NCBI RefSeq assembly: GCF_028716865.1
Contig: NZ_JAQUOY010000012.1
Coordinates: 1 to 64,000 of the forward strand
Length of the DNA: 64,000 bases
Reading direction: 5' to 3'
Source of the DNA: Candidatus Methylomirabilis sp.
Lineage (GTDB): Bacteria; Methylomirabilota; Methylomirabilia; Methylomirabilales; Methylomirabilaceae
In this document: positions 1 to 64,000 of the stretch, piece by piece
Numbering within the stretch: position 1 is the stretch's first letter
Layout of the letters: each line of letters starts with the position of its first letter
The notes under the pieces: generated by a model
Databases searched by the model: none
What the model was told of the DNA's origin: nothing
What the model saw: the letters and a program-made list of their open reading frames with translations, nothing else
Made by a program: the position numbers and the translations under genes

Positions 1-98
1 CCTTTCGGGGGCTGCGCCGGTGGTATGGCTGACCAGGGGCCCCGCCGGCGCGGGCGCCCCGATATCGCGCCCGCGCGACGGTGGGGACGGCAGGGCGG

Positions 99-125
99 AT
101 GTGTTACCCATGTTTGACAGGACTA
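99..125. repeat. Possible insertion-sequence end; flanking 1-233 otherwise without a gene
   Basis: The string GTGTTACCCATGT lies in a stretch (1-233) where I see no credible gene; bases 1-98 are extremely GC-rich and could be the end of something cut by the window edge. A near-identical string, GTGTAACCCATGT, occurs in the opposite orientation at 42148-42180. Strings of this kind are found at the ends of some transposase-bearing insertion sequences, but no transposase is visible here, so this is only a weak relic call. Confidence 0.25.
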
Positions 126-233
126 CACCCAGGCGAGTCCGATGCATCGACTCCTTGCAGCTCACGGACAAGCACGAGGTCGCGTTCGGCAGGGGTGCAG
201 TGTTGTCTGGCCTCTTCTCATACGGCTAGCACG

Positions 234-656
234 TTACCGAACGTCTTCGACCCATAACAGGTACGGTGCAAGTGGGCCCCTGTTAAGGCTGGCATACAGG
301 CGCCGGTCAGAGGTGACAACCTGGCAACGCCTGCTTATGGCTAGGGCTAAATATAGGCAGTCGTAGACACTTCTGCCAAACTGCGTTGCGATGTCCAGAG
401 CGGGGTCGATGAGGCCAAAGGAAGGAATCGTCTTGATTGGGAAACGCCTGACGTCTTGCAAGAGGTCGCGGGCTTCTTCGGCGGTGAGCTCACCGGTCCG
501 GGATTTCTTCCAGAGCACATTCCCGAGTTCAGCCCACAGCAGGTCTGGGGCGAGAAGATCGTTGCGTTCTGTAAGAACACGGCGAGCTGGTACACTGTGT
601 AGCTCGGGGAGCAGCCATTTCACGACGATGCTGGCATCCACCACAAGCGGCGTCAC
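234..656 (-). CDS. vapC: PIN-domain toxin, VapC type
   Basis: Toxin of a type II toxin-antitoxin pair; PIN-domain proteins are metal-dependent RNases. The four conserved acidic residues are visible in a 140-residue protein: D7 (in VVDAS), E43 (in LLWAELGN), D99 (in VYDCLYLA) and D117 (in TSDRR). I chose the GTG at 656 because it overlaps the antitoxin stop (GTGA), has GGGAGG about 8 nt upstream and puts the PIN motif right at the N-terminus; a longer reading frame starting at 725 would run through the antitoxin gene. Length and order (antitoxin first, overlapping) are typical of VapBC/FitAB pairs. The RNA target cannot be read from sequence. Confidence 0.88.
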   Translation of the reverse strand: MTPLVVDASIVVKWLLPELHSVPARRVLTERNDLLAPDLLWAELGNVLWKKSRTGELTAEEARDLLQDVRRFPIKTIPSFGLIDPALDIATQFGRSVYDCLYLALAISRRCQVVTSDRRLYASLNRGPLAPYLLWVEDVR

Positions 657-883
657 CGCTGACGATCCTCCCGGAGGATCCTGGCGCTGTCGCTGAAACG
701 TTTGCCGGCGAATCGCCTCTGCCACTTCTCGACGATGGCTGACACCTCGTTGGCAGGCAGCGTTGCTGCTTCCTCCAGGACGATCTTGACTTGCCCCTGA
801 AGGGATCGTCCATGCTGCTTCGCAAGGGCCTTCAGGCGCTTGATCGTCTCCTCATCCAGGTTTCTTACTGAGAGCTGTGGCAT
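653..883 (-). CDS. FitA/VapB-like ribbon-helix-helix antitoxin
   Basis: Antitoxin partner of the adjacent PIN toxin. The 76-residue protein opens with a beta strand and helix typical of Arc/FitA-type ribbon-helix-helix DNA binders (LSVRNLDEETIKRLKALA), followed by a charged C-terminal tail that in such pairs wraps the toxin. The ATG at 883 has a strong ribosome site (GAGGAGG, about 5 nt spacing). Family logic predicts that it binds its own promoter and represses the pair; no operator is obvious by eye between 884 and 960. Confidence 0.82.
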   Translation of the reverse strand: MPQLSVRNLDEETIKRLKALAKQHGRSLQGQVKIVLEEAATLPANEVSAIVEKWQRRFAGKRFSDSARILREDRQR

Positions 884-1130
884 GTCTACCTCCTCTGCGG
901 TCACCCGTTGCAAGCAAATTGCATGCACAATGCTAGCACAAGGAGGGAAGTCGCAGCAAGCACTACGGCGTAATCACCGGGCCAACTTGAAACTCCAGCC
1001 ATAGCGGTTCGCATCGCACTATATCATCGTTAAACACCTTGGAGGGTTTAACGAGCGGTGTGCCAGGAAAGGCAGGAATACAACTGGAGTGAGTGAGAGG
1101 AATGATCGGGACGGGGTGCTTGGACAAGAT

Positions 1131-1203
1131 GCCGAAGCTCACCAGATGCATAGTTCGCAGAGTCAGCGACAAGATCCCGCTGACGCACTTGGTGAGCTTC
1201 GGC
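1131..1203 (-). other. Nested inverted repeat downstream of porin gene
   Basis: Outer arms at 1131-1144 and 1190-1203 are perfectly complementary over 14 bp, and an inner 7-bp stem (1162-1168 with 1178-1184) lies inside the loop. It starts 27 bp past the porin stop on the minus strand and could act as a processing or termination structure, but there is no T-tract. The rest of 884-1229 holds no gene I can support; a short open frame at 963-1220 has no recognisable motif. Confidence 0.5.
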
Positions 1204-1229
1204 TGAAACCTGCCATGCACATCTCTCGC

Positions 1230-2762
1230 TTAGAATTGGATCTGCACCTCGGCAATCCCCTCGTGCACCAGCTCGCCGTGCGTGCTATTGCTCACACCGA
1301 TCGTATTCCGACCTGGCCGGACGTCGGTGAGGAGGTAGTTCGCCCGCAACCGAACGCTGGGGTTGACATACCAGTTCAGGCCGAGGGTGCCGGACCGCAT
1401 CTCCATCGGCTGCTCCTTGGTGGCCGTGGCTGGCGCCGTAAAGGCGCCCGTGTTGTCATCGACCCGCAGATGCTCGTAGCGGCCGATGGCCAGCAGGCCG
1501 CTCCGCTTATTACCGAAGATCCAGTAACCAAGCGACCCGTAGCCACCCTGGATGATGAGGTTGTCGAGATTGCTGCCACCCGCGCCCAAGGCGTCACGCT
1601 CTTGAGAGGCGTAGGCGTACTCCCCCTTGATGATGAATGGGTACAAGTCGAAGACGAGATCGCCGCCGCCGGTCACACGGTTGCCGTTGATCAGGAAGCC
1701 GTTCTGTGACGTGCCGGCCCCGTCACCCCCAAATTTCCAGCCGGTCGCCTGGGCCGGGTTAAAGCGGTGAAATGAGGTACCACTGACCGACGTCGTCGTA
1801 CTGTTTGCATCGGTCGCACCCTTCCCATTGACGACCCGGAAGGTGCGATGATCGGCATTCAGCCCGATGGTGAGATTGCCAAAGGGCATCGGAGGGGCAA
1901 CGGTCACGCGACCGGTGAACTCCTTGTCGCCGTCATTGTCGATGCCGCCCTTACATTGATCGATCCGGCCGCAGCCGTTATAGATTCCCACTCCATAGTA
2001 GACGGGTAGCAGGTTGGCGAGTTTCAGCGTACCCTCGACGGTGGCGCCCAACTGCTGATCCGGGGACAGCGCCTTAGAGATAACCGACCGCTCGGCGAAG
2101 TCCAGGTCGCGGGAGGTGGTAATCATCTCGAGGCCGAATCGAGGCTTGTACTGTCCGACGGTCACCTTGGCCCACGGGGCATACGTGTAGCTGCTCCAGG
2201 CCTCTTCGAGCCGCACACCGCCTGTACTATTTCCGGCGGAATCGGGGACCCCACCGAAGGAGAGCTCCGGCTCGATGAAGAAGCCGAAGTCGTTGAAGAC
2301 CTGGCCGCTCACGATGATCCGGGTGCGGCGCTGCCTGAAGGTGCTCGGGCTGTGCCGCGCGATCCCGGCGGCCTTGTCTGCAGCGTTGAACTGCTCTTCC
2401 TGTCGCGCCCCTTCCGTGATGAACCAGGTCTGCGTGAATCCGCGCAAGCTCAGGTTAAACTGGCCATCGGCGGACTTCAGGAAGAACCCCTTGCCGGGCT
2501 CATACCCGGTGAGCAGGGATGAGGCTGCGGCCTCGGCAGCCTTCTGCTCCACCTCCATCACGCGCCGGTCGATTTCTGTCTGTTGCGCGGTCCGGTCTTG
2601 CCGCAGCCGGTTCATCTCCTGTTGCAACTGCTGCAGCGACTGCCGCTGTGTCTCAAATGCCTGCTCGAGTTCCGTGAGTTTATCGGCCCACGCCCCAACC
2701 GGGGCAAGCAGCAAGGCGCTACCCAGGACGGCACCACGAACCCACCAGCCTCTTTGCGTCAT
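1230..2762 (-). CDS. Phosphate-selective porin O/P family outer-membrane protein
   Basis: A 510-residue outer-membrane channel of the OprP/OprO (porin_O_P) family. A signal peptide (about residues 1-26, ending GAWA) is followed by a coiled-coil segment rich in Q, E and R (about 28-75), which in family members supports trimer assembly, and then a beta-barrel of alternating aromatic/polar strands ending in the classic C-terminal F (VQIQF). The ATG at 2762 has GGAG at a good distance. Family members take up phosphate, polyphosphate or other anions; substrate cannot be assigned. I looked for a Pho box in 2763-2900 and saw none that is convincing. It is transcribed divergently from metH. Confidence 0.85.
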   Translation of the reverse strand: MTQRGWWVRGAVLGSALLLAPVGAWADKLTELEQAFETQRQSLQQLQQEMNRLRQDRTAQQTEIDRRVMEVEQKAAEAAASSLLTGYEPGKGFFLKSADGQFNLSLRGFTQTWFITEGARQEEQFNAADKAAGIARHSPSTFRQRRTRIIVSGQVFNDFGFFIEPELSFGGVPDSAGNSTGGVRLEEAWSSYTYAPWAKVTVGQYKPRFGLEMITTSRDLDFAERSVISKALSPDQQLGATVEGTLKLANLLPVYYGVGIYNGCGRIDQCKGGIDNDGDKEFTGRVTVAPPMPFGNLTIGLNADHRTFRVVNGKGATDANSTTTSVSGTSFHRFNPAQATGWKFGGDGAGTSQNGFLINGNRVTGGGDLVFDLYPFIIKGEYAYASQERDALGAGGSNLDNLIIQGGYGSLGYWIFGNKRSGLLAIGRYEHLRVDDNTGAFTAPATATKEQPMEMRSGTLGLNWYVNPSVRLRANYLLTDVRPGRNTIGVSNSTHGELVHEGIAEVQIQF

Positions 2763-3016
2763 GATTCTCCTCTCTCTGCGTCGTTCGGAAGTGAAGTACG
2801 CATCATCACTTCCAGCACCTCCAATAGCGCCGGTATCGTTGTATTGTGGTCAAGATAGTTCATAGAGTGACGTATTCTAGCTTTCGACAGGAGAAAGTGC
2901 AAGGTTTACATGCTTCCGACTCGATCACACAACTCACCATGAAGCCACGGACCGCTGGCTTGCGAAGACCTTAAGCATCCAGTATAGTGTGGGCATAGCG
3001 GGCCGACAAAAACTGG

Positions 3017-3037
3017 ATTCCGGGTCAAGCCCGGAAT
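3017..3037. repeat. Short dispersed palindrome between porin and metH
   Basis: ATTCCGGG-TCAAG-CCCGGAAT, an 8-bp perfect stem within a longer motif reading ATTCCGGGTCAAGCCCGGAA. Related intergenic sequences occur at 20256-20372 and 26787-26870, marking a dispersed repeat family. Its position 21 bp before metH puts it in the presumed metH 5' untranslated region. Nothing else is apparent in the 295-bp gap 2763-3057. Confidence 0.7.
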
Positions 3038-3057
3038 GACAAACTTGTACGTGCGGG

Positions 3058-6000
3058 ATGCAGATGACTGAAGTATCAGATCGAACGACAGAGCTTGAGC
3101 AGATGGTGCGGCGTCGTATCGTCATCCTTGACGGCGCGATGGGTACGATGATTCAGACGCACAAGCTGGAGGAAGCAGACTTTCGTGGGCGCCCGTTTGC
3201 CGACCACTCTTGCGACCTTAAGGGCTGCAACGACCTGCTGTCCATCACGCAGCCGGTCATCATTGAGGCGATTCATCGTCAGTATCTGAAGGCCGGCGCC
3301 GATATTATCGAAACCAATACGTTCAATTCCACGTCGATCTCGATGGCGGATTATCGGTTGGAATCGCTGGCCTATGACCTGAATGTTGCCGGCGCGAGCG
3401 CAGCGCGCAAAGCTGTTGAGGCAGTCATGGCGAAGGACCCGAGCCGTCCTCGCTTCGTGGCCGGCTCGATGGGTCCGACGAATCGCACGGCGTCGATGCC
3501 GTCCGATATCCAGAACCCCGCCCATCGCGCCATTACCTTTGATCAGTTGGTCGCGGCCTATACCGAGCAGGCCCGTGGCCTCCTGGACGGTGGAGTAGAT
3601 CTCTTATTGGTCGAAACGGTCTTCGATACGCTGAACTGTAGGGCCGCCCTGTTTGCCATCGATCAGTACTTCGAGAAGGTCGGTCGATGCGTGCCGGTCA
3701 TGGTCTCGGTGACCATTACGGATCGCAGCGGGCGCACGCTTTCCGGGCAAACCGTGGAAGCCTTTTGGAACTCTATCGCCCACATGCCCGTACTGAGCGT
3801 CGGAATCAATTGCGCGTTCGGGGCGAAGCAGATGCGCCCGTTCCTGGAGGAGCTGGCTCAGATTGCGCCGGTCTTTCTCAGTTGCTATCCCAATGCCGGC
3901 CTGCCCAACGCGTTCGGAGGATTCGATGAGACACCGGCCATCATGGCGGCCGATCTCAACGACTTTGCGAAGAACGGCTGGTTGAACATCGTGGGCGGCT
4001 GCTGCGGGAGCACCCCGGCCCACATTGAGGCGATTGCAATGGCAGTGCAGGACTGTCAACCGCGCATTCCCCCTCACCCGCAGCCGCACACCCGATTAAG
4101 CGGTCTGGAGCCGGTGACGATTTGTCCGGAGGTGGGTTTCGTCAATGTCGGGGAGCGGACCAATGTCGCCGGGTCTGCGGCGTTTGCCAGGCTTATTCGG
4201 AGCGGCGAGTACGAGGCCGCCGCCTCCATTGCGCGGCAGCAGGTCGAGGGCGGCGCCCAGCTTATCGATATCAATATGGATGAGGGGATGCTGGACGCGA
4301 AAAAGGCGATGGTGACGTTTCTGAATCTGATTGCCTGTGAGCCTGACATTGCCAGGGTTCCGATCATGATCGATAGCTCCGACTGGTCGGTGATTGAAGC
4401 GGGGCTGAAGTGCGTCCAGGGTAAGCCGGTGGTGAACTCAATCAGCCTCAAAGAGGGCGAACAGGCGTTCATCCAGCGGGCCCGGCTCATCAAACGGTAT
4501 GGGGCTGCGGTCGTAGTCATGGCCTTTGATGAGCGTGGTCAGGCCGACACGCTGCCGCGAAAAATCGAGGTCTGTGCCCGCGCCTACCGCATACTGACCG
4601 AGACGGTCGGGTTGCCGCCGCAAGACATTATCTTCGATCCGAACGTGCTGACGGTGGCGACCGGACTCGAGGAGCATAACAGCTACGCAGTCGACTTCAT
4701 TGAGGCGACCCGCTGGATCAAAGCCAACCTGCCTCGTTGCAAGGTCAGCGGCGGGATCAGTAATGTCTCGTTCTCGTTTCGCGGGAACAATCCGGTTCGC
4801 GAAGCGATGCACTCGGCATTCCTGTATCATGCCATCCAGGCCGGCCTGGATATGGGGATTGTCAACGCCGGCCAACTGACGGTCTATGAGGAGATCCCCA
4901 AAGAGCTGCTCGAGCTGGTTGAAGACGTACTGCTGAATCGACGTCCCGATGCGACCGACCGGCTGGTAGAGTTTGCGAAGACTGTAAAAGCGGAGGGCCG
5001 GGCCGCTGTGAAAGATGAAGCCTGGAGACAGGGAACGATCGAGGAGCGGCTCGCGCATGCATTGGTAAAGGGGATCGTGGAGTATATTGAGTCCGACGTG
5101 GAGGAGGCGCGGCAGCAGTACGACAGGCCGCTTCAGATTATTGAAGGTCCATTAATGGCCGGCATGAACCTTGTCGGTCAGCTCTTCGGCTCCGGCAAGA
5201 TGTTCTTGCCGCAGGTGGTCAAGAGCGCGCGTGTCATGAAGAAAGCGGTGGCCTACCTTCTCCCCTTCATTGAGGCCGCGCGCCTGGCGTCCGACAGTAA
5301 GCGCAACCAGCGGAAAATCCTGCTGGCGACCGTGAAGGGAGATGTGCACGACATCGGTAAGAATATTGTCGGGGTGGTGCTCGGATGTAATGACTATGAG
5401 GTGATTGATCTGGGGGTGATGGTGCCCTGCGACACGATCCTCACGACCGCCCGGGAACAGCAGGTGGATATTATCGGTCTGAGCGGGCTGATTACGCCGT
5501 CGCTCAACGAAATGATGCACGTGGCGCGGGAGATGATGCGTGAAGGGCTGCAGATTCCGCTCCTCATCGGTGGCGCGACCACCAGCCGACCCCATACGGC
5601 CGTGAAGATCGCCCCGCTCTATGACCAGCCTGTGGTCCACGTCTTGGATGCTTCAAGGGCCGTGGGGGTCGTCAGCCATCTCTTGAGCCAGGAGCAGCGA
5701 TCGGCGTTTGTTGAGAGCAATCGAGTTGATCAGGAGCAAGTCAGGCGCGCGCACGAGGATCGTGGTCCGAGCGCGCTTCTGGCCCTCACCCAGGCGCGTG
5801 ACCGGAAACTCCTTCTTGATTGGGGTATGGTAGAGATCCCCAAGCCGTCCTTTACCGGCATCCGTGTATTGGACGAGTTTCCGCTCGATCAGATCGTGCC
5901 GTATGTTGATTGGTCGCCGTTCTTTCATGCGTGGGGAGTGCGGGGCCGGTATCCTGAAGTCTTGCAGGAGGCAAAAGCCAAGGAACTGTTCGAGGATGCC

Positions 6001-6756
6001 CAGCGTTTACTGGAGCAACTCATCAGCCGGCGCCGGCTCATTGCCCGGGCGGTCTATGGGTTCTTTCCGGCCAACAGTGTGGACGACGATATCGAACTTT
6101 ATATGGATGACTCGCGGTCGCAGGTACTGGCGACGTTCTACACCCTCCGCCAGCAACTGTACAAGGCCGAAGGGCAGTTCAACCTGGCGCTGGCCGATTT
6201 TATCGCGCCGAAATCAACCGGACTCCAGGACTACCTCGGCGCATTTGCCGTGACGACCGGTCATGGTCTCGATGTTCTCTGCAAGGGATATGAAGCCGCC
6301 CATGACGACTATATGTCTATTCTGGCTAAGGCGTTAGCCGATCGCCTGGCGGAGGCCTTTGCGGAATGCCTGCATCGCCGAGTTCGAGCAGAGTGGGGGT
6401 ATGGAGTCGGAGAACAGCTCAGTAACGAGGATCTGGTCCGAGAGCGGTATCGAGGGATCCGTCCCGCTCCCGGCTATCCAGCCTGTCCGGATCACTCCGA
6501 GAAACGGACGCTCTTTGATCTTCTACAGGCAGAGCGCAACGCCGGTATCCGCCTGACAGAGAATTGCGTGATGGTTCCGGCCAGTTCGGTGAGCGGGCTC
6601 TACTTTTCCCACGCTGAGTCAACCTACTTTGCGGTTGGAAAAGTCGGACGGGACCAGGTATTGGACTATGCGCGGCGCAAGCGGATGGATGTGCGGACGG
6701 TGGAGCGGTGGCTGTCACCAAACCTGAATTATGATCCGGATTCTCCCGGTCAATGA
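3058..6756 (+). CDS. metH: Cobalamin-dependent methionine synthase
   Basis: Transfers a methyl group from methyltetrahydrofolate to homocysteine via methylcobalamin in the cytoplasm. All four modules are present in 1232 residues: homocysteine-binding barrel with zinc ligands C252 (GINCAFGA), C315 and C316 (GGCCGST); pterin-binding barrel (about 350-620); cobalamin module with the lower-ligand motif DVHDIGKN, His at 764; and the AdoMet-dependent reactivation domain (about 890-1232). The numbering matches the E. coli enzyme within a few residues, so the gene is complete. The start could be 3058 or the ATG at 3064. No cobalamin riboswitch is seen in the 295-bp upstream gap. Confidence 0.97.
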
Positions 6757-6773
6757 TTTGAGCGAGTAGCCAT

Positions 6774-6820
6774 AAAAAGGCAATGGGCAGGAAAGTTTCC
6801 TTCCTGCCCATTGCTTTTCT
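6774..6820. terminator. Bidirectional intrinsic terminator
   Basis: A 14-bp perfect stem (6780-6793 with 6801-6814; GCAATGGGCAGGAA and its complement) is flanked by AAAAA on the left and TTTTCT on the right. It lies between the convergent metH and SmbP-like genes and can stop transcription from both sides. Confidence 0.92.
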
Positions 6821-6843
6821 CTTGATTGTGTGGGGCGGCGTTC

Positions 6844-7182
6844 TTACTTTACGGCTTTGAGATGTGTGAGCGCCCCCTCAGCGGCCTTGCCGGCGACATC
6901 GGCATGACCCGCCTTGCCGTGCTCAATGGCCTCTTTCAATCCCTTGATGGCCGCAGCCGTATGATCGTTGGCCTTTGCCTTCTGGGCTGCCTCGGCATGC
7001 TGCAAGGCTGCCGTTGCGTGTGTAACTACTACATCGGCATGACCCGCCTTGCCGTGCTCGACGGCTGCCTGGGTATGCTCGATCGCCTCGGTCTGATGGG
7101 ACTTTTCAGCCCAGGAGATACCGGTTCCCACGAACATTACCGCCCCTAGGATCAACGCTGCTACTGCAAGCCTCCGCCTCAT
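6844..7182 (-). CDS. SmbP-like small periplasmic metal-binding protein
   Basis: A 112-residue protein: a signal peptide (about 1-25, ending ISWA) then a regular helical repeat with His every seven to ten residues. Two copies of HGKAGHADV (residues 43-51 and 88-96) sit in matching contexts, and the DNA under them is nearly identical (6899-6926 and 7033-7060). This matches SmbP, the small metal-binding protein of ammonia oxidisers that binds copper and other divalent metals. The start at 7182 has GAGGAGG 6 nt upstream and begins directly with the signal peptide; an upstream in-frame start at 7263 is less likely. Its location beside a copper-type TonB receptor suggests periplasmic metal buffering. 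Confidence 0.82.
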   Translation of the reverse strand: MRRRLAVAALILGAVMFVGTGISWAEKSHQTEAIEHTQAAVEHGKAGHADVVVTHATAALQHAEAAQKAKANDHTAAAIKGLKEAIEHGKAGHADVAGKAAEGALTHLKAVK

Positions 7183-7421
7183 CCTGACTTCCTCCTCGTG
7201 ATAGATTGCCCACTTTTCCCTTCGACGCGCTTCTTCCTCCCTCACCGCTTCTGAAACCGTCAAGTTACCGAAGCCCGATCACTCTACCATAGAGATTTTT
7301 CAAGTGTCAAGGCAGGGAAGAAATTCGGTGTTCACTCACGATCAGGTCGCGAGCGGCGCGTGGAGCCCCCAGTCAGGTTCCGTTCGATCAAGGCGAGTAT
7401 AGCGGATATCGGGAGCGGTGG

Positions 7422-7451
7422 GCAGGGAGCGATCGAACGACCGCTCCCTGC
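7422..7451 (-). terminator. Hairpin downstream of copper-receptor gene
   Basis: GCAGGGAGCG and its complement (7422-7431 and 7442-7451) form a 10-bp GC-rich stem about 150 bp after the receptor stop on the minus strand. There is no T-run, so it may be a transcript-end stabiliser or a weak terminator. The rest of the 416-bp gap 7183-7598 shows no gene. Confidence 0.45.
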
Positions 7452-7598
7452 AGAGCGTACGTGAGAGGGAGGCGCACGAACGTTCCGGTCCACCGTGGTG
7501 CGTGAGCGCGCAACCCGAGAGTCGTAGACCCGCATCTCGGACTATACTGTGGCCTATTTCATGACCTCCTTTTCCTCAAGATTCCTCTTGTATGATTG

Positions 7599-9920
7599 TC
7601 AGAACTTGACGGTTAGGGCGGTATAGAACGTACGTCCCATGCCGGGAACGGCAATGCCCCAAGGTATCGAGTTGAGGCCCATCGTCATACCCTGACCGGT
7701 ATAGGCGCCACCGAGCGGCAAGGAGTAGAACTTATCGAACATGTTCTCGATGCCGAAATCGAGCCGTACCAGCTTCCAGTTGTAGCTGGTACGCAGATTG
7801 GTCAGGATGTAGCCCGCCGTCTTGATTTCGTTGCGCACATCGGCGACGTTGTTCTTGCCCTTCGCTATCACCATCTCGACGCTGCTGTCGAAGCCGCCAA
7901 GCTTGTGTCCCAGTATGAGCTTACCGTTGAGCGGCATGATGTTGTAGAGATCGTCGTCGGTGGTGAGGTTCTTGCCGTTCGTGTAATTGAATAGCCCCGC
8001 GAGGCTGAATTCGCCCAGGCTGTCGGTTTTCGCCAACGGCATATGGCCGGACACATCGATACCATAGAGCCGGGCCGTCTGGTTCACGTACTGGAGAAGG
8101 ACAAACTTGTTTGTGGCGGTATTGTTCGCCGGGCCGCCGCAGATCGCATTCATGCCCGTTCCGCTACCTACACAGCGCTTCGCATCGATGTAGTCGGTGA
8201 CATGGGTGTAGTATGGCGTGACCTTGAACTCCCAATTTCGGTCGACGGCATGCCAGTCGACGGTGGCGCTTAGGGTGTGCGCTTTTTCCGGGTCCAGATC
8301 CAGATTGCCGACATAGCCGTTGCCGTCGCCGACAAAGTTGTTCATGACCATGGCCATCGCATTCGTCGACCAGGCGTACCGCTCATACAGGTTCGGCGAG
8401 CGTGTCTTGTGCGCGTACCCGAATTCGAGACCGAGCGTCGGCAATGGCGCGTAACGGGCGAGCGCAGTTAAATCCCAGTTGTTGTCGGTGCGGTCGTGAT
8501 TGCGGGCATTGAAGGCGTCTGCTGCAGGCTTATAGGCCATCGTATCGTTGTAGCCCTGCACCGGCCCGGTGTCCATCGTCACTCGCTCGTAGCGGGCGCC
8601 CAGCAGCGTCAACCACTGCGGATGTAGGCGCGCCTCCCATTCGGCGAATAGCGCCTTTCGCTCGCGCGTACCGTCGTTGATATTCCTGAATACATTCGGC
8701 GCCATTCCGCTGAACATAACGCCAGGCGGCAAGATGGCGGGGGACGGCGGCCAGAAGTCGTGCAGGCGGTAATACTGATATTCACCACCAACACGGAGGG
8801 TGTGCTGCTTGGCCAGATCGATGTTGGCCTTGACCGCGCCGCCGAGGTTCCTGCTGTCGCTGTTCATCGGCATCCCTGGCGCAACGGGACTGCCCATCAT
8901 CCCTCCATATAAAAACTGTTTGTCGTCGCCGAAATCCATATCGTGTCGGACGGTTTCATGGTAGGCGTGGGCATCCAGCGAGCCCCAGTCGAACTGGCCG
9001 AGATAGCGCAGGTTCTGGCGCCACTGGGTGTTGCTGATAATGTCCATGCGCTGGTTAGGGAAGCCCTGTTCCGGAATATACTGGTACCCCAACTTCAGTT
9101 CGACCAGATGGTTGGCTTTTCTCAGCGCAAAGCCCAGCGTGTGGTTTTCGGCCTTGTACGCGCTGGAGCCGACCTCGTCACCATCAAGAATATTTCCCGG
9201 CTTGTCGACGGCAGCCGGGCCGGCCGCCTTGAAATTTCCGCCCGCCGTGTAGTTGTCGGCATGGACCACCGAGCCGCTGTAGGTCGCGCTGAACATCTCG
9301 GTAGCATAGGTAGCCGAATAATGGCCGCCTCGGGCCTTGTTGTTGCTGCGATAGAAGCCGCCGGCCTCACCCGTGAGCAGGTGGTCCTGACCTGGGGCGG
9401 CAAAGGCCGGTGCGGGAGCATCCAGCAAAATCGTCCCGCCGATGCTGTCGCCGCCGACGCTGACCGGTGTGATGCCGGCGAACACTTTGAGGCTCCCTAC
9501 GTAGCTTGGGTCGACGTAGGACAGCGGCGGAGTCATGTGGTTGGGACAGGCGGAAATCAGGTCCATGCCATCAACCTTGATGCGCAGACGATCGTCTGCT
9601 AGGCCGTGAATGACCGGTAGGCTGGACACGCCGCCACCGCCGTAGAGACTGACGCCGGGGATGTCTCGCAGTAGGCTGGCAGCGTCGCTGGTGGCAGGCG
9701 ACAGGGACTGCACCTTTGTCTCCTCGACTACCGAGGCATTCAGCGGCACAAAGACGTCGTTGAGAGCGGTCGAGCGCACCACCACCTCCTTCAGTGTTGT
9801 CACTTCATCTTTTTTCTTGTCTTCCTCTGCTATTGCCACGGTACCCCATGTGAGCAGCGTAGTCAGCCCCATAAGAGCTGCGGTGTACCTGTGCGTGCGT
9901 CTGCATCCGCGTCGTCTCAT
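7599..9920 (-). CDS. TonB-dependent copper receptor, OprC/NosA type
   Basis: A 773-residue outer-membrane receptor: signal peptide (about 1-31), plug domain (about 45-170) and a 22-strand barrel ending in aromatic F (LTVKF). The plug carries CPNHM (C125 to M129) in the context DGMDLISACPNHM, equivalent to the CxxxM copper site of Pseudomonas OprC, and the extracellular loops are Met-rich (for example YGGMMGSPVAPGMPM). By family, it imports copper using ExbB-ExbD-TonB energy. The ATG at 9920 has AAGGAGG upstream. Its leader and signal-peptide region closely resemble those of the second receptor at 14103. In a methane oxidiser such a receptor would feed copper enzymes, but that link is an inference. 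Confidence 0.85.
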   Translation of the reverse strand: MRRRGCRRTHRYTAALMGLTTLLTWGTVAIAEEDKKKDEVTTLKEVVVRSTALNDVFVPLNASVVEETKVQSLSPATSDAASLLRDIPGVSLYGGGGVSSLPVIHGLADDRLRIKVDGMDLISACPNHMTPPLSYVDPSYVGSLKVFAGITPVSVGGDSIGGTILLDAPAPAFAAPGQDHLLTGEAGGFYRSNNKARGGHYSATYATEMFSATYSGSVVHADNYTAGGNFKAAGPAAVDKPGNILDGDEVGSSAYKAENHTLGFALRKANHLVELKLGYQYIPEQGFPNQRMDIISNTQWRQNLRYLGQFDWGSLDAHAYHETVRHDMDFGDDKQFLYGGMMGSPVAPGMPMNSDSRNLGGAVKANIDLAKQHTLRVGGEYQYYRLHDFWPPSPAILPPGVMFSGMAPNVFRNINDGTRERKALFAEWEARLHPQWLTLLGARYERVTMDTGPVQGYNDTMAYKPAADAFNARNHDRTDNNWDLTALARYAPLPTLGLEFGYAHKTRSPNLYERYAWSTNAMAMVMNNFVGDGNGYVGNLDLDPEKAHTLSATVDWHAVDRNWEFKVTPYYTHVTDYIDAKRCVGSGTGMNAICGGPANNTATNKFVLLQYVNQTARLYGIDVSGHMPLAKTDSLGEFSLAGLFNYTNGKNLTTDDDLYNIMPLNGKLILGHKLGGFDSSVEMVIAKGKNNVADVRNEIKTAGYILTNLRTSYNWKLVRLDFGIENMFDKFYSLPLGGAYTGQGMTMGLNSIPWGIAVPGMGRTFYTALTVKF

Positions 9921-9959
9921 CGTTGCCTCCTTGTTTTTCTTCCTTCAGCCTTTGGTCTA

Positions 9960-10095
9960 TCTACCTGCCCTCCTGACGGGTGAGTCTCGGGACCGCCGGA
10001 TGAGGATGGCGGTCCCGAGAAGACTCATCCGCTTCGAGGGAGGAAGTCCCTGCCATGGCGCATCAGCCCGACCCCGGCAGGGGAGGGTGGGCAAG
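9960..10095 (-). promoter_or_regulatory. Structured leader A of copper-receptor gene
   Basis: About 136 nt between the PepSY gene and the receptor start, close to 90% identical to leader B (14185-14325). On the RNA, CCUGCC (10076-10081) can pair either with a proximal GGCAGG (10049-10054) or a distal GGCAGG (9964-9969); between them stands a long hairpin (9981-10027; 12-bp stem CUCGGGACCGCC plus a 5-bp lower helix). It lacks the conserved core of cobalamin, TPP or other riboswitches I know. I infer a cis-acting RNA switch or attenuator; the ligand is unknown. Confidence 0.65.
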
Positions 10096-10127
10096 TTGCG
10101 GTGCAGTGCCGCCAGTTGGTCCCCTTG

Positions 10128-11663
10128 TTAGAGCCACTTGACCCGCCACCAGCGGATAAGTCCCGTCACCACCAGCGTTATGGCCAGGACCGCAAAGAGA
10201 TCATTCAGCCACTTCCAGTGCTGCCAGAAAATCAGCCCGTCGTGAAGCTGCCTCAGAACGTAGTACCACGGCACGCCATCCTCCACAGGCTGAGTCAGCT
10301 CGATCTGGCCACGAACCTGACCCGACCGATCCGTCATCACCACCGTCTTGCCGTGATGGAGCCATCCGATCTGACCGTCCTCCAGCCGCGTGATGTCGCT
10401 CGTCATATGGGCATGCTTATCCGAGAGCGTGAGCCACCCGGCCCCGTCTTGCGGCTTCATATAATTGTTGATGCCCATCCAGCCGCCGATATAGAGCGAA
10501 TCCCCGAAGCGGCGAAGCCTTCGGGCCGCTGCTATGCGTTCGGCGCCGGCATGCTCCGCCGACCATGTGCGTCCCCCATCCTCAGATGTAAAGAGCCCAA
10601 CCCGAGTTCCGATAGAAAGCTTCTCTGGTTGACCCGGATACCCGATCACTGCCTCAATCCACCCGTCCCACACATTGAGATGATAGACAGGTGGGTAGAA
10701 GATCGAGGGCACCTGCACCCGTCGGAGCCATTCGCCTAACTCCTTAGAGTGTCCAAAGAAAATACCGGTAATGACGAGATAGAGGAGCGGCAGAGCCGCG
10801 TAGAGCCCGATCAACGGGCTATGGAAGCGGAACAGCCAGATGAGCGTCGTGCGTTTGGTCTCGACATGGATCTGACCCCCGTGTCGGCGGCGGTGCCGCC
10901 AGTACTTGGGGAATCCCCAATAGCACACCCCGCTCAGCGCCAGGGCGCACAGACCAAGGCCTGCCAGATCGTTGAGTAGGAGCGAGAGGCCTTCGGCGAA
11001 TAGCCCCCGCCCGACATGCAGGTCGATGATGAGCCGTCGCAAGGACATCTGGTGCGGTAGCGCGTCGTTCGGCGGTGTCTCCAAACGGAGCCAGAGGGGA
11101 TCATCCGGTCTCCCGGTGAGCAGTTGGAATACTCGGCTTCGGTCCGTCACCCCGTACAGTTCCCCATGGCTTGCCCCCGCCGAGAGTGCCGTAATCCTCT
11201 GCGCTTCCATCCCTGCTTTCACAACGGTCTTGCCGCCATCAGCAGACACCCAAATTCCGTTATCCGTACCGATCCAGAGCCGATCCCAACCACGCTCCGG
11301 GTCCGGTTCAACCGCAAAGACCTGGAGATGCCCGTCCTTATCGCCAACCAACTGTGTTCGCTGCCAGCTCTTGGCCCCATCCTCCGTGACCCACAACCCA
11401 CGCGATCCTGCAGCGACCTGATGCATCGGCCGATTCGGATTGACCTGGAAGATCTGAATCACGGTCCGACTAAGGCTTCTAACCGATCCAGGCATAAGAC
11501 GTTCCGGAACAGTCGAAAACCAGATCCACCGCCACTCCTTGTGATCGAGGAGAAAGCCGGTCGCCCCGAGCACGCACAGCCAGACAGCCGAGATCAGGCC
11601 CGCCCATTTATGGAGCTTGAGGAGCGTAATCCTCCGGTACCAGCGCGTATGTGTGCTGAACAT
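10128..11663 (-). CDS. PepSY-associated TM protein with Asp-box (BNR-like) insert
   Basis: A 511-residue inner-membrane protein. Four hydrophobic segments of the PepSY_TM type are visible: about 13-40 (LHKWAGLISAVWL), 230-275, 305-335 and 480-505. Between the first and second segments, and again between the third and fourth, lie Asp-box motifs such as VTEDGAKSW, VSADGGKT and TSEDGGRTW, which mark beta-propeller blades. PepSY_TM proteins often sit next to TonB receptors and are implicated in reducing or handling imported metal. The ATG at 11663 gives a clean N-terminus but no clear ribosome site; an in-frame GTG two codons upstream (11669) is an alternative. It lies 64 bp after the FecA-like receptor, probably in the same transcript. 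Confidence 0.78.
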   Translation of the reverse strand: MFSTHTRWYRRITLLKLHKWAGLISAVWLCVLGATGFLLDHKEWRWIWFSTVPERLMPGSVRSLSRTVIQIFQVNPNRPMHQVAAGSRGLWVTEDGAKSWQRTQLVGDKDGHLQVFAVEPDPERGWDRLWIGTDNGIWVSADGGKTVVKAGMEAQRITALSAGASHGELYGVTDRSRVFQLLTGRPDDPLWLRLETPPNDALPHQMSLRRLIIDLHVGRGLFAEGLSLLLNDLAGLGLCALALSGVCYWGFPKYWRHRRRHGGQIHVETKRTTLIWLFRFHSPLIGLYAALPLLYLVITGIFFGHSKELGEWLRRVQVPSIFYPPVYHLNVWDGWIEAVIGYPGQPEKLSIGTRVGLFTSEDGGRTWSAEHAGAERIAAARRLRRFGDSLYIGGWMGINNYMKPQDGAGWLTLSDKHAHMTSDITRLEDGQIGWLHHGKTVVMTDRSGQVRGQIELTQPVEDGVPWYYVLRQLHDGLIFWQHWKWLNDLFAVLAITLVVTGLIRWWRVKWL

Positions 11664-11727
11664 TGCTGTCACACTTGTGTTGACATCTACTCGCGCCGCG
11701 CCGAGAAGCCTCGTTCTCGGCACGGCG

Positions 11728-14103
11728 CTAGAACCTGAGCTTGAGGCCGGCGAAGTAAGATCGCGGCTGGCCGGCGAAAAATGCTTGCTTTGACGTCGCC
11801 AGATTGGCCGGCGTATCGCTGAGCGCATCGGCCACGACGTTGGCGCTTGCGATGTAAGTCGCGTCGAACAGATTCTGAATCTCAAAGAAGGCCGACAGCG
11901 ATCGAACGAAGGGGATCGTGACTTCCCGGTCGTAATGGAGATTCAGGTTGACCAGTTGGTAGGGCAACGTCTTCAGCGTATTGCTGTTGTTCACGTAGAA
12001 ATCGTCCAGCCAGTTGACCTCGATCCAGCCGCCCACCCCACGCCACCACTCACTGTAATGGCTGGTGTCATACGCGAGTCTCGCGTTCAGGATATGGCGC
12101 TCAACGCCCGGGATCTTATTACCGCTCCGATCGAAACTCTTGCACGTTGTACTGGAGCAGATATTCTCCGTAAACTCGGTGTAGATGTGGTCGTTGAAGG
12201 TATATGAGGTTGACACCTTTGCTCCCGCGAAGGGCCGCCAAGCCAACTCCGCCTCGATCCCGCGATGCTCGGCGTTGGGGGCGTTGCTGGTAAAGGACGA
12301 CAACCCCGCGCCGGGCGACTGTGTGATGAATTCGTTGAAAGAGAACTCATAGTAGCCCGTCAGGCTTGCCGTAACAGTCGGCAGGGGTCGGACATCGATC
12401 CCCAGCTCTACCCCGACATTGCGCTGTGGCTTCAAACCGGTATTGTTCCCCGCGAGCCCTGTCGTGGCTGTGGTCAGATTGCCGATCCCAGGGATGCCGT
12501 AGGCGGTTGCCACCCGCCCGCGGAACTGGAGGTCCGGGTTCACGGAATAGATCACTCCCGCCTCCGGCGCGACACTCACGAAGTCGCGACGCACATCGAC
12601 ATTGGTCAGCGGGGCGGTCGTGCTGTTGCGGGATCGGACTTCGGCCCGAATCTCCGAGCCCTCCACGCCCACTCCGAGGTACCCGGTCCATCGCGGCGAG
12701 AACTGAACCTCCTCCCGCACTCGGCCCCCAAGATTGCGGATGTGGCCACGGGTATTGGCCTGCAAGTCGCCGCGGCTGCCATGGCCGTCGGCCAGATTGA
12801 AGAAGGTGCTCGATTCCTGCTCTATGCGATTAAAAAAGAAGCCGGCATAGTGTTTCGCCGCAAGGCCCAACAGGCTTCCTTCCCTGGTGATGTCGGCATA
12901 GAAATTAAAGCTCGGATTCTCGTTATCCCCTATCGTTCCGAAGGTCTGGTTAATGTCTTTATAGTCGTAACTCCCCAGAAGGCGGAACCCGGTCTGCGCG
13001 TCCAGTTGCTGTTCGTATCGGGCACCGACAATCGTGCGATTATCGTTTCTCCCCTGGTCTGCCTGCTGGGCGGTGACAAATCCCTTGCCGGTCACAAAGG
13101 TGCGCCCTGCGCCCCATGGGTTCGCTCGAAATTCCGCCAGTGTCAGGCGGTTGGGCACCTTAGTGTCAACGTCATTATTGATGAACTTCAGCGTAATCGA
13201 TCGCTTGTCATCGGGGGTATAGGTGGCCACCAGGTTTTCAGTGGTGGTGTTGAATTTGCTGTGAGCCAAGAAGCCGTCACCCCGGACGTGGCTTCCAAAA
13301 AGGGAGTACTCGAACTTATCGAGCTGATCGCCGATATGGACGTAATGGTTCGAATAACCGTAACTGCCACCCTCATTCCCCACCTCAACGCCTCGAATGT
13401 CGCGCCCTTTCCGTGTGCGGAAATTGATCACGCCCCCGAGGGCGTAGTTGTCATAGAGTGCCGATGAAGGTCCTCGCAGGACATCGATCCCCTCATAGGC
13501 ATGGGGATCGTTTAGGTCTGTGCGCGCGAGGCCGTCCGGTTGGGTAGTTGGAAACCAGTCGTCAAAGACCTTAATGTTCCGAATGCCGAAGGTGGTTTTG
13601 GCGCCGGACCCTCGAATAGAGATTCCCACATCACGGGGCCCGTTGCCTTCCTTGAGGAAAACCCCTGGGGTGACCTCGATCAGTTCCTTGACGCTGAAGG
13701 CTCGCGCGTGCTCGATCTCCTCCTGCTCCACGGTACTGACGGCCCGGCCAACCGGCTTCTCTTCCATCCGTGTGGCAAGTACCTTGACCGGTTCCAGGAC
13801 CAACGGTTCGCCTGGAGTCGGAGGGGCCACCGGCTGACTCGCAGTGGCGGCAGAGGCAGGCGAGGCGGCTCTAGCCTTCTCCTCCGGATCAAGCGCCTGA
13901 AGCTCCTTCTCGATCTGCTCCAACTGGCGCAGCAGTTCCTGGCGTCGCTGCACCTTCTGAGCGACCTGCTTGGGATCCGGGGTAGTCTGGAGTTGAGCCC
14001 AGACGACCCTTTCACCCGCAAAGGCGCCCCATGCCAGGAGCGTGATCAGCCCCACAAGGGTTGCGGTACACGTGCGCGTACACTTGCATCCGCGTCGTCC
14101 CAT
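11728..14103 (-). CDS. TonB-dependent receptor, FecA-like
   Basis: A 791-residue outer-membrane receptor. A signal peptide very like that of the copper receptor (MGRRGCKCTRTCTATLVGL) is followed by a coiled-coil stretch (about 40-70, RRQELLRQLEQIEKELQAL), a plug with VLRGPSSALYDNYALGGVINF (split here as VLRGPSSALYDN / ALGGVINF) and a barrel ending KLRF. The plug resembles ferric-citrate/siderophore and haem receptors, so an iron chelate is the likely cargo, although another metal chelate is possible given the copper genes around it. The ATG at 14103 has GGAG 6 nt upstream; earlier in-frame starts run into the leader. tonB-exbD-exbB lie immediately upstream. Confidence 0.83.
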   Translation of the reverse strand: MGRRGCKCTRTCTATLVGLITLLAWGAFAGERVVWAQLQTTPDPKQVAQKVQRRQELLRQLEQIEKELQALDPEEKARAASPASAATASQPVAPPTPGEPLVLEPVKVLATRMEEKPVGRAVSTVEQEEIEHARAFSVKELIEVTPGVFLKEGNGPRDVGISIRGSGAKTTFGIRNIKVFDDWFPTTQPDGLARTDLNDPHAYEGIDVLRGPSSALYDNYALGGVINFRTRKGRDIRGVEVGNEGGSYGYSNHYVHIGDQLDKFEYSLFGSHVRGDGFLAHSKFNTTTENLVATYTPDDKRSITLKFINNDVDTKVPNRLTLAEFRANPWGAGRTFVTGKGFVTAQQADQGRNDNRTIVGARYEQQLDAQTGFRLLGSYDYKDINQTFGTIGDNENPSFNFYADITREGSLLGLAAKHYAGFFFNRIEQESSTFFNLADGHGSRGDLQANTRGHIRNLGGRVREEVQFSPRWTGYLGVGVEGSEIRAEVRSRNSTTAPLTNVDVRRDFVSVAPEAGVIYSVNPDLQFRGRVATAYGIPGIGNLTTATTGLAGNNTGLKPQRNVGVELGIDVRPLPTVTASLTGYYEFSFNEFITQSPGAGLSSFTSNAPNAEHRGIEAELAWRPFAGAKVSTSYTFNDHIYTEFTENICSSTTCKSFDRSGNKIPGVERHILNARLAYDTSHYSEWWRGVGGWIEVNWLDDFYVNNSNTLKTLPYQLVNLNLHYDREVTIPFVRSLSAFFEIQNLFDATYIASANVVADALSDTPANLATSKQAFFAGQPRSYFAGLKLRF

Positions 14104-14184
14104 CACTGTCTCCTTCCTTAGAGAATAGGGAATTAGGCTGAAGACTTTTAGATATAGCCTCTTCCTTCCTTCAGTCTTCGGTCT

Positions 14185-14325
14185 ATCTACCTGCCTTCCT
14201 GATGCGGTGAGTCTCGGGACCGCCGGATAAGGATGGCGGTCCCGAGAAGGCTCATCCGCTTCGAGGGAGGAAGTTCCTGCCATGGCACATTAACCCAACC
14301 TCGGCAGGGGAGGGTGGGCTAGGTG
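14185..14325 (-). promoter_or_regulatory. Structured leader B of FecA-like receptor gene
   Basis: Second copy of the leader seen at 9960-10095. The same features are conserved: CCUGCC (14303-14308), proximal GGCAGG (14276-14281), distal GGCAGG (14190-14195) and the central hairpin (14208-14254). The differences fall mainly in loops and single-stranded parts, while the two alternative partners and the 12-bp CUCGGGACCGCC stem are unchanged. It lies between the tonB stop (14352) and the receptor start (14103). Confidence 0.65.
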
Positions 14326-14351
14326 TGCGTCGCTCGGGTGTGGTGTGACGC

Positions 14352-15251
14352 TCACCATCTCTTTAATCTGAATTCGACCGGCAGCACGGCCCAGGCGGCG
14401 ACGACCCGATGGTCTCGTCTTGCCGGTTCGAAGCGCCATCGTCTGATTGCCTGGACTGCCGCGTGGTCGAGGTCTGCGTAACCGGACGACCGCTCAATCG
14501 TGACATTGGCCACACCGCCATCGGCTTGCACCAGGAATTTGAGGAGGGCCGTCCCCTCGATGCCGGCCCGGCGGGCCGACTCCGGATAGCGGGGGGTAAC
14601 CTGGTAGCCGCCCTTGAGCAGTCTGCCATCGATTAGGCCGCCATTGTCGGTGCCTGCCCTCCCCCCACCAGCCGCCTTGTAGGCGGGGGGATAGCCATCT
14701 GTCCGAGCAGACGCCACGATGGCAACTCCCGCTGCAACGGCGCCGCGGTCGGTCTGCGCTGTTCCGCCGACAGTGTGGTGACCGGTCAACGTCTGTGTAT
14801 CCTGGCCCCCAGGGACGACCCGTCCGGAGTCGTCTTCTGCCACAACCGCTGGAAGTGCTCGCGTCGATGCGGCGTCGGCTTTCTGCTCTACAACAGCCTC
14901 TGGCGGCAGTAGCGGTATTGGTGGCTGTTCGTGTGGCACTGACGACTCATGTGACGGCTTCTGTACCGCCTGCGGCGTTTCGATGCCGAGATCGGATGGA
15001 GAGACAGTGGGATTGTCGCGCGGCGAGGGGACGCCAGGAGTTCGGAGCCGGTCCTTCAAGATCCGCCCAGTGCCCGGCATGGATTGCTGAGACGCCGGCA
15101 CATCAGTCTCTCCGACTGTGATGACCTCAATGGGGATCCGTACCTCCAGGGGGCTGGAGAGGCCCAGACCCGACACGCCAGAGACAAGCGCCAGCAATGA
15201 GAGGTGGATCAAGCCGGACGCCACTGCGGGGCCTTTCAGCGAATGATTCAC
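14352..15251 (-). CDS. tonB: TonB energy-transducer protein
   Basis: A 299-residue protein with one N-terminal membrane anchor (about 10-32), a long Pro/Gln-rich periplasmic linker and a C-terminal TonB domain from about residue 210 (VTPRYPESARRAGIEGTALL, then AIRRWRFEPA). It carries inner-membrane proton-motive energy to outer-membrane receptors. The start is GTG at 15251, overlapping the exbD stop (GTGA) with GAGG upstream, so translation is coupled. The gene sits directly upstream of the FecA-like receptor and probably serves both receptors in this cluster. Confidence 0.92.
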   Translation of the reverse strand: MNHSLKGPAVASGLIHLSLLALVSGVSGLGLSSPLEVRIPIEVITVGETDVPASQQSMPGTGRILKDRLRTPGVPSPRDNPTVSPSDLGIETPQAVQKPSHESSVPHEQPPIPLLPPEAVVEQKADAASTRALPAVVAEDDSGRVVPGGQDTQTLTGHHTVGGTAQTDRGAVAAGVAIVASARTDGYPPAYKAAGGGRAGTDNGGLIDGRLLKGGYQVTPRYPESARRAGIEGTALLKFLVQADGGVANVTIERSSGYADLDHAAVQAIRRWRFEPARRDHRVVAAWAVLPVEFRLKRW

Positions 15252-15667
15252 TCCTCACGCCTCATCTGATTCGGCTTTACGGCGATCGCCAGCTTGTTCG
15301 AACCGGCCCACCTGGCTACGTCCATCGCCTCCACAACACGTCCGTGCGATACGGCCTCATCCGCGCTGAGGATTACCGTGAGTTCCGGGTTCACCGTGAG
15401 CAACCCCTTCAACCGCTCCCGAAGCTGATCGACCGAAATAGGTTGCTTGTCCAGATAGAGCTGTCCATCTTTGGTGAGCGTGACCGCCGCATGGTCGCGC
15501 ATACCCTGTTGCCCCGTCCCCGCCTTGGGCAGATCGATCGGCATCCCCCTGTAGACTGCCATCGATAGCGAGGCCATCATGAAGAAGACCAGCAGGAAGA
15601 AGATCGTGTCGATCAGTGGGATGATCTCGATGCGGGCCTTCCGTGGCGGGCGGCGCAGCAGCCTCAT
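15248..15667 (-). CDS. exbD: ExbD/TolR biopolymer transport protein
   Basis: A 139-residue inner-membrane protein with one TM helix (about 16-38) that contains the essential Asp in PLIDTIFFLLVFFM, followed by a periplasmic domain. With ExbB it forms the proton channel that powers TonB. Start and stop overlap its neighbours by 4 bp (ATGA with exbB, GTGA with tonB), showing a tightly coupled operon. Confidence 0.93.
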   Translation of the reverse strand: MRLLRRPPRKARIEIIPLIDTIFFLLVFFMMASLSMAVYRGMPIDLPKAGTGQQGMRDHAAVTLTKDGQLYLDKQPISVDQLRERLKGLLTVNPELTVILSADEAVSHGRVVEAMDVARWAGSNKLAIAVKPNQMRREE

Positions 15668-16266
15668 GGACGGACTTCCTTCAATGCGAGTTCCAGTCGA
15701 GAGCCGTAGCGTTCGATGTCGCCCATGATCCGCTCGACCCGCGCAGCGAAGTAGTTGTAGGGGACCAGGGTCGCAATAGCGATCCCGAGGCCTGTCGCGG
15801 TCGCGATGAGGGCTTCAGCGACGCCCCCGGTGATGGCGTGGGGTTGGTTGATGCCGCCGGAGGCCATGACCCCAAAGCTACTGATCATCCCTGTAACGGT
15901 GCCGAGGAGGCCCAACAGGGGCGACAGGGTGATGACCGTGTCGAGCAGCGGCAGATATCGCCGCATGTGGGTCAGCTCTTCATGGGCGGCGGCCTCCATC
16001 GCCAGCGTCGGGGCAGGGTTCCGATGGCGGATCCCGGCTGCGAGGACCCGCGCCACCGGAGAGCGGGAGAGTTCGCCGAACTTGCGCGCATCCTCCCAGT
16101 TGCCGGCTGCCGCCAGCGTGAGCAACTGCTCTATCTCCCCGGATGGGCGCAGGCGCCACCAAAATAGCCCCCGTTCGATGACCACGGCCAGCGAGGTGAT
16201 CGAACAGCAGAGGAGGGGGATCATGACGGGCCCCCCTTTGATAAGTAACGCAATGAGTGCGGACAT
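15664..16266 (-). CDS. exbB: ExbB/MotA/TolQ proton-channel protein
   Basis: A 200-residue polytopic membrane protein with three hydrophobic segments (about 3-28, 105-130 and 150-175) and the family signature SPLLGLLGTVTGMISSF. It assembles with ExbD to energise TonB. I prefer the ATG at 16266, which has AAGGAGG about 6 nt upstream, over the in-frame GTG/ATG at 16302. First gene of exbB-exbD-tonB. Confidence 0.92.
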   Translation of the reverse strand: MSALIALLIKGGPVMIPLLCCSITSLAVVIERGLFWWRLRPSGEIEQLLTLAAAGNWEDARKFGELSRSPVARVLAAGIRHRNPAPTLAMEAAAHEELTHMRRYLPLLDTVITLSPLLGLLGTVTGMISSFGVMASGGINQPHAITGGVAEALIATATGLGIAIATLVPYNYFAARVERIMGDIERYGSRLELALKEVRP

Positions 16267-16318
16267 CTCTACCTCCTTCACGCGCGTGCGCAGCTTGAGC
16301 ATCTTCCCGCTCCTCAGA

Positions 16319-16377
16319 AAATAGCGGTCAGCAATCAGCGCTCAGCTGTAGGTCGGGTTAGCGCAGCGTAACCCGAC
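16319..16377 (+). repeat. Left copy of inverted ~60-bp repeat with palindromic core
   Basis: It contains the palindrome GTCGGGTTAGCGCAGCGTAA followed by CCCGAC, preceded by about 30 bp (AGCGGTCAGC, CAGCGCTCA) shared in inverted orientation with 17284-17345. The GTCGGGTT...AACCCGAC core is a widespread extragenic repeat in bacterial genomes. The two copies bracket the small membrane-protein gene and the HTH gene. Confidence 0.75.
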
Positions 16378-16501
16378 ATCGCTGCAGAACGCTTCCGGTT
16401 TCTCGGATCGTTTGTTCATCGCGGCCTTGAGTAAGGCCCAGGCGCACTAGTTCGCGCGAGATACCGTTGGTGGTACAGGTCGAGTATTCGAGTGGAAAGA
16501 C

Positions 16502-16834
16502 TTACGCGAAGGCGAGCAGGGGTGGGGAGCGGCCGGTCAGCCTGATGGGGGAGATCTGAGGGTAGTGCTGAGGTAGCGGTAGAAAGGCGAGCAGAACAGT
16601 CACAGCTAACGGTAGGAGTATCCTTGACGACGGCACATGGGAGGCAACTGTCTTGTGTGCCCAGGCACAGACAGAGACGGGGTGAGTATCTGCTTGGCCT
16701 TGGATGTGGGTATTGTGAGGGTGGACCAGGCACAGGATGAGGAACGCATTGACCAGCAGATAGAGACAGAGCGCTGATAGCGCAAGCGGCTTGAGATGCC
16801 GAGATTCGCGGGATGATCTATTCAAAAGCGCCAC
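16502..16834 (-). CDS. Small membrane protein, paralogue of 20457-20789
   Basis: A 110-residue protein with one clear TM segment (about 16-38, LALSALCLYLLVNAFLILCL), a His/Cys-rich stretch (HPHNTHIQGQ, then VCAWAHKTVASHVPS), a second hydrophobic segment and the tail LTGRSPPLLAFA. The paralogue at 20457 shares all these blocks and is exactly the same length when GTG 16834 and ATG 20789 are taken as starts; GGAG precedes the GTG by 8 nt. I do not recognise the family. Conserved Cys and His in a copper gene neighbourhood suggest metal binding, but this is only inferred. Confidence 0.65.
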   Translation of the reverse strand: MALLNRSSRESRHLKPLALSALCLYLLVNAFLILCLVHPHNTHIQGQADTHPVSVCAWAHKTVASHVPSSRILLPLAVTVLLAFLPLPQHYPQISPIRLTGRSPPLLAFA

Positions 16835-16941
16835 TGGTGAAGCTCCGTCTTCTTCGATGGACGACACTGAGCAGGAACATAGTTTACGACTCTTTCTACT
16901 TCTTCCGGACGAGCATGTCTACAGATGCCTGCTCACTGTTG

Positions 16942-17196
16942 CTACAAATATTCCGTACTGACCAAGTTGTTTGCAGGCCGGCACGACTCCGGGGTTCGAT
17001 GACTCTTACTTACCTCGATACCCCAAATCCGGTTCTGTTCGATCAGCCTCGCCACAGAGGTCTGGAAGATGCGGAGACTCCCTTTTCCGACCTTGGTCGC
17101 CTCCAATCGACCCTCCTGCACCCAACGGTAAATGGTCCAACGGCTGACGCTTAGCAGCATCGCCGCTTCATCGACGCGCAATAAATGTTTGTTCAT
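16942..17196 (-). CDS. Excisionase-family (MerR-like) helix-turn-helix protein
   Basis: An 84-residue DNA-binding protein. Residues 4-50 match the HTH_17/excisionase fold: LLRVDEAAMLLSVSRWTIYR, then WVQEGRLEATKVGKGSLRI. Such proteins act as recombination directionality factors or small regulators. It starts at ATG 17196 with GGAGGAG 8 nt upstream. It lies inside a segment bounded by inverted repeats and shares that segment with a small membrane protein; whether it regulates the surrounding metal genes or is an element remnant cannot be decided. Confidence 0.82.
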   Translation of the reverse strand: MNKHLLRVDEAAMLLSVSRWTIYRWVQEGRLEATKVGKGSLRIFQTSVARLIEQNRIWGIEVSKSHRTPESCRPANNLVSTEYL

Positions 17197-17283
17197 GGCT
17201 GTGACTCCTCCAAAAGACTCGTCAGTGCAATTCTGCCTAAGCGGTCAGGATTCAGCTTCTGATACATCCTTCGCCTTGGCCGA

Positions 17284-17345
17284 GTTGTCGGGTTACGCTG
17301 CGCTAACCCGACCTACGGTTGAGCGCTGGCTGCTGAACGCTATTA
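17284..17345 (-). repeat. Right copy of inverted ~60-bp repeat
   Basis: On the minus strand this reads almost the same as 16319-16377: a segment with CAGCGCTCAACCGTAGGTC leading into the GTCGGGTTAGCGCAGCGTAA palindrome. The pair, about 0.9 kb apart and inverted, frames 16378-17283. Confidence 0.75.
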
Positions 17346-17365
17346 TCTGGGCAATGGCGTGAAGT

Positions 17366-17668
17366 TTAGGCAGTAAAAGAAGGAGGGGCACGTCCATGGA
17401 CAGGAGCGAGACAGGCGACAGAAGGACCACTAAAGACGACTCTTGGAACGATCTCTAAGAGTAGAGCAGGTGTCTCGATGGCAACGGACTCGACGGCGGT
17501 GCAAGCCAGGTGTGCGGAGGCCGAGGCCACCGCACACTGGGTAGTCTGGTTGAGACGACCGAGGTTGTGCATCGAGTGGAGCCCGGCCGCGAACGCGAAG
17601 AGGAAAAGGATCAGGACAAGGACCAACGCTTCGACGGACTGCGCGCGCGGCCGCTTCAGTGTCAACAC
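17366..17668 (-). CDS. Small membrane or secreted protein downstream of copD
   Basis: A 100-residue protein starting at GTG 17668, 4 bp after the copD stop, with AGGTAGG just upstream. Residues 10-32 form a TM or signal segment (ALVLVLILFLFAFAAGLHSM), followed by a Met/His/Cys-containing stretch (HSMHNLGRLNQTTQCAV, then ASAHLACTAVESV). I do not recognise the family; comparable short proteins with a HSxHxL...C motif accompany metal genes. Tight coupling to copD argues for a role in the same process. Confidence 0.6.
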   Translation of the reverse strand: MLTLKRPRAQSVEALVLVLILFLFAFAAGLHSMHNLGRLNQTTQCAVASASAHLACTAVESVAIETPALLLEIVPRVVFSGPSVACLAPVHGRAPPSFTA

Positions 17669-17672
17669 GCAC

Positions 17673-18833
17673 CTACCTGTGCATTGATGGCGGCATGGCC
17701 GTCGGCGTGTCGTGCGCCGGCAGATGGTCGCCATGAAGTTCTTGGGACTTGAGATGTTCGAGATGGCGCGCATGGCGAGCCGGCATGAGTTGAGTGAGGA
17801 GGGCTGAACAGGCCAACGTCGCAACAACGATCATCCACTCCAGTCGGACGAATCGAGAGAACTGGGATTGAGGCATACTGGTGAACCGACGGATGATCCT
17901 GAAGATCAGCCCATCGGCCCTGCCGGACCTGTGCATCAGCAGGGCGAGAAAGTAATACCGGTTGACGGCCGCAATCATCAAGATGCCGCCCACAAGCGCG
18001 AGCTTAACCAGGAGGGTCCAGCCGTACGCAGCCTCGACGAGAGCCGAGGCGGAGCCCACCTGCAACCAGGAGTTGTAGAGCCCGGTCGCCAGAAAGACGG
18101 CGACGCAACTCGCCGCCATCTTGGAGAATGGCCTCGCGATCGAAGAGAGGCCGTGCACCGTATCTTGCATACCTGGAGTTGCGAGGGAACGCTTGAGCAC
18201 GAACCCGAACGTGAAGAGGCCGCCGATCCAGATCGAGACTGCCAGGAGATGGAACCAGCCGATCAGCACCGGAACCGTCATATCGCCCCAGTCAGCCGCG
18301 TGGCCTGAAAGGGTTGTCGTCAGCGCAACGAGGAACGTCGCCAAGAAGGAAGCCCTGATAAACCATGGGCTTGCGGTGCCCCCCAGCAGCCTCAGCCACC
18401 AAGTCATGCCCAGCAGCCCTATCCGGCCGAGCCGCGCGATCCAGAGTAATCGCGGGGGTGTGGCTATCCCCTGCAGCCTCAGCCACCAGGCCATGCCCAG
18501 CAGCCCAAGCAGGCCGATCCGCACGGTCCAGATAGTCCCATAGTGTGTTTTTCGAAGGACCAACGGAAGCGCGACGCCCAATGTGGCCAGACCCCCGCCG
18601 CTCATCATCAACGTCCTCAGGATCAGGTCAGCAAGGCTCGTCAGTACCACGAGCCCGAGCGAGACGAGTTCTACTCGGCGAAGGTGTCCCTCGATGATCT
18701 GGTAATCGTGGCGTGATAACAGGCTTGGTGGGAGGATCAGAGACTGAAACGCTAACCCGCCGACGAGCGTCATGAGGCCCATGAACTCCAGCCAGCGGAT
18801 GAAGATATGAAGAAGGGCGTGCGGGCCGGTCAT
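17673..18833 (-). CDS. copD: CopD copper-resistance/uptake membrane protein
   Basis: A 386-residue polytopic inner-membrane protein with a CopD domain (the stretch from about 195 to 305 with GWFHLLAVSIWIGGLFTFG is characteristic). CopD works with periplasmic CopC in copper transfer across the inner membrane. Its ATG overlaps the copC stop (ATGA). A 29-codon in-frame tandem duplication is visible: LLGMAWWLRLQG and LLGMTWWLRLLG, encoded 87 bp apart around 18387 and 18474. A C-terminal His-rich tail (PARHARHLEHL, HGDHLPAHD) may bind metal. Confidence 0.87.
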   Translation of the reverse strand: MTGPHALLHIFIRWLEFMGLMTLVGGLAFQSLILPPSLLSRHDYQIIEGHLRRVELVSLGLVVLTSLADLILRTLMMSGGGLATLGVALPLVLRKTHYGTIWTVRIGLLGLLGMAWWLRLQGIATPPRLLWIARLGRIGLLGMTWWLRLLGGTASPWFIRASFLATFLVALTTTLSGHAADWGDMTVPVLIGWFHLLAVSIWIGGLFTFGFVLKRSLATPGMQDTVHGLSSIARPFSKMAASCVAVFLATGLYNSWLQVGSASALVEAAYGWTLLVKLALVGGILMIAAVNRYYFLALLMHRSGRADGLIFRIIRRFTSMPQSQFSRFVRLEWMIVVATLACSALLTQLMPARHARHLEHLKSQELHGDHLPAHDTPTAMPPSMHR

Positions 18834-19243
18834 GGGCCGGATCCGATGGTGAACGGGAAGTCACCCTCGGTGTGGTGGCCATCTCGGGCGATGACGCTCC
18901 AGAATACCCGATACCTGCCAGGCGGCAAGGGTGGGAGACTCACCTCGAGAATGGTGGTGTCGGAAGGGTTGACCCGCCCGTCCGCTTTATCGACTCGTTC
19001 TTTGTTACCGTTCATCACCGTGATGGTACTGAATATTGGCTCGATGGCGCCGTCAAACCAGATCCTGACCTGGGCTGGCGACTGCTTCACCATCCACCCT
19101 ACCCGTGGTTCGGAGTGGTCGGGGAAGGCATGGCCCCAGGCCGAGCTGACCATCAGGAGCAACCCTACTGCGAGAGCGGTAGAGCTGCTCCAGCGCCCTG
19201 GCAGCCGGTTATCGTGGCAGCGTTTGTGGTCCCAGTACGCCAT
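18830..19243 (-). CDS. copC: CopC periplasmic copper-binding protein
   Basis: A 137-residue secreted protein. After a signal peptide (about 1-37) the predicted mature N-terminus is His (HAFPDHSEPRVG), and near the end is DGHH (D121, H123), together matching the Cu(II) site of CopC (N-terminal His, Asp and His). CopC carries periplasmic copper and hands it to CopD, whose start overlaps the copC stop. The start at 19243 lies within the end of the upstream gene (35-bp overlap) and lacks a clear ribosome site, so coupling to the upstream gene is likely. Confidence 0.88.
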   Translation of the reverse strand: MAYWDHKRCHDNRLPGRWSSSTALAVGLLLMVSSAWGHAFPDHSEPRVGWMVKQSPAQVRIWFDGAIEPIFSTITVMNGNKERVDKADGRVNPSDTTILEVSLPPLPPGRYRVFWSVIARDGHHTEGDFPFTIGSGP

Positions 19244-20165
19244 GGAACGGTGTCCAGGTAAAAATGTCAGGAGCGATATCGTCGAGGAAGATGTGGAGCA
19301 TCACCAGGGCTCCCGTATGGCGCCCGGCCGTATCGTTGAGGGGTATTTGCGCCGAGGCTGCAAGTTCGAAATACTTCCCGGCCCAGACCAGCCCGGGGTT
19401 GGCAAAAGCGGTGTGTGTTCCATTGTTAGGCCCGCTGATCTGGGTTTCCCCATTGAACTCCACGACGGGGAACAGACGGTTGAACGGCCAGGCAATACCC
19501 ACATCTTTTACGTACGATTGTAGATACGGGATGCTATACATCACGGCAACTCCCCAAGTGAAGGCATGCTGGGCATCTTCTTCCCTTTCGTTACGGTTGG
19601 CGCGCAGGTCGAAGCCAACCGACGTGGTGACCGCAACCGGCTTGAGCCAGTCGGCCCAGTCCGGGAGATCACCGAACCCTTTGCCGATCTGAAGGGCCGG
19701 GCTGACGGTTGTTCCAGAGAGTCTGCCGACTCGCCTCTGCCCGACGCCGCCCGGCGAAACACTGACGGCAGCGGTGGCGGCCAGTTCATGCATTGCATTC
19801 CGAGCGAACTGGTAGCGGAGGCCGAAATCCGGATTATCGAAGCCAGAGGTAGCACCCTCCTCTGCTGCGGCCTCGCCACGAGGCCTAATAATGTGATACG
19901 AGCCGCCGAGCGTGATCGCCAAGTCCGGGCTCAACCGCTTCGAGATCTCCGCCTCGAACTCAGTTGAGAGCGCCTCCGGCTCCCTGCGGTGGCTTGACAC
20001 GAGGCCCGCCTCGTCAGAGACGAACGAGTCCTCGACAACAATCGTAGATGGGAACCACCGCTTACCCACGACGCCGTGGGCCCAACCGGCGGCCGGCAAC
20101 GCGATCACAACGGCAATGCCCAACACCAACGAACACACACTACGCCAACTGGTCGCTCGGTGCAT
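19209..20165 (-). CDS. Outer-membrane beta-barrel protein linked to copCD
   Basis: A 318-residue protein with a signal peptide (about 1-28, ending GWA then HGVVGKRWFPSTIVVED). The remainder alternates short amphipathic strands (GFDNPDFGLRYQFARN, ELAASAQIPLN) as in small transport porins (MetA-pathway or transporter-type barrels); I cannot name the exact family. ATG 20165 follows GAGGAGG; a longer frame from 20258 has no support. Its stop lies inside copC, so the order barrel-copC-copD is probably one transcript and suggests a role in moving copper or another metal across the outer membrane. Confidence 0.65.
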   Translation of the reverse strand: MHRATSWRSVCSLVLGIAVVIALPAAGWAHGVVGKRWFPSTIVVEDSFVSDEAGLVSSHRREPEALSTEFEAEISKRLSPDLAITLGGSYHIIRPRGEAAAEEGATSGFDNPDFGLRYQFARNAMHELAATAAVSVSPGGVGQRRVGRLSGTTVSPALQIGKGFGDLPDWADWLKPVAVTTSVGFDLRANRNEREEDAQHAFTWGVAVMYSIPYLQSYVKDVGIAWPFNRLFPVVEFNGETQISGPNNGTHTAFANPGLVWAGKYFELAASAQIPLNDTAGRHTGALVMLHIFLDDIAPDIFTWTPFHGVLGPQTLPR

Positions 20166-20255
20166 GATCCTCCTCACGAACGCGAATCTCGCGCTGATAG
20201 AGAAAAGTCGATTAGGTGTGACGCTGCATGCCGACATAAGTCCCAAACGGTTCGT

Positions 20256-20372
20256 CATTCCGGGTTTGACAAGCCTGCCCCGTACTTGATACGGGGGAAC
20301 CCAGCATCTCTCCGGCTGGATTCCCGCTCCTGGCTTAAAATGTGCCGGGACAAGCTTCGCGAGGAATGACGT
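20256..20372. repeat. Dispersed extragenic repeat
   Basis: It contains ATTCCGGGTTTGACAAGCC, GTACTTGATACGGGGGAA and CTGGATTCCCGCTCCTGGC, ending GGAATGACG. This matches the family seen at 3017-3037 and 26787-26870. It lies upstream of the barrel-copC-copD genes and downstream of the small membrane-protein gene. Confidence 0.7.
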
Positions 20373-20456
20373 CCATTATTGTGACTTACGACGTAACGTA
20401 TAACATTCCCGCCGGAAGCAGGTTCGCTAAGCGTCAGAAACGTCGATTGAGGCGAG

Positions 20457-20789
20457 TCACGCGAGAGAAAATAGGGGCGGGGATCGACCGGTAAGTTTGA
20501 TGATCTGGAATTGGGAAGAGCGCGGCAGGAGCGGTATCGGGATGAAGAGAGTCGCCGCAACTACAGGCAGAATCAATCCGGTTGATGGCGCATGAGGCGC
20601 AACGGTCTTATGGACCCACATACAGATCGAGGCGAGATTACTCTTGACCTGACCTTGTGAGTGCGTATTGTGGGGCTGGATGAGGCAGTGGGTGAGAAAG
20701 GCGTTGAGGAGCAGGTAAAAGCCGAAAGACGCAGCCGCAAAAGATCTAAGGCGCAGGCGAATCAAGGATCTTTGATGTAATCTTTGCAT
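20457..20789 (-). CDS. Small membrane protein, paralogue of 16502-16834
   Basis: A 110-residue protein sharing with its paralogue the blocks YLLLNAFLTHCLIQPHNTH, MWVHKTVAPHAPSTG, ILP and LTGRSPPLFSLA. The same Cys, the HNTH motif and the HKTVAxHxPS motif are conserved, hinting at functional or metal-binding residues. ATG 20789 gives exactly the paralogue's length, which I used to choose it; no strong ribosome site is seen. It follows the RND efflux genes by 165 bp. Function unknown. Confidence 0.65.
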   Translation of the reverse strand: MQRLHQRSLIRLRLRSFAAASFGFYLLLNAFLTHCLIQPHNTHSQGQVKSNLASICMWVHKTVAPHAPSTGLILPVVAATLFIPIPLLPRSSQFQIIKLTGRSPPLFSLA

Positions 20790-20953
20790 GATAGGGATGT
20801 GCACCCTGCTTCGCTTACCGGCTTTGGCATGTTCCTCAACTAATTGTAGGCTATCGAAGCCGGATTACTGCTGTCAAGTGAAAAAGAATGAACTACCCCG
20901 CGGTAAGCCGCGTGGAATGAACCTCCAGTGGATTCAACAAATATCTTGGAGGA

Positions 20954-23900
20954 TTAGGCAGCGTCTGCGGCGTCTTTCTCAAACCAGCGATAGAGGCTCG
21001 GGAGCACGAAGAGCGTCAGTAGTGTGGATGTCACGAGGCCGCCGATAACGACCGTGGCCAGCGGGCGCTGGACCTCGGCGCCTACGCCGTGGGAGAGTGC
21101 CATCGGGATGAACCCGAGACCGGCGACGAGGGCTGTCATCAGGACCGGCCGCAGACGGATTTCGGCGGCCTTGAATGCGGCGTCGCGCGCCGAGAGCCCT
21201 TCCTCGCGAAGGTGTAAGATGTAACTCATCAGAACCACGCCGTTCAGGACGGCCACGCCGAACAGGGCAATAAAACCCACCCCGGCGGAGATACTGAACG
21301 GCAATCCGCGCAGCGCCAAGGCAAGCACCCCACCGGTCACCGCCAGCGGGACGTTCAAAAAGATCAGCAGCGCAGGTCGAACGGCATTAAAGGTGGTGTA
21401 CAGCAGGACAAAGATCAGGCACAGCGACAGAGGAACGACGATCGCCAGGCGACTCGTTGCTCGTGCCAGGTTTTCGAATTGCCCGCCCCACTTGATATGA
21501 TAGCCGGGAGGCAGCGTGAGTTCTTTGGCAATTCGGTCTTGCGCCTCGCGTACAAACGAGCTCAGGTCGCGACCTCTGACATTGGCTTCTACGACGATCC
21601 GTCGGCTGATATCTTCACGGCTCACCTGCGCCGGGCCCTCTTCGACGCTAACGGTGGCCAGTTGGGCCAGCGGGATAAGGGCGCCATTTGGCGCCGCGAC
21701 CGGTAAGTCTTGGAAGGAAGGCAGATCAGTACGGCCGCTGCCGATCGCTCGGACAACCAGGGGGAATCGTCGCTGCCCTTCAAAGACCGTTCCCACCACC
21801 CTGCCGGCGCCGGCCGCCTCGACAGCGGCCAGGACATCCGCTGCGTTGATTCCGTATCGGGCGATCCGCCGCCGGTCCACCTGAATACGCAGGGCCGGGA
21901 GGCCGGTCACCTGCTCGACTCGAATATCCTGGCCGCCACGGATCTGTCGCAGGATGTGGGCTGCCTGGTCACCTTTTTCTTTCAAGACGTTGAGATCATC
22001 ACCAAAAATCTTGAGCCCGACATCGGATCGGACACCCGCAATCATTTCGTTAAAACGCATCTCAATCGGCTGGGCAAAGCTCATACCTACGCCCGGGACT
22101 TCGGACGAGAGGGCCGCAGCAAGCTGGTCGATCAACCGGTCTTTTGTCATGCCGGCTTTCCACTCCCGTGACGGTCGGAGGGCGACGAAGACATCGGATG
22201 CCTCCATCCCCATCACGTCGGTCGCCACTTCGGGAGACCCGATTCTCGACACCACCTGCCGCACCTCGGGAAAACGCAGGAGGGTACGTTCAATCTCAAG
22301 AGAGTCCTTGATTGATTGATCTAACGCGGTGCTCGGGAGACGCCAGGTCTGCAGCACAATATCACCCTCGTCGAGTTGCGGGATAAACTCTCCGCCGAGA
22401 AACGGCACAAACGCGAGGCTGATGATAAAGGCCGATGCCGCCATAATGGCCGTCATTTTCGGGTGGTGGACACACCACGCGAGTCGCGGCAGGTACAGAA
22501 TCTTCACGCGGCGGAGGAGCCACGAATCGCCCTCGGCGATCGGCCCCCGCAGGAACAGGGAAGCCAGAACCGGCATCAGCGTAAACGACAGGATCAGCGA
22601 TCCAATGAGGGCGAAAATGACCGTGAACGCCATCGGCTTGAACATCTTTCCCTCGACGCCCTGTAACGTGAGAATCGGCAGGTAGACGATGACGATAATG
22701 CTGACGGCGAAGAAGATGGGTCGCAGGACCTCGCGCCCGGCTCGGAGGATAATGAGAGGACGTTCCTCTCGTCGTACGCTGCGCTCTTCCGCCAGATGCC
22801 GAATGATATTTTCAATCATCACCACCGCGCCGTCCACGATCAGCCCGAAATCGATCGCGCCCAGGCTCATCAGATTGCCGGAGATTCCGGTCTGGACCAT
22901 TCCCGTGAAGGCGACCAGCATGGAGAGGGGGATCGCTGCGGCGACGATCAGGCCGCCTCGGAGGTTGCCGAGGAGCAAGAGCAGAACGGCAACGACCAGC
23001 AGCGCTCCCTCGATCAGATTGGTGGTGACGGTTCGGATGACCTTATTGACGAGATCTGATCGGTCATAGTACGGCTCAATAGAGACCCCGGGCGGAAGAC
23101 TCGGTTTCATCCGCTCCACCTCGTCTTTAATCCGCTCAGCTACGACGCGGCCGTTGCCGCCGCGAAGCATCAGCGCCATGGCGACCACCGTTTCCCCCTC
23201 GGCATTTCGGGTCGCTGCTCCGATCCGGGGCATCGAGTCGATCCTCACCTGGCCCAGTTGAGCGACCGTAATCGGCGTACCGCCCGGTCCGGTGCCCACC
23301 AGGATCCGGGACAGATCTTCCTGATTTTCGACCAGCCCCTCGCCTCGAATCACATACGCCTCGCCGTTGTGCTCAATGTAGCCGCCGCCGGCGATGGCGT
23401 TATTCTTTTCAAGTTCATCAAACACTCGCCCGATAGGAATTCGGTACGAGACGAGTTTTCTCTGGTCTACGATGACGTGGTACTGCTTCGTGTACCCGCC
23501 CCATTGCGACACTTCCACGACACCTGGGACCGTACGCAGCCTGTACGCGATCTGCCAATCGAGGATCTCGCGCAATTGCATTGGCGTAAAACTATCGCCC
23601 TTCACCACGAACTGGTAGACCTCGCCCAGCCCTGTGGAGATCGGCGCGAGCTCTGGTGTCCCGAAGCCGGCAGGAATCTGTTCTCTGGCCGTCGCCATCC
23701 GTTCGGCGACCAGTTGCCGGGCAAAGTAGGCGTTGACGTGGTCCTTAAAGACGATGGTGACGGCCGACAGACCGAATCGGCTCACCGAGCGGAGCTCTTG
23801 CAGGTCCGGCAGACCGCTCATCGCCGCTTCGATCGGGAAGGTGACGTATCGCTCCACGTCCACGGGGCTCATGGGCGCCGTTTTCGTCAGAACCTGGACC

Positions 23901-24037
23901 TGGACCGTGGTGATGTCCGGGACAGCGTCGATCGGCAGGTCGCGCAAGGCCATCACGCCGCCGAGGACCAGGAGAGCGGTCAGGATCAGGACGAGAAATC
24001 GGTTTTCCAGAGACAGCTCAAAAATACGCTGGAGCAT
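20954..24037 (-). CDS. czcA: Heavy-metal RND efflux pump, CzcA/CusA family
   Basis: A 1027-residue inner-membrane proton/metal antiporter. The N-terminal helix, periplasmic porter loops and twelve-helix layout are intact. The fourth TM segment carries DFGLIVDGAVVMIEN (around residue 400), the signature of divalent-cation pumps (HME-1 to HME-3), not the AxGxxxDxA form of Cu(I)/Ag(I) CusA, so Co/Zn/Cd/Ni efflux is more likely than copper. It forms the tripartite pump with the MFP and outer-membrane genes encoded just upstream on the same strand (18-bp gap to the MFP gene). Confidence 0.93.
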   Translation of the reverse strand: MLQRIFELSLENRFLVLILTALLVLGGVMALRDLPIDAVPDITTVQVQVLTKTAPMSPVDVERYVTFPIEAAMSGLPDLQELRSVSRFGLSAVTIVFKDHVNAYFARQLVAERMATAREQIPAGFGTPELAPISTGLGEVYQFVVKGDSFTPMQLREILDWQIAYRLRTVPGVVEVSQWGGYTKQYHVIVDQRKLVSYRIPIGRVFDELEKNNAIAGGGYIEHNGEAYVIRGEGLVENQEDLSRILVGTGPGGTPITVAQLGQVRIDSMPRIGAATRNAEGETVVAMALMLRGGNGRVVAERIKDEVERMKPSLPPGVSIEPYYDRSDLVNKVIRTVTTNLIEGALLVVAVLLLLLGNLRGGLIVAAAIPLSMLVAFTGMVQTGISGNLMSLGAIDFGLIVDGAVVMIENIIRHLAEERSVRREERPLIILRAGREVLRPIFFAVSIIVIVYLPILTLQGVEGKMFKPMAFTVIFALIGSLILSFTLMPVLASLFLRGPIAEGDSWLLRRVKILYLPRLAWCVHHPKMTAIMAASAFIISLAFVPFLGGEFIPQLDEGDIVLQTWRLPSTALDQSIKDSLEIERTLLRFPEVRQVVSRIGSPEVATDVMGMEASDVFVALRPSREWKAGMTKDRLIDQLAAALSSEVPGVGMSFAQPIEMRFNEMIAGVRSDVGLKIFGDDLNVLKEKGDQAAHILRQIRGGQDIRVEQVTGLPALRIQVDRRRIARYGINAADVLAAVEAAGAGRVVGTVFEGQRRFPLVVRAIGSGRTDLPSFQDLPVAAPNGALIPLAQLATVSVEEGPAQVSREDISRRIVVEANVRGRDLSSFVREAQDRIAKELTLPPGYHIKWGGQFENLARATSRLAIVVPLSLCLIFVLLYTTFNAVRPALLIFLNVPLAVTGGVLALALRGLPFSISAGVGFIALFGVAVLNGVVLMSYILHLREEGLSARDAAFKAAEIRLRPVLMTALVAGLGFIPMALSHGVGAEVQRPLATVVIGGLVTSTLLTLFVLPSLYRWFEKDAADAA

Positions 24038-24055
24038 GAAAGATCCCTCTGGGGA

Positions 24056-25327
24056 CTATTGACCTTGTCCCTGAGCGATTTGTTCTTTCAGGAACTCAGA
24101 TTTCAACGTGAAGCTGCCCGTCGTCACGAGATGCTCATCCCCTGTGAGACCTTCGGCGACTTCCACGAGGTCTCCTGATGCGGGTCCAAGCTTGACCTTC
24201 CGCCGCGCAAACGTCACCGGATCGAGTTTGACGAAGACCGACGGTTGCCCATCGATCTGCTGAATGGCGGACGAGGGAATCGCTGTTACCGTCGCGCTTC
24301 CATTAACGACCCGGGCTCGAAGCCGGACGGTTGCGAACATCCCGAGTTTCAATTTCCCCTGATGGTTGGGGATCTCTACGCGCGCCTTAGCGGTCCGCGT
24401 TTCGGGATCGAGGAGATCGCTGACGTAGCTGATGGTGCCGCGAAAGGTGTCCCCCGGGTAGGCCTCGACGTTGATTTCAGCGGCTGTTCCACGTCGAACT
24501 TGGCCCAGGTCCTTCTCGTAAATATCCACCAGCGTCCAGACGCTGGAGAGGTCGGCGATCGCCAGCAGCTCTTTTTCGGGTCCGACCACCTCGCCGGGCG
24601 CCCCCTCCCGCTTGATGATCACGCCACTGATCGGCGCCCTGACGACGGTAGAGGAGGCCTCACGACGGAACGACTTCTCGTAGCTGGTCGACAGCTCGTC
24701 GATCTGCTCCTCAGTCATGCCGAATCGGTACAGCTTCTCCTTCACCCGTGCGATTCGCGCATGCCGATTCGCGACCGCCGCTTCGGCGACTCGCCGCTCC
24801 GCCTCCCGGATGTGGACCTCTTTTTCAGCAATGGCTTCTTTTTTCAGGAGCAGTTGCCCGCGATCCAGCATTTGCTGCGCATGGTGCAGGTTGGCCAGAT
24901 CTCGCCGCAGATCGGCTGACTCGGCCATATAGTCTCCGATCGCCTCCCCCAGCTCGATGTTGTCGTACTCGAAGAGCGGGGCACCCTGGTTCACCAAGTC
25001 GCCAACCTGCACATAGACTCGGACGATACGCCCCTTGGCGATCGGTGCGATGTGACTCACGCGTGCAGGATCCGGCGCGATAGCGGCTGTGGCTTCAATG
25101 AGCCGGACCGGCGTAATACGCTGGGGCTTGGCGGTAGTAAATCCGAATCTGGTCTGAGTCTCGGTCGAGATCGTGATCTTATCACTTCTCTGCTCAGCCT
25201 TGGGCTCAACCTTTTGTTGTTCGTCTGGGGTTCGGCCGCAGGCCGCCAGCGCCAGCGCTGCCGCGATGATTGCCGTCGGCAAGGCACGAGCGTGAGGCGT
25301 GAGGCTGATGAATGAATGTACAATCAT
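24056..25327 (-). CDS. czcB: RND efflux membrane-fusion protein, CzcB/CusB family
   Basis: A 423-residue periplasmic adaptor. It has a lipoprotein-type signal (about 1-31, LALAACG), a barrel-sandwich half (GRIVRVYVQVGDLVNQGAPL), a helical hairpin (about 130-215), the second lipoyl half (VVRAPISGVIIKREGAPGE) and a C-terminal membrane-proximal domain. It joins the CzcA pump to the outer-membrane duct. There is no His-rich metal-binding N-terminus of the kind found in some CzcB proteins. Confidence 0.9.
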   Translation of the reverse strand: MIVHSFISLTPHARALPTAIIAAALALAACGRTPDEQQKVEPKAEQRSDKITISTETQTRFGFTTAKPQRITPVRLIEATAAIAPDPARVSHIAPIAKGRIVRVYVQVGDLVNQGAPLFEYDNIELGEAIGDYMAESADLRRDLANLHHAQQMLDRGQLLLKKEAIAEKEVHIREAERRVAEAAVANRHARIARVKEKLYRFGMTEEQIDELSTSYEKSFRREASSTVVRAPISGVIIKREGAPGEVVGPEKELLAIADLSSVWTLVDIYEKDLGQVRRGTAAEINVEAYPGDTFRGTISYVSDLLDPETRTAKARVEIPNHQGKLKLGMFATVRLRARVVNGSATVTAIPSSAIQQIDGQPSVFVKLDPVTFARRKVKLGPASGDLVEVAEGLTGDEHLVTTGSFTLKSEFLKEQIAQGQGQ

Positions 25328-25368
25328 CGTAGGTCCCTAGTGTGCTGATTCTTCAATCTGTTTTACCC

Positions 25369-25452
25369 ATTCCGTTCACCCTGAGCCTGTCGAAGGGTGA
25401 ATCGTGTCACGGTGTTCCGTTCATGCTTCGACAGACTCAGCACGAACGGTAA
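25369..25452. repeat. Dispersed repeat between efflux genes
   Basis: It contains CCTGAGCCTGTCGAAGGGTG and TTCGACAGACTCAGCACGAA, an imperfect inverted repeat. A diverged copy lies at 57567-57645. It fills most of the 139-bp gap between the outer-membrane-factor and MFP genes. Confidence 0.7.
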
Positions 25453-25466
25453 TTGTGAGATGCTGT

Positions 25467-26711
25467 CTACCGGCCGACGGCCGCCTCGACTTGAAACCTG
25501 GCGATGCTCAGTTCGTACAGGGAGCGGTTGTACAGCCGCTGGACCTCCCGGAAAGTTCGCTGTGCGTCCAGAAACGCCGTGAGATCGATGGCTCCCAGCT
25601 TGTGCGCAGCCTCGGCGATTTCCCGCGATTCTCGGGCCTTGGGCAGGTATTCGGTTTCCAGTCCTTCGAGGCGTCGGTGTTCGCTCTCAAACCTGTTGAA
25701 CGCCTGATCTACCTCCAGGAGCGCCTGAGTTTCCGATCGCCTGAGTTGCAACGATTCTCGCTCCTCTTCAGCCTGAGCTCGAACGATGCCTCCCTGGTTC
25801 CGATTGAAGAGGGGCAGAGGGGCCGAGACGCCAAACATGACGCTGTCCTCGCTGAAGTTTCGCTTGTAGCCCACGAAGGGAAAAAGATTCGGGAAGCGCC
25901 GCGCCTGTTCGAGTCCGGTCTGTTCATGAGCCCGGACAAACCGCTGATGCTGAGCCTTGAGGTCCGGGCGGCTCTGCAGGGCCTCGGCATGGAGCGGTGC
26001 CAGACTGCCGACAGGTGCGCCCTTCGCAAGTTCTTCGGTCACATCGAATTCGAATGTCGGGTCGGTAACGCCGAGCAGCGTGAGCAGCGTGGCCTTGGCC
26101 TGTTTGAGGTTCAGCTCTGAAGCGACCACGTCGTCAAACACCCTGAAGCGCTCAACCTGCACACGCCTCAGTTCCGCCCCGGAGATCTCGCCGAGACGGA
26201 ACTGCTCCTCCTTGGAGCGGACGGTCCGATCAAAGTCGGTCAGCAGGTCGCGGGCCACAGTAAGATCGGTCTTGGCCAGCACGATCTGGAAGTATGTCTG
26301 CTTAACCGTGAGCCTGAGAAGACGAGCCGTATTGTCGACGTTGGCCTCGGTCGCGCGAAGATTCGCGCTCGCAACGGCCATCTGCTGGGCGCGCTTGCCG
26401 GCTGTCTGAACCTCCTGACTGACTTCAAAAAAGAACTCCTGTCGATCGACAAATGAGCCCCCGCGAAACCCTTCTGATCTGAGCGAAAGCTGCGGGTTTG
26501 GGAGCAGCGCCGCGGTGGTCGCGTCTCCATGTGCGATCTGTCTGGTCGTCATCTCTGCCTGCAGACCGGAGTTTTGCCGTCCTGCGATCTGCAAGGCGTC
26601 GGCCAGCGAAAGCGTCCTCGGGAACTCCTGGAGTTGGGCGCCAGCAGAAAGAGGCGTACTACACCAGATCAAGAGAGGGACCACAAAACTGACACGGTGC
26701 ATGTGTCTCAT
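25467..26711 (-). CDS. czcC: RND efflux outer-membrane factor, CzcC/TolC family
   Basis: A 414-residue outer-membrane efflux duct: signal peptide (about 1-25, ending SAGA), then two tandem OEP repeats with long helices (LSLADALQIAGRQNSGLQAE near the start, QLRRSETQALLEVDQAFNR in the second half). It completes the tripartite pump with the CzcB- and CzcA-like genes downstream. It is first in the trio; a short secreted protein is encoded 235 bp upstream. Confidence 0.9.
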   Translation of the reverse strand: MRHMHRVSFVVPLLIWCSTPLSAGAQLQEFPRTLSLADALQIAGRQNSGLQAEMTTRQIAHGDATTAALLPNPQLSLRSEGFRGGSFVDRQEFFFEVSQEVQTAGKRAQQMAVASANLRATEANVDNTARLLRLTVKQTYFQIVLAKTDLTVARDLLTDFDRTVRSKEEQFRLGEISGAELRRVQVERFRVFDDVVASELNLKQAKATLLTLLGVTDPTFEFDVTEELAKGAPVGSLAPLHAEALQSRPDLKAQHQRFVRAHEQTGLEQARRFPNLFPFVGYKRNFSEDSVMFGVSAPLPLFNRNQGGIVRAQAEEERESLQLRRSETQALLEVDQAFNRFESEHRRLEGLETEYLPKARESREIAEAAHKLGAIDLTAFLDAQRTFREVQRLYNRSLYELSIARFQVEAAVGR

Positions 26712-26786
26712 CTGTCTACCATCCTCAAAATAACATTGGACATACCCGACTCCTTATGACCCGCGTCGCTGGATGAGGAAGCAATC

Positions 26787-26870
26787 GTCATTCAGGGCTT
26801 GACCCGCCTGACCGTACTGGATACGGGGGAATCCAGTGCCTTTCCAGATCCCAACCTTCATGGGAATGAC
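26787..26870. repeat. Dispersed extragenic repeat upstream of efflux operon
   Basis: It carries CATTCAGGGCTTGACCCGCC, ACTGGATACGGGGGAATCCA and ATGGGAATGACG, matching the repeat at 20256-20372. It lies between the small secreted-protein gene and the efflux trio. Confidence 0.7.
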
Positions 26871-26946
26871 GAGCCTAGAATCAATAACGGCGCTCGTCCC
26901 CGCGGAGGCGGGGCGATGATGACCTTTGTAAGGTCTGGAAGAAAGA

Positions 26947-27315
26947 TTACGCGTGACGAGGCGGTGGGGAGGTTGGATCGATTGTGAAGGAGAGAGGGGA
27001 GGGGGCAAGTTGATCGTTGCGTGCCCTGACGGATTCCGGAGGAGCGAAGCGGCAGAGAGGCGGATAATCGATTGGGCTGACCTCAAAATCGCAGTGCGGA
27101 CTCGATGGGGTTGCGGGAGCAGGCCGGTCATCCGGCATTTCATGCGATTCGGAGGCTTGGGAGAACAGGTTGACCTGCCGGTCGTGAACGGGGGACAGGG
27201 TCCCAGGAATGTTCGATACATGGTAGTTGTCAGGATCGACCGCCCAACTATGCAGTGGCGGAAGGGCGATGCACACCAAAAGGAGAGTACGGGCAACGAT
27301 TGACTGAATCTTCAC
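26947..27315 (-). CDS. Small secreted protein upstream of RND efflux genes
   Basis: A 122-residue protein from GTG 27315, with GGGGA about 9 nt upstream. A signal peptide (about 1-26, IVARTLLLVCIALPPLHSWA) is followed by a low-complexity, Pro/His/Asp-rich chain with no recognisable fold. Comparable short periplasmic proteins often precede metal-efflux trios, but I do not recognise this one. The longer frame from 27381 adds an unlikely N-terminus. Confidence 0.5.
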   Translation of the reverse strand: MKIQSIVARTLLLVCIALPPLHSWAVDPDNYHVSNIPGTLSPVHDRQVNLFSQASESHEMPDDRPAPATPSSPHCDFEVSPIDYPPLCRFAPPESVRARNDQLAPSPLSFTIDPTSPPPRHA

Positions 27316-27417
27316 GGCGTATAATCCCCGCGGACCTGGTGCCAACCCTGAACAGCCTTCAAGGCCTTGGGTGGATCTCATAGCTTAGCGCAGTCTATCA
27401 ATCGATCCACCATCGTG

Positions 27418-27533
27418 TCAAGCTAGCACCGCCTCCGTCCCTGCATCTGTGAATTTTCCTCCGGCGACCGGGATGAACTCCCACTCGTAGCGCGCCGGGT
27501 ACAGGGTCAGCTTCAAGACGCCGAACGTCTCAT
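27418..27533 (-). pseudogene. C-terminal remnant of a purple-acid-phosphatase-like gene
   Basis: Reading on from the PASTA gene stop in another frame gives NETFGVLKLTLYPARYEWEF then IPVAGGKFTDAGTEAVLA and a stop at 27418. That is the usual closing beta-sandwich of purple-acid-phosphatase-like metallophosphoesterases (YGVLKLTL...YxWxFxPxxGxxFTDxG). Nothing upstream encodes the rest of the enzyme, and the fragment overlaps the last codons of the PASTA gene, so it looks like the scar of a deletion. Confidence 0.6.
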
Positions 27534-28114
27534 TGTTTCGTACTGTGCTGTTCGAGTAGGCTCAAGGAAGGCGGTGTGAGTACGGGGGGCGGCTCCTCAA
27601 GCGGACCAAGGCTGAGCAGTACAGCAACCGGGCTCCCCCTTCGAACAAGGGCGCCGGCCTCGGGATCCTGGGCGATCACCTCCCCCTTTGGGCGCTCCGA
27701 CGAATGGACCTGCGCCACCCGGCCAAGGGTGAAGCCATAACGCTGCAGGAGCTGCTGCGCCTGGGGTAGCGGCAGTCTAGTCAGGCTGGGGAGTGCGACC
27801 GCGTCGCCCCCCTGACTGATCACCAGACGAACTTCGCTATTCTTTTGTACCCACGAGCCGCTGGCCGGCCGTTGGGACAAGATGGCATCCTTCGGGACCT
27901 GTTCGCTGTACTCCCGGCCGCTTACTTTCGGCTGAAGCCCCTGCCCGCGCAGCAGATCGAGGGCCGCCGTGGAGTCCATTCCGATGACCCGCGGAAGCTG
28001 GACCTTATCCTTTTCGGTAGCAAGCCACACCGTGATGGCGCCGCTCACGACAGCCACAGCGGTGAGGACCAGGGCCCACGCGAGCCCTTTGACCAGCAGA
28101 CGGAGGAGTTTCAT
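27530..28114 (-). CDS. PASTA-domain membrane protein
   Basis: A 194-residue protein with one N-terminal TM helix (about 10-32) and two extracytoplasmic PASTA repeats (about 38-103 and 105-170; for example VIGMDSTAALDLLRGQGLQP and DPEAGALVRRGSPVAVLLSL). PASTA domains bind peptidoglycan fragments; here no kinase or penicillin-binding domain is attached. Its ATG overlaps the rsmB stop (ATGA), so it is the last gene of the fmt-rsmB operon. The final residues coincide with the phosphatase remnant, so the original C-terminus may have been altered. Confidence 0.82.
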   Translation of the reverse strand: MKLLRLLVKGLAWALVLTAVAVVSGAITVWLATEKDKVQLPRVIGMDSTAALDLLRGQGLQPKVSGREYSEQVPKDAILSQRPASGSWVQKNSEVRLVISQGGDAVALPSLTRLPLPQAQQLLQRYGFTLGRVAQVHSSERPKGEVIAQDPEAGALVRRGSPVAVLLSLGPLEEPPPVLTPPSLSLLEQHSTKQ

Positions 28115-29514
28115 CTGTTGCCTCTGCGCAGTCGAATAGTATAGAAGCCATCAATTCTGTGGCGGTGCGGCCAGGTGCGAATAGCGCCCTTGGAATCGAT
28201 CAGCTTTGCAACCGTGGCTGGAAGGCTGCCGGAGGGGTCGGCGATGGTAAACTCCGGGAAGTCACGCAGGAACGTCTCGACCACGGCGTCGGTCTCCTCT
28301 GGTTCAAGCGAACAGGTGCTGTAAACCAGGAAGCCTCCAGGTTTGAGGATCGGTGCGACACCATGAAGCAGCTCACGTTGCAGGTGTGCCAGGGCTGCCA
28401 AGCCCGCCTCTTGCTGCTGCCACCTTCGCTCGGGATGGCGTCTGAGGGTGCCGAGGCCGCTGCATGGCGCATCGACCAAAATCCTGTCCACCTGGCGCGT
28501 GAATAACTGCGCGGCCTGTCTGGCATCGGCCTGGACCGGGGAGACTCGATCGAGACCCAGGCGTGCCTTGGCCTCTTGGAGGCGTCGGTGGGCGCGAGCA
28601 CTCGGGTCGAGCGCAATGACTCGGCCTTTTCCGGCGAGTTGACCCAGAATCAAGGCCGTTTTCCCGCCGCCGCCGGCACAGGCATCCAATACGACGTCGC
28701 CGGGCTGGGGATCCAGCAGGAGGACCGGTAGGGCCGCCGCCTCGTCCATCGGGAAGTACCAGCCGTCCGCGAATGCCGGATCGCGCAGCGCCTCAGCGCC
28801 ATCTTTGAGGTGAAAGGCGCCAGGGACGAACCGGCCCGGCGTCACCGATCCCGAGATCTTGGAGAGGCGCTCCTGGACCTCCTCGGGCTGACGCTTGAGG
28901 CGGTTGACCATAACCGACAGCGCCGGGGTGTCGTTGTTGGCTTGCAAAAGCGCTTCGGTCTCTTCGGTCCCCAGCCGCTTCAGCCACCGGGCAACCAGCC
29001 ACGGCGGGTGCGACCAGCGCGCCGCGAGGGCGCCGACCGGATCGTCGGACGGATCAGAAAAGTGGATCGTGGCATGGCGCTCCAGCAATCGACGCAAGAT
29101 CGCATTGACGAAGGCTTTAGCGACAGGCTTGAGGTGGCTGCGCATGACTGCTTGAGTCAGGGCGACGGTCTCGTTCACGGCGGCATAGGCCGGTATGCGC
29201 GTCAAGAAGAGGATCTGGTAGGCGCCAAGGCGCAGCAAACGGCGCAGCGCCGGATCGACCCTGTCCCAGGGGCGGTCGGTCACGGCGGCCAACAGGTAAT
29301 CGAGACGACCCTGCCAGCGGAGGACGCCGTACGTCAGCTCGGTTGCCAGCGCCCGATCCTGTGACGAAAGGCGCGAACGCTTCAGCCTGGCGTCCAGCAA
29401 CAGGCTGGCGTAAGCCTGCTGTTCCTCCACCTGGGTCAATATCTCAAGTGCGAGACGCCGCGCGTTGATTGGCGCAGCACTAGAGCGAGCCAAAGATGTC
29501 ACCGATGCGGACAC
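28111..29514 (-). CDS. rsmB: 16S rRNA (cytosine-967-C5)-methyltransferase
   Basis: A 467-residue cytoplasmic rRNA methyltransferase: N-terminal NusB-like RNA-binding domain (about 15-150), then a Rossmann methyltransferase with the SAM site DACAGGGGKT, the cysteine motif VDAPCSGLG and the catalytic-cysteine motif STCSLEPEE. By comparison with the duplicated fragment at 36675-36845, the ancestral ATG (before HARRLAFEIL) has become ATC here. The likely start is GTG 29514, which lies inside a remnant of fmt and has GAGGGG upstream, adding about 17 residues. Confidence 0.92.
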   Translation of the reverse strand: MSASVTSLARSSAAPINARRLALEILTQVEEQQAYASLLLDARLKRSRLSSQDRALATELTYGVLRWQGRLDYLLAAVTDRPWDRVDPALRRLLRLGAYQILFLTRIPAYAAVNETVALTQAVMRSHLKPVAKAFVNAILRRLLERHATIHFSDPSDDPVGALAARWSHPPWLVARWLKRLGTEETEALLQANNDTPALSVMVNRLKRQPEEVQERLSKISGSVTPGRFVPGAFHLKDGAEALRDPAFADGWYFPMDEAAALPVLLLDPQPGDVVLDACAGGGGKTALILGQLAGKGRVIALDPSARAHRRLQEAKARLGLDRVSPVQADARQAAQLFTRQVDRILVDAPCSGLGTLRRHPERRWQQQEAGLAALAHLQRELLHGVAPILKPGGFLVYSTCSLEPEETDAVVETFLRDFPEFTIADPSGSLPATVAKLIDSKGAIRTWPHRHRIDGFYTIRLRRGNR

Positions 29515-29655
29515 GGTATCCCCTCGCGAACTCTACAGCCGTCATAGCGTGCCGGTTCTCCGGTTGCACCTGGGACCGTCACAGACCCCCCTGTCCGAAG
29601 CCAATTGGCGAACCGACCCAGCATCGGATCGGCCACGAGCGTTCTCACATCGACC
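29480..29655 (-). pseudogene. Fused remnants of Mut7-C 5' end and fmt 3' end
   Basis: 29480-29606 (minus) corresponds to the end of fmt: GYRVRIGDIFGSL and stop, matching GYRVKPGDLFGSP of the intact gene at 36856. 29607-29655 matches the start of the Mut7-C gene (VADPMLGRFANW versus VADAMLGRLAKW at 38255). The parts in between are missing. The rest of the gap, 29656-30008, has no gene that I can support and presumably holds the promoter of the island. Confidence 0.8.
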
Positions 29656-30008
29656 TCTAATGCCTAAGATAGCATAAGCCCTGTGTGCTCATGAGGCGGA
29701 AATCGAAAAACCAAGTCCTAGGGGACATGATCTTTTGGGGGAGGGGGAAATGTGCATCTTTGGGTGGCGCTCGCGCAATAGTGCCTTGTCGGAAGAACGC
29801 GCTCCTGATAACATCTCTAGTCCGAAATGTGGAGGTCAGGGCCAACGTCGGCCAAGCTGATTACCATATTTCATGTACGTGTAGATCAACGTTGCCTGAT
29901 ATCTGAACTTGAGCGCGGTGTGCTGCTTGATGATGATGACCTGTGATGGGCAAGTGGCGCATCGTGAAATGATATCACATTGGGGCTATGTAAGGGTGTG
30001 CTAGCCTG

Positions 30009-30827
30009 ATGAGCGACTGTATGGCCTACCAACCACTGAGAGGACAGAAGGCCCTTGTGACCGGGGCCAACTCGGGAATCGGGGAGGGCGTAGCCCGAGC
30101 TCTGGCTGCAGCCGGCGCAGCAGTGGCGATCAACTACATTACGAACGCTGAGGTCGCCTATGCGATTGTGAACGAACTTCAAGCGAGCGGAGTTGACGCA
30201 ATGGCCATCCGGGCTGACGTGTCCAAAGAGGACGAGGTTCGAGCGCTGTTTCGGGACGTATTTGCCGCCTGGGGGACCCTCGACATCCTGGTAAACAATG
30301 CGGGGGTCCATCGCGATGCGTCAATCACCGAGATGACTCTAGACCAATGGGAATTCGTGCTACGAGTGAACCTGACCGGGATGTTCCTCTGTGCACGCGA
30401 AGCAGCTCGTGAGATGATTCGGCGAGGGGTTCGGCCTGAGATCTCGCGGGCGGCAGGGAAAATTATCTGCATTTCGTCCGTGCAAGAGAAGATCCCATGG
30501 GCGGGCCGGGTCAACTACACGGCTTCAAAGGGGGGCGTAAAGCTTCTGATGCAATCCTTGGCAAAGGAGCTGGCACCGCACCGGATCAGGGTCAATTCGA
30601 TCGCTCCCGGTGCTGTCCAGACGCGAAATAACCGCCGCACCCACGAAACGCAAGAAGAATTAGAACGGTTGCTGAGGCTGATTCCTCACGGACGCATCGG
30701 ACTCCCTGAGGATATTGGGAAAGCGGCTGTATGGCTCGCCTCCGATGACTCGGACTATGTCCTTGGCCATACCCTCTTCGTCGATGGCGGTATGACGCTA
30801 TATCCAGAGATCGGTAGCGGAGCCTAG
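30009..30827 (+). CDS. Short-chain dehydrogenase/reductase, glucose-1-dehydrogenase-like
   Basis: A 272-residue NAD(P)-dependent oxidoreductase with a complete classical SDR set: cofactor motif TGANSGIG (18-25), NNAG (about 96-99), catalytic Ser in ISS and Tyr/Lys in YTASKGG, then a C-terminal VDGGM. The closest look is to glucose/sugar 1-dehydrogenases. It is the first gene of a plus-strand island whose other products act on sugars, so a sugar substrate is plausible but not shown. The gap to the next gene is 4 bp. Confidence 0.87.
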   Translation: MSDCMAYQPLRGQKALVTGANSGIGEGVARALAAAGAAVAINYITNAEVAYAIVNELQASGVDAMAIRADVSKEDEVRALFRDVFAAWGTLDILVNNAGVHRDASITEMTLDQWEFVLRVNLTGMFLCAREAAREMIRRGVRPEISRAAGKIICISSVQEKIPWAGRVNYTASKGGVKLLMQSLAKELAPHRIRVNSIAPGAVQTRNNRRTHETQEELERLLRLIPHGRIGLPEDIGKAAVWLASDDSDYVLGHTLFVDGGMTLYPEIGSGA

Positions 30828-30831
30828 ACAA

Positions 30832-32922
30832 ATGAACCTGGGAATCGTTACGCCGCAACTCAGCCAATACGGAGGTTCGGAGATTTTCCTCTTGGAGTGC
30901 CTGAAAAGGTGGCAGGAGGAACTTGAGATAACGGTGTATACCCCCTCTTTCAGCAAGACACTGCTCAAGGAATTTGGAATAAGTAATAATGTAAGGGTGA
31001 TCCCTCTTCCTTCCGGGGGGAGGAGCAGAGATGCTTTTTTCTACGACACCGTCATCCTCCCTCGGATCTGGGAACAGAAGATCCTTTCGCACGATCTCTA
31101 CTTTCTTTACTTATTTCCCACGCACTTCATCCACCGAAAGCCCTCCATCTGGTTCGCGCCTGAACCTCTTAGAGCAGCCTACGACCTGAGACATCTTAAC
31201 AGTTCGAGCGAACGAGAGATTGACGTCCATTTTTATCCTAACTTACACTATGACAGGGTCAGGGTTTCTGAGCTTGACGTGCTCTTACACATCATCGAGA
31301 AGCTTGACTCTACTCCCACCTTCGACCGGTTGGCCACCAATAGCCAGTCCATGGCCAGATATCTTGAAAATATCTATGGACGGAAACCTGACCGGATCGT
31401 GTATCCCGGAGTCAATCTACGCATTCCAACTTTCCCACCTCCTGTTTCCGAGCAGATTCTCTCTGTGGGGAGGTTGTGGAGGCACAAGAGGGTGGACCTC
31501 ATCGTTAGGGCCCTCTCGCTTCTGCCTAAGGGTGAGTTGGCCATTGTCGGTGAAGGTCCGGAAAAGCTGAGCCTAAAGAGCTTGGCGCAAAATCTGGGCC
31601 TCAACGGCAGGGTAAAGTTCCTTGGACAGGTCACCCAAAAACGTCTAGAGGAGCTGTACGCAAGATGCGTACTGTGCGTATACACCCCCGTGCGGGAGCC
31701 CTTTGGAATTGTACCCCTGGAGGCTGCGGCAGCCGGAAGACCAGTGGTGGCCACCGAAGGTGGGGGCTACAGCGAGATCCTCAACGAATCGTGTGCCCGC
31801 TTTGTGCCACCAACGCCGGAAGGGATCGCTAAGGGGATGGAGGCCATCATTGAGGATCGTGCGCTTGCGCGAAGGATGGGCGAAGCGGGAAGAAAGATCG
31901 CTGCCCGGTACACCTGGGATCGTACAGCGGCTGACCTGCTTGGATTTTTCCGAGAAACCACTCGCAATGGCGGCAAGAAGAAGATCCGGCGCAAGACCCT
32001 GCTAGGGGCTCATTATTACCCATGGTACCGTGCCGGGAGGAATCCTGAGCATTGGAACGAGAACCAGGAGTTCGCCGCCGTCACAGACTTCCCCATCGAT
32101 GGGCCCTACTCCTCCGATAATGACGCTCTTGTCCATCGCCATCTGACTCTAGCCCTGAATTCCGGGCTCGACTTCCTTGTGGTGAACTGGCAGGTCACCT
32201 TCACGGGACTCAATCCCACTGAAGTCGCCGCTACCAGAAGACTCTTTAATGCGGTCGAAGAAAAGGGCTACCCGATATCGATTGCGATCCTCCTTGCTAT
32301 TAACGCCGACGATCCCAGGGTCATTGGCAGTGCCCTCCGGACTATCCGAAAGGAGTTCATTCCATTACCAGCCTACCAGCGGTTTCGCAAGCGGCCTCTC
32401 ATCTGGTATTACCTTAGCAATCCCTTTATTGGGTATTTTTTTTATCACTACCACGATCTGATTGATCTGAATCGCGGCTGTTACCCTGTGGCCACGGGCG
32501 CTCTGGCCTACAATAAGTTCCTCCCGGGGCTCCTCAGGCAATTCTTCAATGGATGGTGTCTGTACTCTCCACTACAAGTGGGACCAAAAAAGATCCGGGA
32601 ATCAATATGGCGGGACACGTATAGGGACTTCTCCGAGGCTGGGGGCCTTATTCGGGTATTTACCGTCTGCCCGGGGTATGATGACTCATCTCTTACTTCC
32701 GCCCAGAACAAAAGGAGTACGTACCGCATCCTACCTCGAGAAGGCGCCCGGACCTATCAGAGGATGCAAAAAATTGCGTTAGAGCTCACCCCTTCCCCAG
32801 ACTTCGTTGTCGTTACTAGCTTTAATGAATTCCACGAGAACACGCACATAGAGCCTTCAGAGCAGTTCGGGGACGTCTACCTGAAGTTGACGCGGGCCTT
32901 CAAGGAAGCATTGAGAAAGTAA
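30832..32922 (+). CDS. GT4 glycosyltransferase fused to GH99-like (WbsX) domain
   Basis: A 696-residue two-part enzyme. Residues 1-380 form a GT-B fold glycosyltransferase of family 4, with an SVGRLWRHKRVDLIVRAL segment and the EPFGIVPLE (ExxxxxxxE) nucleotide-sugar motif. Residues about 390-696 begin LGAHYYPWYRAG and continue with DFLVVNWQ and TSFNEFHENTHIEP, typical of GH99-like/WbsX proteins found in O-antigen and capsule loci. Having a sugar-adding and a potential sugar-cleaving domain in one chain is unusual. It is cytoplasmic by appearance (no signal peptide). Confidence 0.85.
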   Translation: MNLGIVTPQLSQYGGSEIFLLECLKRWQEELEITVYTPSFSKTLLKEFGISNNVRVIPLPSGGRSRDAFFYDTVILPRIWEQKILSHDLYFLYLFPTHFIHRKPSIWFAPEPLRAAYDLRHLNSSSEREIDVHFYPNLHYDRVRVSELDVLLHIIEKLDSTPTFDRLATNSQSMARYLENIYGRKPDRIVYPGVNLRIPTFPPPVSEQILSVGRLWRHKRVDLIVRALSLLPKGELAIVGEGPEKLSLKSLAQNLGLNGRVKFLGQVTQKRLEELYARCVLCVYTPVREPFGIVPLEAAAAGRPVVATEGGGYSEILNESCARFVPPTPEGIAKGMEAIIEDRALARRMGEAGRKIAARYTWDRTAADLLGFFRETTRNGGKKKIRRKTLLGAHYYPWYRAGRNPEHWNENQEFAAVTDFPIDGPYSSDNDALVHRHLTLALNSGLDFLVVNWQVTFTGLNPTEVAATRRLFNAVEEKGYPISIAILLAINADDPRVIGSALRTIRKEFIPLPAYQRFRKRPLIWYYLSNPFIGYFFYHYHDLIDLNRGCYPVATGALAYNKFLPGLLRQFFNGWCLYSPLQVGPKKIRESIWRDTYRDFSEAGGLIRVFTVCPGYDDSSLTSAQNKRSTYRILPREGARTYQRMQKIALELTPSPDFVVVTSFNEFHENTHIEPSEQFGDVYLKLTRAFKEALRK

Positions 32923-32923
32923 G

Positions 32924-34510
32924 ATGAGGAGGTCCATACGACAACAGGTGCGGAGGGGCATCATTTATACCCACGGCCTTCCTGTGCTCGGTACGCTCTA
33001 CCGCAAGGGGTGTCACCTAGGGACATGGGTGGTGGGGCGGCGACTGGTACGAATGCGAGGCGTGGAAAGCGTATTTCTACGGCACAGCCACCCCTCTTCC
33101 CCGATGTTCGTACCCGGACAGAGCGACCTGGATCTCACGCTGGTCTTCGAAGATGAGGCGGCTGAAGATCCATTCAAGATCAGGGAATGTTCCATGGAAA
33201 TCGAGAATCTTAGTCGCCTGTTCTTTTTTGTCTGGCCTCCTGATGTCAGATATATATCGAGGAGCGATCTTTCTCAGTATGTTGCCTCGCCTTGGTCTCC
33301 GGAAGTCCTCTGTCAACCTGGGGATTGGATCTTGCTCGCCGGAAAGGAAATAAGGAATGAGAGATCCCATTTTGTCCTCCCTGATCAGATCCCCTGGCAC
33401 CCGGAGTTCAACAAATGGTGGGGGAATATCCTCCAGTCCGATATATTTGCACTGCACAACAGCTTAGACATACGGTATATGCGGGCCTTCTACCGCGCGG
33501 CCTTGAAAAGCCAGCTCCATCTGCAGGCCGCGAGGGGGATGGTGACTGGAAGAGATGGGGGATATCTGAAAGACAGGATACCGTTAGCGCAATTCATCAG
33601 TGATCCTGATCTGGCGGCTATCCTGACAGACCTCAAAGAGCGGAACTTCTGGGCGGAGGACGCCGACAACCTGAAATCTCAGATTCTTCAAGCAGTTCTT
33701 CTCACCGTCGGAGACTTCTACGGTGACTGGAAGGCCCATCCAGAGAACATCAAGGAAACGTCAATCCATCCTCGATCTACGGAGGAGCCACACAGATCGT
33801 ACTATGAGGAACTGAAACGCAGAATACAGAGACAGTCTGCACTCACCTCGATTCTGGAGGCGGCAGTCGCCTATCCCTCTCCTCACTGGTACCCGTATGA
33901 GTACCAAGTTGATCTCATCTGTCGGGACGGACTCTCGCCGGATGATTTCACGAAAGGGGTCAGGGCCCTCAGGCTTGGTTTCGGAGGGAGGACGTTTGCG
34001 ATTGGGGCTGCTAATGCCCAGGTCACCATCACCCTGAACAGCATCTATCGGCATCCTTTGTACTTCCTGGGTTTGCCCTTTCCCTTTCTCAGAGAGCATA
34101 TCCAGGAATTTGGGGCTGTGGTTTATGGAGCTCCGATAGAGGCTAATCGGGGGACCTTCAGCCGCGCCGACTTGACCCAATGGTGCCGCATGTATCTCCC
34201 TTTTCATGAGTTCAATTTCAAGTGTCGCCCTGAGTACTTTTCCAAAGATTGTAATTACTACCAACTAGCCAGCCTTCATCTTTTCCTCGAGACCGGTGAG
34301 ATCCTGACCGACCCGCCTCAGATCCGGCAGGCGTACCTGGATCGATTTGTAACAGGGGATCGGGACAGGGCAGTCCTGGACTATTATTATCTCCACCGGG
34401 CCGCCACCCCGGCTTCTTCAGACCTGTATGCTGACGCCTTTACTTTTGTGTCCGATCAATATAGGAGGGTGAAATCACTGTTAATGGAGAGCACTGGGGC
34501 AACTCCTTGA
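32924..34510 (+). CDS. Nucleotidyltransferase-like protein of unknown function
   Basis: A 528-residue cytoplasmic protein. Near the N-terminus, PMFVPGQSDLDLTLVFED resembles the GSxxSDxDL metal-binding motif of pol-beta-type nucleotidyltransferases, with the second acidic residue where expected. The remaining 450 residues are soluble, helical-looking and match nothing I recognise. It follows the fusion gene after one base and is part of the same transcript as the glycosyltransferases and the HprK-like kinase, so modification of a sugar, lipid or peptide by nucleotidyl transfer is a working idea. Confidence 0.6.
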   Translation: MRRSIRQQVRRGIIYTHGLPVLGTLYRKGCHLGTWVVGRRLVRMRGVESVFLRHSHPSSPMFVPGQSDLDLTLVFEDEAAEDPFKIRECSMEIENLSRLFFFVWPPDVRYISRSDLSQYVASPWSPEVLCQPGDWILLAGKEIRNERSHFVLPDQIPWHPEFNKWWGNILQSDIFALHNSLDIRYMRAFYRAALKSQLHLQAARGMVTGRDGGYLKDRIPLAQFISDPDLAAILTDLKERNFWAEDADNLKSQILQAVLLTVGDFYGDWKAHPENIKETSIHPRSTEEPHRSYYEELKRRIQRQSALTSILEAAVAYPSPHWYPYEYQVDLICRDGLSPDDFTKGVRALRLGFGGRTFAIGAANAQVTITLNSIYRHPLYFLGLPFPFLREHIQEFGAVVYGAPIEANRGTFSRADLTQWCRMYLPFHEFNFKCRPEYFSKDCNYYQLASLHLFLETGEILTDPPQIRQAYLDRFVTGDRDRAVLDYYYLHRAATPASSDLYADAFTFVSDQYRRVKSLLMESTGATP

Positions 34511-34558
34511 CCCTTCGAACCAGCGACTGGATTTGAGCACATCAGAAGAGGAGACGTT

Positions 34559-34660
34559 GTGGAGAATGTGATTCTCGACGAGAAGAAATTGGGTCAGGGC
34601 TGGTTTACCACCGAAATTGGCACGCGCGGAAAGCTCTTTCGTTGGACCTCAGCGCAATGA
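34559..34660 (+). pseudogene. 33-codon truncated frame between island genes
   Basis: GTG 34559 has AGGAG just upstream and opens a frame reading VENVILDEKKLGQGW, FTTEIGTRGKLFRWTSAQ, then stop. The spacing of W, G and FRWTSA looks like the opening of a larger domain seen in sugar-related proteins, cut short. It occupies most of the 153-bp gap before the GT2 gene. I regard it as a remnant. Confidence 0.35.
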
Positions 34661-34663
34661 TCT

Positions 34664-35560
34664 TTGGAGGGCATTCGTCTGATCTCCGTCGTCATCCCCT
34701 CCTATAACATGCGGGCTACCATTCGCCACTGTCTCCGGTCGGTTCTCGACCAAGACCTTGAGGCCCAGTGCGAGATCATCGTGGTGGACAGCTCGAGTGA
34801 CGGGACCGATGACGTCATCCGACTGGAGTTTCCCCAAGTACTCTTGCTTCGTCTGGAAGGGCAGACATCGGTTGGGCAGGCGCGTAATGTGGGCGTGGAC
34901 AAAGCCTCTGGCAGCTTTGTAGCTTTTACGGACGCCGATTGCATCGTTGCCAGGGATTGGCTGCGGCGGATGCTCTGGCGACATCGAGAAGGGGCGTATG
35001 CTGCCGTCGGCGGATCCATCGCCAACGGTACTCCCTGGAGCCTCGTAGGCTCAGCGGAGCACCTCTTCGAGTTCAACGAGTTTCTCCCTCAGGCTCCGGA
35101 GCGGCTGGTGGACAACATCCCCACCTGCAACATCTGCTACCGCCGGAGCGCGCTAGATAGAGCGCGATTCGACGTTGGGCTGGAGGGGGCAAATCTAGGG
35201 GCCGAAGACCTGATCTTGAACTGGGGTCTGACGCGAAGCGGCTTGAAACTACTGTTCGATCCCGCGATCCGAGTGATCCACCTGAACCGGACCCGTCTGC
35301 ACTCTTTCCTGCGCCACCAGCACCTGCTTGGGCAGAGCTCGTGCTGGGCCCGGAAACGCACCGACCTCCCAGGTAGAATCTTTGCCGACTACCCGCTGCT
35401 TGGGCTGGTGTTGCCTATAGTCCGCTTGGCCAGGATCAGTTTCAGGCTTTGCCGATTCGATAGGATTGAAACGCTGCGCTTCCTGGCCCTTTCCCCGCTG
35501 ATCCTTATGGGGGCCTCGGTGTGGGCGGCCGGCTTCATGCGCGAGGGGTTCCGACGGTAA
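34664..35560 (+). CDS. Family 2 glycosyltransferase
   Basis: A 298-residue GT-A glycosyltransferase: nucleotide-binding start (SVVIPSYNMRATIRHCL), DSSSDGT, the DxD-type metal motif FTDADC (about residue 90), and an acceptor-site segment GAEDLILNW. A hydrophobic C-terminus (about 240-290) may associate with the membrane. The start used is TTG 34664; no good ribosome site supports it and no in-frame ATG exists nearby, so the start is uncertain. The product and acceptor are unknown; the neighbours indicate a surface polysaccharide or modified lipid. Confidence 0.88.
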   Translation: MEGIRLISVVIPSYNMRATIRHCLRSVLDQDLEAQCEIIVVDSSSDGTDDVIRLEFPQVLLLRLEGQTSVGQARNVGVDKASGSFVAFTDADCIVARDWLRRMLWRHREGAYAAVGGSIANGTPWSLVGSAEHLFEFNEFLPQAPERLVDNIPTCNICYRRSALDRARFDVGLEGANLGAEDLILNWGLTRSGLKLLFDPAIRVIHLNRTRLHSFLRHQHLLGQSSCWARKRTDLPGRIFADYPLLGLVLPIVRLARISFRLCRFDRIETLRFLALSPLILMGASVWAAGFMREGFRR

Positions 35561-35623
35561 GCCCTGGAGTGATGGCTAGCCAGAGGTTGAAATTATAGGT
35601 GTGATTTGTCCAGGATTCGAACG

Positions 35624-36658
35624 ATGGAGATGACTGACGGTTTATCGGATTTATATTTGAACTTCTATGGCTGCATTGTGAAGGTTTCGAGCGACGAGCG
35701 CACGTGCCTGGATAATGTGCGTCGCGATTTTTTGTACTTTCTCTGTTCTCAGCCGCCGGAGAAACCTCTATCGGTCAGCATTCGACTCCATAAAGAGCCC
35801 CCCCCTCCGGTGCCGGCTCAAGCAAAACAAGTGTTCCAAACGAATGAAGGTGTCTGCTACGAGTACGAGCAGATCAGATATGTGGACTACTCGGGAAAAG
35901 CACTTGCGAGGTATGACTTCAGGTCGGAAGAAGGGGTAGGATTCAGCCTTGATGACAGCCTGCTCTACGAGATTAGCTATATAATGGTCCTCTCACGTAT
36001 CGGCGAGTTGCTTGATAGAAAAGGGATCCACCGCCTTCATAGTCTTGCCGTGTCCGTGGATCGCTTTGCAGTCATTTGCCTTCTTCCAATGGGAGGCGGA
36101 AAAACCACGCTTGCACTGGAGTTAATAAAGGCGAATGATTGTTTTCTCTTGTCCGATGAAATTGCTGCTATTGATGGGTCTCTTCAGGTGTTGCCATTTC
36201 CCCTTCGGTTAGGGGTTACGACGACCGAACGGATTGACCCCAACATGCCAGGGAGGTACCTTCGTTCAATCACAAGGATTGCCTATGGGCCGAAGGTGCT
36301 GATTGATGTGGAATATTTTATTCAGAAAGTGGCGACCGAGCCAGCGAGATTAGGGGTAGTGCTGTTTGGGGAAAGAAAAAATTCCAACAAGCCGGAGCTG
36401 AAGAGGCTTTCTAAATTCGCCGCTCTTTATCATGTCCTCAAATATATCACCCTCGGCTACCAACTTCCTCAAACAAAGGCGTATTTTTTCAAGTTTAGCA
36501 TAGGATATTTTATCACTCTCTTTACCATTCTTCTTTCGCGGCTATTGAGCGGTGTGAAAATTGCTCTGTCAGTCAAGTGCTATCGTTTTAAGCTTGCCGA
36601 TAATCCACATAAAAATGCGCAGGTGATTGCCAGTGTTTTGCGGAAAAATGGATCTTGA
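35624..36658 (+). CDS. HprK-like P-loop kinase
   Basis: A 344-residue protein with the Walker A motif PMGGGKTTLALEL (about 154-166) and LLSDEIAAID downstream, the arrangement of the HPr kinase/phosphorylase C-terminal fold. Relatives occur in exopolysaccharide and peptide-modification clusters with glycosyltransferases and nucleotidyltransferases. ATG 35624 is preferred (AGGA about 9 nt upstream) over TTG 35606. The gene is clearly more AT-rich than its surroundings, which supports acquisition by transfer. A hydrophobic stretch near 290-310 (YFITLFTILLSRLL) is unexpected for a soluble kinase and may anchor it to the membrane. Confidence 0.72.
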   Translation: MEMTDGLSDLYLNFYGCIVKVSSDERTCLDNVRRDFLYFLCSQPPEKPLSVSIRLHKEPPPPVPAQAKQVFQTNEGVCYEYEQIRYVDYSGKALARYDFRSEEGVGFSLDDSLLYEISYIMVLSRIGELLDRKGIHRLHSLAVSVDRFAVICLLPMGGGKTTLALELIKANDCFLLSDEIAAIDGSLQVLPFPLRLGVTTTERIDPNMPGRYLRSITRIAYGPKVLIDVEYFIQKVATEPARLGVVLFGERKNSNKPELKRLSKFAALYHVLKYITLGYQLPQTKAYFFKFSIGYFITLFTILLSRLLSGVKIALSVKCYRFKLADNPHKNAQVIASVLRKNGS

Positions 36659-36674
36659 CTGAGTGGGTTGACTC

Positions 36675-36845
36675 TTAGGCATACCCCTGCCAGCGGAGGA
36701 CGCCGTACGTCAGCTCGGTTGCCAGCGCCCGATCCTGTGGCGAAAGGCCCGAACGCTTCAGCCTGGCGTCCAGCAGCAGGCTCGCGTAGGCCTGCTGCTC
36801 CTCCACCTGGGTCAATATCTCGAATGCGAGCCGCCGTGCGTGCAT
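36675..36845 (-). pseudogene. Truncated copy of rsmB 5' end
   Basis: 56 codons matching the N-terminus of rsmB (HARRLAFEILTQVEEQQAYA; later ALATELTYGVLRWQG), ending abruptly at the edge of the island. It keeps the ATG that the full-length copy has lost and lies 10 bp after the intact fmt stop, i.e. the ancestral fmt-rsmB junction. Together with 36856-36978 it forms the right arm of a direct repeat of about 295 bp whose left arm is 29309-29603. Confidence 0.88.
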
Positions 36846-36855
36846 CTGTATGCCT

Positions 36856-37791
36856 CTATGGAGAGCCAAACAGGTCGCCGGGTTTGACACGATACCCACT
36901 GGCAAACTCCGCTGCGGTCATGACACGACGGTTTTCCGGTTGCACCTGAGACAGCCACAGACCCCCCTGCCCGGCGGCGACCAGCACCCCCTTCGCGCGA
37001 TCGATCGCACATACGGTGCCTGCAGGAGTGCCCGTTGCCATTTCTACTTCGGCTTGTAGCAGTTTGACGCGGCGTCCCCCGAAGCTGGTCACGGCTCCGG
37101 GCGCTGGACACAGGCCACGAATCAAGCAGTCGAGCGCTCGCGCATCGCGGGTCCAGTCGAGATGCGTCTCGTCCACGGTGAGCTTCGGCGCATAGGTCGC
37201 CAACCGCTCGTCCTGCGGGGTCGGGTGGACTGTCTTGCGTGCCACCTGATCGAGAGCCTGGCACAACAGCTCGGCCCCAATGACGGCCAGGCGCTCGCCC
37301 AGCGTGCCGGTGGTATCCCGAGGCCCGATCGGCTCTGGCTGCCGCATGAGGATCGGGCCGGCATCCATCCGCGCCTCGATCTGCATAATCGTGACCCCTG
37401 TGACGGCCTCGCCGTGGATGATGGCCCATGAGATCGGCGACGCGCCGCGGTACTTCGGCAGGAGCGAGGCGTGAAGGTTCAGGCAGCCTTGTGGTGGGAG
37501 GGTGAGGATCGGTTTCGGCAGAAGCTGACCATAGGCGACAACGACAATAGTCTCCGGTTGGGCTGCCTGCAGTGCCGATATGACCGCCGGCTCGCCGACC
37601 TTTTCCGGCTGCAGGACTGGAAGCTCATGCTCCTGGGCGGCGAGTTTCACCGGCGGCGACGTAGGTACGCGGCCGCGTCCGGCCGGCCGGTCCGGTTGGG
37701 TTACGACCATGCAGATGTCGTGACCTGCAGCCATGAGCGCTTTGAGCGAGGGTAGAGCGAACGTGGGGGTGCCCATGAAGCTCACGCGCAT
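36856..37791 (-). CDS. fmt: Methionyl-tRNA formyltransferase
   Basis: A 311-residue enzyme that formylates initiator Met-tRNA using 10-formyltetrahydrofolate. Motifs present: MRVSFMGTPTFALPSL at the N-terminus, catalytic NLHASLLPKYRGASPI and GVTIMQIEARMDAGPI, then the C-terminal OB-fold. ATG 37791 lies within the last codons of the Mut7-C gene, with AGGGA about 8 nt upstream; a much longer frame upstream is not real. It was followed ancestrally by rsmB, now replaced here by a truncated copy because of the island insertion. Confidence 0.95.
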   Translation of the reverse strand: MRVSFMGTPTFALPSLKALMAAGHDICMVVTQPDRPAGRGRVPTSPPVKLAAQEHELPVLQPEKVGEPAVISALQAAQPETIVVVAYGQLLPKPILTLPPQGCLNLHASLLPKYRGASPISWAIIHGEAVTGVTIMQIEARMDAGPILMRQPEPIGPRDTTGTLGERLAVIGAELLCQALDQVARKTVHPTPQDERLATYAPKLTVDETHLDWTRDARALDCLIRGLCPAPGAVTSFGGRRVKLLQAEVEMATGTPAGTVCAIDRAKGVLVAAGQGGLWLSQVQPENRRVMTAAEFASGYRVKPGDLFGSP

Positions 37792-38255
37792 AGGCCGTTC
37801 CCTTTTTTCATAGCTGCCACGCGATCGAGCGTCTCTACCATCCGGGCGTAATGCGTCCCCTCCCAGTAGATCCGAAGACAGCCGGGGCAGCGGGCGAACC
37901 GCTCCTGGGTCTGCCAGACGAATACGGGGATCTCGGCGCGTACCTCGGTTTTGTCGACCGCCTCCAGAGGGAGGTTGCATCGCAGGCACAAACGGCCGAT
38001 GATCCGGGGCGGCAACCCAAAGCGAGCCACAACCTGAGCAAGCTGCGCATCGTAGTGATCGCTCTCAATAAAGCAGGTCAGATGGGCCGGCAGGCGAGGC
38101 GGCAAGTGGGTGTCCCGGGTAAGCAGCAGCCGGTTCTCCGCCAGGACTAGCCGCACCAATCTGGCATCGTCGCCTCGCCAATACAGTGTGTCGTAGCCCA
38201 ACAGACGGAGCCACTTGGCCAACCGACCGAGCATCGCATCGGCCACAAACCGCAT
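37782..38255 (-). CDS. Mut7-C RNase-domain protein
   Basis: A 157-residue protein. The N-terminal half is a PIN-like Mut7-C domain (ADAMLGRLAKWLRLLGYD, then LLLTRD with acidic residues), and the C-terminal half is a zinc ribbon (CLRC and CPGC pairs). Such proteins are predicted RNases. ATG 38255 starts exactly at the conserved MRFVADAMLG. The stop overlaps the fmt start by 10 bp, so the two are coupled. Copies of its 5' region occur at 29607-29655 and 40278-40403. Confidence 0.85.
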   Translation of the reverse strand: MRFVADAMLGRLAKWLRLLGYDTLYWRGDDARLVRLVLAENRLLLTRDTHLPPRLPAHLTCFIESDHYDAQLAQVVARFGLPPRIIGRLCLRCNLPLEAVDKTEVRAEIPVFVWQTQERFARCPGCLRIYWEGTHYARMVETLDRVAAMKKGNGLCA

Positions 38256-38699
38256 CCTATTCCGTCCCTTTCGGCTTCTCCGTGTCCTTGGTGCATCTCT
38301 ACCTATGCGCATCCTCACGCGCAGACGGCTGCGGCACATCGCCTACGTGTCACTATAACACACGAACGGGATTTCGGTATGGGTAGAGCAGGGGCTGGGC
38401 CTAAACGGGCTTCCGACAGCATCAGGCCTGATTGCCATGACCGGTCATGCCTGACTGGTACCCAAGCGCATAGAGTAGCTGGTGTTTTCGGAATCAAATT
38501 GTCAAGCTTTCAATCGCAAGCGCCGATACACATTACAGACCGCAAGGGAGCCCCTCGCCCACTGAAAGTACAGCCCTTACAAGGCTGGAATGTAACGCCG
38601 GGGATCACTTATCGAGACCTGCAGCCGGGCCCATAAAGGAGGAACGACACCAATGCTCTTGGAACATGAGGAGTTGCCGCCAATGGAAGGGGGATGCTG

Positions 38700-39383
38700 A
38701 TGGAATCTACGTCGTATCGATATCCGCCCATCCTATCGTCCTGCTCCCGGCTTCCGTGCGTCATCTTGCAACTTATTAGACTTGCCGGCTTCTTCGCCAT
38801 CCTGGGCATGATGTCTTTCACCGTTGTGGCGCTACCGACGGTCCATGCCGCGGCCGGAGACGGCGGAGGGCAAGCGGCCTACAACACGCCCTGCCGATCC
38901 GGTCTCGGCGTGACGAGCGCATTTGACGGCGCGCATCTCTGGTACGCCTGCGACGTCCGCGTCACGAACTTATACCGCACCGACCCCGAGGGCAAGGTTT
39001 CCGCCTCGTACACCATTGACGGCGGTCTCGGCGCCCTCATGTACGATGCAGAGCGCAACGGGATCTGGGCGGGCTGGGCAGATAGAGCGGGCGGGGCCGC
39101 CGCCGTTCGGTTCATCTTCCTGGACGCCGAGAAGAACGTGGTCGGATCTGTGGAGGTACACACCGTAGCGGATGTCGTTGTCTGCGGTAGGGCCACCGGG
39201 CTTGCCTACAACGCGCGGACCGACACTCTGTACATTAGTGATGAGTGTTCCGGGATGTTTCACGTGCATCCGGCTGAGCTCTTATCTCCAGGTTCTGTCA
39301 ATACCATGGTCAGACCTGATAGTCACGTAACGATCCACAACTCCGGCGAGATCGAGCGTAACCAACTGGCCCACACCCACTGA
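38700..39383 (+). CDS. Secreted propeller-like protein, possibly truncated
   Basis: A 227-residue protein: hydrophobic export signal (about 25-50, LAGFFAILGMMSFTVVALP) then repeated segments such as GVTSAFDGAHLWYACD and GLAYNARTDTLYISDECSG, typical of beta-propeller blades. It ends soon after one or two blades, much shorter than a full propeller, so the 3' end may be lost. ATG 38700 has GGAAGGGG upstream. The gap 38256-38699 shows no gene; it contains the Mut7-C promoter side. Confidence 0.5.
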   Translation: MESTSYRYPPILSSCSRLPCVILQLIRLAGFFAILGMMSFTVVALPTVHAAAGDGGGQAAYNTPCRSGLGVTSAFDGAHLWYACDVRVTNLYRTDPEGKVSASYTIDGGLGALMYDAERNGIWAGWADRAGGAAAVRFIFLDAEKNVVGSVEVHTVADVVVCGRATGLAYNARTDTLYISDECSGMFHVHPAELLSPGSVNTMVRPDSHVTIHNSGEIERNQLAHTH

Positions 39384-39807
39384 ACCGAAGAGACATAGCT
39401 GTAAGGCTTCAATCCTGACCCCGGTCTTGATCTAGGCGGTCCGGCACTCCGAGACCCCAAGGACCATGGTTGCCTCCGCCATCGTCGACTCCCTGCGAAA
39501 CACGCGTTCGATCACGGCGAGTCGTTAACGCTCTTTTGGCGTCAAGGCTATAGTGTGCACAGCCTGACATTATCACACGGCCATTAGTCTCTGACAGAGC
39601 CATCTTGCTCGCATCGCCGCCAACACAGCCATCAAAAAGGCTTGACCGTTTCCCAAGGTTGGAGTACGGATCGTCGCTGAATCCGAATATTGGCGAGCTT
39701 CGACTCTCGCGGGTCAAGTCATGGCAGCCCACGTTCCTCGCGCATCTCCAACGCGTACTCCCAAGCGTTGCTAACTGCAATGCAGCGACTGCGATGGAGG
39801 TTCATGT

Positions 39808-40290
39808 ATGAGATTCACTGCAATAGCCGGGATTAGGGCAAACCTCAATGGGCTTTCCCCTTAGTGGCGACATTCGCTCGTTATGACGTTGATTGTTGGG
39901 TTGACTGTCTTGGTTTGGCTGGCGGTGCGTACGTATCAGTTCGCGCCGCAGATTCCGGACAGGGTAATTGGTCCGGGTGGCGCGATCATCCTCACAGCCG
40001 ACGACATTCGAGCCGGACAGGAAGTGTTCTTGAAGTAAGGCCTGATGGAAAACGGTTCCGTCTGGGGACATGGGGCGTATCTGGGACCCGATTTTTCAGC
40101 GGAGTATTTGCACGCATTGGCGGTCGCGGCAGGGCCGGCGTTGAAGCAGAACCGCTATGACCCGCGTACCAGGACGTTAACATTCACGGATGCGGAGGCG
40201 GCGACGTTCGAGAGCCAGGTGGCAAGGTGGACGGCGTACTTTGCGGAGCCGACTGGGAGCATCGGGTTGCCGGCCAAGTACATCACCGAC
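39808..40290 (+). pseudogene. Decayed 5' part of a qNOR/NO-dismutase-like gene
   Basis: From ATG 39808 (GGAGG upstream) one frame reads NLNGLSP-stop-WRHSLV, then LTVLVWLAVRTYQFAPQIPD, VFLK-stop-GLMENGSVWGHGAYLG, PDFSAEYLH and GLPAKYITDP. These are the N-terminal TM helix and periplasmic region of quinol-dependent NO reductases and of the related NO dismutase. Two nonsense codons (TAG 39862-39864 where W is expected, TAA 40036-40038 where Y is expected) and loss of everything after about residue 160, including the catalytic haem domain, make it nonfunctional. I see nothing in 39384-39807. Confidence 0.85.
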
Positions 40291-40403
40291 CCAACATCGC
40301 ATCGGCTACAAACCGCATCGTTGTTCTATCCCTCTCTGGTCCTCTGCGTCCTTGTCACACAAAAGATGTGCCGCGTGCCTGTGACTATAGCACACGAACA
40401 GAT
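40278..40403 (-). pseudogene. Remnant of Mut7-C 5' end and upstream region
   Basis: CATCGCATCGGCTACAAACC and the stretch to TATAGCACACGAACAGA match 38225-38370 (CATCGCATCGGCCACAAACC ... TATAACACACGAACGGGA), i.e. the first codons and upstream region of the Mut7-C gene, with small deletions. The qNOR-like fragment ends exactly where this match begins. No gene is evident in 40404-40717. Confidence 0.75.
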
Positions 40404-40717
40404 CGCCCTTGACCGTAAATGCCCCAGCCGGTAAGCGCCATAGCCTCTGTCATTCGTTTGCCACGTCCTTGTTCATGACGAGCCACAGACGTGGGAAGAA
40501 TCGGTCGGCCCTAACAGCAATAGGCTGAACAGCGTTTGTTGGCAACGGCGATATGTGGAAGCTCTTGACAAGTCCTTAGAACGGCTGGAGAATCGCGGCA
40601 ATCGTTGCAGTTTTATGGACGTAATAGGCCGAGTTGCCTAATATTGATAAGCCTGACTAGGCTAATCAACAGTTGGGCCGATATGGAACAGTTTTTATTT
40701 CATAGGAAACTTCGTTA

Positions 40718-42058
40718 ATGCGTTATTTGCCGCCCTCGCTTCGTCTCCTCCTAAAAGAGATTACTCCGACTGCTAGCGTAGCGGATCAACGGAGACAACT
40801 TCGATCGGGCTTTCTCCGTGAACTGCAAGATCAGTCCATGTGGGCACTTGAACGGTGGAGTTATGCGGACAGGCGCACTCCGTCGCGTGACCTATCGCTG
40901 GTAGCCCCGGGAGATGCTCTCAACCCGCTTGTTGGGGGCTTCAAGTGTGGCTCACCGCGGTGCAGACTCCAGTCTACGATAGTGTTCGGACGCTATTGCG
41001 CTCTTTACACAGATGGCGCCATCCTGCCAGACTATATCACACAGGCGCTAGCGAAAGGTGAAGAGCGCAATACTCTTGCCGTCATACGGGTCTGGCTCCC
41101 ACAACGCGTTCAGCTTTTACCCTTAGTCAGGGCGGGACTTCTGCGATTCGCTAGGCCGATTCATGACGCTGAGACACCTCAGGGAGAGTCGCACCGTCTC
41201 TTGCGCGAAATTGTGCGCGACCTCATTAAGGCGAACCGCGAGTCCTTCGTACTTGAGTATTTTCCGTACGCACGTCGACCTGAGTTGCACTTCAGTAGCC
41301 CGGGGGTCACCAGCGGAGCAGTGCCTCTTACGCGAACACTGCCGCTATCTAGGCGAGAGCTCATTAGTCTTGGCCGAATTGTCCGACTCCGAACCAAGCC
41401 TGTCGTCCTGCCACCGACCGCATTCGATGTATTTACAGACCGTATTGCTGACATTGTAGATGGCGATCTCTGCGGCCTGCTCATCCAAATGCACACGGCG
41501 TCCGCATCAGCCGCGACCCTCTTGCTCGGAGCGCCGGCGGAGACCTTCGTGCTTCAGCGCCATGGCACTGCGACAGAGAGTCGCCTGTCACCACGTGCAG
41601 AGAATATGCAGACTGTTCGCCTTCCTTGGGTTAACGACCTCACGATTGCAGAGGCGGTCCGCCTCCGCGAAGGAGCAGGCCCGTCCCTGGATAGGCTAAG
41701 AGCCCGGGTCGCAACTGCATCAAATGCCGAGGACGGGCAGCAGCTTACTCGCCTAGTTGCCGATTTGAACGAAGAGGCGGCCGAGATCGCTGCTGAGTTG
41801 AAGACGCTCCGAACTGGTGCGCCGAGAGTCATTGATGCGGGATTTACCGCTCTAGGTATCGGCCTTATTCTTTACGGCTTGACCAACTCGTCCCTTGTAG
41901 CCGCTGCAGCGGGGTTCAGTTCCATCGTAGCCAAACTACGGGAAGAAGCAAAGGGAAGGCGTGAAGCGATCGTGCGGCAACTAGCCCGGCCCGGATACGC
42001 GCTCCTCAAGGCACGCCAGCTCCTTGGAGATCGTGAGTTGCACCATCGTCAGGCTTAG
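40718..42058 (+). CDS. Unrecognised 446-residue protein
   Basis: I do not recognise this protein. It has no signal peptide; a soluble N-terminal 360 residues contains a Cys pair in GFKCGSPRCRL (about 74-84), a Leu/Arg-rich middle and a coiled region (NEEAAEIAAELKTL). A hydrophobic segment lies near 385-410 (FTALGIGLILYGL, SLVAAAAGF), followed by a basic tail. The frame is long, with no internal stop and codon use like real genes. It stands alone between decayed sequence on the left and an unknown membrane protein on the right. Confidence 0.6.
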   Translation: MRYLPPSLRLLLKEITPTASVADQRRQLRSGFLRELQDQSMWALERWSYADRRTPSRDLSLVAPGDALNPLVGGFKCGSPRCRLQSTIVFGRYCALYTDGAILPDYITQALAKGEERNTLAVIRVWLPQRVQLLPLVRAGLLRFARPIHDAETPQGESHRLLREIVRDLIKANRESFVLEYFPYARRPELHFSSPGVTSGAVPLTRTLPLSRRELISLGRIVRLRTKPVVLPPTAFDVFTDRIADIVDGDLCGLLIQMHTASASAATLLLGAPAETFVLQRHGTATESRLSPRAENMQTVRLPWVNDLTIAEAVRLREGAGPSLDRLRARVATASNAEDGQQLTRLVADLNEEAAEIAAELKTLRTGAPRVIDAGFTALGIGLILYGLTNSSLVAAAAGFSSIVAKLREEAKGRREAIVRQLARPGYALLKARQLLGDRELHHRQA

Positions 42059-42147
42059 GGCACCCCATAGATCCCGTCATGTTCCGGAAGCGGATAACCA
42101 CGTGTGTGATGACTAAATGAAGCTGATCGGTCTGGGAGGTAGGTAAC

Positions 42148-42180
42148 AAAATAGTTCGGGGACATGGGTTACACCCTGTA
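42148..42180. repeat. Possible insertion-sequence end
   Basis: GTTCGGGGACATGGGTTACA followed by CCCTGTAG. Its reverse complement contains GTGTAACCCATGT, close to GTGTTACCCATGT at 99-125. No transposase is found here. The rest of 42059-42270 has no gene. Confidence 0.3.
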
Positions 42181-42270
42181 GCGGACGGTCATCCACGCGA
42201 GCACGCTCGCGCCTCTGCCAGGTGCTGATCGGACGCCCCGTTGAGTAGAACAATCGACGAGGAGGAACGA

Positions 42271-43416
42271 ATGTCTGGTAAAACGACCGGACCCGAGAGT
42301 AAGAATGCGCTCCGTGCCTATCTTCAGCGCGCAGAGGTCAGGCTCTCCACGATGCACCGTATCGCGGGGGCGTTCCTCGGCGGTGCGGGCCTGCTGTTAC
42401 TTCTACCGACATTCCTTCGAGATGCGCCCGTTCAGGTATTCGGCGTCATCAATAAAGCCGTTCCCATGCTGTCGACGCAGTGGAACCTCCCGCCTCTTCT
42501 TATCGGCGTCGCATTGAGTCTTCCTGTAGTGATCGCCTACACGATCCCTGTCTATGCGCTCTGGCTCTTGCTTCAAGATTTGACGCTGTTCTACTTCAGC
42601 GTCAATACCCCCAGAAATGTATCTGTTGGGAAAACTGATAAGCCGGTATTCCATCCCAGGTTTTCGCTGACGGCGATACCCTTTAGTGATGATGAACCCT
42701 CGGATATCAAGAAACAGCTTCGCGCGATCCAGTTCGGATCCTCACTGAAGCACTCCGTCCTCCCTCACGTACAGAAAGACAAACATTGGTTCAAAGCGCT
42801 TGTAGAAAAGGAAAAGGAAGAAGAGGAGGAGGAGAGGCAGGTAGCGCTTCCTGATGATTCGTGGTTGGAGGAGTGTCCGACAGATGACGAAGACGACCGA
42901 TCTGCCTTGTGTGTGGCGTTTGGTCTTGCCGGGGCATACAACCATGACTTGGTTGCGGAGGTGGCAAAAACCGAACTTTCACTGATTCGTCACAATCTGA
43001 ACCTCAAACGCCTCGTCCTGCGGTACATGAAGGCGCTGCTCACGCTTGTCTGGACCACACTCCTGTCCTTTATGGTTCTCGCCGGGATCAATGATATCAT
43101 GCCTGAGAAGGATCTCATTGTGGTCGTACTCGGGTTTCTGGCGTGGGCTATTATCACGCCGTGGATCGTCAGGGCGCCCACCAGGTGGGTCTATCGTGGG
43201 CACAGTCAGCATGCGACCGGCGCCATTAACGATCGGTACCTGGCCCGGTTCGAGAGGCTCGTCATTGCCGGTTGCTTTCTCGCCGCACTTCTCACGTCCG
43301 GTATTGCCGGATTCTTTGTGGGATGGACCTTTATTTGGCTTGGTCCAGTGGGTCCTGGTCTGGCGCTTGCGCGAAGCTTCGGCTGGCTTAAGCACGATCT
43401 GTTGAAGTGGCTGTGA
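42271..43416 (+). CDS. Unrecognised multi-spanning membrane protein
   Basis: A 381-residue protein with hydrophobic segments near 30-50, 75-110, 260-285, 288-305 and 340-370, so four or five membrane spans. Between the second and third lies a 140-residue cytoplasmic-type loop with a run of acidic residues (KEKEEEEEERQ, PTDDEDDRS). ATG 42271 has GAGGAGG at the right distance; an in-frame earlier start at 42241 lacks one. No family is recognised and no conserved neighbour explains it. Confidence 0.62.
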   Translation: MSGKTTGPESKNALRAYLQRAEVRLSTMHRIAGAFLGGAGLLLLLPTFLRDAPVQVFGVINKAVPMLSTQWNLPPLLIGVALSLPVVIAYTIPVYALWLLLQDLTLFYFSVNTPRNVSVGKTDKPVFHPRFSLTAIPFSDDEPSDIKKQLRAIQFGSSLKHSVLPHVQKDKHWFKALVEKEKEEEEEERQVALPDDSWLEECPTDDEDDRSALCVAFGLAGAYNHDLVAEVAKTELSLIRHNLNLKRLVLRYMKALLTLVWTTLLSFMVLAGINDIMPEKDLIVVVLGFLAWAIITPWIVRAPTRWVYRGHSQHATGAINDRYLARFERLVIAGCFLAALLTSGIAGFFVGWTFIWLGPVGPGLALARSFGWLKHDLLKWL

Positions 43417-43447
43417 TTTAGTGAGACGAAAAGATGGATCGGCATTT

Positions 43448-43558
43448 ATGATCGCGCCGGTCTCGAAGCCTGAGTCGCCACTCGATGTTGAGGGGGTGAA
43501 CTTAGAGATGACCGCAGACGAAATCGTCACAATCGTGCGTAAGGTTCGGAGGCGGTAG
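43448..43558 (+). other. 36-codon frame, possible tail of a lost gene
   Basis: It reads MIAPVSKPESPLDVEGVNLE and ADEIVTIVRKVRRR before stopping 22 bp ahead of the PhnB-like gene. The pattern PESPLDVE...MTADEIVxIV resembles the C-terminal tail of adenylylsulfate/nucleotide kinases, suggesting a remnant, but the match is short and the ribosome site weak. Confidence 0.25.
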
Positions 43559-43580
43559 CCTCAGGAGAAAGGAGACGGTT

Positions 43581-43991
43581 ATGCAAGTCCAACCTTACAT
43601 ATACTTCGATGGTCGCTGCGAAGAGGCTCTCGAATTCTACCGCACTGCGCTCGGCGCGCAGGTGGACATGCTCATGCATTACAAGGAAAGCTCTGAACCA
43701 CCTCCGCCCGGCACGCTCCCGCCAGGCTTTGAAAATAAAGTCATGCACGCCGTCTTCCACATCGGCGAAACCAGACTCATGGCTTCCGACGGTTGCCAGG
43801 AAGGTCTGAGCTTCGGCGGCTTCTCGCTCTTACTCGCCGTACCGACGGAAGCTGAGGCCGACCACGTCTTCACCGCGCTCGCGGATGGCGGCCAGGTACA
43901 GATGCCGCTGACCAAGACGTCCTGGTCTAAGTGCTTTGGTATGGTCACGGATCGTTTCGGTGTGTCGTGGATGATAAACGTGACAGCTTGA
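43581..43991 (+). CDS. PhnB-like VOC-superfamily protein
   Basis: A 136-residue member of the glyoxalase/VOC fold, PhnB (YjdN) type: YIYFDGRCEEALEFYRTALG at the start and a second half with DRFGVSWMINV. The fold binds small ligands, often through a metal; the substrate is unknown. ATG 43581 has AGGAG at about 8 nt. It has no phosphonate neighbours, so PhnB is only a family name. Confidence 0.85.
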   Translation: MQVQPYIYFDGRCEEALEFYRTALGAQVDMLMHYKESSEPPPPGTLPPGFENKVMHAVFHIGETRLMASDGCQEGLSFGGFSLLLAVPTEAEADHVFTALADGGQVQMPLTKTSWSKCFGMVTDRFGVSWMINVTA

Positions 43992-44264
43992 GCCTGGTTC
44001 TTTATAGGCTTGATCGATGCGAATACACTTCCCGTAACAGGGGCCGAGGCGTCCCGTAAAGTCTTGGATCCTGCTCATGAACCATCCAACAGGCTGATTG
44101 AACGAATGTATCGGTAGCGATGTCTTGAGCGCAGTATGCAGCCCAAAGATGAGTATCGGGATTCCGACGGGGAAAACGTGGGCTGATAAGTCGCTCAAGC
44201 CAACCCGCCTCGGCGATCTTGTCATATGGCGTAAGTTGTGGATGGGGGCAGCCTAGCTCAAACG

Positions 44265-44321
44265 TTCAGCCGACCGCAGGCGGTCGGCTGAACAGAGCCG
44301 GCCGGTCAGCTCGCGGCTCTG
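44265..44321 (+). terminator. Pair of GC-rich hairpins before the Cache-protein gene
   Basis: TTCAGCCGACCG-CAGG-CGGTCGGCTGAA (44265-44292) is a perfect 12-bp hairpin, immediately followed by CAGAGCC...GGCTCTG (44293-44321). No T-run follows, so these may be leader structures or an extragenic palindrome. Otherwise 43992-44264 shows no gene. Confidence 0.5.
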
Positions 44322-44385
44322 TGAGGCGGTTGCGTGAGGCAAATACGTAAAACGGTTGCCTTATTTCAACAAAAGAGGGGGTTCC

Positions 44386-44880
44386 ATGAAAAGAAAAGCA
44401 TTCTACGGGGGTGTGTTCATCCTTCTTGCGGGCGTGTGCCTGTTTGCTTCCCCAGGGTTTTCCGCAACGCCAGAGCCACAATCTGAGCAGGCAAAACAAA
44501 TTAAGGCTCTCGTGGACAAGGCAGCGGCTTTAATAGAACGTCAAGGAAAGGATGCCTTTCCCGAATTGAAGAAGAAGGACAGCAAGTGGTATAAAGGAAA
44601 CACCTATGTGTTCGTTGATGATATGAATGGAACTGTCCTTGTCAATCCCCCCGCACCAGAAATCGAGAAGAAAAATTTAATCGACATGAAGGATGCCAAG
44701 GGCAAAGCGTACGTCCGGGAGTTTATCGAGACAGCGAAAACCAAGGGATCGGGATGGGTCGATTATTGGTGGCCTAAACCGGGAGAAGACAAGCCCTCCA
44801 AAAAGATAAGCTATATCAAGAAGGCCAAAATGCCTAATGGAGACATGGTCATTGTAGGCGCTGGCATTTATGTTGAGTAA
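44386..44880 (+). CDS. Periplasmic single-Cache domain protein
   Basis: A 164-residue exported protein: signal peptide (about 1-27, ending GFSA), then a single Cache (sCache_2) domain with FVDDMNGTVLVNPPAPEIE and GWVDYWWPKPGEDKPSKKIS, then IVGAGIYVE. Cache domains bind small extracellular ligands; here no kinase or chemotaxis module is attached, so it would act as a free periplasmic binding protein. ATG 44386 follows AGAGGGGG. The next gene encodes a haem-binding protein on the same strand. Confidence 0.87.
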   Translation: MKRKAFYGGVFILLAGVCLFASPGFSATPEPQSEQAKQIKALVDKAAALIERQGKDAFPELKKKDSKWYKGNTYVFVDDMNGTVLVNPPAPEIEKKNLIDMKDAKGKAYVREFIETAKTKGSGWVDYWWPKPGEDKPSKKISYIKKAKMPNGDMVIVGAGIYVE

Positions 44881-45035
44881 TCGTTTTGGTGGAAGAGTTG
44901 CAGGATGATCTTGCGGCTACTCCTGAAGCGGTACCAGTTCATCATTGGCAAAAAGAAGAGCCGGCTCGCAGAAAGGCCAACCTGAGTCGGTATAGCCGCT
45001 GAGTTCATTATCGCATTTATGTGTGGAGGAGCTCT

Positions 45036-45560
45036 ATGGAAGAGACCGAAGAGACGGAAGAGAAGCAAGAGAAAAAGCATACAAAGTGGGTGAAGAGTGT
45101 CATGGGTCTCGTAGCTCTTGGGGAAGCGGCTGTGATTTTCATTGGTCTTCAGTTCATCCCCTACGGCCGAGGATATAATAATCCTCCGGTGAAGGCTGAG
45201 CCCAAGTGGGACAGCCCCAAAACGAGAGAGCTGTTTTTCCGCGCCTGCGGTACTTGTCACAGCAACGAAGTCGCCTGGCCATGGTATGGCTATATTGCGC
45301 CCGTGTCATGGTTCATTCAACACGACATCGACAAGGGTCGCGCCGCCCTCAATGTGTCGGAATGGGGACGTGCAGAGGGTAATAGTGGCGATTCCGCAGA
45401 AACCGTCCAAAATGGCTCAATGCCACCTTCGACATATGGAATCTTGCACCCGTCAGTCCGACTGGCTACTCCGGAAAAGCAGGCGTTTATTCAGGGGCTG
45501 GTGGCCACCTTCGGCAGTAAGGATGAGAGCAAGCATAAAGATAAACAGGATGATAAGTGA
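45036..45560 (+). CDS. Haem-binding (cytochrome c-like) membrane-anchored protein
   Basis: A 174-residue protein of the haem_bd family. After a charged N-terminus and a TM anchor (about 24-44), the haem-attachment motif CGTCHSNE is followed by WPWYGYIAPVSWFIQHDI and SEWGR, the conserved family pattern, and by MPP as a candidate axial methionine. It is expected on the periplasmic face, carrying electrons or sensing redox state. ATG 45036 has GGAGGAG 5 nt upstream. It follows the Cache protein by 155 bp and precedes the MOSC gene by 21 bp. Confidence 0.87.
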   Translation: MEETEETEEKQEKKHTKWVKSVMGLVALGEAAVIFIGLQFIPYGRGYNNPPVKAEPKWDSPKTRELFFRACGTCHSNEVAWPWYGYIAPVSWFIQHDIDKGRAALNVSEWGRAEGNSGDSAETVQNGSMPPSTYGILHPSVRLATPEKQAFIQGLVATFGSKDESKHKDKQDDK

Positions 45561-45581
45561 GCCAATGCGGCGGGGCGACCG

Positions 45582-46121
45582 ATGAGCGAAGTGGTGGCGG
45601 TCTGCTGTAGTCCCACGCACTCGTTCGGTAAGCCGCCACTGGCCGCCATTCGCCTGCTTGCGGGCCTCGGCGTGGAAGGTGACGCGCACCTTGGGCGAAC
45701 GATCAAGCACCGCTCGCGGGTGGCGGTCGACCCGACCCAGCCGAACCTGCGGCAGGTCCATCTGATCCACACCGAACTGTACGACGAACTGCGGGCTGCC
45801 GGGTTCGACGTATCTCCCGGTCAGATGGGCGAGAACGTCACCACCCGCGGCGTCGACCTACTCGCCCTGCCGGTCGGCACTCAGCTTCGACTCGGCCGGG
45901 AGGCAGTCGTTGAGGTGACCGGGTTGCGCAATCCGTGCGCCCAGCTTGACGCCTTCCGACGGGGACTGATGGCGGCGGTGCTGGACCGGGACGAGTCCGG
46001 TCGGCTGGTCCGCAAGGCGGGCATCATGGGGGTGGTGCGAACGGGTGGGGTGGTACGGCCGGGAGACGTGGTGGGGGTCGAGCTGCCTCCCCCACCTCAT
46101 CGTCCGTTAGGCCTGGTGTAG
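45582..46121 (+). CDS. MOSC-domain protein
   Basis: A 179-residue protein with the MOSC fold: GVEGDAHLGR near residue 31, QVHLIHTELYDEL, GQMGENVTTRG and the conserved Cys motif GLRNPCAQLD. MOSC proteins handle molybdenum-cofactor sulfur or act as small sulfur-carrying enzymes such as YiiM-like reductases. The MsrP molybdoenzyme is encoded 7 kb away, but no direct link is visible. The 73-bp gap to the acyl-CoA dehydrogenase is empty. Confidence 0.88.
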   Translation: MSEVVAVCCSPTHSFGKPPLAAIRLLAGLGVEGDAHLGRTIKHRSRVAVDPTQPNLRQVHLIHTELYDELRAAGFDVSPGQMGENVTTRGVDLLALPVGTQLRLGREAVVEVTGLRNPCAQLDAFRRGLMAAVLDRDESGRLVRKAGIMGVVRTGGVVRPGDVVGVELPPPPHRPLGLV

Positions 46122-46194
46122 CAGCCGCGCCGAACGACGCGCTGACCGATCGCGGCGGCGGGCGAGTGAGACTGGAGCGAATGAGAGGTGAGGG

Positions 46195-47346
46195 ATGGAC
46201 TTCGAACTGAGCGAGGAACAGCAGGCAGTTCAGACGATGGTCCGGGAGTGTGCCGAGCGAGAGATCGCGCCGGTTGCAGCCGAGCTTGACGAGCATGAGC
46301 GGTTCCCGACCGAGATCATTCGGAAGCTGTCGGAACTCGGGCTCATGGGGATCCTCTTTCCCAGGACTTACGGCGGCGCGGCGATGGACTACGTGAGCTA
46401 TGCCCTGGTCCTTGAAGAACTCGGGCGGTACGATGCGTCGGTCGCGCTGACCGTGGAGTCGCACAACTCGCTCTGCAGCAATCATATCTATCTCTTCGGG
46501 AGCAAGGCCCAGAGGAGTCGGTATCTACCGCGACTCACCAGTGGAGAAGCCCTTGGCGCGTGGGCGATGACGGAGTCGGGGTCGGGGAGCGATGCGGCCG
46601 GGATGCAGACCATTGCAGCGCGTGAGGGGGATCAGTGGGTCCTGAACGGGACAAAGAACTTCATCACGCAGGGGAGCGTGGCGGGCATCTACGTGATCAT
46701 GGCGCTCACCGATCAGGTTGCGCGGGAGAGAGGAATATCGGCCTTCATTGTGGAGCAGGGGACGCCCGGATTGCGGGTCGGCCGAAAAGAGCACAAGATG
46801 GGATTTCGGGCTTCCGACACGGCCCAAGTTATCCTGGAAGGCGCGCGCATCCCGGAGGCGAATCTGCTGGGTGAGCTAAATCACGGCTTCATTGATGCGT
46901 TGACGATCTTGGATGCGGGGAGGATCGGGATGGCTGCTCTCAGCGTGGGGATTGCCCGCGGCTGTCTGGAGGAGGGGCTGAAGTACGCCAAGGAGCGACA
47001 GGCCTTCGGCCGACCGATCGCGGACTTCCAGGCGATCCAATGGAAGCTGGCGGACATGGCCACCGAGATCGACGCGGCTAGACTCCTGGTCTTGCAGGCC
47101 GCCTCCCTGAAAGATGCCGGTCAGCCGTTCACGAAGGAGGCGTCGTACGCCAAGCTCTTTGCCTCAGAGACGGTCATGAAGGCCGCCACTGAGGCGGTGC
47201 AGATCCACGGCGGCTATGGCTACATCAAGGAGTATCCGGTGGAGCGCTATTTCCGCGACGCCAAATTCTGCGCCATCGGCGAAGGGACCTCCGAGATCCA
47301 ACGGCTCATCATCGCTCGCGAACTCCTTGGCCGAGCATATGTGTAA
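46195..47346 (+). CDS. Acyl-CoA dehydrogenase (short-chain type)
   Basis: A 383-residue FAD enzyme that oxidises acyl-CoA to enoyl-CoA. Signature motifs are present: [17 protein letters not shown] (FAD/substrate), [12 protein letters not shown], and the C-terminal signature with E363 in [10 protein letters not shown] as the likely catalytic base. Residues 26-60 and 230-260 have the usual helical layout, and the length is standard. The genes downstream encode MeaB and a two-subunit CoA-transferase, so the cluster degrades or interconverts CoA thioesters, for example of branched or dicarboxylic acids. Confidence 0.93.
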
Positions 47347-47365
47347 GAGCGGTGCAGTGTAACGC

Positions 47366-48307
47366 ATGGAGCTGGTGCAGAACATTCTAAAGGGTGATGT
47401 CCGCGCGGCGGCCCGCCTGATGACCATGATCGAAAACGGCGATGCCGAGGCCAGGGCTGCGCTGAAGTCACTCTACCCCCATACTGGCTCAGCCCACATC
47501 ATCGGGATTACCGGTCCGCCGGGCTCAGGCAAGAGCACGCTGGCCGACCGGCTCACCGAAGAGTTGCGAAAACGCGACAAGACGGTGGGGATTGTCGCGG
47601 TAGATCCGACGAGCCCGTTTACCGGAGGGGCGATTCTGGCGGACCGGATCCGGATGCAAAGCCACAGCCTTGACGCCGGCGTCTTTATCCGCAGTATGGC
47701 GACGCGCGGCCACCTTGGCGGCCTGGCCCGCGCCACCAACGAGATCGTGGACGTCATGGATGCGGCTGGGAAAGAGGTGATTCTGATCGAGACGGTGGGG
47801 GTCGGTCAGGATGAGGTGGAGGTCGTGGGAACGGCGCACACTTGTGTGGTGGTCTCGGTGCCGGGTCTCGGCGATGAAATCCAGACGTTTAAGGCGGGTG
47901 TCCTGGAGATTGGCGACCTGTTCGTGGTCAACAAGGCCGACCGGGAGGGCGCGAACCGGACAGCTACTGAGCTTGAGATGATGTTACAGATGGCCCCTGC
48001 GGAGGCTGGCTGGTCTCCAAAGGTCCTCAAGACGGTCGCCACAACAGGGGAAGGCGTTGCGGTGCTGCTGGATGTGATCTTCGAGCATAAGGCGTTCATG
48101 GATGAGCGCGATCTGCGGAGGCAAAAGGGACGGGAGCGAAGTGAGCGTGCCTTTCGAGCGCTGCTACAGGAGCGACTGACGGCCAAGGCGCTGGAGCGGT
48201 TCGATCAAAACGGGCGCATGCAGGAGCTGATCGCCCGTGTCGCCGACCGCACCCTCGATCCCTACACCGCCGTAGAACAAGTTCTCGCCAAGATCGGCCT
48301 GTATTAG
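47366..48307 (+). CDS. meaB: MeaB/ArgK-family G-protein chaperone
   Basis: A 313-residue GTPase with P-loop GPPGSGKST (50-58), DPTSPFTGGAILADRIRM, ETVGVGQDE and NKAD. MeaB guards and reloads cobalamin-dependent acyl-CoA mutases such as methylmalonyl-CoA or isobutyryl-CoA mutase. No mutase gene is in the window, but the adjacent CoA-ester genes fit that pathway. The gene converges with the GIY-YIG gene, with a 4-bp overlap of the stops. Its last 12 codons are duplicated at 50466-50512. Confidence 0.93.
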   Translation: MELVQNILKGDVRAAARLMTMIENGDAEARAALKSLYPHTGSAHIIGITGPPGSGKSTLADRLTEELRKRDKTVGIVAVDPTSPFTGGAILADRIRMQSHSLDAGVFIRSMATRGHLGGLARATNEIVDVMDAAGKEVILIETVGVGQDEVEVVGTAHTCVVVSVPGLGDEIQTFKAGVLEIGDLFVVNKADREGANRTATELEMMLQMAPAEAGWSPKVLKTVATTGEGVAVLLDVIFEHKAFMDERDLRRQKGRERSERAFRALLQERLTAKALERFDQNGRMQELIARVADRTLDPYTAVEQVLAKIGLY

Positions 48308-49152
48308 GCCTGTTCGTCTAACTCTTTGAGAACTTTTCCGTCTTTGGTCCTCCACTCGATGAGTCCGTTCGCGCTACCTCCTTCGACCACTGCGGCTGCC
48401 GCACTAGGACTTGTAAACTCAGAATCTTTCGTGAAGAGATAAAACCCGTCTTTCTCAACAAGGATACCATCTGTGATTAACTTCCGACGAAGAGCGAGGA
48501 TGTACGGCCATTTGTTAGCGGACTTGCGCTCTTGCAGGACGGCTGTAGAACCTTGAAGAACCACAAAGCCGTCTGGGGTACGATGACCACGCGCCTCAGC
48601 ACCTTTCATTCGGCAAAACAATATTCCGCCTGATTGTTGCTTTGCCTCCGGCTGACCGACCGCGATTAGCAGATTGGAGCCGAGGACTGGTAACAGTTGG
48701 CGGATGCGGGAAAAGAATACTTCCATATCCGCACGATCGGATTCCGGAAGTCTAGATCCACCAGTCTGGTTCTGCTCTAGAGTGAATCGCCCAATCTCAG
48801 TTGCCTCACTCAATAGGCGGTTTTCTAAATATCTTACATGCGCCTTAGTCAGGTTCTCGTCTTTACTAATGACTACAATGGCAGAAACCCAAAACTCCTT
48901 CGACTTATGCTGTTTCAGGCGTTCGCGGATGATTTCCGCCTCACCGATGTAAGCGCGGGGCGAGCCTGAAATCGGATCAGCGCCGGTCAGAATGTAAATG
49001 CCTGCCTTGTCAAGTTCCTCTCGCGCGAGCAAATCATCTAATTCCGTCCGTGGAGCGGCTATTGCCTTTCCGGTCCAGTTGGAAATCTCGGCGGTTCGGA
49101 GACTTTTCGCATCTCCGCGCGGCAAGAAAAGTGTGATTGTGGCAGTTGTCAT
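48304..49152 (-). CDS. GIY-YIG nuclease-family protein with DUF4357
   Basis: A 282-residue protein. GIY (51-53) and YIG (68-70) frame the nuclease core, with R in ERLKQHK as a candidate catalytic residue and a conserved E (LENRLL). The C-terminal segment (SPSAAAAVVEGGSANGLIEW) is the DUF4357 domain usually attached to this GIY-YIG type. Such proteins accompany restriction or mobile modules; none is present here. It lies in the segment inserted between meaB and its duplicated tail. The 300-bp gap 49153-49452 holds only a repeat. Confidence 0.85.
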   Translation of the reverse strand: MTTATITLFLPRGDAKSLRTAEISNWTGKAIAAPRTELDDLLAREELDKAGIYILTGADPISGSPRAYIGEAEIIRERLKQHKSKEFWVSAIVVISKDENLTKAHVRYLENRLLSEATEIGRFTLEQNQTGGSRLPESDRADMEVFFSRIRQLLPVLGSNLLIAVGQPEAKQQSGGILFCRMKGAEARGHRTPDGFVVLQGSTAVLQERKSANKWPYILALRRKLITDGILVEKDGFYLFTKDSEFTSPSAAAAVVEGGSANGLIEWRTKDGKVLKELDEQA

Positions 49153-49380
49153 CGTACTGCCCCAAGCAGGTTCAACTACAGAATAGACTGGTTGGCCTAT
49201 CTCAATCGGTTATTTTCGGAGTTGGTGCGGATTCTATTGTGTTCTTCAGTGGTCCGCAAGGGATTTCTGAGTTCCGCAGATCGGCCAAATGCTGTACATG
49301 CCGGCAATTCATTGTACCCCTGCGGAAATGCGCTCCAGACCTAGTCCGAAGTGATCCGCTGGACTCTGAACGTCCGTACC

Positions 49381-49422
49381 GGCGCTTCATCGGGGCGGCG
49401 CGGCAGGTTAGGTTGGCCCGCA
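49381..49422 (+). repeat. Left 42-bp direct repeat flanking HigBA
   Basis: GGCGCTTCATCGGGGCGGCG, then CGGCAGGTTAGGTTGGCCCGC. It differs at about four positions from the copy at 50307-50348. The toxin-antitoxin pair lies exactly between the two copies. Confidence 0.8.
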
Positions 49423-49452
49423 ATGTCTGTAAGACCAAATTGAGCCGAGGGG

Positions 49453-49920
49453 TTAGATCGTAGTGCTTGCGGGGTAGAAGGTGGCGGGCGCTACCCCAAA
49501 TCGCTTGCTCAACCGCTCGATATGCTCTCGTGTAAGCCTTCGCTTCCCTCTGAGGATTTGCGACACGACCGGCTGGCCCCCAAGCTCCTTAGCGAGGTCG
49601 TACTGGCTTAGCTCGTGCTGCTCCATGAGGAACCCCAGCACTTCCTCGGGGGTTGCTAAGCCAATAGGGAACGCCTTTTTCTCATACGCCTCGATGAAGG
49701 GAATGACAGCGCTCAGGTACTGGCCGACAGCCGTGCGGTTCTGGGCGTCCAGTCCTCCGGATTCCCGCATCAGGATACGAACCGCCTCGCTGTAGCCGTG
49801 ATGCATCTTCCTACCCTTGATAGGTCTTGGCGGCAGATGGAGATAGAGCCACCGAAGCAGCTCGTTGTCTACCGGGGACTCGAGCGGCTTGAGCTTCTTT
49901 GCAAGTGTGGCGCTTGTCAT
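49453..49920 (-). CDS. higA: HigA-type antitoxin with Xre helix-turn-helix
   Basis: A 155-residue protein. The C-terminal half contains an Xre-type HTH (SQYDLAKELGGQPVVSQIL, then RGKRRLTREHIERLSKRFG), the arrangement of the larger HigA antitoxins. It would neutralise the HigB RNase encoded just upstream and repress the pair. ATG 49920 has GGAGAAAG upstream and overlaps the end of the toxin gene region by coupling. The toxin-before-antitoxin order is typical of HigBA. Confidence 0.87.
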   Translation of the reverse strand: MTSATLAKKLKPLESPVDNELLRWLYLHLPPRPIKGRKMHHGYSEAVRILMRESGGLDAQNRTAVGQYLSAVIPFIEAYEKKAFPIGLATPEEVLGFLMEQHELSQYDLAKELGGQPVVSQILRGKRRLTREHIERLSKRFGVAPATFYPASTTI

Positions 49921-49921
49921 G

Positions 49922-50209
49922 TCACTTTCTCCAACGTGCCTCATCGTACTCGGCGTGCGTCAGCACGCCCTCGATTGACACGAATTGCAGGGCGTAATCT
50001 ACGACAGTAATCAGCCGGTATTTGTTCCCCGAGATATTGAAAACGGTATACGGCTTGACCTGATCCGCTGAACCAAAGGTCTTTGTGAGATCGACGAAGT
50101 GCTTGAAGCTATTCGACTCTATAGTCTGCATCCAGCTCTTCAGAGAAGACCTGGAGTCGGGGTGTTTCCGTGCGAAGAGCTGGATCACATCTCGTCCGAT
50201 AAGCTTCAC
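49922..50209 (-). CDS. higB: HigB-type mRNA interferase toxin
   Basis: A 95-residue RelE-fold toxin of the HigB_toxin family: KSWMQTIESNSFKHFVDL, then NISGNKYRLITVVDYALQFV and the closing LTHAEYDEARWRK. Such toxins cut mRNA on the ribosome. ATG 50209 begins the conserved MKLIGRDVI segment. It is paired with the HTH antitoxin directly downstream. The module is bounded by 42-bp direct repeats. Confidence 0.9.
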   Translation of the reverse strand: MKLIGRDVIQLFARKHPDSRSSLKSWMQTIESNSFKHFVDLTKTFGSADQVKPYTVFNISGNKYRLITVVDYALQFVSIEGVLTHAEYDEARWRK

Positions 50210-50306
50210 TGAGTGATAATAGCAGAACGCTATTGTTTATCAAAGGACTGGCTGTGCTCCGGAGCCCCCATCCGAGTCGCTCTGTTAGGCTTTGGCCTAC
50301 CTTACT

Positions 50307-50348
50307 GGCGCTTCATCGGGGCGGCGCGGCAGGTCAGGCCGGCCCGCG
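50307..50348 (+). repeat. Right 42-bp direct repeat flanking HigBA
   Basis: GGCGCTTCATCGGGGCGGCG, then CGGCAGGTCAGGCCGGCCCGC; direct copy of 49381-49422, 926 bp away. The gap 50210-50525 has no gene; it also contains the meaB tail remnant. Confidence 0.8.
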
Positions 50349-50465
50349 CAGAGAAGTCCCACGCGCACATTGCCGCCGGGAAGCGGCTGGTAAGAGTCGG
50401 GAAGCGTCAGTAATTTTACTTGCCTTCTAAAATGTTTAAGCTTATAGGTCAGGCTATGGGAGAAG

Positions 50466-50512
50466 CGAAACACCGCTGCGGAAGAGATCCTCGCAACAAT
50501 CGGCCTGTAAAG
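50466..50512 (+). pseudogene. Duplicated 3' end of meaB
   Basis: It reads NTAAEEILATIGL-stop, aligned with YTAVEQVLAKIGLY-stop at the end of meaB; the DNA shares ACACCGC and ATCGGCCTGTA. The following ribosome site (AAAGGAGAG) serves the CoA-transferase gene. It indicates that meaB was once directly followed by that gene and that 48308-50465 was inserted later. Confidence 0.75.
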
Positions 50513-50525
50513 GAGAGCGTGAATC

Positions 50526-51497
50526 ATGGATGTGCTGCAGGCAGGAGTCGGTGAATTCAGCGTCACAGATCCGGACGATCTGCGCGCCTTCATGCGCACC
50601 GAGAAGCGGCGGGCGATGGTGGACAAGGTCATGCCCGAAGCCGGGGCGGTTCGCCGCTATGTGAAGGACGGCGATTATGTCAGCTTCGACTTCTCCTCAT
50701 TCACCAGAGGCCCGGCCTCGCTTGTTCGGGAGATCATCCGCCAACGGAGGCGTGACCTCTGGTTTGCGGCCAAGTTTACGCTGATGGAGACGACGCTGCT
50801 GGCGGTCGGAGGCTGTCTGCGTGGGGTCGATGTGGGATTTCTGGGCCTTGGCCAGCTCATCGGCAAGTGGGTGCAGGAGGGGCGGATCAAGGTGACGGAG
50901 TGGACCAACGGGACCTTGACGCTCCGCCATCTGGCCGGGGCGATGGGGGTGCCGTTTCTGCCGACCAGGAACCTGCTGGCGACAGATACCCTGACCTACT
51001 CCGGCGCCAAGGTGGTGCAGGATCCCTTCACCGGCAAGCCGATCGCGCTGGTCCCCGCCGTCAACCCCGATGTCGGGCTGGTCCACGTCCATCAGTGCGA
51101 TATCTACGGCAACGCTCGCTGCTTCGGCCCTGGTGTATCACCGCTGGAAACGGCCATGGCGTCTAAGCGGACGATTATCTCGACCGAAGAGATCATCACG
51201 ACCGACGAAATCCGCAAGGAGCCGTCGAAGACCACCATCCCGTACTACATGGTCGATGCCGTCGTCTATGCCCCGTTCGGCTGTCTGCCGGGCGGGACGC
51301 AGGGGATCTACGAGATGGATATCCCGCACTTCCTGGAGTTCATGGGCGCCTCGCGCGACGAGCAGAAGATGGCCGCCTATCTCGACAAGTATGTCTACAG
51401 CGTTGCCTCCCACGAAGAGTTTTTAGACAAGCGTGTGGGGATGGCGAGGCTCTTGGAGTTGAAGCGACAGGCGACGATCAAGGAGGGCTACCATTGA
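50526..51497 (+). CDS. gctA: Glutaconate-type CoA-transferase, subunit A
   Basis: A 323-residue family I CoA-transferase alpha subunit (KVMPEAGAVRRYVKDGDYVS at the start; HVHQCDIYGNARCFGP; GIYEMDIPHFLEF). It moves CoA between acyl groups with the B subunit. ATG 50526 has AAAGGAG about 9 nt upstream. The stop overlaps the start of subunit B by 4 nt (TTGA). The exact substrate is unknown; the adjacent acyl-CoA dehydrogenase and MeaB suggest short branched or dicarboxylic acyl-CoA. Confidence 0.88.
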   Translation: MDVLQAGVGEFSVTDPDDLRAFMRTEKRRAMVDKVMPEAGAVRRYVKDGDYVSFDFSSFTRGPASLVREIIRQRRRDLWFAAKFTLMETTLLAVGGCLRGVDVGFLGLGQLIGKWVQEGRIKVTEWTNGTLTLRHLAGAMGVPFLPTRNLLATDTLTYSGAKVVQDPFTGKPIALVPAVNPDVGLVHVHQCDIYGNARCFGPGVSPLETAMASKRTIISTEEIITTDEIRKEPSKTTIPYYMVDAVVYAPFGCLPGGTQGIYEMDIPHFLEFMGASRDEQKMAAYLDKYVYSVASHEEFLDKRVGMARLLELKRQATIKEGYH

Positions 51498-52288
51498 GCG
51501 ATAGGGAGTTCAGCGAATCCGAGTTCATGATCTGCCAGTGCGCCCGGCTGATTCAAGACGGCACGCTTGTCTTCATCGGGTATGGGATGCCGCAGATCGC
51601 CGCGATCCTGGCCCAACGACTGCACGCCCCTCGGATGGTCCAGGTCTATGAATTCGGCGCGGTCGGGGCGCTCCCAGAGACCCCGTTCGTCCGCTTTACG
51701 ATGGGCGGGCCGCGCAATTGCTATCGGTCGCTCGCCTGGACGAACATGAATACCATCTTCGCGCAGGCCCAGCTTGGGATGGTCGATATGGGTGTTCTCG
51801 GCGCCACCCAGATCGACCGGTTCGGTAACCTCAACTCGACCATGCTCGGGTCCGATTACTACCGCCCGGGGAAGCGATTTCCTGGCAGCGGTGGGGCCAA
51901 CGAGGTGCTTTCCCAGTGCTGGCAGACGGTGGTCGTCATTAAGCACGAGCACCGCCGTTTCGTGGAGAAGGTCGATTTCGTGACCTCCCCCGGCTATCTG
52001 GATGGCACGCCCGAAGCCCGCGAGCGGGCCGGCCTGCCCAGGGATACCGGACCCTGGCGGGTGGCGACCTCCAAGGCTCTGTACGGATTCGATGACCGAA
52101 CCAAGCAAATGATCTTGCTCGGGGTCCTGCGTGGTCTGAGCGTCGATGACGCCCTCAAGGAGATGGAGTTCACACCGCTCATTGCTGATCGGGTTGAGGA
52201 GCTTTCACCCCCGACGCCTGAGGAGCTTCGCATCCTTCGGGAGGAGATCGACCCCGATCGAGCCATCATCGGCTCTGCCGGGGATTAA
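51494..52288 (+). CDS. gctB: Glutaconate-type CoA-transferase, subunit B
   Basis: A 264-residue beta subunit. E53 in VYEFGAVGALPE matches the catalytic glutamate (Glu54) of glutaconate CoA-transferase, which forms the CoA-thioester intermediate. Other blocks are GMVDMGVLGATQIDRFGNLN and GSGGANEV. The start is TTG 51494, overlapping the stop of subunit A, with AGGAGGG upstream, so translation is coupled. The gene converges with msrQ (4-bp overlap). Confidence 0.88.
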   Translation: MSDREFSESEFMICQCARLIQDGTLVFIGYGMPQIAAILAQRLHAPRMVQVYEFGAVGALPETPFVRFTMGGPRNCYRSLAWTNMNTIFAQAQLGMVDMGVLGATQIDRFGNLNSTMLGSDYYRPGKRFPGSGGANEVLSQCWQTVVVIKHEHRRFVEKVDFVTSPGYLDGTPEARERAGLPRDTGPWRVATSKALYGFDDRTKQMILLGVLRGLSVDDALKEMEFTPLIADRVEELSPPTPEELRILREEIDPDRAIIGSAGD

Positions 52289-52950
52289 TCCCCACGCGTT
52301 CCATTGGCGGTCTTTATCAGCGAATGGCCCCCATGAAGCCATGTCGGAAAGCCCAACCAGGCTTTGTGTCGCATCCAGTCCCACAGGCGAATGCCCAGCA
52401 GGACGGCCAAGATGGCGGCGTAGAGATACGGGTCGTTCACGCCCTTTTTGGCCAGCCACAGGTAATGCAGCACGCCGAGCAGACCGATAAGATAGACCAG
52501 CCTGTGCAGCCGCCGCCAGTTCTTGCCCCCCAGACGTATTATCATGCCTGATGTGGAAGTGCCGGCAAGCGGCGTCAGCAGCGTTAGGGCGAACATGCCA
52601 ACGGTGATGTAGGGTCGCTTGACGATATCGGGCGCGAGCTCCCCCCAGTCGAAGAAGTGATCTACCGCGATCCAGACGGTGAAGTGGAGGCAGACGTAGA
52701 AGAACGCGAATAATCCCAGCAGACGTCGCAGGCTCATTTGCCATGCGATCCCGAACAGGATGCGAAGGGGCGTCAGGGCAAGACTGGCGAGCAGCAGTCG
52801 GAGCGCGGTGTCGCCAAGCAGGTGTGTGGCGTACGAGATCGGATTAGGGCCAAGCTGGTTGGTGTGGAAGCGATACAGGAGCAGCAGTAGGGGCGACAAC
52901 GCAACGCCCCACACGGCACTCTTCAGAATGATGCGTACTCGCCTGGACAC
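52285..52950 (-). CDS. msrQ: MsrQ haem-binding membrane subunit
   Basis: A 221-residue membrane protein of the ferric-reductase-like family with six hydrophobic segments and conserved haem-ligand histidines (LHFTVWIAVDH, LHRLVYLIGLLGVLHYLW). It passes electrons from the quinol pool to periplasmic MsrP, which repairs oxidised methionines. It follows msrP by 3 bp in the same operon. Confidence 0.92.
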   Translation of the reverse strand: MSRRVRIILKSAVWGVALSPLLLLLYRFHTNQLGPNPISYATHLLGDTALRLLLASLALTPLRILFGIAWQMSLRRLLGLFAFFYVCLHFTVWIAVDHFFDWGELAPDIVKRPYITVGMFALTLLTPLAGTSTSGMIIRLGGKNWRRLHRLVYLIGLLGVLHYLWLAKKGVNDPYLYAAILAVLLGIRLWDWMRHKAWLGFPTWLHGGHSLIKTANGTRGD

Positions 52951-52953
52951 AGG

Positions 52954-53907
52954 TCAGAAGTCCCGTCGCAGGTCCATTCCGGCGTACAACGCCGCGACCT
53001 GGTCTGCGTAGCCGTTGAACATCAGCGTCTTTCGCCGTCGAAACTCCCCGATTCGGCGCTCGGTTGCCTGGCTCCAGCGCGGATGATCAACGGCAGGATT
53101 GACGTTTGAGTAAAACCCATATTCCCTTGGGGCCGCCTTTTCCCATGCCGTCTTTGGTTGTTCACTCACGAAGCGGATCCGCACGATCGACTTTGCGCTC
53201 TTGAAGCCGTACTTCCACGGCACGACGACGCGAACCGGGGCGCCGTCCTGGTTCGGCAACACCTGCCCGTACAGTCCGAATGTGAGCAGCGTGAGCGGGT
53301 GGAGCGCTTCATCCATCCGCAACCCCTCCACGTATGGCCAATCGAGTGAGGAGAAGCTGAGGAGACTTTTGCGCTGTCCAGGGAACTGCGCTGGATCGTG
53401 GAGCGTGGTGAACTCGACGAACCTGGCCTTGTTTGTTGGTTCCACCCGCTTGATGAGGGACGCGAGCGGGTAGCCGATCCAGGGGATCACCATCGACCAC
53501 CCCTCGACACAGCGCAGGCGATAGACCCGTTCTTCCAGTGAGAACAGTCGCATCAGTTCTTCAATGTCGTACCGCTTGGGGCGTGCCACGTGGCCATCGA
53601 TCTGGACCGTCCAGGGGCGCGGTTTGAGCAGATGTGCCAGCCGCGCAGGATCGTCCTTATTCGGACCCATTTCCCAAAAATTATTGTAGGTTGTGATGCT
53701 CTCAAGGGGGGTCTGAGAATCCTCCAGGGTAAACCGCTCGTTGCGGGCGGCAGGAAGAGGTGCGCCGGCCGGCGGAGCCGCCGCGACCGATCCGATCGGA
53801 GCCAGCGCCAAGGCCGCCATTCCGATCAGAAACGACCGCCGGTTGAGGTAGAGCTGATAATCCGTAATCTCTGACGGTGCAATATCCGGGGCATGCCTGA
53901 TCAACAT
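52954..53907 (-). CDS. msrP: MsrP periplasmic methionine-sulfoxide reductase (molybdoenzyme)
   Basis: A 317-residue Tat-exported molybdenum enzyme. The twin-arginine signal [15 protein letters not shown] is at 22-36, and the Mo-coordinating Cys is C133 in [10 protein letters not shown]. It reduces methionine sulfoxide in periplasmic proteins with electrons from MsrQ. Family blocks such as [17 protein letters not shown] are intact, and the length is normal. It is the first gene of msrPQ. Confidence 0.94.
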
Positions 53908-54060
53908 ACGATTCTCCTACACTTCTAAGATATATTACCAGTTGCATCATTGCATAGACCTTTATTCTCTCATCCTCCCTTCCCCCTCTTTGCCAAAGAA
54001 AGGGTTTATTTCCTCCTTGGTTCCTACTTTCTTAGACGCTACACAGCCTCCCGTAGATTC

Positions 54061-54276
54061 TTCCCTATTCGTCCAGTTGAAAACCGGCCTTACCTGGTGA
54101 TGGCCGTCCTCCCTATAGCATGGCAAGAAGCCGCCCGGGTTGACTTTTGTGCTGCTCTTCCGCCTGCGAAGCCTGGCGAGGGAGACGTTCAGGGTGAGGC
54201 GGTAGAGCCACGTCGAGAACGCTGAATCGCCCTGAAATGATTTGGCTTTTTGATAGATTGCCAGGAATATCTCCCA
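54061..54276 (-). pseudogene. Remnant of an ECF sigma-70 factor
   Basis: On the minus strand the fragment reads EIFLAIYQKAKSFQGDSAFS, TWLYRLTLNVSLARLRRRKS and EDGHHQVRPVFNW, the end of sigma region 2 and the linker. The start of region 2 and all of region 4 are missing or out of frame on both sides, so no functional factor can be made. It lies in the msrP-PBP1A gap. Confidence 0.75.
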
Positions 54277-54341
54277 ATGGATCTCCGCAAGAGGTCGCCA
54301 TTCCGTGATATAGTATGGCAAGGTTTGATGAGAAGTAATCG

Positions 54342-56498
54342 TTGGATTCGCGTAGCTTCTTGCGTGCAACCCTGCGAATATTATGGCCAAGAATCCGTGT
54401 GGACATCAGCATTGGGGAGGTGATACCAGTTTCCTTACGACAACAGCACGACTGTCGAAGGGTAAGATGGCAAGTGGCGACCGCGGCGCTACTTATTATC
54501 ATGTCTTTCGTCGCGTCCGCATGGGGGGCGCCTTTGGCGCGTGAGGAGGACCTTCCCAACCTTCTCCAGCTTCCGATCTTCCAGCCTGGCGAGCCAAGCC
54601 TCCTGTACGATGATGAAGGAAGGGTATTGGGCCCCATCGTTCCGGAATACCGGATCGTTGTTCCGCTCTCCAGGATTCCCTTGAAAATGCGACAGGCTAT
54701 CCTCGCCGCCGAGGACGCCCGCTTTTATGAGCATGGGGCACTTGATCTGAAAGGGATCGCCAGGGCAGCCGTACGAAATCTCATGTCTGCTTCCGTGAGA
54801 GAAGGGGGCAGTACCATCACGCAGCAACTCGCCAAGACATTGTTCTTGAGCCATGAGCGGACTCTCGGACGAAAGGTACAGGAGTTGCAACTTGCCGGTG
54901 AACTCGAGCAGACTTACACAAAAGACCAGATCCTGGAGATGTATCTGAATTCCATCTATTTCGGTCATGGGGCGTATGGGATCGAGGCGGCCGCCAAAAC
55001 CTATTTCAGCAAGAGCGCCACTGATCTCACCGTTCCTGAAGCCGCGCTTCTCGCTGGGCTTCCACGCGCCCCAGGGCGGTATTCGCCGCTGATCGATATC
55101 AAGCGCGCCAAGGTGCGTCGGCAGTACGTATTAGACCGGATGGTGGCAACGGGCGCGCTCAAACCGGCCCAGGCCCGTCGGGCCAATCTCTCGCCGGTCT
55201 CGGTCAATCCGATGTTCCGATCGAAAGGTATAGCGCCATGGTTTGTCGATTATGTCCGGCAGCAGCTTGAGGTGCGCTTGGGCCCGATCCCAGTCCGGCA
55301 GGGGGGGCTGCAAATCTACACCACCTTGAATGTCGGTATGCAGCGGGCAGCCATGAAGGCGATCAGTCGGGGCATTGCGGCCATCGTCAAGCGCAAGGCC
55401 GAACAAAAGGCGAGTGGAAGCGCGGCGCCGGAAGGGGCGCTGGTCGCGCTCGATGCCAGGACAGGCGAGATCAAGGCCATGGTAGGCGGCTTAGACTATG
55501 GTCGGAGTCAGTTTAATCGGGCAGTCCAGGCGCGACGGCAACCCGGTTCTGCCTTCAAGCCGTTTGTGTATGCGGCAGCGTTTGAGCGGGGGCTGACCCC
55601 CTGGACCATTCTTGACGATGCCCCGATCAGTTTTGAGATCGGTGCGGGGAAACGAAGCGAGACGTGGGCTCCGGAGAACGTAGACCGCCAGTATCGCGGT
55701 CCGGTGACGCTGCGTCGCGCACTTGAGGAGTCGATCAACGTGCCGACGGTCCGCTTGATTGCGGCGATCGGGGTCGATCCGGTGATCGATCTCGCCCGTC
55801 GGCTTGGGATGACCTCGGAGCTACGGCGGGAGTACGCCATGGCTCTTGGTGTCTCGGAGGTGAGCCTGCTGGAACTGACGTCGGCCTACCAGGTGTTCGC
55901 CGATCGGGGGACCCTGGTGCCGCCCTTCGCCATCCGGCGCGTGGTAGGCCCAGGCGAGAACGTGCTCGAAGAGCAGGTACCTCAGCCGCAACAGGTCATG
56001 CGCGAAGAGATTGCCTTTGTCCTGACCTCGGTCCTTGAGGGGGTTGTGGAACGTGGCACCGGTAAGGCCGCCAAGCGTGTCGGGCGTCCAGTCGCCGCGA
56101 AGACCGGAACGACTCAGGCCGCAGAAGATCTCTGGTTCATCGGCTATACCCCGAGCGTCGTAGCCGGGATCTGGCTGGGTTACGATCAACGCCGCTCGAT
56201 CGGCTCTCACGAGACGGCTGGGAAGATTGCGGCGCCTATCTGGGTCGATTTCATGAAGCAGAGTCTTGGCGACAGCCCTGCTGAGCCCTTCCTTCCGCCT
56301 GAAGGGGTCTCGCAGGCTTGGATGAATCGAAGGACAGGACAGCCGACCTCGCCGACTGACCCTGAGGCCGTCAAGGAATATATTGTCCGAGGGCAGGAGG
56401 AGGTGTTGCCCTCAGACTTGGCGCTGCCGGCGACCAACGGCGGCTCTTCGCCGAGGCCGAGCGATAATGCAGTCCTCCCGCCTCCCCCCGGTCGGTGA
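54342..56498 (+). CDS. Class A penicillin-binding protein (PBP1A type)
   Basis: A 718-residue bifunctional cell-wall synthase. TM anchor (about 45-62), GT51 glycosyltransferase domain with AAEDARFYEHGALDLKGIA and EGGSTITQQLAKTLFLS, then the transpeptidase with active-site SxxK in PGSAFKPFVYAAAF and KTGTTQ. It polymerises and crosslinks peptidoglycan in the periplasm. The start used is TTG 54342; it lacks a clear ribosome site, and GTG 54420 is a plausible alternative just before the anchor. The Pro-rich C-terminal tail is short. Confidence 0.9.
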   Translation: MDSRSFLRATLRILWPRIRVDISIGEVIPVSLRQQHDCRRVRWQVATAALLIIMSFVASAWGAPLAREEDLPNLLQLPIFQPGEPSLLYDDEGRVLGPIVPEYRIVVPLSRIPLKMRQAILAAEDARFYEHGALDLKGIARAAVRNLMSASVREGGSTITQQLAKTLFLSHERTLGRKVQELQLAGELEQTYTKDQILEMYLNSIYFGHGAYGIEAAAKTYFSKSATDLTVPEAALLAGLPRAPGRYSPLIDIKRAKVRRQYVLDRMVATGALKPAQARRANLSPVSVNPMFRSKGIAPWFVDYVRQQLEVRLGPIPVRQGGLQIYTTLNVGMQRAAMKAISRGIAAIVKRKAEQKASGSAAPEGALVALDARTGEIKAMVGGLDYGRSQFNRAVQARRQPGSAFKPFVYAAAFERGLTPWTILDDAPISFEIGAGKRSETWAPENVDRQYRGPVTLRRALEESINVPTVRLIAAIGVDPVIDLARRLGMTSELRREYAMALGVSEVSLLELTSAYQVFADRGTLVPPFAIRRVVGPGENVLEEQVPQPQQVMREEIAFVLTSVLEGVVERGTGKAAKRVGRPVAAKTGTTQAAEDLWFIGYTPSVVAGIWLGYDQRRSIGSHETAGKIAAPIWVDFMKQSLGDSPAEPFLPPEGVSQAWMNRRTGQPTSPTDPEAVKEYIVRGQEEVLPSDLALPATNGGSSPRPSDNAVLPPPPGR

Positions 56499-56545
56499 CG
56501 TACTTCCAGTATCATTGCGCCATCGCGTAGTTCCGTGGATTTTGG

Positions 56546-56575
56546 TTGCGCGGCGATTCCATATTCCTATATAGT
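56546..56575 (+). promoter_or_regulatory. Candidate sigma-70 promoter for tRNA-Glu
   Basis: TTGCGC (56546-56551) and TATAGT (56570-56575) with an 18-bp spacer, 31 bp upstream of the tRNA-Glu 5' end. The -10 box is good, the -35 box moderate. Confidence 0.55.
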
Positions 56576-56606
56576 AGACGCGGTTTTGATCCCTTCCTGA
56601 TCGCAT

Positions 56607-56682
56607 GGCCCCATCGTCTAGTGGCCTAGGACGCGGCCCTCTCAAGGCTGAAACACGGGTTCGAAGCCCGTTGGGGCCACCA
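56607..56682 (+). tRNA. tRNA-Glu (CTC)
   Basis: A full cloverleaf: acceptor GGCCCCA/TGGGGCC, D arm GTCT...GGAC, anticodon stem CGGCC/GGCTG around loop CTCTCAA (anticodon CTC), T arm CGGGT-TCGAAGC-CCGTT? and encoded CCA. The 3' half has an imperfect copy at 57276-57296, and an integrase relic lies in between. Confidence 0.95.
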
Positions 56683-56813
56683 ATGTCTTCAGGTGGTTAC
56701 GAAACCGGTCGGTTTCCGCATCGGCTCCGGGACTCACAGCGTGATGACTCCGTTGCAGCAACCAACCCGGCCATCGTGGTTAAGGCGATTTTTATCTGGA
56801 GGCGAGTAGAATT

Positions 56814-57035
56814 ATGAGCGAGGAGCGAAAATACACCGTAGAGCGGAATTTCCGACTTCTCGCCGCGATCCTGTCTGTAGTAAGTCTCGTACTGGGGATG
56901 ATCCCGGCTTTTCTCGTCGGCCACTGGCTTTTCTTTTTGGGGTGTGTCGGAGTCTTCTGGGGGTTACTATGGACTGGATATATAATGGCGCGACGGTTGG
57001 AAGGAATTCATAAGAAAAGGATCTGGCGTCCCTAG
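56814..57035 (+). CDS. Small two-helix membrane protein
   Basis: A 73-residue protein with two TM helices (about 14-36 and 38-58; LLAAILSVVSLVLGMIPAFL, HWLFFLGCVGVFWGLL) and a basic tail (KKRIWRP). ATG 56814 has GGAGG about 11 nt upstream. I do not recognise it. It lies in the stretch between tRNA-Glu and its partial copy, so it may be cargo of a decayed integrative element. Confidence 0.55.
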   Translation: MSEERKYTVERNFRLLAAILSVVSLVLGMIPAFLVGHWLFFLGCVGVFWGLLWTGYIMARRLEGIHKKRIWRP

Positions 57036-57040
57036 TTGCG

Positions 57041-57238
57041 TCATAACCTCATGCAGCGCGGCCATGCTGAGGCGTTGTGGTACCTCCGAGCGGTCTGAGA
57101 GTCCTTCCATCCACAGAAGGCTTCGATGGTTCGCTGACTGACGCCCTTCATGCCGAACCAAGAAGCGGTGTGATGGCAGAAATCGTGAAATCGAAAGTCG
57201 GCAATCCCGGCCCACTGATACGTTCCCCGAAAGGTCAT
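57041..57238 (-). pseudogene. C-terminal remnant of a tyrosine integrase
   Basis: It reads FRFHDFCHHTASWFGMKGVS, then QRTIEAFCGWKDSQTARRYH, matching the HxxRHTxAS...GHxSxxxxxxYxH core of tyrosine recombinases. R and H of the catalytic core are disturbed (CHHT in place of RHT) and the N-terminal domain is absent, so it is inactive. Confidence 0.78.
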
Positions 57239-57275
57239 GGTGAGCCTCGCTCGCGTCCATCCAGGAAAGAACCTA

Positions 57276-57296
57276 TTCGATCCCCGTTGGGGCTAC
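57276..57296 (+). repeat. Att-like copy of tRNA-Glu 3' end
   Basis: TTCGATCCCCGTTGGGGCTA followed by C, versus TTCGAAGCCCGTTGGGGCCA followed by C at 56660-56680: 18 of 21 positions match. The same orientation, 616 bp away, with an integrase relic between, is what a tRNA-targeting element leaves behind. Confidence 0.6.
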
Positions 57297-57384
57297 TACT
57301 GGTTTCAGTCACTCAGCCATCGTCAATCCCTGCTTGCAGGGGGATCTCAGTAATCTCTCTCTGATTTCGGGATGGTCAAGCGTC

Positions 57385-57413
57385 TTGACCGCTCATCGCT
57401 GTCATGCTACAGT
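57385..57413 (+). promoter_or_regulatory. Candidate sigma-70 promoter for tRNA-Arg
   Basis: TTGACC (57385-57390) and TACAGT (57408-57413) with a 17-bp spacer, 27 bp upstream of the tRNA-Arg 5' end. Confidence 0.65.
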
Positions 57414-57439
57414 CGGCCCGTTCCTTCCGCAGTTACCTC

Positions 57440-57517
57440 GCGCCCGTAGCTCAGCCCGGATAGAGCGTTTGCCTGCGGAGCAAAAGGCCGGCAGTTCAAA
57501 TCTGCCCGGGCGCACCA
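57440..57517 (+). tRNA. tRNA-Arg (GCG)
   Basis: Acceptor GCGCCCG/CGGGCGC, D arm GCTC...GAGC, anticodon stem TTTGC/GCAAA around loop CTGCGGA (anticodon GCG), T arm GGCAG-TTCAAAT-CTGCC and encoded CCA. The GCG anticodon reads CGC/CGU directly; most bacteria use an ACG tRNA modified to inosine for these codons. Confidence 0.94.
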
Positions 57518-57566
57518 GTACAATCCGACCAAAGTAGTACATCCAGCGCTTCTTTACATTCACCGT

Positions 57567-57645
57567 TTCCCCTGAGTCTATCGAACGGTGCAGCATTTCG
57601 GTCTGTTCCGTTCATGGTTCGACCATCTCACCACGAACGGATTAT
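57567..57645. repeat. Dispersed repeat downstream of tRNA-Arg
   Basis: It contains CCCTGAGTCTATCGAACGGT and GTTCCGTTCATGGTTCGACC, then CACGAACGG; a diverged copy of 25369-25452. The gap 57518-57692 has nothing else. Confidence 0.65.
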
Positions 57646-57692
57646 CAAGGGATTTATCACGTGCTGCACTAATGCCTTGAGTCAGAAGACGG

Positions 57693-58565
57693 TTAACGCA
57701 GGCGGTTTCGGAGGTAGGCGCTGAGGGCATCGACGACCGCGACGATCAGATAGATCGCGATGATGAGTGTGAGCAGTCGGTGCTCTAGGAAGAGGCTGAT
57801 AGCGATCTGAATCTGCTGGCCGAGCCCCCCCGCCCCGACGTAGCCCAGGATGATTGCCTCCCGGATATTCACCTCCCATCGGTACAACGTATAGGCGACA
57901 AACTCTGGTAGAACCTGGGGGAGGATGCCGTAGAGCAGGATCTGCAATCGGCCGGCGCCTGTCGCCTGCAACGCCTCAATCGGTTGGGTCTCGACGTTCT
58001 CCATCACCTCCCCAAACAGCCTGCCCAGGACTCCGCCCGTATGAATCCCCAGGGCGAGCATCCCTGGGAACGGGCCGAGGCCGACCGCAAAGACCAGGAT
58101 CAGCGCCCAGACCAGGTGAGGGACGGTCCGGAGAAGGTTGAGGACAGCCTTGGCGCTGAGGTACAGGGCGGTGCGGAGTGCTCGAACCCGCGGACGGCGC
58201 CGCTCCATTTCGAACAACAGCCCGGCGAACATCAGATTACGACTGGAGAAAAAGACCAGGCCGAAAGCGATCACGACCGCCAGGATCGTCCCGAGAAACG
58301 ACATAGCGAAGGTCTCGAGGGTCCAGTAGCCGGTCTTGAGCAGGAACTCTGACGAGAGATCAGGCGGAAAGAGCTTCTTCGCATAGGTCAGAATCTGGGC
58401 TGCACTCTCGCCGCCCAGCAGTTCGCGCAGTGAGAACTCGGTTCCCACATAGCTCCAGACCATGAGGGCGAGAAAGCCCACCAGGATCGTCAGATTGCGG
58501 GCGGAGAGAGGATCGCGATTCTGTGCTGACGCCGGTCTCACTGTATGCGTAGGGATCTCTGCCAT
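57693..58565 (-). CDS. phnE: ABC transporter permease, PhnE family (second)
   Basis: A 290-residue inner-membrane permease with about six TM helices and the EAA loop (EALQATGAGRLQILLYGILP). It works with the adjacent PhnE paralogue, PhnC-type ATPase and PhnD-type binding protein. The ATG overlaps the upstream permease stop (ATGA). Family members import phosphonates, phosphite or related oxyanions; see the binding protein for the likely cargo. Confidence 0.88.
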   Translation of the reverse strand: MAEIPTHTVRPASAQNRDPLSARNLTILVGFLALMVWSYVGTEFSLRELLGGESAAQILTYAKKLFPPDLSSEFLLKTGYWTLETFAMSFLGTILAVVIAFGLVFFSSRNLMFAGLLFEMERRRPRVRALRTALYLSAKAVLNLLRTVPHLVWALILVFAVGLGPFPGMLALGIHTGGVLGRLFGEVMENVETQPIEALQATGAGRLQILLYGILPQVLPEFVAYTLYRWEVNIREAIILGYVGAGGLGQQIQIAISLFLEHRLLTLIIAIYLIVAVVDALSAYLRNRLR

Positions 58566-59452
58566 CAGACGCTCGACCGGCCGAGGATCATACTTCTCAC
58601 CCTCGCGCTCAACGTATCAACCCCTGCCACCATCACGAACAGGATTGCGATCAGGGTCGTGACCTGGTTAAACTGAAACATCCGCATTGAGATCTCAAGC
58701 TGTTGGCCGATCCCCCCAGCGCCTACGAAACCCAAAATCGCAGATGCCCGAATGGCGCACTCCCAACGATACAGGGTGTAGGAGACCAGGTTCGGTAAGG
58801 CCTGTGGCAACAGGCCGTACAGGAGGATGGTGAGCCGAGAGGCGCCGGTCGCCTGGAGCGCTTCCAGCGGCCCTGGATTCACATGCTCCAGGATCTCCGA
58901 GTAGACCTTCCCCAGCATTCCCGCATAGGCGATCCCGATCGCCAGGACACCGGGAAACGGTCCCAGCCCAACGGCTCGGACAAACATGAAGGCCCACACG
59001 AATTCAGGGATGGTTCGGAATAGGCTGAGGACCGCCCTGGCCAGCAGATACGATCCCTTGCGGAGGATTGCCCGCGGGGGAGAGCCGGCCAGCTCTCGTT
59101 CGTTCAGTATGCCTGTAAAGGTCAGCGAACTTGTCGCCAAGAGGCCAAGGGGGAAACTGATGACTACGGCGATGAAGGTTCCCATCAGAGAGATCTGAAA
59201 GGTTTCCAGGATCGGGCGACCCAGCAGACTCAGGAAGTTCCAGGACAGGTCCGGCGGGAACATGCCGGTAACGAACTTCCAGATATTCCGACGTCCCTCA
59301 GATTCGAAGAGTAGCAGTGGCTTCACCTGGGCAAGCCTGTAGCTTCCCAGGAACGTCAGGACGAACAGGACGGAACAGGCAATCTGAAGGTTGGAGAAGC
59401 GCCTAGCTGGTAAGGTGAGGCTGGCAGGAGTAGAGGGAACGTTGCGCTGCAC
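58565..59452 (-). CDS. phnE: ABC transporter permease, PhnE family (first)
   Basis: A 295-residue permease paralogous to its downstream neighbour (EALQATGASRLTILLYGLLP; VGAGGIGQQLEIS). I chose GTG 59452 because GAGGAGG lies 9 nt upstream; the ATG at 59497 would give a longer, Pro-rich N-terminus and deeper overlap with the ATPase gene. Having two permease genes implies a heterodimeric channel. Confidence 0.87.
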   Translation of the reverse strand: MQRNVPSTPASLTLPARRFSNLQIACSVLFVLTFLGSYRLAQVKPLLLFESEGRRNIWKFVTGMFPPDLSWNFLSLLGRPILETFQISLMGTFIAVVISFPLGLLATSSLTFTGILNERELAGSPPRAILRKGSYLLARAVLSLFRTIPEFVWAFMFVRAVGLGPFPGVLAIGIAYAGMLGKVYSEILEHVNPGPLEALQATGASRLTILLYGLLPQALPNLVSYTLYRWECAIRASAILGFVGAGGIGQQLEISMRMFQFNQVTTLIAILFVMVAGVDTLSARVRSMILGRSSV

Positions 59453-60221
59453 GGCTGGGGGCCTCCTCTTCGGCTGGTGGGGTCTGATTCCCGGCATAGA
59501 GGGCTGCCAGATGGTCGTCTGTCACCGCCGGGGCCGGCAGGTCGAACAGGATCTTTCCTTCCTTGAGCCCGATCACTCGGGGGAAGTGGGCCAGCGCCAG
59601 ATCCACGCTGTGGAGGTTCATGATCAGGGTTTTGCGAGTAGTCTGGCTGAGCTCGATCAACAGCTTGACGATCCCGGTGGCCAACGCAGGATCGACTGAA
59701 GAGACCGGCTCATCGGCCAGGATCACCTCCGGATTTTGCACCAGCGTCCGGGCAATTGCCACGCGCTGCTGTTGGCCACCTGATAATGTTTCGGTCCGCT
59801 CGTACAGTTTATCGGAAATGCCGACCTGCGTGAGTGCCTCAGAGGCAAGCTCGATCTCAGTCGGTCTGATCAGCGAGCGCGTGGCCTGCCAGATGGACCA
59901 GGCGCCGAGTTTGCCTGAAAGCACATTATGGACGACCTGCAGGCGAGGGACGAGGTTGTGTTGCTGGTAGATCGTTCCGATTCGGCATCGAACCTCTCGC
60001 AACCGCCGTCCCGAGAAGCAACCGACATCCAGTCCGTCGAACAGGAGGGTCCCTGAGGTTGGGGGGATCGTCAGATTCAACATCCGGAACAGGGTGGTCT
60101 TGCCGGCCCCACTCGGGCCGATGAACGCCACCAGCTCGCCCCTTCGGACTTTCAGATCAAGCTCGTGCACGGCGATCGTCCGACCGGCGAATACCTTCGA
60201 GACGCGATCGAGTATGTACAT
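59403..60221 (-). CDS. phnC: ABC transporter ATPase, PhnC family
   Basis: A 272-residue nucleotide-binding protein: Walker A GPSGAGKTT (35-43), Q-loop in IYQQHNLVPRLQV, signature LSGGQQQR (about 145-152) and Walker B VILADEP. It energises the two PhnE-type permeases. It lies 14 bp after the binding-protein gene, with no strong ribosome site, so translation may be coupled. Confidence 0.91.
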   Translation of the reverse strand: MYILDRVSKVFAGRTIAVHELDLKVRRGELVAFIGPSGAGKTTLFRMLNLTIPPTSGTLLFDGLDVGCFSGRRLREVRCRIGTIYQQHNLVPRLQVVHNVLSGKLGAWSIWQATRSLIRPTEIELASEALTQVGISDKLYERTETLSGGQQQRVAIARTLVQNPEVILADEPVSSVDPALATGIVKLLIELSQTTRKTLIMNLHSVDLALAHFPRVIGLKEGKILFDLPAPAVTDDHLAALYAGNQTPPAEEEAPSRAAQRSLYSCQPHLTS

Positions 60222-60235
60222 CGGTTTAGACGGCG

Positions 60236-61111
60236 CTATTGAAGCAACCCGGCAGCAATGGCCGCCTCTTCAGCAGGCTTGAATTGTTCAACCTTCACGC
60301 GGACATATCGCTTCGTTCGCTGAAGGTCCATCAATGCTTTATCCGCTGGATTGCTGTAGTTCAGCTTGGTGAAGGCTGCGGCAATCTTTTCTACGAGGCT
60401 GCTGTCCAGATCGCCCCGTACGGTCCAGACATAGTCGATGTAGGGGGGCGTCGTCCAGAAGACCTGCACCTTGTTGAGATCGACCTTCTTGGCCTGAACC
60501 AGCTTGTCCCACACCGCTTCATTTAAGGCCCCGGCGTCAACTTTTCCGCTCTCTACCCATAGGGCTGTCGCGTCGTGAGCTCCGCTGAAGCTGAATTTCG
60601 CGAAGTCTTTTTCCGGGTCGATCCCATTCTGCAGCAGAAAATAGCGCGGCATGAGATGGCCTGACGTTGAACTGACACTTCCAAACGAGAAGGTCTTCCC
60701 CTTCAAGTCAGCCAGGCTTTTGATGCCGGTGTCCGGCCTGGTAATGAATTTGCTGTGAAAGCGCAGATCCTCCTCTCGGCTTACCACCGGGATCGCATTG
60801 CCTGTCCGCTTTCGAGCCTGGACAAAGGTAAACCCGCCGTACCACACCATGTCCAGTTTCTTCGCCGCCAGGGCTTCGACGGTTGCGGCGTAGTCCACCA
60901 CGGGGATGTATTTGACCGGGATACCCAACTCTCTGCTCAGATACTCGGCGAAAGGCGTGTAGATCCGCATCAACTCAGTGGGATTCTCGTCCGGGATGGC
61001 CGACACCCGCAGCTCCTTTGGCGCTTCGGACCAGGCAGGGCTGAGCAATCCGAGGCTCACCACAACAGCCATCAAACTTGATAACCCGACATAGAACCAT
61101 CGATGGCGCAC
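60236..61111 (-). CDS. PhnD-family periplasmic binding protein, putative selenate/oxyanion type
   Basis: A 291-residue exported binding protein: signal peptide (about 1-28), then LRVSAIPDENPTELMRIYTP, YGGFTFVQARKRTGNAIP, and SFGSVSSTSGHLMPRYFLL. These blocks fit the PhnD superfamily and, in my reading, the subgroup annotated as putative selenate-binding, not classical phosphonate binders. Substrate is therefore uncertain (selenate, phosphite or phosphonate). The start is GTG 61111: AGGAGG lies 6 nt upstream, whereas the earlier GTG at 61117 directly abuts it. First gene of the operon; no phosphonate-degradation genes are nearby. Confidence 0.82.
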   Translation of the reverse strand: MRHRWFYVGLSSLMAVVVSLGLLSPAWSEAPKELRVSAIPDENPTELMRIYTPFAEYLSRELGIPVKYIPVVDYAATVEALAAKKLDMVWYGGFTFVQARKRTGNAIPVVSREEDLRFHSKFITRPDTGIKSLADLKGKTFSFGSVSSTSGHLMPRYFLLQNGIDPEKDFAKFSFSGAHDATALWVESGKVDAGALNEAVWDKLVQAKKVDLNKVQVFWTTPPYIDYVWTVRGDLDSSLVEKIAAAFTKLNYSNPADKALMDLQRTKRYVRVKVEQFKPAEEAAIAAGLLQ

Positions 61112-61172
61112 GGACACCCTCCTGAGTGCTAGATTTGCTGCCTGTTCTTAAACAGGGAAAAAACCACACTTA

Positions 61173-61201
61173 AAACTATCGGCTTGAATCCGATAAGTCA
61201 A
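61173..61201 (-). promoter_or_regulatory. Candidate promoter with overlapping inverted repeat
   Basis: On the minus strand TTGACT (61196-61201) and TAGTTT (61173-61178) with a 17-bp spacer lie upstream of the binding-protein gene. The spacer contains ATCGG-CTTGAAT-CCGAT, an inverted repeat that could be an operator. Confidence 0.5.
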
Positions 61202-61280
61202 ATTGGAAAATCCTATTGTCTCGCTTCGATTCATCGGCTTGCTTTCTGGGGATAATGCGACGGGGATGGAGGGGGGTGAG

Positions 61281-61325
61281 AAAAAACGGCCTCTCCGACT
61301 CAGGGGAGTCAAATCGGAGAGGCCG
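61281..61325 (-). terminator. Intrinsic terminator of the lipoprotein gene
   Basis: GGCCTCTCCGA (61288-61298) and TCGGAGAGGCC (61314-61324) form an 11-bp stem; on the minus strand it is followed by a T6 run. It stops transcription of the gene at 61369-61608 ahead of the transporter operon. Confidence 0.92.
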
Positions 61326-61368
61326 CAACAACCAAACGAGCAAGAGAGGTGGGGTCAGTACCTGATAC

Positions 61369-61608
61369 TCACTTCAGCGATTTCTTGATATCGTCCCACA
61401 TGGCGCCTGTGGCTGTTCCTACCGCGCCGCCCACAATGGCGCCGGTAGTCGGGCTACCGGCCATGGCGCCTATCGCAGCCCCACCGGCCGCGCCGATGGC
61501 GCCTCCGCTCAAGGCGCGCTGCTGGCGCGTTGACATTCCGGCGCACCCGGTAGTCAGCGCGAGCATAAGTACCGCTAGAGCAATCCTTTTTGACGTAGCT
61601 CTACTCAT
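61369..61608 (-). CDS. Glycine-zipper lipoprotein
   Basis: A 79-residue outer-membrane-type lipoprotein: signal with lipobox LTTGC (about 17-21), then a glycine-zipper segment (SGGAIGAAGGAAIGAMAGSP, GAIVGGAVGTATGAM) and a short basic tail. ATG 61608 follows AAGGAGG. Such proteins sit in the envelope and are often stress-induced; the exact role is unknown. A strong terminator follows. Confidence 0.85.
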   Translation of the reverse strand: MSRATSKRIALAVLMLALTTGCAGMSTRQQRALSGGAIGAAGGAAIGAMAGSPTTGAIVGGAVGTATGAMWDDIKKSLK

Positions 61609-61650
61609 CGGGTTCACCTCCTTGTGTCGAGATGGCCTCATGTGTCGATG

Positions 61651-62031
61651 TTATCTGGCCATTGAACACATATGTAAGAGTTCATTCAACTTGAGGGGCT
61701 TTGGAAGTACCCGTGTAATTCCTGCCCGTACCACCGCTTCAGTGTCAAGCGTGTAGGCGTCTCCCGTAATGAGGAAAATGGGGATAGCAGGGTTCGTCTG
61801 GCGTACGATCGTTGCCATCTCCAAGCCGCTCATACCCGGCATCCGAAAGTCCGATAAGATAATATCGAAGTGACACGTATTCAAGACATTCAGTCCGGCG
61901 TGACCGTCTTGCGCCGTCTTCACCTCGAAGCCCAGTTGCTCAAGAAAGTCTGCCAACAACTCCCGGAGTAAAGGATCGTCATCCACGATCAGGACCTTCT
62001 GCCTTACATTGTTTAACCGCTGCGCACTCAC
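61651..62031 (-). CDS. Single-domain response regulator (receiver only)
   Basis: A 126-residue CheY-like receiver: acidic pocket D17-D19 (VLIVDDDP), phospho-acceptor D61 (ILSDFRMPG), switch T in LITGDA and K in LPKPL. There is no output domain, so it acts by protein contact or as a phosphate relay. The start is GTG 62031 with GGGGAGAAG upstream. The histidine kinase at the window end is the obvious candidate partner, separated by one lipoprotein gene. I see nothing in the 281-bp gap 62032-62312. Confidence 0.9.
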   Translation of the reverse strand: MSAQRLNNVRQKVLIVDDDPLLRELLADFLEQLGFEVKTAQDGHAGLNVLNTCHFDIILSDFRMPGMSGLEMATIVRQTNPAIPIFLITGDAYTLDTEAVVRAGITRVLPKPLKLNELLHMCSMAR

Positions 62032-62312
62032 TGTCTTCTCCCCCTTCTTTCTTGAGGAAGAGCAAACGACATGCCAGGAATCTGACCTTGATCAAGGCAA
62101 CGAATGAACCCTATATAACCAGCGAGTTACGCCACCGAATCTCATATCCGCTTGCCTCAGCCGTTTCTTACGGGAAGTCGAAACGAGGAGGTGGCTAGTA
62201 ATTTTTTCTCGGGCAATGGGACAGGGAGAGGCGCCGAATGGTCTGAATTGCAGGGGTTGTCGCGCCTGAAGGGGGGCAAACCGGGGCAGTGCGAGGGGGT
62301 AATTTTTACTTG

Positions 62313-62720
62313 TTAACGAACCATCTTGGAAAGTTCATCGGAAAGGACGTGCGCTTTCTGACCTAAATTCATGGCTCGTTGAAGGTCCTTCGTCGTAAGC
62401 GCCTCTCTGGCCTGTGTGAGAAAGCTGTGAATGGTTTGGTAGGTCTCCCATTGGTCAGACCTCAGCTTCTGCCGGTCGATTGACAGTAGGGTTCGCTCGA
62501 CTCTCTGGATCGTAGCATTGACCTCCTCCGTCAGTTGAATCTCACGATCAGAGCTTACCTGAGGGGATAAGCGTAGTGGTGGCGACGCCGGACGCGCGGG
62601 GACGTGTGGCGAAGGGGTCGGCGTGAAAGCCGCTTTAATCTGGGCGCAGCCAGCCACCAGCAAGAGGCACAAAAATGCGACGATCGTCCGCGAAGCCACC
62701 ACCACTGGGATTTCTCTCAT
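62313..62720 (-). CDS. Lipoprotein of unknown function
   Basis: A 135-residue exported lipoprotein: signal with lipobox LLVAGC (about 20-25), a Pro-rich linker (PTPSPHVPARPASPPLRL), then a helical domain (TIQRVERTLLSIDRQKLRSD, LQRAMNLGQKAHVLSDELSK). It lies 6 bp after the histidine-kinase gene, so the two are co-transcribed; a role in sensing or in the envelope is possible. I do not recognise the family. Confidence 0.75.
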   Translation of the reverse strand: MREIPVVVASRTIVAFLCLLLVAGCAQIKAAFTPTPSPHVPARPASPPLRLSPQVSSDREIQLTEEVNATIQRVERTLLSIDRQKLRSDQWETYQTIHSFLTQAREALTTKDLQRAMNLGQKAHVLSDELSKMVR

Positions 62721-62726
62721 CCTGGA

Positions 62727-64000
62727 CTAGGTTATGGGAAAAGTAACCGTCATCGTTGTCCCTTGTCCAATCTTCGAGTCAACCTCGACGCTACCCCCAT
62801 GCATCTGGACGATTCGGTAGACCAGTGAAAGCCCGATCCCGTTCCCGTCCGGCTTGGTAGTGTAGTAGAGACGGAATATCTTGTCGAGGTCTTCGGCGGC
62901 GATCCCTATCCCTTGATCGATGACGTGTGCGCGGGTCACGCCCTCAGCAGTTTGGTCTGTTGCAAGGGTTACCGTGCCGCCATCGGGCATTGCCTGGCAA
63001 GCATTCAATATCAGATTGAGGAAGGCCTGCTGAAGCAACTCCGGATCGCCGTTGATGAGGGGGAGTCCGTCGTCAAGCCGAAAGGCGAATGTGATTCGAC
63101 GTGTTGCCCCTTGCGCATCGGTCGTCTGAGCGACCTCCTGGAGCAGTGTGTTCAGGTCCAGAGGGCGAAGCTCAAGCGTCTGAGGACGGACAAACCGGAG
63201 AAAACCTTGCACCACACGATCAAGGCGGTGAACCACTCCTCCGAGGAATGCCAGGCTCTGGGCTACCTCTTCCGGAGGATCGTTCAGTTTCTGTTTCAAC
63301 AGTTCCAAGTGGATGATCATGGCATTCAACGGATTCTTGATTTCATGGGCAACGCTCGAGGTGAGCTTCCCAAGGTCGGCAAGTTTCCGTGAGTAGTCTA
63401 CGAGTGATTGAATCTGCCGGAGTGGTTCAGTATTCTTGAGAAGGATCATCCCTCCGACGACACCATCCCTGTCGAGTACTGGATAGACGGAGGCCAAAAC
63501 ATCAAGAGGGACGTCGCGGTCTCCCCCCATCTGAAGCGTCAGGTTCCGCACGGGCTGCTGCCGCCGAAAACTCTCGGCCACTGCCTCGGTTAAGGGGTGA
63601 GCCTCCCCCAGGATATGCGCCAACGATTGACCGGCAGCGTTCATCAGTGGGCGAGCCAGCAGTGCCTCGGCCACCGGATTAGCGAAAATGATCGCCCGCT
63701 CTTTATTCAAAAGGATGAGGGCGTCTTCCAGATGGTGAACGATCCCTTCCAGCCGGGCTTTTTCGTTTATGAGGGAGGACCGGTCCTCCTGAATCTGGCG
63801 TCCCAAAAGGTTGAGCTTCGCGGCGATCTGCCCGACTTCATCGTGACGATCGAACGCAACAGGGGTATCGAACTCGCCGCGCGCCATCCGATCGACTCCT
63901 TGGGCAATTTGACGTAACGGCGCCACCACCAGGTTCGAGAGGACAAAGGCCACAACCCAGGCAAGCGGGAAAGCGAGTACCGCCAGCAGTAGACTCTTCC
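62727..64000 (-). CDS. Membrane sensor histidine kinase (HAMP-PAS-HisKA), 5' end outside window
   Basis: At least 424 codons are visible and the frame stays open to the window edge. From the N-terminal side: a TM helix (KSLLLAVLAFPLAWVVAFVL), a HAMP linker (ARGEFDTPVAFDRHDEVGQI), a PAS-like domain, HisKA with phospho-acceptor H in SSVAHEIKNPLNAM, and an HATPase domain (NLILNACQAMPDGG, DQGIGI, GNGIGLSLV). It resembles NtrB/AtoS-type kinases that pair with sigma-54 regulators, but the nearest response regulator here has only a receiver domain. The sensory domain is beyond the window. Confidence 0.92.
   Translation of the reverse strand, partial: KSLLLAVLAFPLAWVVAFVLSNLVVAPLRQIAQGVDRMARGEFDTPVAFDRHDEVGQIAAKLNLLGRQIQEDRSSLINEKARLEGIVHHLEDALILLNKERAIIFANPVAEALLARPLMNAAGQSLAHILGEAHPLTEAVAESFRRQQPVRNLTLQMGGDRDVPLDVLASVYPVLDRDGVVGGMILLKNTEPLRQIQSLVDYSRKLADLGKLTSSVAHEIKNPLNAMIIHLELLKQKLNDPPEEVAQSLAFLGGVVHRLDRVVQGFLRFVRPQTLELRPLDLNTLLQEVAQTTDAQGATRRITFAFRLDDGLPLINGDPELLQQAFLNLILNACQAMPDGGTVTLATDQTAEGVTRAHVIDQGIGIAAEDLDKIFRLYYTTKPDGNGIGLSLVYRIVQMHGGSVEVDSKIGQGTTMTVTFPIT

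Follow-up and report, generated by a model that had tools for sequence, protein, structure and literature searches.

An undescribed pseudoknotted RNA stands in front of copper-import genes of methane-oxidising Methylomirabilis, and it is probably a copper-linked control element. We found nine copies of this element in 6 of the 15 Methylomirabilis genomes searched, two of them in the window (the whole stretch of 64,000 nucleotides that was analysed), where each copy precedes a gene for a TonB-dependent receptor. The particulate methane monooxygenase needs copper, so that copper limits methane oxidation, and a literature search returned no description of copper-uptake control in NC10 bacteria. 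The reading that we favour, for which we consider the chances evenly balanced, is that the element is a cis-acting structured RNA tuning the adjacent copper-uptake genes after transcription start, according to copper status. The element, an undescribed RNA family linked with OprC-type receptors, is also a small cloneable object with which the part of RNA in copper sensing can be addressed.

Two copies in the leaders of TonB-dependent receptor genes

Copy a of the element (9968..10092, minus strand) lies ahead of an OprC-type copper receptor gene, 35 nt past the stop of a gene for a PepSY_TM protein (10128) and 47 nt from the receptor ATG (9920). Copy b (14194..14319, minus strand) lies ahead of the gene for a second TonB-dependent receptor (receptor 2), 32 nt past the tonB stop (14352) and 90 nt from the receptor ATG (14103). 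The sequence-only reading had described two minus-strand segments, about 90% identical, in front of receptors that differ, and both statements were borne out: pairwise comparison gave 90% identity over the element, with ~125 nt in each copy, and the two receptors are indeed of different types. As the genome holds just these two copies, each preceding a receptor gene, and genomes of the genus carry at most two, a mobile or REP-type repeat was ruled out. Both copies sit within one co-directional gene run; no promoter match was found near the window elements, and neither of them contains a terminator-like site (a GC hairpin followed by a U run), on which ground an intrinsic terminator or attenuator was rejected.

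Compared with the OprC leaders of sister genomes, the window copies show 69-77% identity, which is below their mutual 90%, and they therefore look homogenised or recently copied. The signal-peptide coding ends of the two receptors are also alike (window 9860-9920 and 14040-14103, minus strand), although the receptors differ, so that a duplication or gene conversion would have spanned both the leader and the signal peptide.

Fold, conservation and distribution of the element

We read the fold from a hand alignment of the nine copies that rebuilds each sequence exactly; the model-derived alignment A3 misplaces PK by one base in certain rows, and its PK counts therefore understate this helix. The predicted architecture, which has good but not conclusive support, is an H-type pseudoknot (P1 plus PK) followed by a long P2-P3-P4 hairpin, together a conserved unit of ~125 nt. 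The same architecture was read in 9/9 copies, with P1, PK and P4 possible in all of them. P1 pairs GCCCRCCC with GGGUcGGGC around one bulged base, with isolated mismatches, and is present in every copy; PK pairs (UU)CCUGCC of the P1 loop with GGCAGG(AA) located 3' of P1, also in 9/9 copies, with a register shift in G027. Loop L3 is 11 nt long in all nine, each of its positions varying in at least one copy, and the loop lengths are feasible for an H-type pseudoknot. More specifically, the following arm is made of P2, in which UUCCUCCC faces a GGAGG-like strand and which is the weakest helix, not formed in G027; of P3, GCGGaUGAG with CUCACCGC; and of P4, a 12-bp (12-13-bp) inverted repeat that is kept in all copies and gives a very stable hairpin. 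The CUCGAAGCGGAUGAG stretch of the element is conserved in sequence.

On the minus strand of copy a, the P1 hairpin spans 10066..10092 (10092-10085 with 10074-10066, one bulged C), its loop (10083-10076) contains CCCUGCC, and PK (10048..10082) joins 10082-10076 CCCUGCC to 10054-10048 GGCAGGG, L3 being 10065-10055 (11 nt). In the P2-P3-P4 arm (9968..10045), P2 pairs 10045-10038 UUCCUCCC with 9973-9968 GGAGGG, P3 pairs 10032-10023 with 9985-9978, and P4 pairs 10019-10008 with 9997-9986. The P1 hairpin of copy b, likewise on the minus strand, spans 14293..14319 (14319-14312 with 14302-14293) and its loop, 14308-14303 CCUGCC, forms PK (14276..14308) with 14281-14276 GGCAGG; the P2/P3/P4 hairpin (14194..14272) follows, with P4 at 14246-14235 and 14224-14213.

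Several changes within the helices support the fold. P4 of G027 contains two doubly changed (compensatory) pairs, and G021a, G034a and G027 have G-U replacements in this helix; P3 of G000a shows a C-G to U-A change, and the outer pair of PK alternates between U-A, U-G and C-G, with C-A and C-U as exceptions. In the model-derived alignment, paired cells reached 88.5% compared to at most 48% for slid-partner controls, and 5 pairs were changed on both sides compared to at most 3 in the slid controls. Against dinucleotide shuffles, folding of the window copies gave z -4.5 and -6.2, and in a separate shuffle run each of the nine copies beat its shuffles (z -2.9 to -5.2). The structure is thus conserved beyond composition, as would be expected of a structured cis-regulatory RNA; covariation among the nine sequences of one genus is modest, mismatches are present in P2 and in the closing pairs of P3, and most pairs are invariant, so that we regard the fold as conserved and consistent, short of proof. 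The earlier remark that loops vary while stems stay was weak from the two window copies alone, and its real support comes from this wider family.

The sequence-only reading had further proposed mutually exclusive helices, CCUGCC pairing with either a proximal or a distal GGCAGG and a long hairpin standing between the two partners. All of these parts were found in both window copies, the distal GGCAGG lying at 9969-9964 in copy a and at 14195-14190 in copy b (minus strand), but this distal partner is limited to the two copies of this genome. Its site reads GGAGGAUCG, GGGAGGCG, GGGAAGAU and so on in other copies, and it is absent from every non-window copy that reaches that point (G034a ends before it). 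Since the distal partner is missing in homologues, which leaves no two conserved competing partners, and since the proximal pairing, kept in 9/9 copies, coexists with P1 as a pseudoknot, we dropped the proximal/distal switch.

A set of 95 genomes of the phylum, comprising 15 Methylomirabilis and 80 others, was searched with blastn and the covariance model R1. A more sensitive search of the genus added none to the nine copies, and in the 80 other genomes R1 and blastn returned no copy but weak matches, the best at 26.4 bits compared to 116-154 for true copies. An exact-pattern scan of GTDB r220 recovered two Methylomirabilota contigs and one Thermoleophilia contig, the latter scoring 11.6 bits with R1 and taken as a chance match. 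The homologues in NC10 beside copper-type genes for which the earlier reading had looked to a covariance search were in this way found, in Methylomirabilis. Against the Rfam 15 covariance models the element had no match even at E<=5, cobalamin and metal riboswitches included, in agreement with the earlier statement of no match to familiar riboswitch cores (cobalamin among them), and a known riboswitch was accordingly rejected. By these searches, the element is a genus-restricted, previously undescribed RNA that is absent from Rfam.

Identity between copies of the element is 59-98%. The 150 nt upstream show 9-50% identity in all pairs except G034b/G033, with a shuffled baseline of 27%, and the OprC genes, over their first 300 nt, show 59-99%, the OprC-linked copies of the element being about equally conserved. 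As it is conserved like the start of the OprC gene while its upstream flanks are near random, selection acts on the element itself, and it is very likely a functional conserved RNA.

Downstream genes and the GRSPP short ORFs

The element lies on the sense strand, 10-93 nt ahead of a gene. The next gene encodes an OprC-type receptor in six of the nine copies, receptor 2 in one and an HMA/MerP/CopZ-like protein in another, and the last copy (G034a) is followed by the contig end; of the eight next genes that are visible, seven belong to copper types judged by their sequence and the remaining one, receptor 2, judged by operon context. That the element keeps its position and strand relative to genes of related function suggests a cis-regulatory role, which would most likely be exerted in cis on the next gene, and control of the neighbouring gene by the element seems likely to us. 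Together with the lack of an Rfam match, these downstream genes support the earlier proposal of an unassigned structured RNA at metal-uptake genes, the metal being copper.

The OprC-type TonB-dependent copper receptor of the window (7599..9920, minus strand) has Pseudomonas aeruginosa OprC as its best PDB match (E 5e-19), and its plug motif CPNHM aligns with CPNRM of OprC, the CxxxM half of the OprC copper site (PMC8610252); an HxM also occurs in the barrel sequence. OprC-type receptors behind the six copies share 77-81% protein identity with the window protein. The G021b copy precedes the gene for a MerP/CopZ-like HMA-domain periplasmic protein, whose match is below curated cut-offs. Receptor 2 (11728..14103, minus strand) is YncD/PqqU-like by sequence, these being its closest PDB relatives, and CrtA-like by operon context: a GRSPP ORF is followed by exbB (15664-16302), exbD (15248-15667) and tonB (14352-15251), which together span 14352..16302 (minus strand), then by the receptor and by the PepSY_TM protein that lies between both receptors (10128..11630, minus strand). 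A like arrangement was reported for CrtA copper transporters (PMC12914433), and from this exb/tonB/PepSY context we assign receptor 2 a putative copper role.

An OprC-type gene is present in 7 of the 15 genomes of the genus, with the element ahead of it in 6, and none of the 8 genomes lacking such a gene contains an intact element. The element is dispensable, since the OprC gene of G026, the exception, and close relatives of receptor 2 in G022, G024 and G025 stand without an intact copy. In the receptor 2 leaders of G022 and G024 (L074, L076), GGGTCGG(G/C)CTGATTCTCACAGG follows directly after the tonB stop (GGGTCGGGCTGATTCTCACAGG in G022); this stretch resembles the middle of the element and is a probable deletion remnant. 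Just downstream of the OprC-type receptor, a secreted conserved protein of ~290 aa (FPHANIRSKDTLDAYTGRNYQ) is encoded in L034 (11764-12633) and L036 (11086-12009), for which searches gave no Pfam match (L034 copy) and no NCBIfam match (L036 copy).

These loci also carry short ORFs with a GRSPP motif. The window contains a CutF/CruR-like short ORF ending GRSPPLLAFA (16502..16867, minus strand), a candidate copper-sensing arrest peptide, and a second GRSPP ORF (20457..20804, minus strand) ahead of a 349-aa gene, copC (18830-19243) and copD (17673-18833). We counted 27 copies in 13/15 genomes of the genus and none in the 80 other genomes of the phylum. Their products of ~110 aa share a single hydrophobic segment at the N-terminal end, the motifs PHNxH and CxWxHK and, close to the C-terminus, an invariant GRSPP; changes are most frequent at third codon positions, so that the ORFs evolve as coding sequence. 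They match no Pfam or NCBIfam model, DUF2946 included, and contain no CXXC/CxxxC, having C-x-W-x-H in place; on both grounds we rejected them as DUF2946/CruR members, and they appear to form an undescribed family resembling CruR/DUF2946 and CutF uORFs. Further GRSPP ORFs lie in L033 (6952-7284), L034 (6866-7204, 8317-8667), L035 (8204-8536), L036 (7609-7977), L037 (10262-10594) and L078 (9561-9944, 13657-13989).

Other small features recur around them. A hairpin, GCCTGAGCC-loop-GGCTCAGG, is found ~50-90 nt past most GRSPP stops (for example in L034 after 8667, in L036 after 7977 and in the window below 16502) and is possibly part of the uORF mechanism. A second type of short ORF, with a Cys/His-containing middle and an arrest-like GRAPP end, is present in the window (17366-17827, minus strand), where it overlaps the end of copD, in L032 (3973-4275) and in L078 (10488-10793). 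In L034 (8891-9178) and L078 (9039-9422), a conserved small ORF (DYFGEALRILDND...EHLAALWGLVVGLT) separates the GRSPP ORF from the OprC-type gene.

Candidate modes of action

In the reading that we favour, the element, placed in a leader or intercistronic region, would set the expression of the next gene after transcription has begun, and receptors within one long cop-exb-tonB-receptor operon would thereby be tuned separately. Among possible readouts we rank access to the ribosome-binding site first: the pyrimidine-rich UUCCUCCC might be locked in P2 under one condition and under the other be released to cover the Shine-Dalgarno region, the pseudoknot deciding which state holds. As signals we consider copper, a protein that depends on copper, or ribosome arrest on the upstream GRSPP ORF. 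The analysis establishes the conservation of the element, its position and strand, and a consistent fold; regulation, signal and mode of action we infer, and for copper status as the signal we see equal chances on either side. Masking of the ribosome-binding site as the readout is, taken by itself, rather unlikely. The UUCCUCCC strand of P2 is complementary to the Shine-Dalgarno sequence, and in G025/G033/G034 it can form 13 pairs with the ribosome-binding region of the receptor, at about -20 kcal/mol; in the remaining copies the pairing was no better than in control leaders, and a conserved anti-Shine-Dalgarno helix, strong in this lineage only, is kept as no more than a hypothesis.

The upstream ORFs suggest a different division of labour, in which a CutF/CruR-like nascent chain, the GRSPP ORF, is the copper sensor and the element could be its downstream effector only, a structure that stalled ribosomes or Rho would open or close; we judge this possible, if on balance improbable. 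Consistent with it are the number, genus-wide spread and coding pattern of the ORFs, and the fact that one of them precedes the element in all of the loci read that carry it. CruR and CutF are themselves copper-sensing and exert post-transcriptional control of TonB transporter or cuproenzyme genes (PMC9426467, PMC9973294), and RSPP is listed among the arrest-type motifs searched in PMC10987492. In most other genomes, however, the GRSPP stop lies 80 to about 580 nt ahead of the element, and in the window the GRSPP ORF is 2.2 and 6.4 kb upstream of the copies, with several genes in between; this is too far for a stalled ribosome to open the element directly, so that such a mechanism fails for the window copies. 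G022, G024 and G026, moreover, have GRSPP ORFs without an intact element, and the lack of CXXC/CxxxC and of any Pfam or NCBIfam match also speaks against this sensor.

The nearest known systems share some features with the element and differ in others. The CruR (DUF2946) uORF of Bordetella pertussis controls bfrG/crtA-PepSY_TM (PMC9426467, PMC12914433), and post-transcriptional copper control there heads TBDT/PepSY_TM operons, OprC-type receptors included, with exbBD and tonB in some CruR-type operons. In the CruR system, however, sensing is by a nascent peptide with CXXC and RAPP, with Rho termination, and no structured pseudoknot family is described there, whereas the ORFs of Methylomirabilis carry CxWxH and RSPP, and each target has its own RNA element in front. 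For CutF-cutO of Rhodobacter capsulatus (PMC9973294), an mRNA structure masks the Shine-Dalgarno sequence between a PP-ending exported short protein and the copper gene; this is a simple stem-loop near the ORF, whereas the Methylomirabilis element is larger and combines a pseudoknot and a hairpin. It stands at distances of 80 nt to 6.4 kb from the ORF and does not include the Shine-Dalgarno sequence, and strong anti-Shine-Dalgarno pairing is limited to G025/G033/G034. If the element does work with the GRSPP ORFs, the CruR/CutF paradigm would be extended to a new phylum and to a new RNA architecture.

The element may instead have no sensing role and serve, between cistrons, in RNA processing or stability, as a site or barrier for nucleases by which the receptor messages are separated and stabilised. 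The place of the window copies, 32-35 nt past a stop codon in one co-directional gene run, and the very stable P4 hairpin would agree with this, but a plain stability hairpin needs no conserved pseudoknot, constant-length loop or conserved CUCGAAGCGGAUGAG, copies in other genomes follow small ORFs and not structural genes of a long operon, and confinement to copper genes is not predicted, which makes this explanation rather doubtful.

A riboswitch that directly binds a metal or metabolite (copper or a copper-linked metabolite) is unlikely. Its compact pseudoknot-based fold, the copper-type genes downstream and the lack of an Rfam match would suit such a role, but most validated riboswitch classes are widespread and the element is confined to one genus; the ligand side is speculative, and in the literature searched we found no paper pairing 'Methylomirabilis' and 'riboswitch', nor one using the phrase 'copper riboswitch'. 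Like the cobalamin riboswitch (RF00174), the element is a structured leader with a pseudoknot before an outer-membrane receptor; it differs in escaping that model at E<=5 and in preceding copper-type and not corrinoid genes. H-type pseudoknot leaders are known in preQ1, SAM-II and the S15 leader, and here too the P1 loop pairs with a downstream strand, but the element matches none of them in Rfam and an extra P2-P3-P4 arm follows. The boldest form of the riboswitch reading, a copper-sensing riboswitch whose pseudoknotted aptamer would bind copper or a copper chelate and control outer-membrane copper importers of nitrite-dependent methane oxidisers, beside a nascent-peptide sensor in the same transcript, is decidedly improbable. 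A direct response to copper would represent a new riboswitch ligand class.

Operator DNA, with the P4 inverted repeat as a putative site for a copper-responsive transcription factor, is very improbable: the 12-13-bp repeat is conserved in all copies, but complementarity extends beyond P4 to P1 and PK, the arms contain G-U replacements, no promoter match is nearby, and the window copies lie inside an operon shortly after a stop codon. A leader peptide or N-terminal coding extension is scarcely credible and was rejected on reading frames, for although copy b does not interrupt the frame of receptor 2 (851-aa ORF) and a 12-aa ...GRxxLxRSG peptide could be translated from five copies, indels between copies are not multiples of three, and the start codon and frame of the 12-aa peptide are not kept in G034b, G033, G025 and G021b. 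The 851-aa ORF starts at 14283 (window 11728-14283, minus strand), and automatic annotation may place the copy b RNA element inside the receptor 2 coding sequence.

Follow-up and report, generated by a model that had tools for sequence, protein, structure and literature searches.

A probable relic of canonical qNOR at the usual qNOR site of the genus in a Candidatus Methylomirabilis genome

The window, a stretch of 64,000 nucleotides from a Candidatus Methylomirabilis genome (G000; congeners carry the other G numbers), contains a sequence homologous to the qNOR (norZ) gene, and this homology is limited to the first 461 nt of the gene (Table 1). When the full qNOR was run against the whole window with tblastn, we obtained one real match, at 39832-40317. 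Aligned with intact qNOR genes from the genus (12 in all), the fragment shows where its start and its two nonsense codons lie, and it can be followed as far as position 40292 without any insertion or deletion. Beyond codon 153 the sequence turns into unrelated DNA, which is the 5′ region of a gene with a Mut7-C domain. The sequence-only reading had described a frame from 39808 with TAG and TAA codons and no catalytic domain, and the frame indeed reads so. The gene itself, however, does not start there: the ATG at 39808 falls within the end of the neighboring insertion-sequence remnant and shares the frame only by chance, while the true start codon, at 39832, has become ATT. Since this start is also lost and unrelated DNA follows codon 153, sequencing errors in an intact gene, which that reading had named as a possible refutation, do not account for the stops. 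The landmarks of the locus are listed in the same table, where "MOSC-type" is the name that we presume for the gene at the right.

Table 1. Positions in the window of the qNOR fragment, its lesions and joints, and the neighboring landmarks
Feature	Position	Strand	Remarks
fmt (methionyl-tRNA formyltransferase)	36856..37836	-	left landmark
Intact Mut7-C RNase-domain gene	37782..38255	-	landmark on the left side of the usual qNOR locus
First copy of Mut7-C 5′ region	38222..38371		attached to the intact Mut7-C gene
ISNCY-family element remnant (transposase 5′ end)	39417..39598	-	also occurs on contig C17
Decayed IS1380-family element, right end	39697..39830	+	transposase C-terminus, 63% (amino acids) over 35 residues against the intact G004 copy
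qNOR (norZ) pseudogene fragment, codons 1-153	39832..40292	+	comprises only transmembrane helix 1 and the beginning of the periplasmic, cytochrome-c-like domain
Lost start codon of qNOR fragment	39832..39834	+	ATT; ATG in 12/12 intact homologues
Nonsense codon TAG at W11	39862..39864	+	Trp in all 12 intact qNOR genes
Nonsense codon TAA at Y69	40036..40038	+	Tyr in all 12 intact qNOR genes
Fusion point ACCGACCCAAC, 11-bp repeat	40285..40295		common to qNOR and Mut7-C 5′ end
Second copy of Mut7-C 5′ end and upstream region	40285..40413		homology to G010 continues to 40668
Conserved membrane protein	42268..43416	+	directly before qNOR in G005, G007 and G014; no qNOR sequence after it here
MOSC-type gene	45582..46121	+	landmark on the right side of the usual qNOR locus

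To which subfamily the fragment belongs can be read from its intact paralogues in the same genome, a check that the earlier reading had proposed. A DNA comparison within the whole genome returned a single related qNOR place, on contig C48 (4157-4596, 440 nt, 87% identity, ungapped, E ~1e-153), which makes up the 5′ portion of an intact gene of 730 codons, and no match to either of two intact, tandem NO dismutase (NOD) genes on contig C9. At the protein level the fragment shares 84% of all its 153 residues with the C48 protein and 28-29% with the two NODs. The C48 protein carries the qNOR signatures GHHWYW and MEVVPL, and the C9 pair has the NOD signatures SHNFYW and MQVLPL; the changes His>Asn and Glu>Gln are the marks of NODs (PMC3413370). 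From signatures and identity together it follows that C48 encodes a qNOR and C9 the two NODs, and that the fragment is part of a qNOR. Consistent with this, its N-terminal sequence is of the qNOR type, GQEVFLK(stop)GLMENGSVWGHGAYLGPDFSAEYLH, where the NODs have GKQVFHLKGLM.YGSFWGDG.ERGPD. All heme and Fe ligands, the histidine sextet and the catalytic glutamates lie beyond the end of the fragment, and the region of the His>Asn (FeB site) and Glu>Gln (near the catalytic center) marks is missing from it. An origin from a NOD gene could appeal to the N-terminal fold common to both families and to the weak protein similarity, but given the identity to qNOR, the missing DNA match and the presence in congeners of qNOR, not NOD, between the Mut7-C and MOSC-type genes, we give it practically no credence; identity and synteny rule it out. 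Judged by its sequence, the fragment is a remnant of canonical qNOR, neither a qNOR itself nor a NO dismutase. Thus, of the label "decayed qNOR/NO-dismutase-like gene" the first part stands and the second does not, and the claim that one family member has been lost fails, as the 730-aa qNOR and both NODs are kept. The inferred origin from an NC10 methane oxidizer is borne out by a Methylomirabilis genome in which a pmoA/amoA-type gene (PF02461) lies on C9 with the two NOD genes. On the wider distribution of these genes, we observed that G006, of the same genus and 94% complete, yielded no hit to qNOR or NOD at E 1e-5, in contrast to the remaining genomes of the genus with a completeness of 90% or more; it may be a member that lacks this NO chemistry.

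Both ends of the fragment coincide with joints, as the sequence-only reading had supposed. On the left, the remnant of an IS1380-family element ends 1-2 bp ahead of the qNOR start codon. G004 holds at least five places with the same type of element end, at which different DNA follows the same terminal ...GCAATATTCCGG, and the complete G004 element encodes a transposase whose score on the IS1380 model, 236 bits, exceeds the cut-off of 180 bits. The window retains the C-terminus of this transposase together with the same element end, which places the left neighbor in the IS1380 family. On the right, qNOR passes within the 11-bp repeat into a second copy of the Mut7-C 5′ end (first codons, on the reverse strand) and its upstream region; the two copies of this region in the window differ by 20%. 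The repeat is the longest word common to the Mut7-C 5′ stretch and the qNOR stretch. Among the genomes examined, only G003 and G013 have it at both places, in the same direction and 813 bp and 1015 bp apart, respectively. Recombination between such direct repeats would have produced the truncated copy, since a tandem duplication or a deletion between them would give exactly this fusion; insertion sequences may then have entered beside the truncated copy, to be followed by point mutations. The order of these events is not fixed. G013 also has a second, partial Mut7-C copy (residues ~97-154) just past the 3′ end of its qNOR (G013:C15, 8002-8194), which is a further sign that duplications recur around Mut7-C and qNOR. 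A block of ~120 bp to the right of the fusion point (40556-40680) recurs in the genus, both in this genome (G000:C14:52221-52344, 86%) and in G001, G003, G004, G007, G010 and G014. Its core of ~32 bp, TTGACA...GAGAAT, is more widely dispersed; the block had no Rfam match and is possibly a shared promoter block or a small repeat.

The genome is in 53 contigs, and the join was judged solely from the assembly, so one might suspect that the end of a qNOR contig was wrongly joined to the end of a Mut7-C contig and that the stops are errors. The fragment, though, differs by 13% from the single other qNOR of the assembly and is therefore not a misplaced piece of that gene, it bears three separate lesions, and the flanking insertion elements are decayed too; we regard such a chimera as very unlikely. 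Carriage of the segment on a plasmid was also considered and rejected, the only qNOR-like match of this kind being one of 68 nt on a Methylosinus plasmid.

The position of the fragment is that of qNOR in the genus. In 10 congeners a full-length qNOR is linked to Mut7-C, to the MOSC-type gene or to both. Particularly, G001, G005, G010, G013 and G014 share the order fmt, Mut7-C, variable genes, qNOR and MOSC-type gene (in G013 the last was matched only as a piece); fmt and Mut7-C are on the same contig as qNOR in G004, G008 and G012, as is Mut7-C in G003, and G007 has the conserved membrane-protein gene, then qNOR, then the MOSC-type gene. The window possesses the landmarks of this locus, but between them qNOR is represented by the 461-nt fragment alone, and in G009 we could detect no qNOR in the interval between Mut7-C and the MOSC-type gene. 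Taken together, we consider it very likely that the fragment is a relic of canonical qNOR, no longer functional, at the usual qNOR site of the genus. The position where qNOR would be expected in the window is occupied by glyoxalase-like and Cache-domain genes, and the haem-binding-domain gene and the MOSC-type gene (45021-46121) stand in the opposite order to that in G007, G009 and G014.

The intact qNOR lies elsewhere. Both in this genome and in G009 it is found at tal-pgi, with a small gene on its other side that on C48 stands before tolQ, and the interval from tal-pgi to tolQ is without qNOR in five congeners (G001, G005, G007, G012 and G014, although in G005 and G012 it has other differences besides). 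Because the site is empty in these five, we conclude that the genome kept its qNOR by relocation, and a single move, in the ancestor that this genome shares with G009, is the simplest reading. DNA homology between C48 and the copies at the Mut7-C locus comprises the gene, ~20-40 nt upstream and at most ~25 nt downstream (C48 4097-6351 at most). The neighboring gene varies as well: tal-pgi is one fused frame in C48, its match in G004:C36:64109-66967 and in G001:C225:9084-11942 contains a stop codon, and in G009:C16:84764-87627 it is split into two frames, so that transaldolase and glucose-6-phosphate isomerase undergo fusion and splitting inside one genus.

To place the fragment, we added its 461 columns to a tree of full qNOR genes. 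The C48 gene pairs with that of G009 (100/99) and G001 joins the pair (100/99), while the partner of the fragment is G003 (72/95). Grouping the fragment with C48 was rejected (AU test, p=0.001), as were a group of C48, G009 and the fragment (p=0.004) and one of the fragment with G005, G010, G014 and G007 (p=0.009). The fragment is thus no copy of the qNOR that now lies at tal-pgi, and the p=0.001 result rules out both a recent duplicate of C48 and a direct relic of the moved gene. Its nearest kin is G003, which is not the nearest species by fmt, and the tree does not demand a native relic. It is quite possible, if somewhat short of an even chance, that the fragment arrived from another Methylomirabilis species, by recombination of DNA with the compact layout of G003 and G013 (Mut7-C, short spacer, qNOR) into the 5′ region of Mut7-C, and that it never belonged to the qNOR lineage of this genome. 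In addition to the tree, the two genomes that alone carry the fusion word at both places point in this direction, and so does the difference between the two Mut7-C 5′ copies of the window, which is as large as that between species. Against it, over 461 columns the pairing with G003 is not strongly supported, a group of the window's nearest species plus the fragment was not rejected (p=0.085), and the left one of the two Mut7-C copies clusters with the species group to which the window belongs. The fragment is accordingly either an older separate copy or derived from a G003-like species, and 461 columns cannot decide between the two; a foreign source would oppose only the native origin of the relic, not its being a dead piece of qNOR. 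A bolder proposal, which we think rather unlikely, is that the interval between Mut7-C and the MOSC-type gene is a spot of qNOR replacement between Methylomirabilis species, where the native qNOR left for tal-pgi in an ancestor common to this genome and G009, and the emptied place was afterwards taken by a foreign, G003-like qNOR that decayed.

Nonsynonymous and synonymous changes on the branch of the fragment (17:9) are as expected without selection (p=0.52), and on the C48 branch they number 5:9 (p=0.006). The test is weak, since the counts are small and even the branch of G003, whose gene is intact, does not clearly depart from the neutral expectation (p=0.24); the codon-position counts give no date for the loss. 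An open reading frame of 129 aa starts at the ATG at 40045, inside the fragment, and continues into the Mut7-C upstream sequence; it has no membrane anchor or helix and none of the ligands. The sole promoter-like site upstream on the forward strand (39525-39554) is a bare consensus match, and no structured RNA was found in the area of the fragment. We expect no function for the fragment and predict that it yields no NO-reducing enzyme: NO reduction, if any, would come from the C48 gene, and NO dismutation is ascribed, likewise as a prediction, to the two intact C9 genes.

These results remove a possible false lead: the NO dismutases have here been neither lost nor altered. They also indicate that the qNOR of Methylomirabilis can change its chromosomal place and yet be kept; for this reason, annotation by locus could wrongly score qNOR as lost, or count a remnant as an additional NOR or NOD gene. 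A literature search, judged by title and abstract, brought up nothing relevant on previously described qNOR pseudogenes of Methylomirabilis. Compared with bacterial pseudogenes that are bounded by insertion-sequence ends, the fragment is an ordinary pseudogene, with an element end beside the gene, truncation and nonsense codons, and nothing sets it apart except that its right joint is a microhomology fusion and not an element end. With the NO dismutases DAMO_2434 and DAMO_2437 it has in common the heme-copper oxidase superfamily and the N-terminal fold, but not the level of identity, which was measured against the NODs of its own genome. The closest comparison is with the qNOR of G005, the only full-length one in that genome, which we take, on this ground and not by annotation, to be DAMO_1889 of Ca. 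Methylomirabilis oxyfera; the fragment has 80% DNA identity to it over 461 nt. DAMO_1889 is the canonical qNOR of that species (PMC3413370, PMC6094997). Unlike DAMO_1889, the fragment is cut after codon 153, has lost its start and contains two stops, yet it belongs to the same gene family and lies at the orthologous locus, from Mut7-C to the MOSC-type gene.
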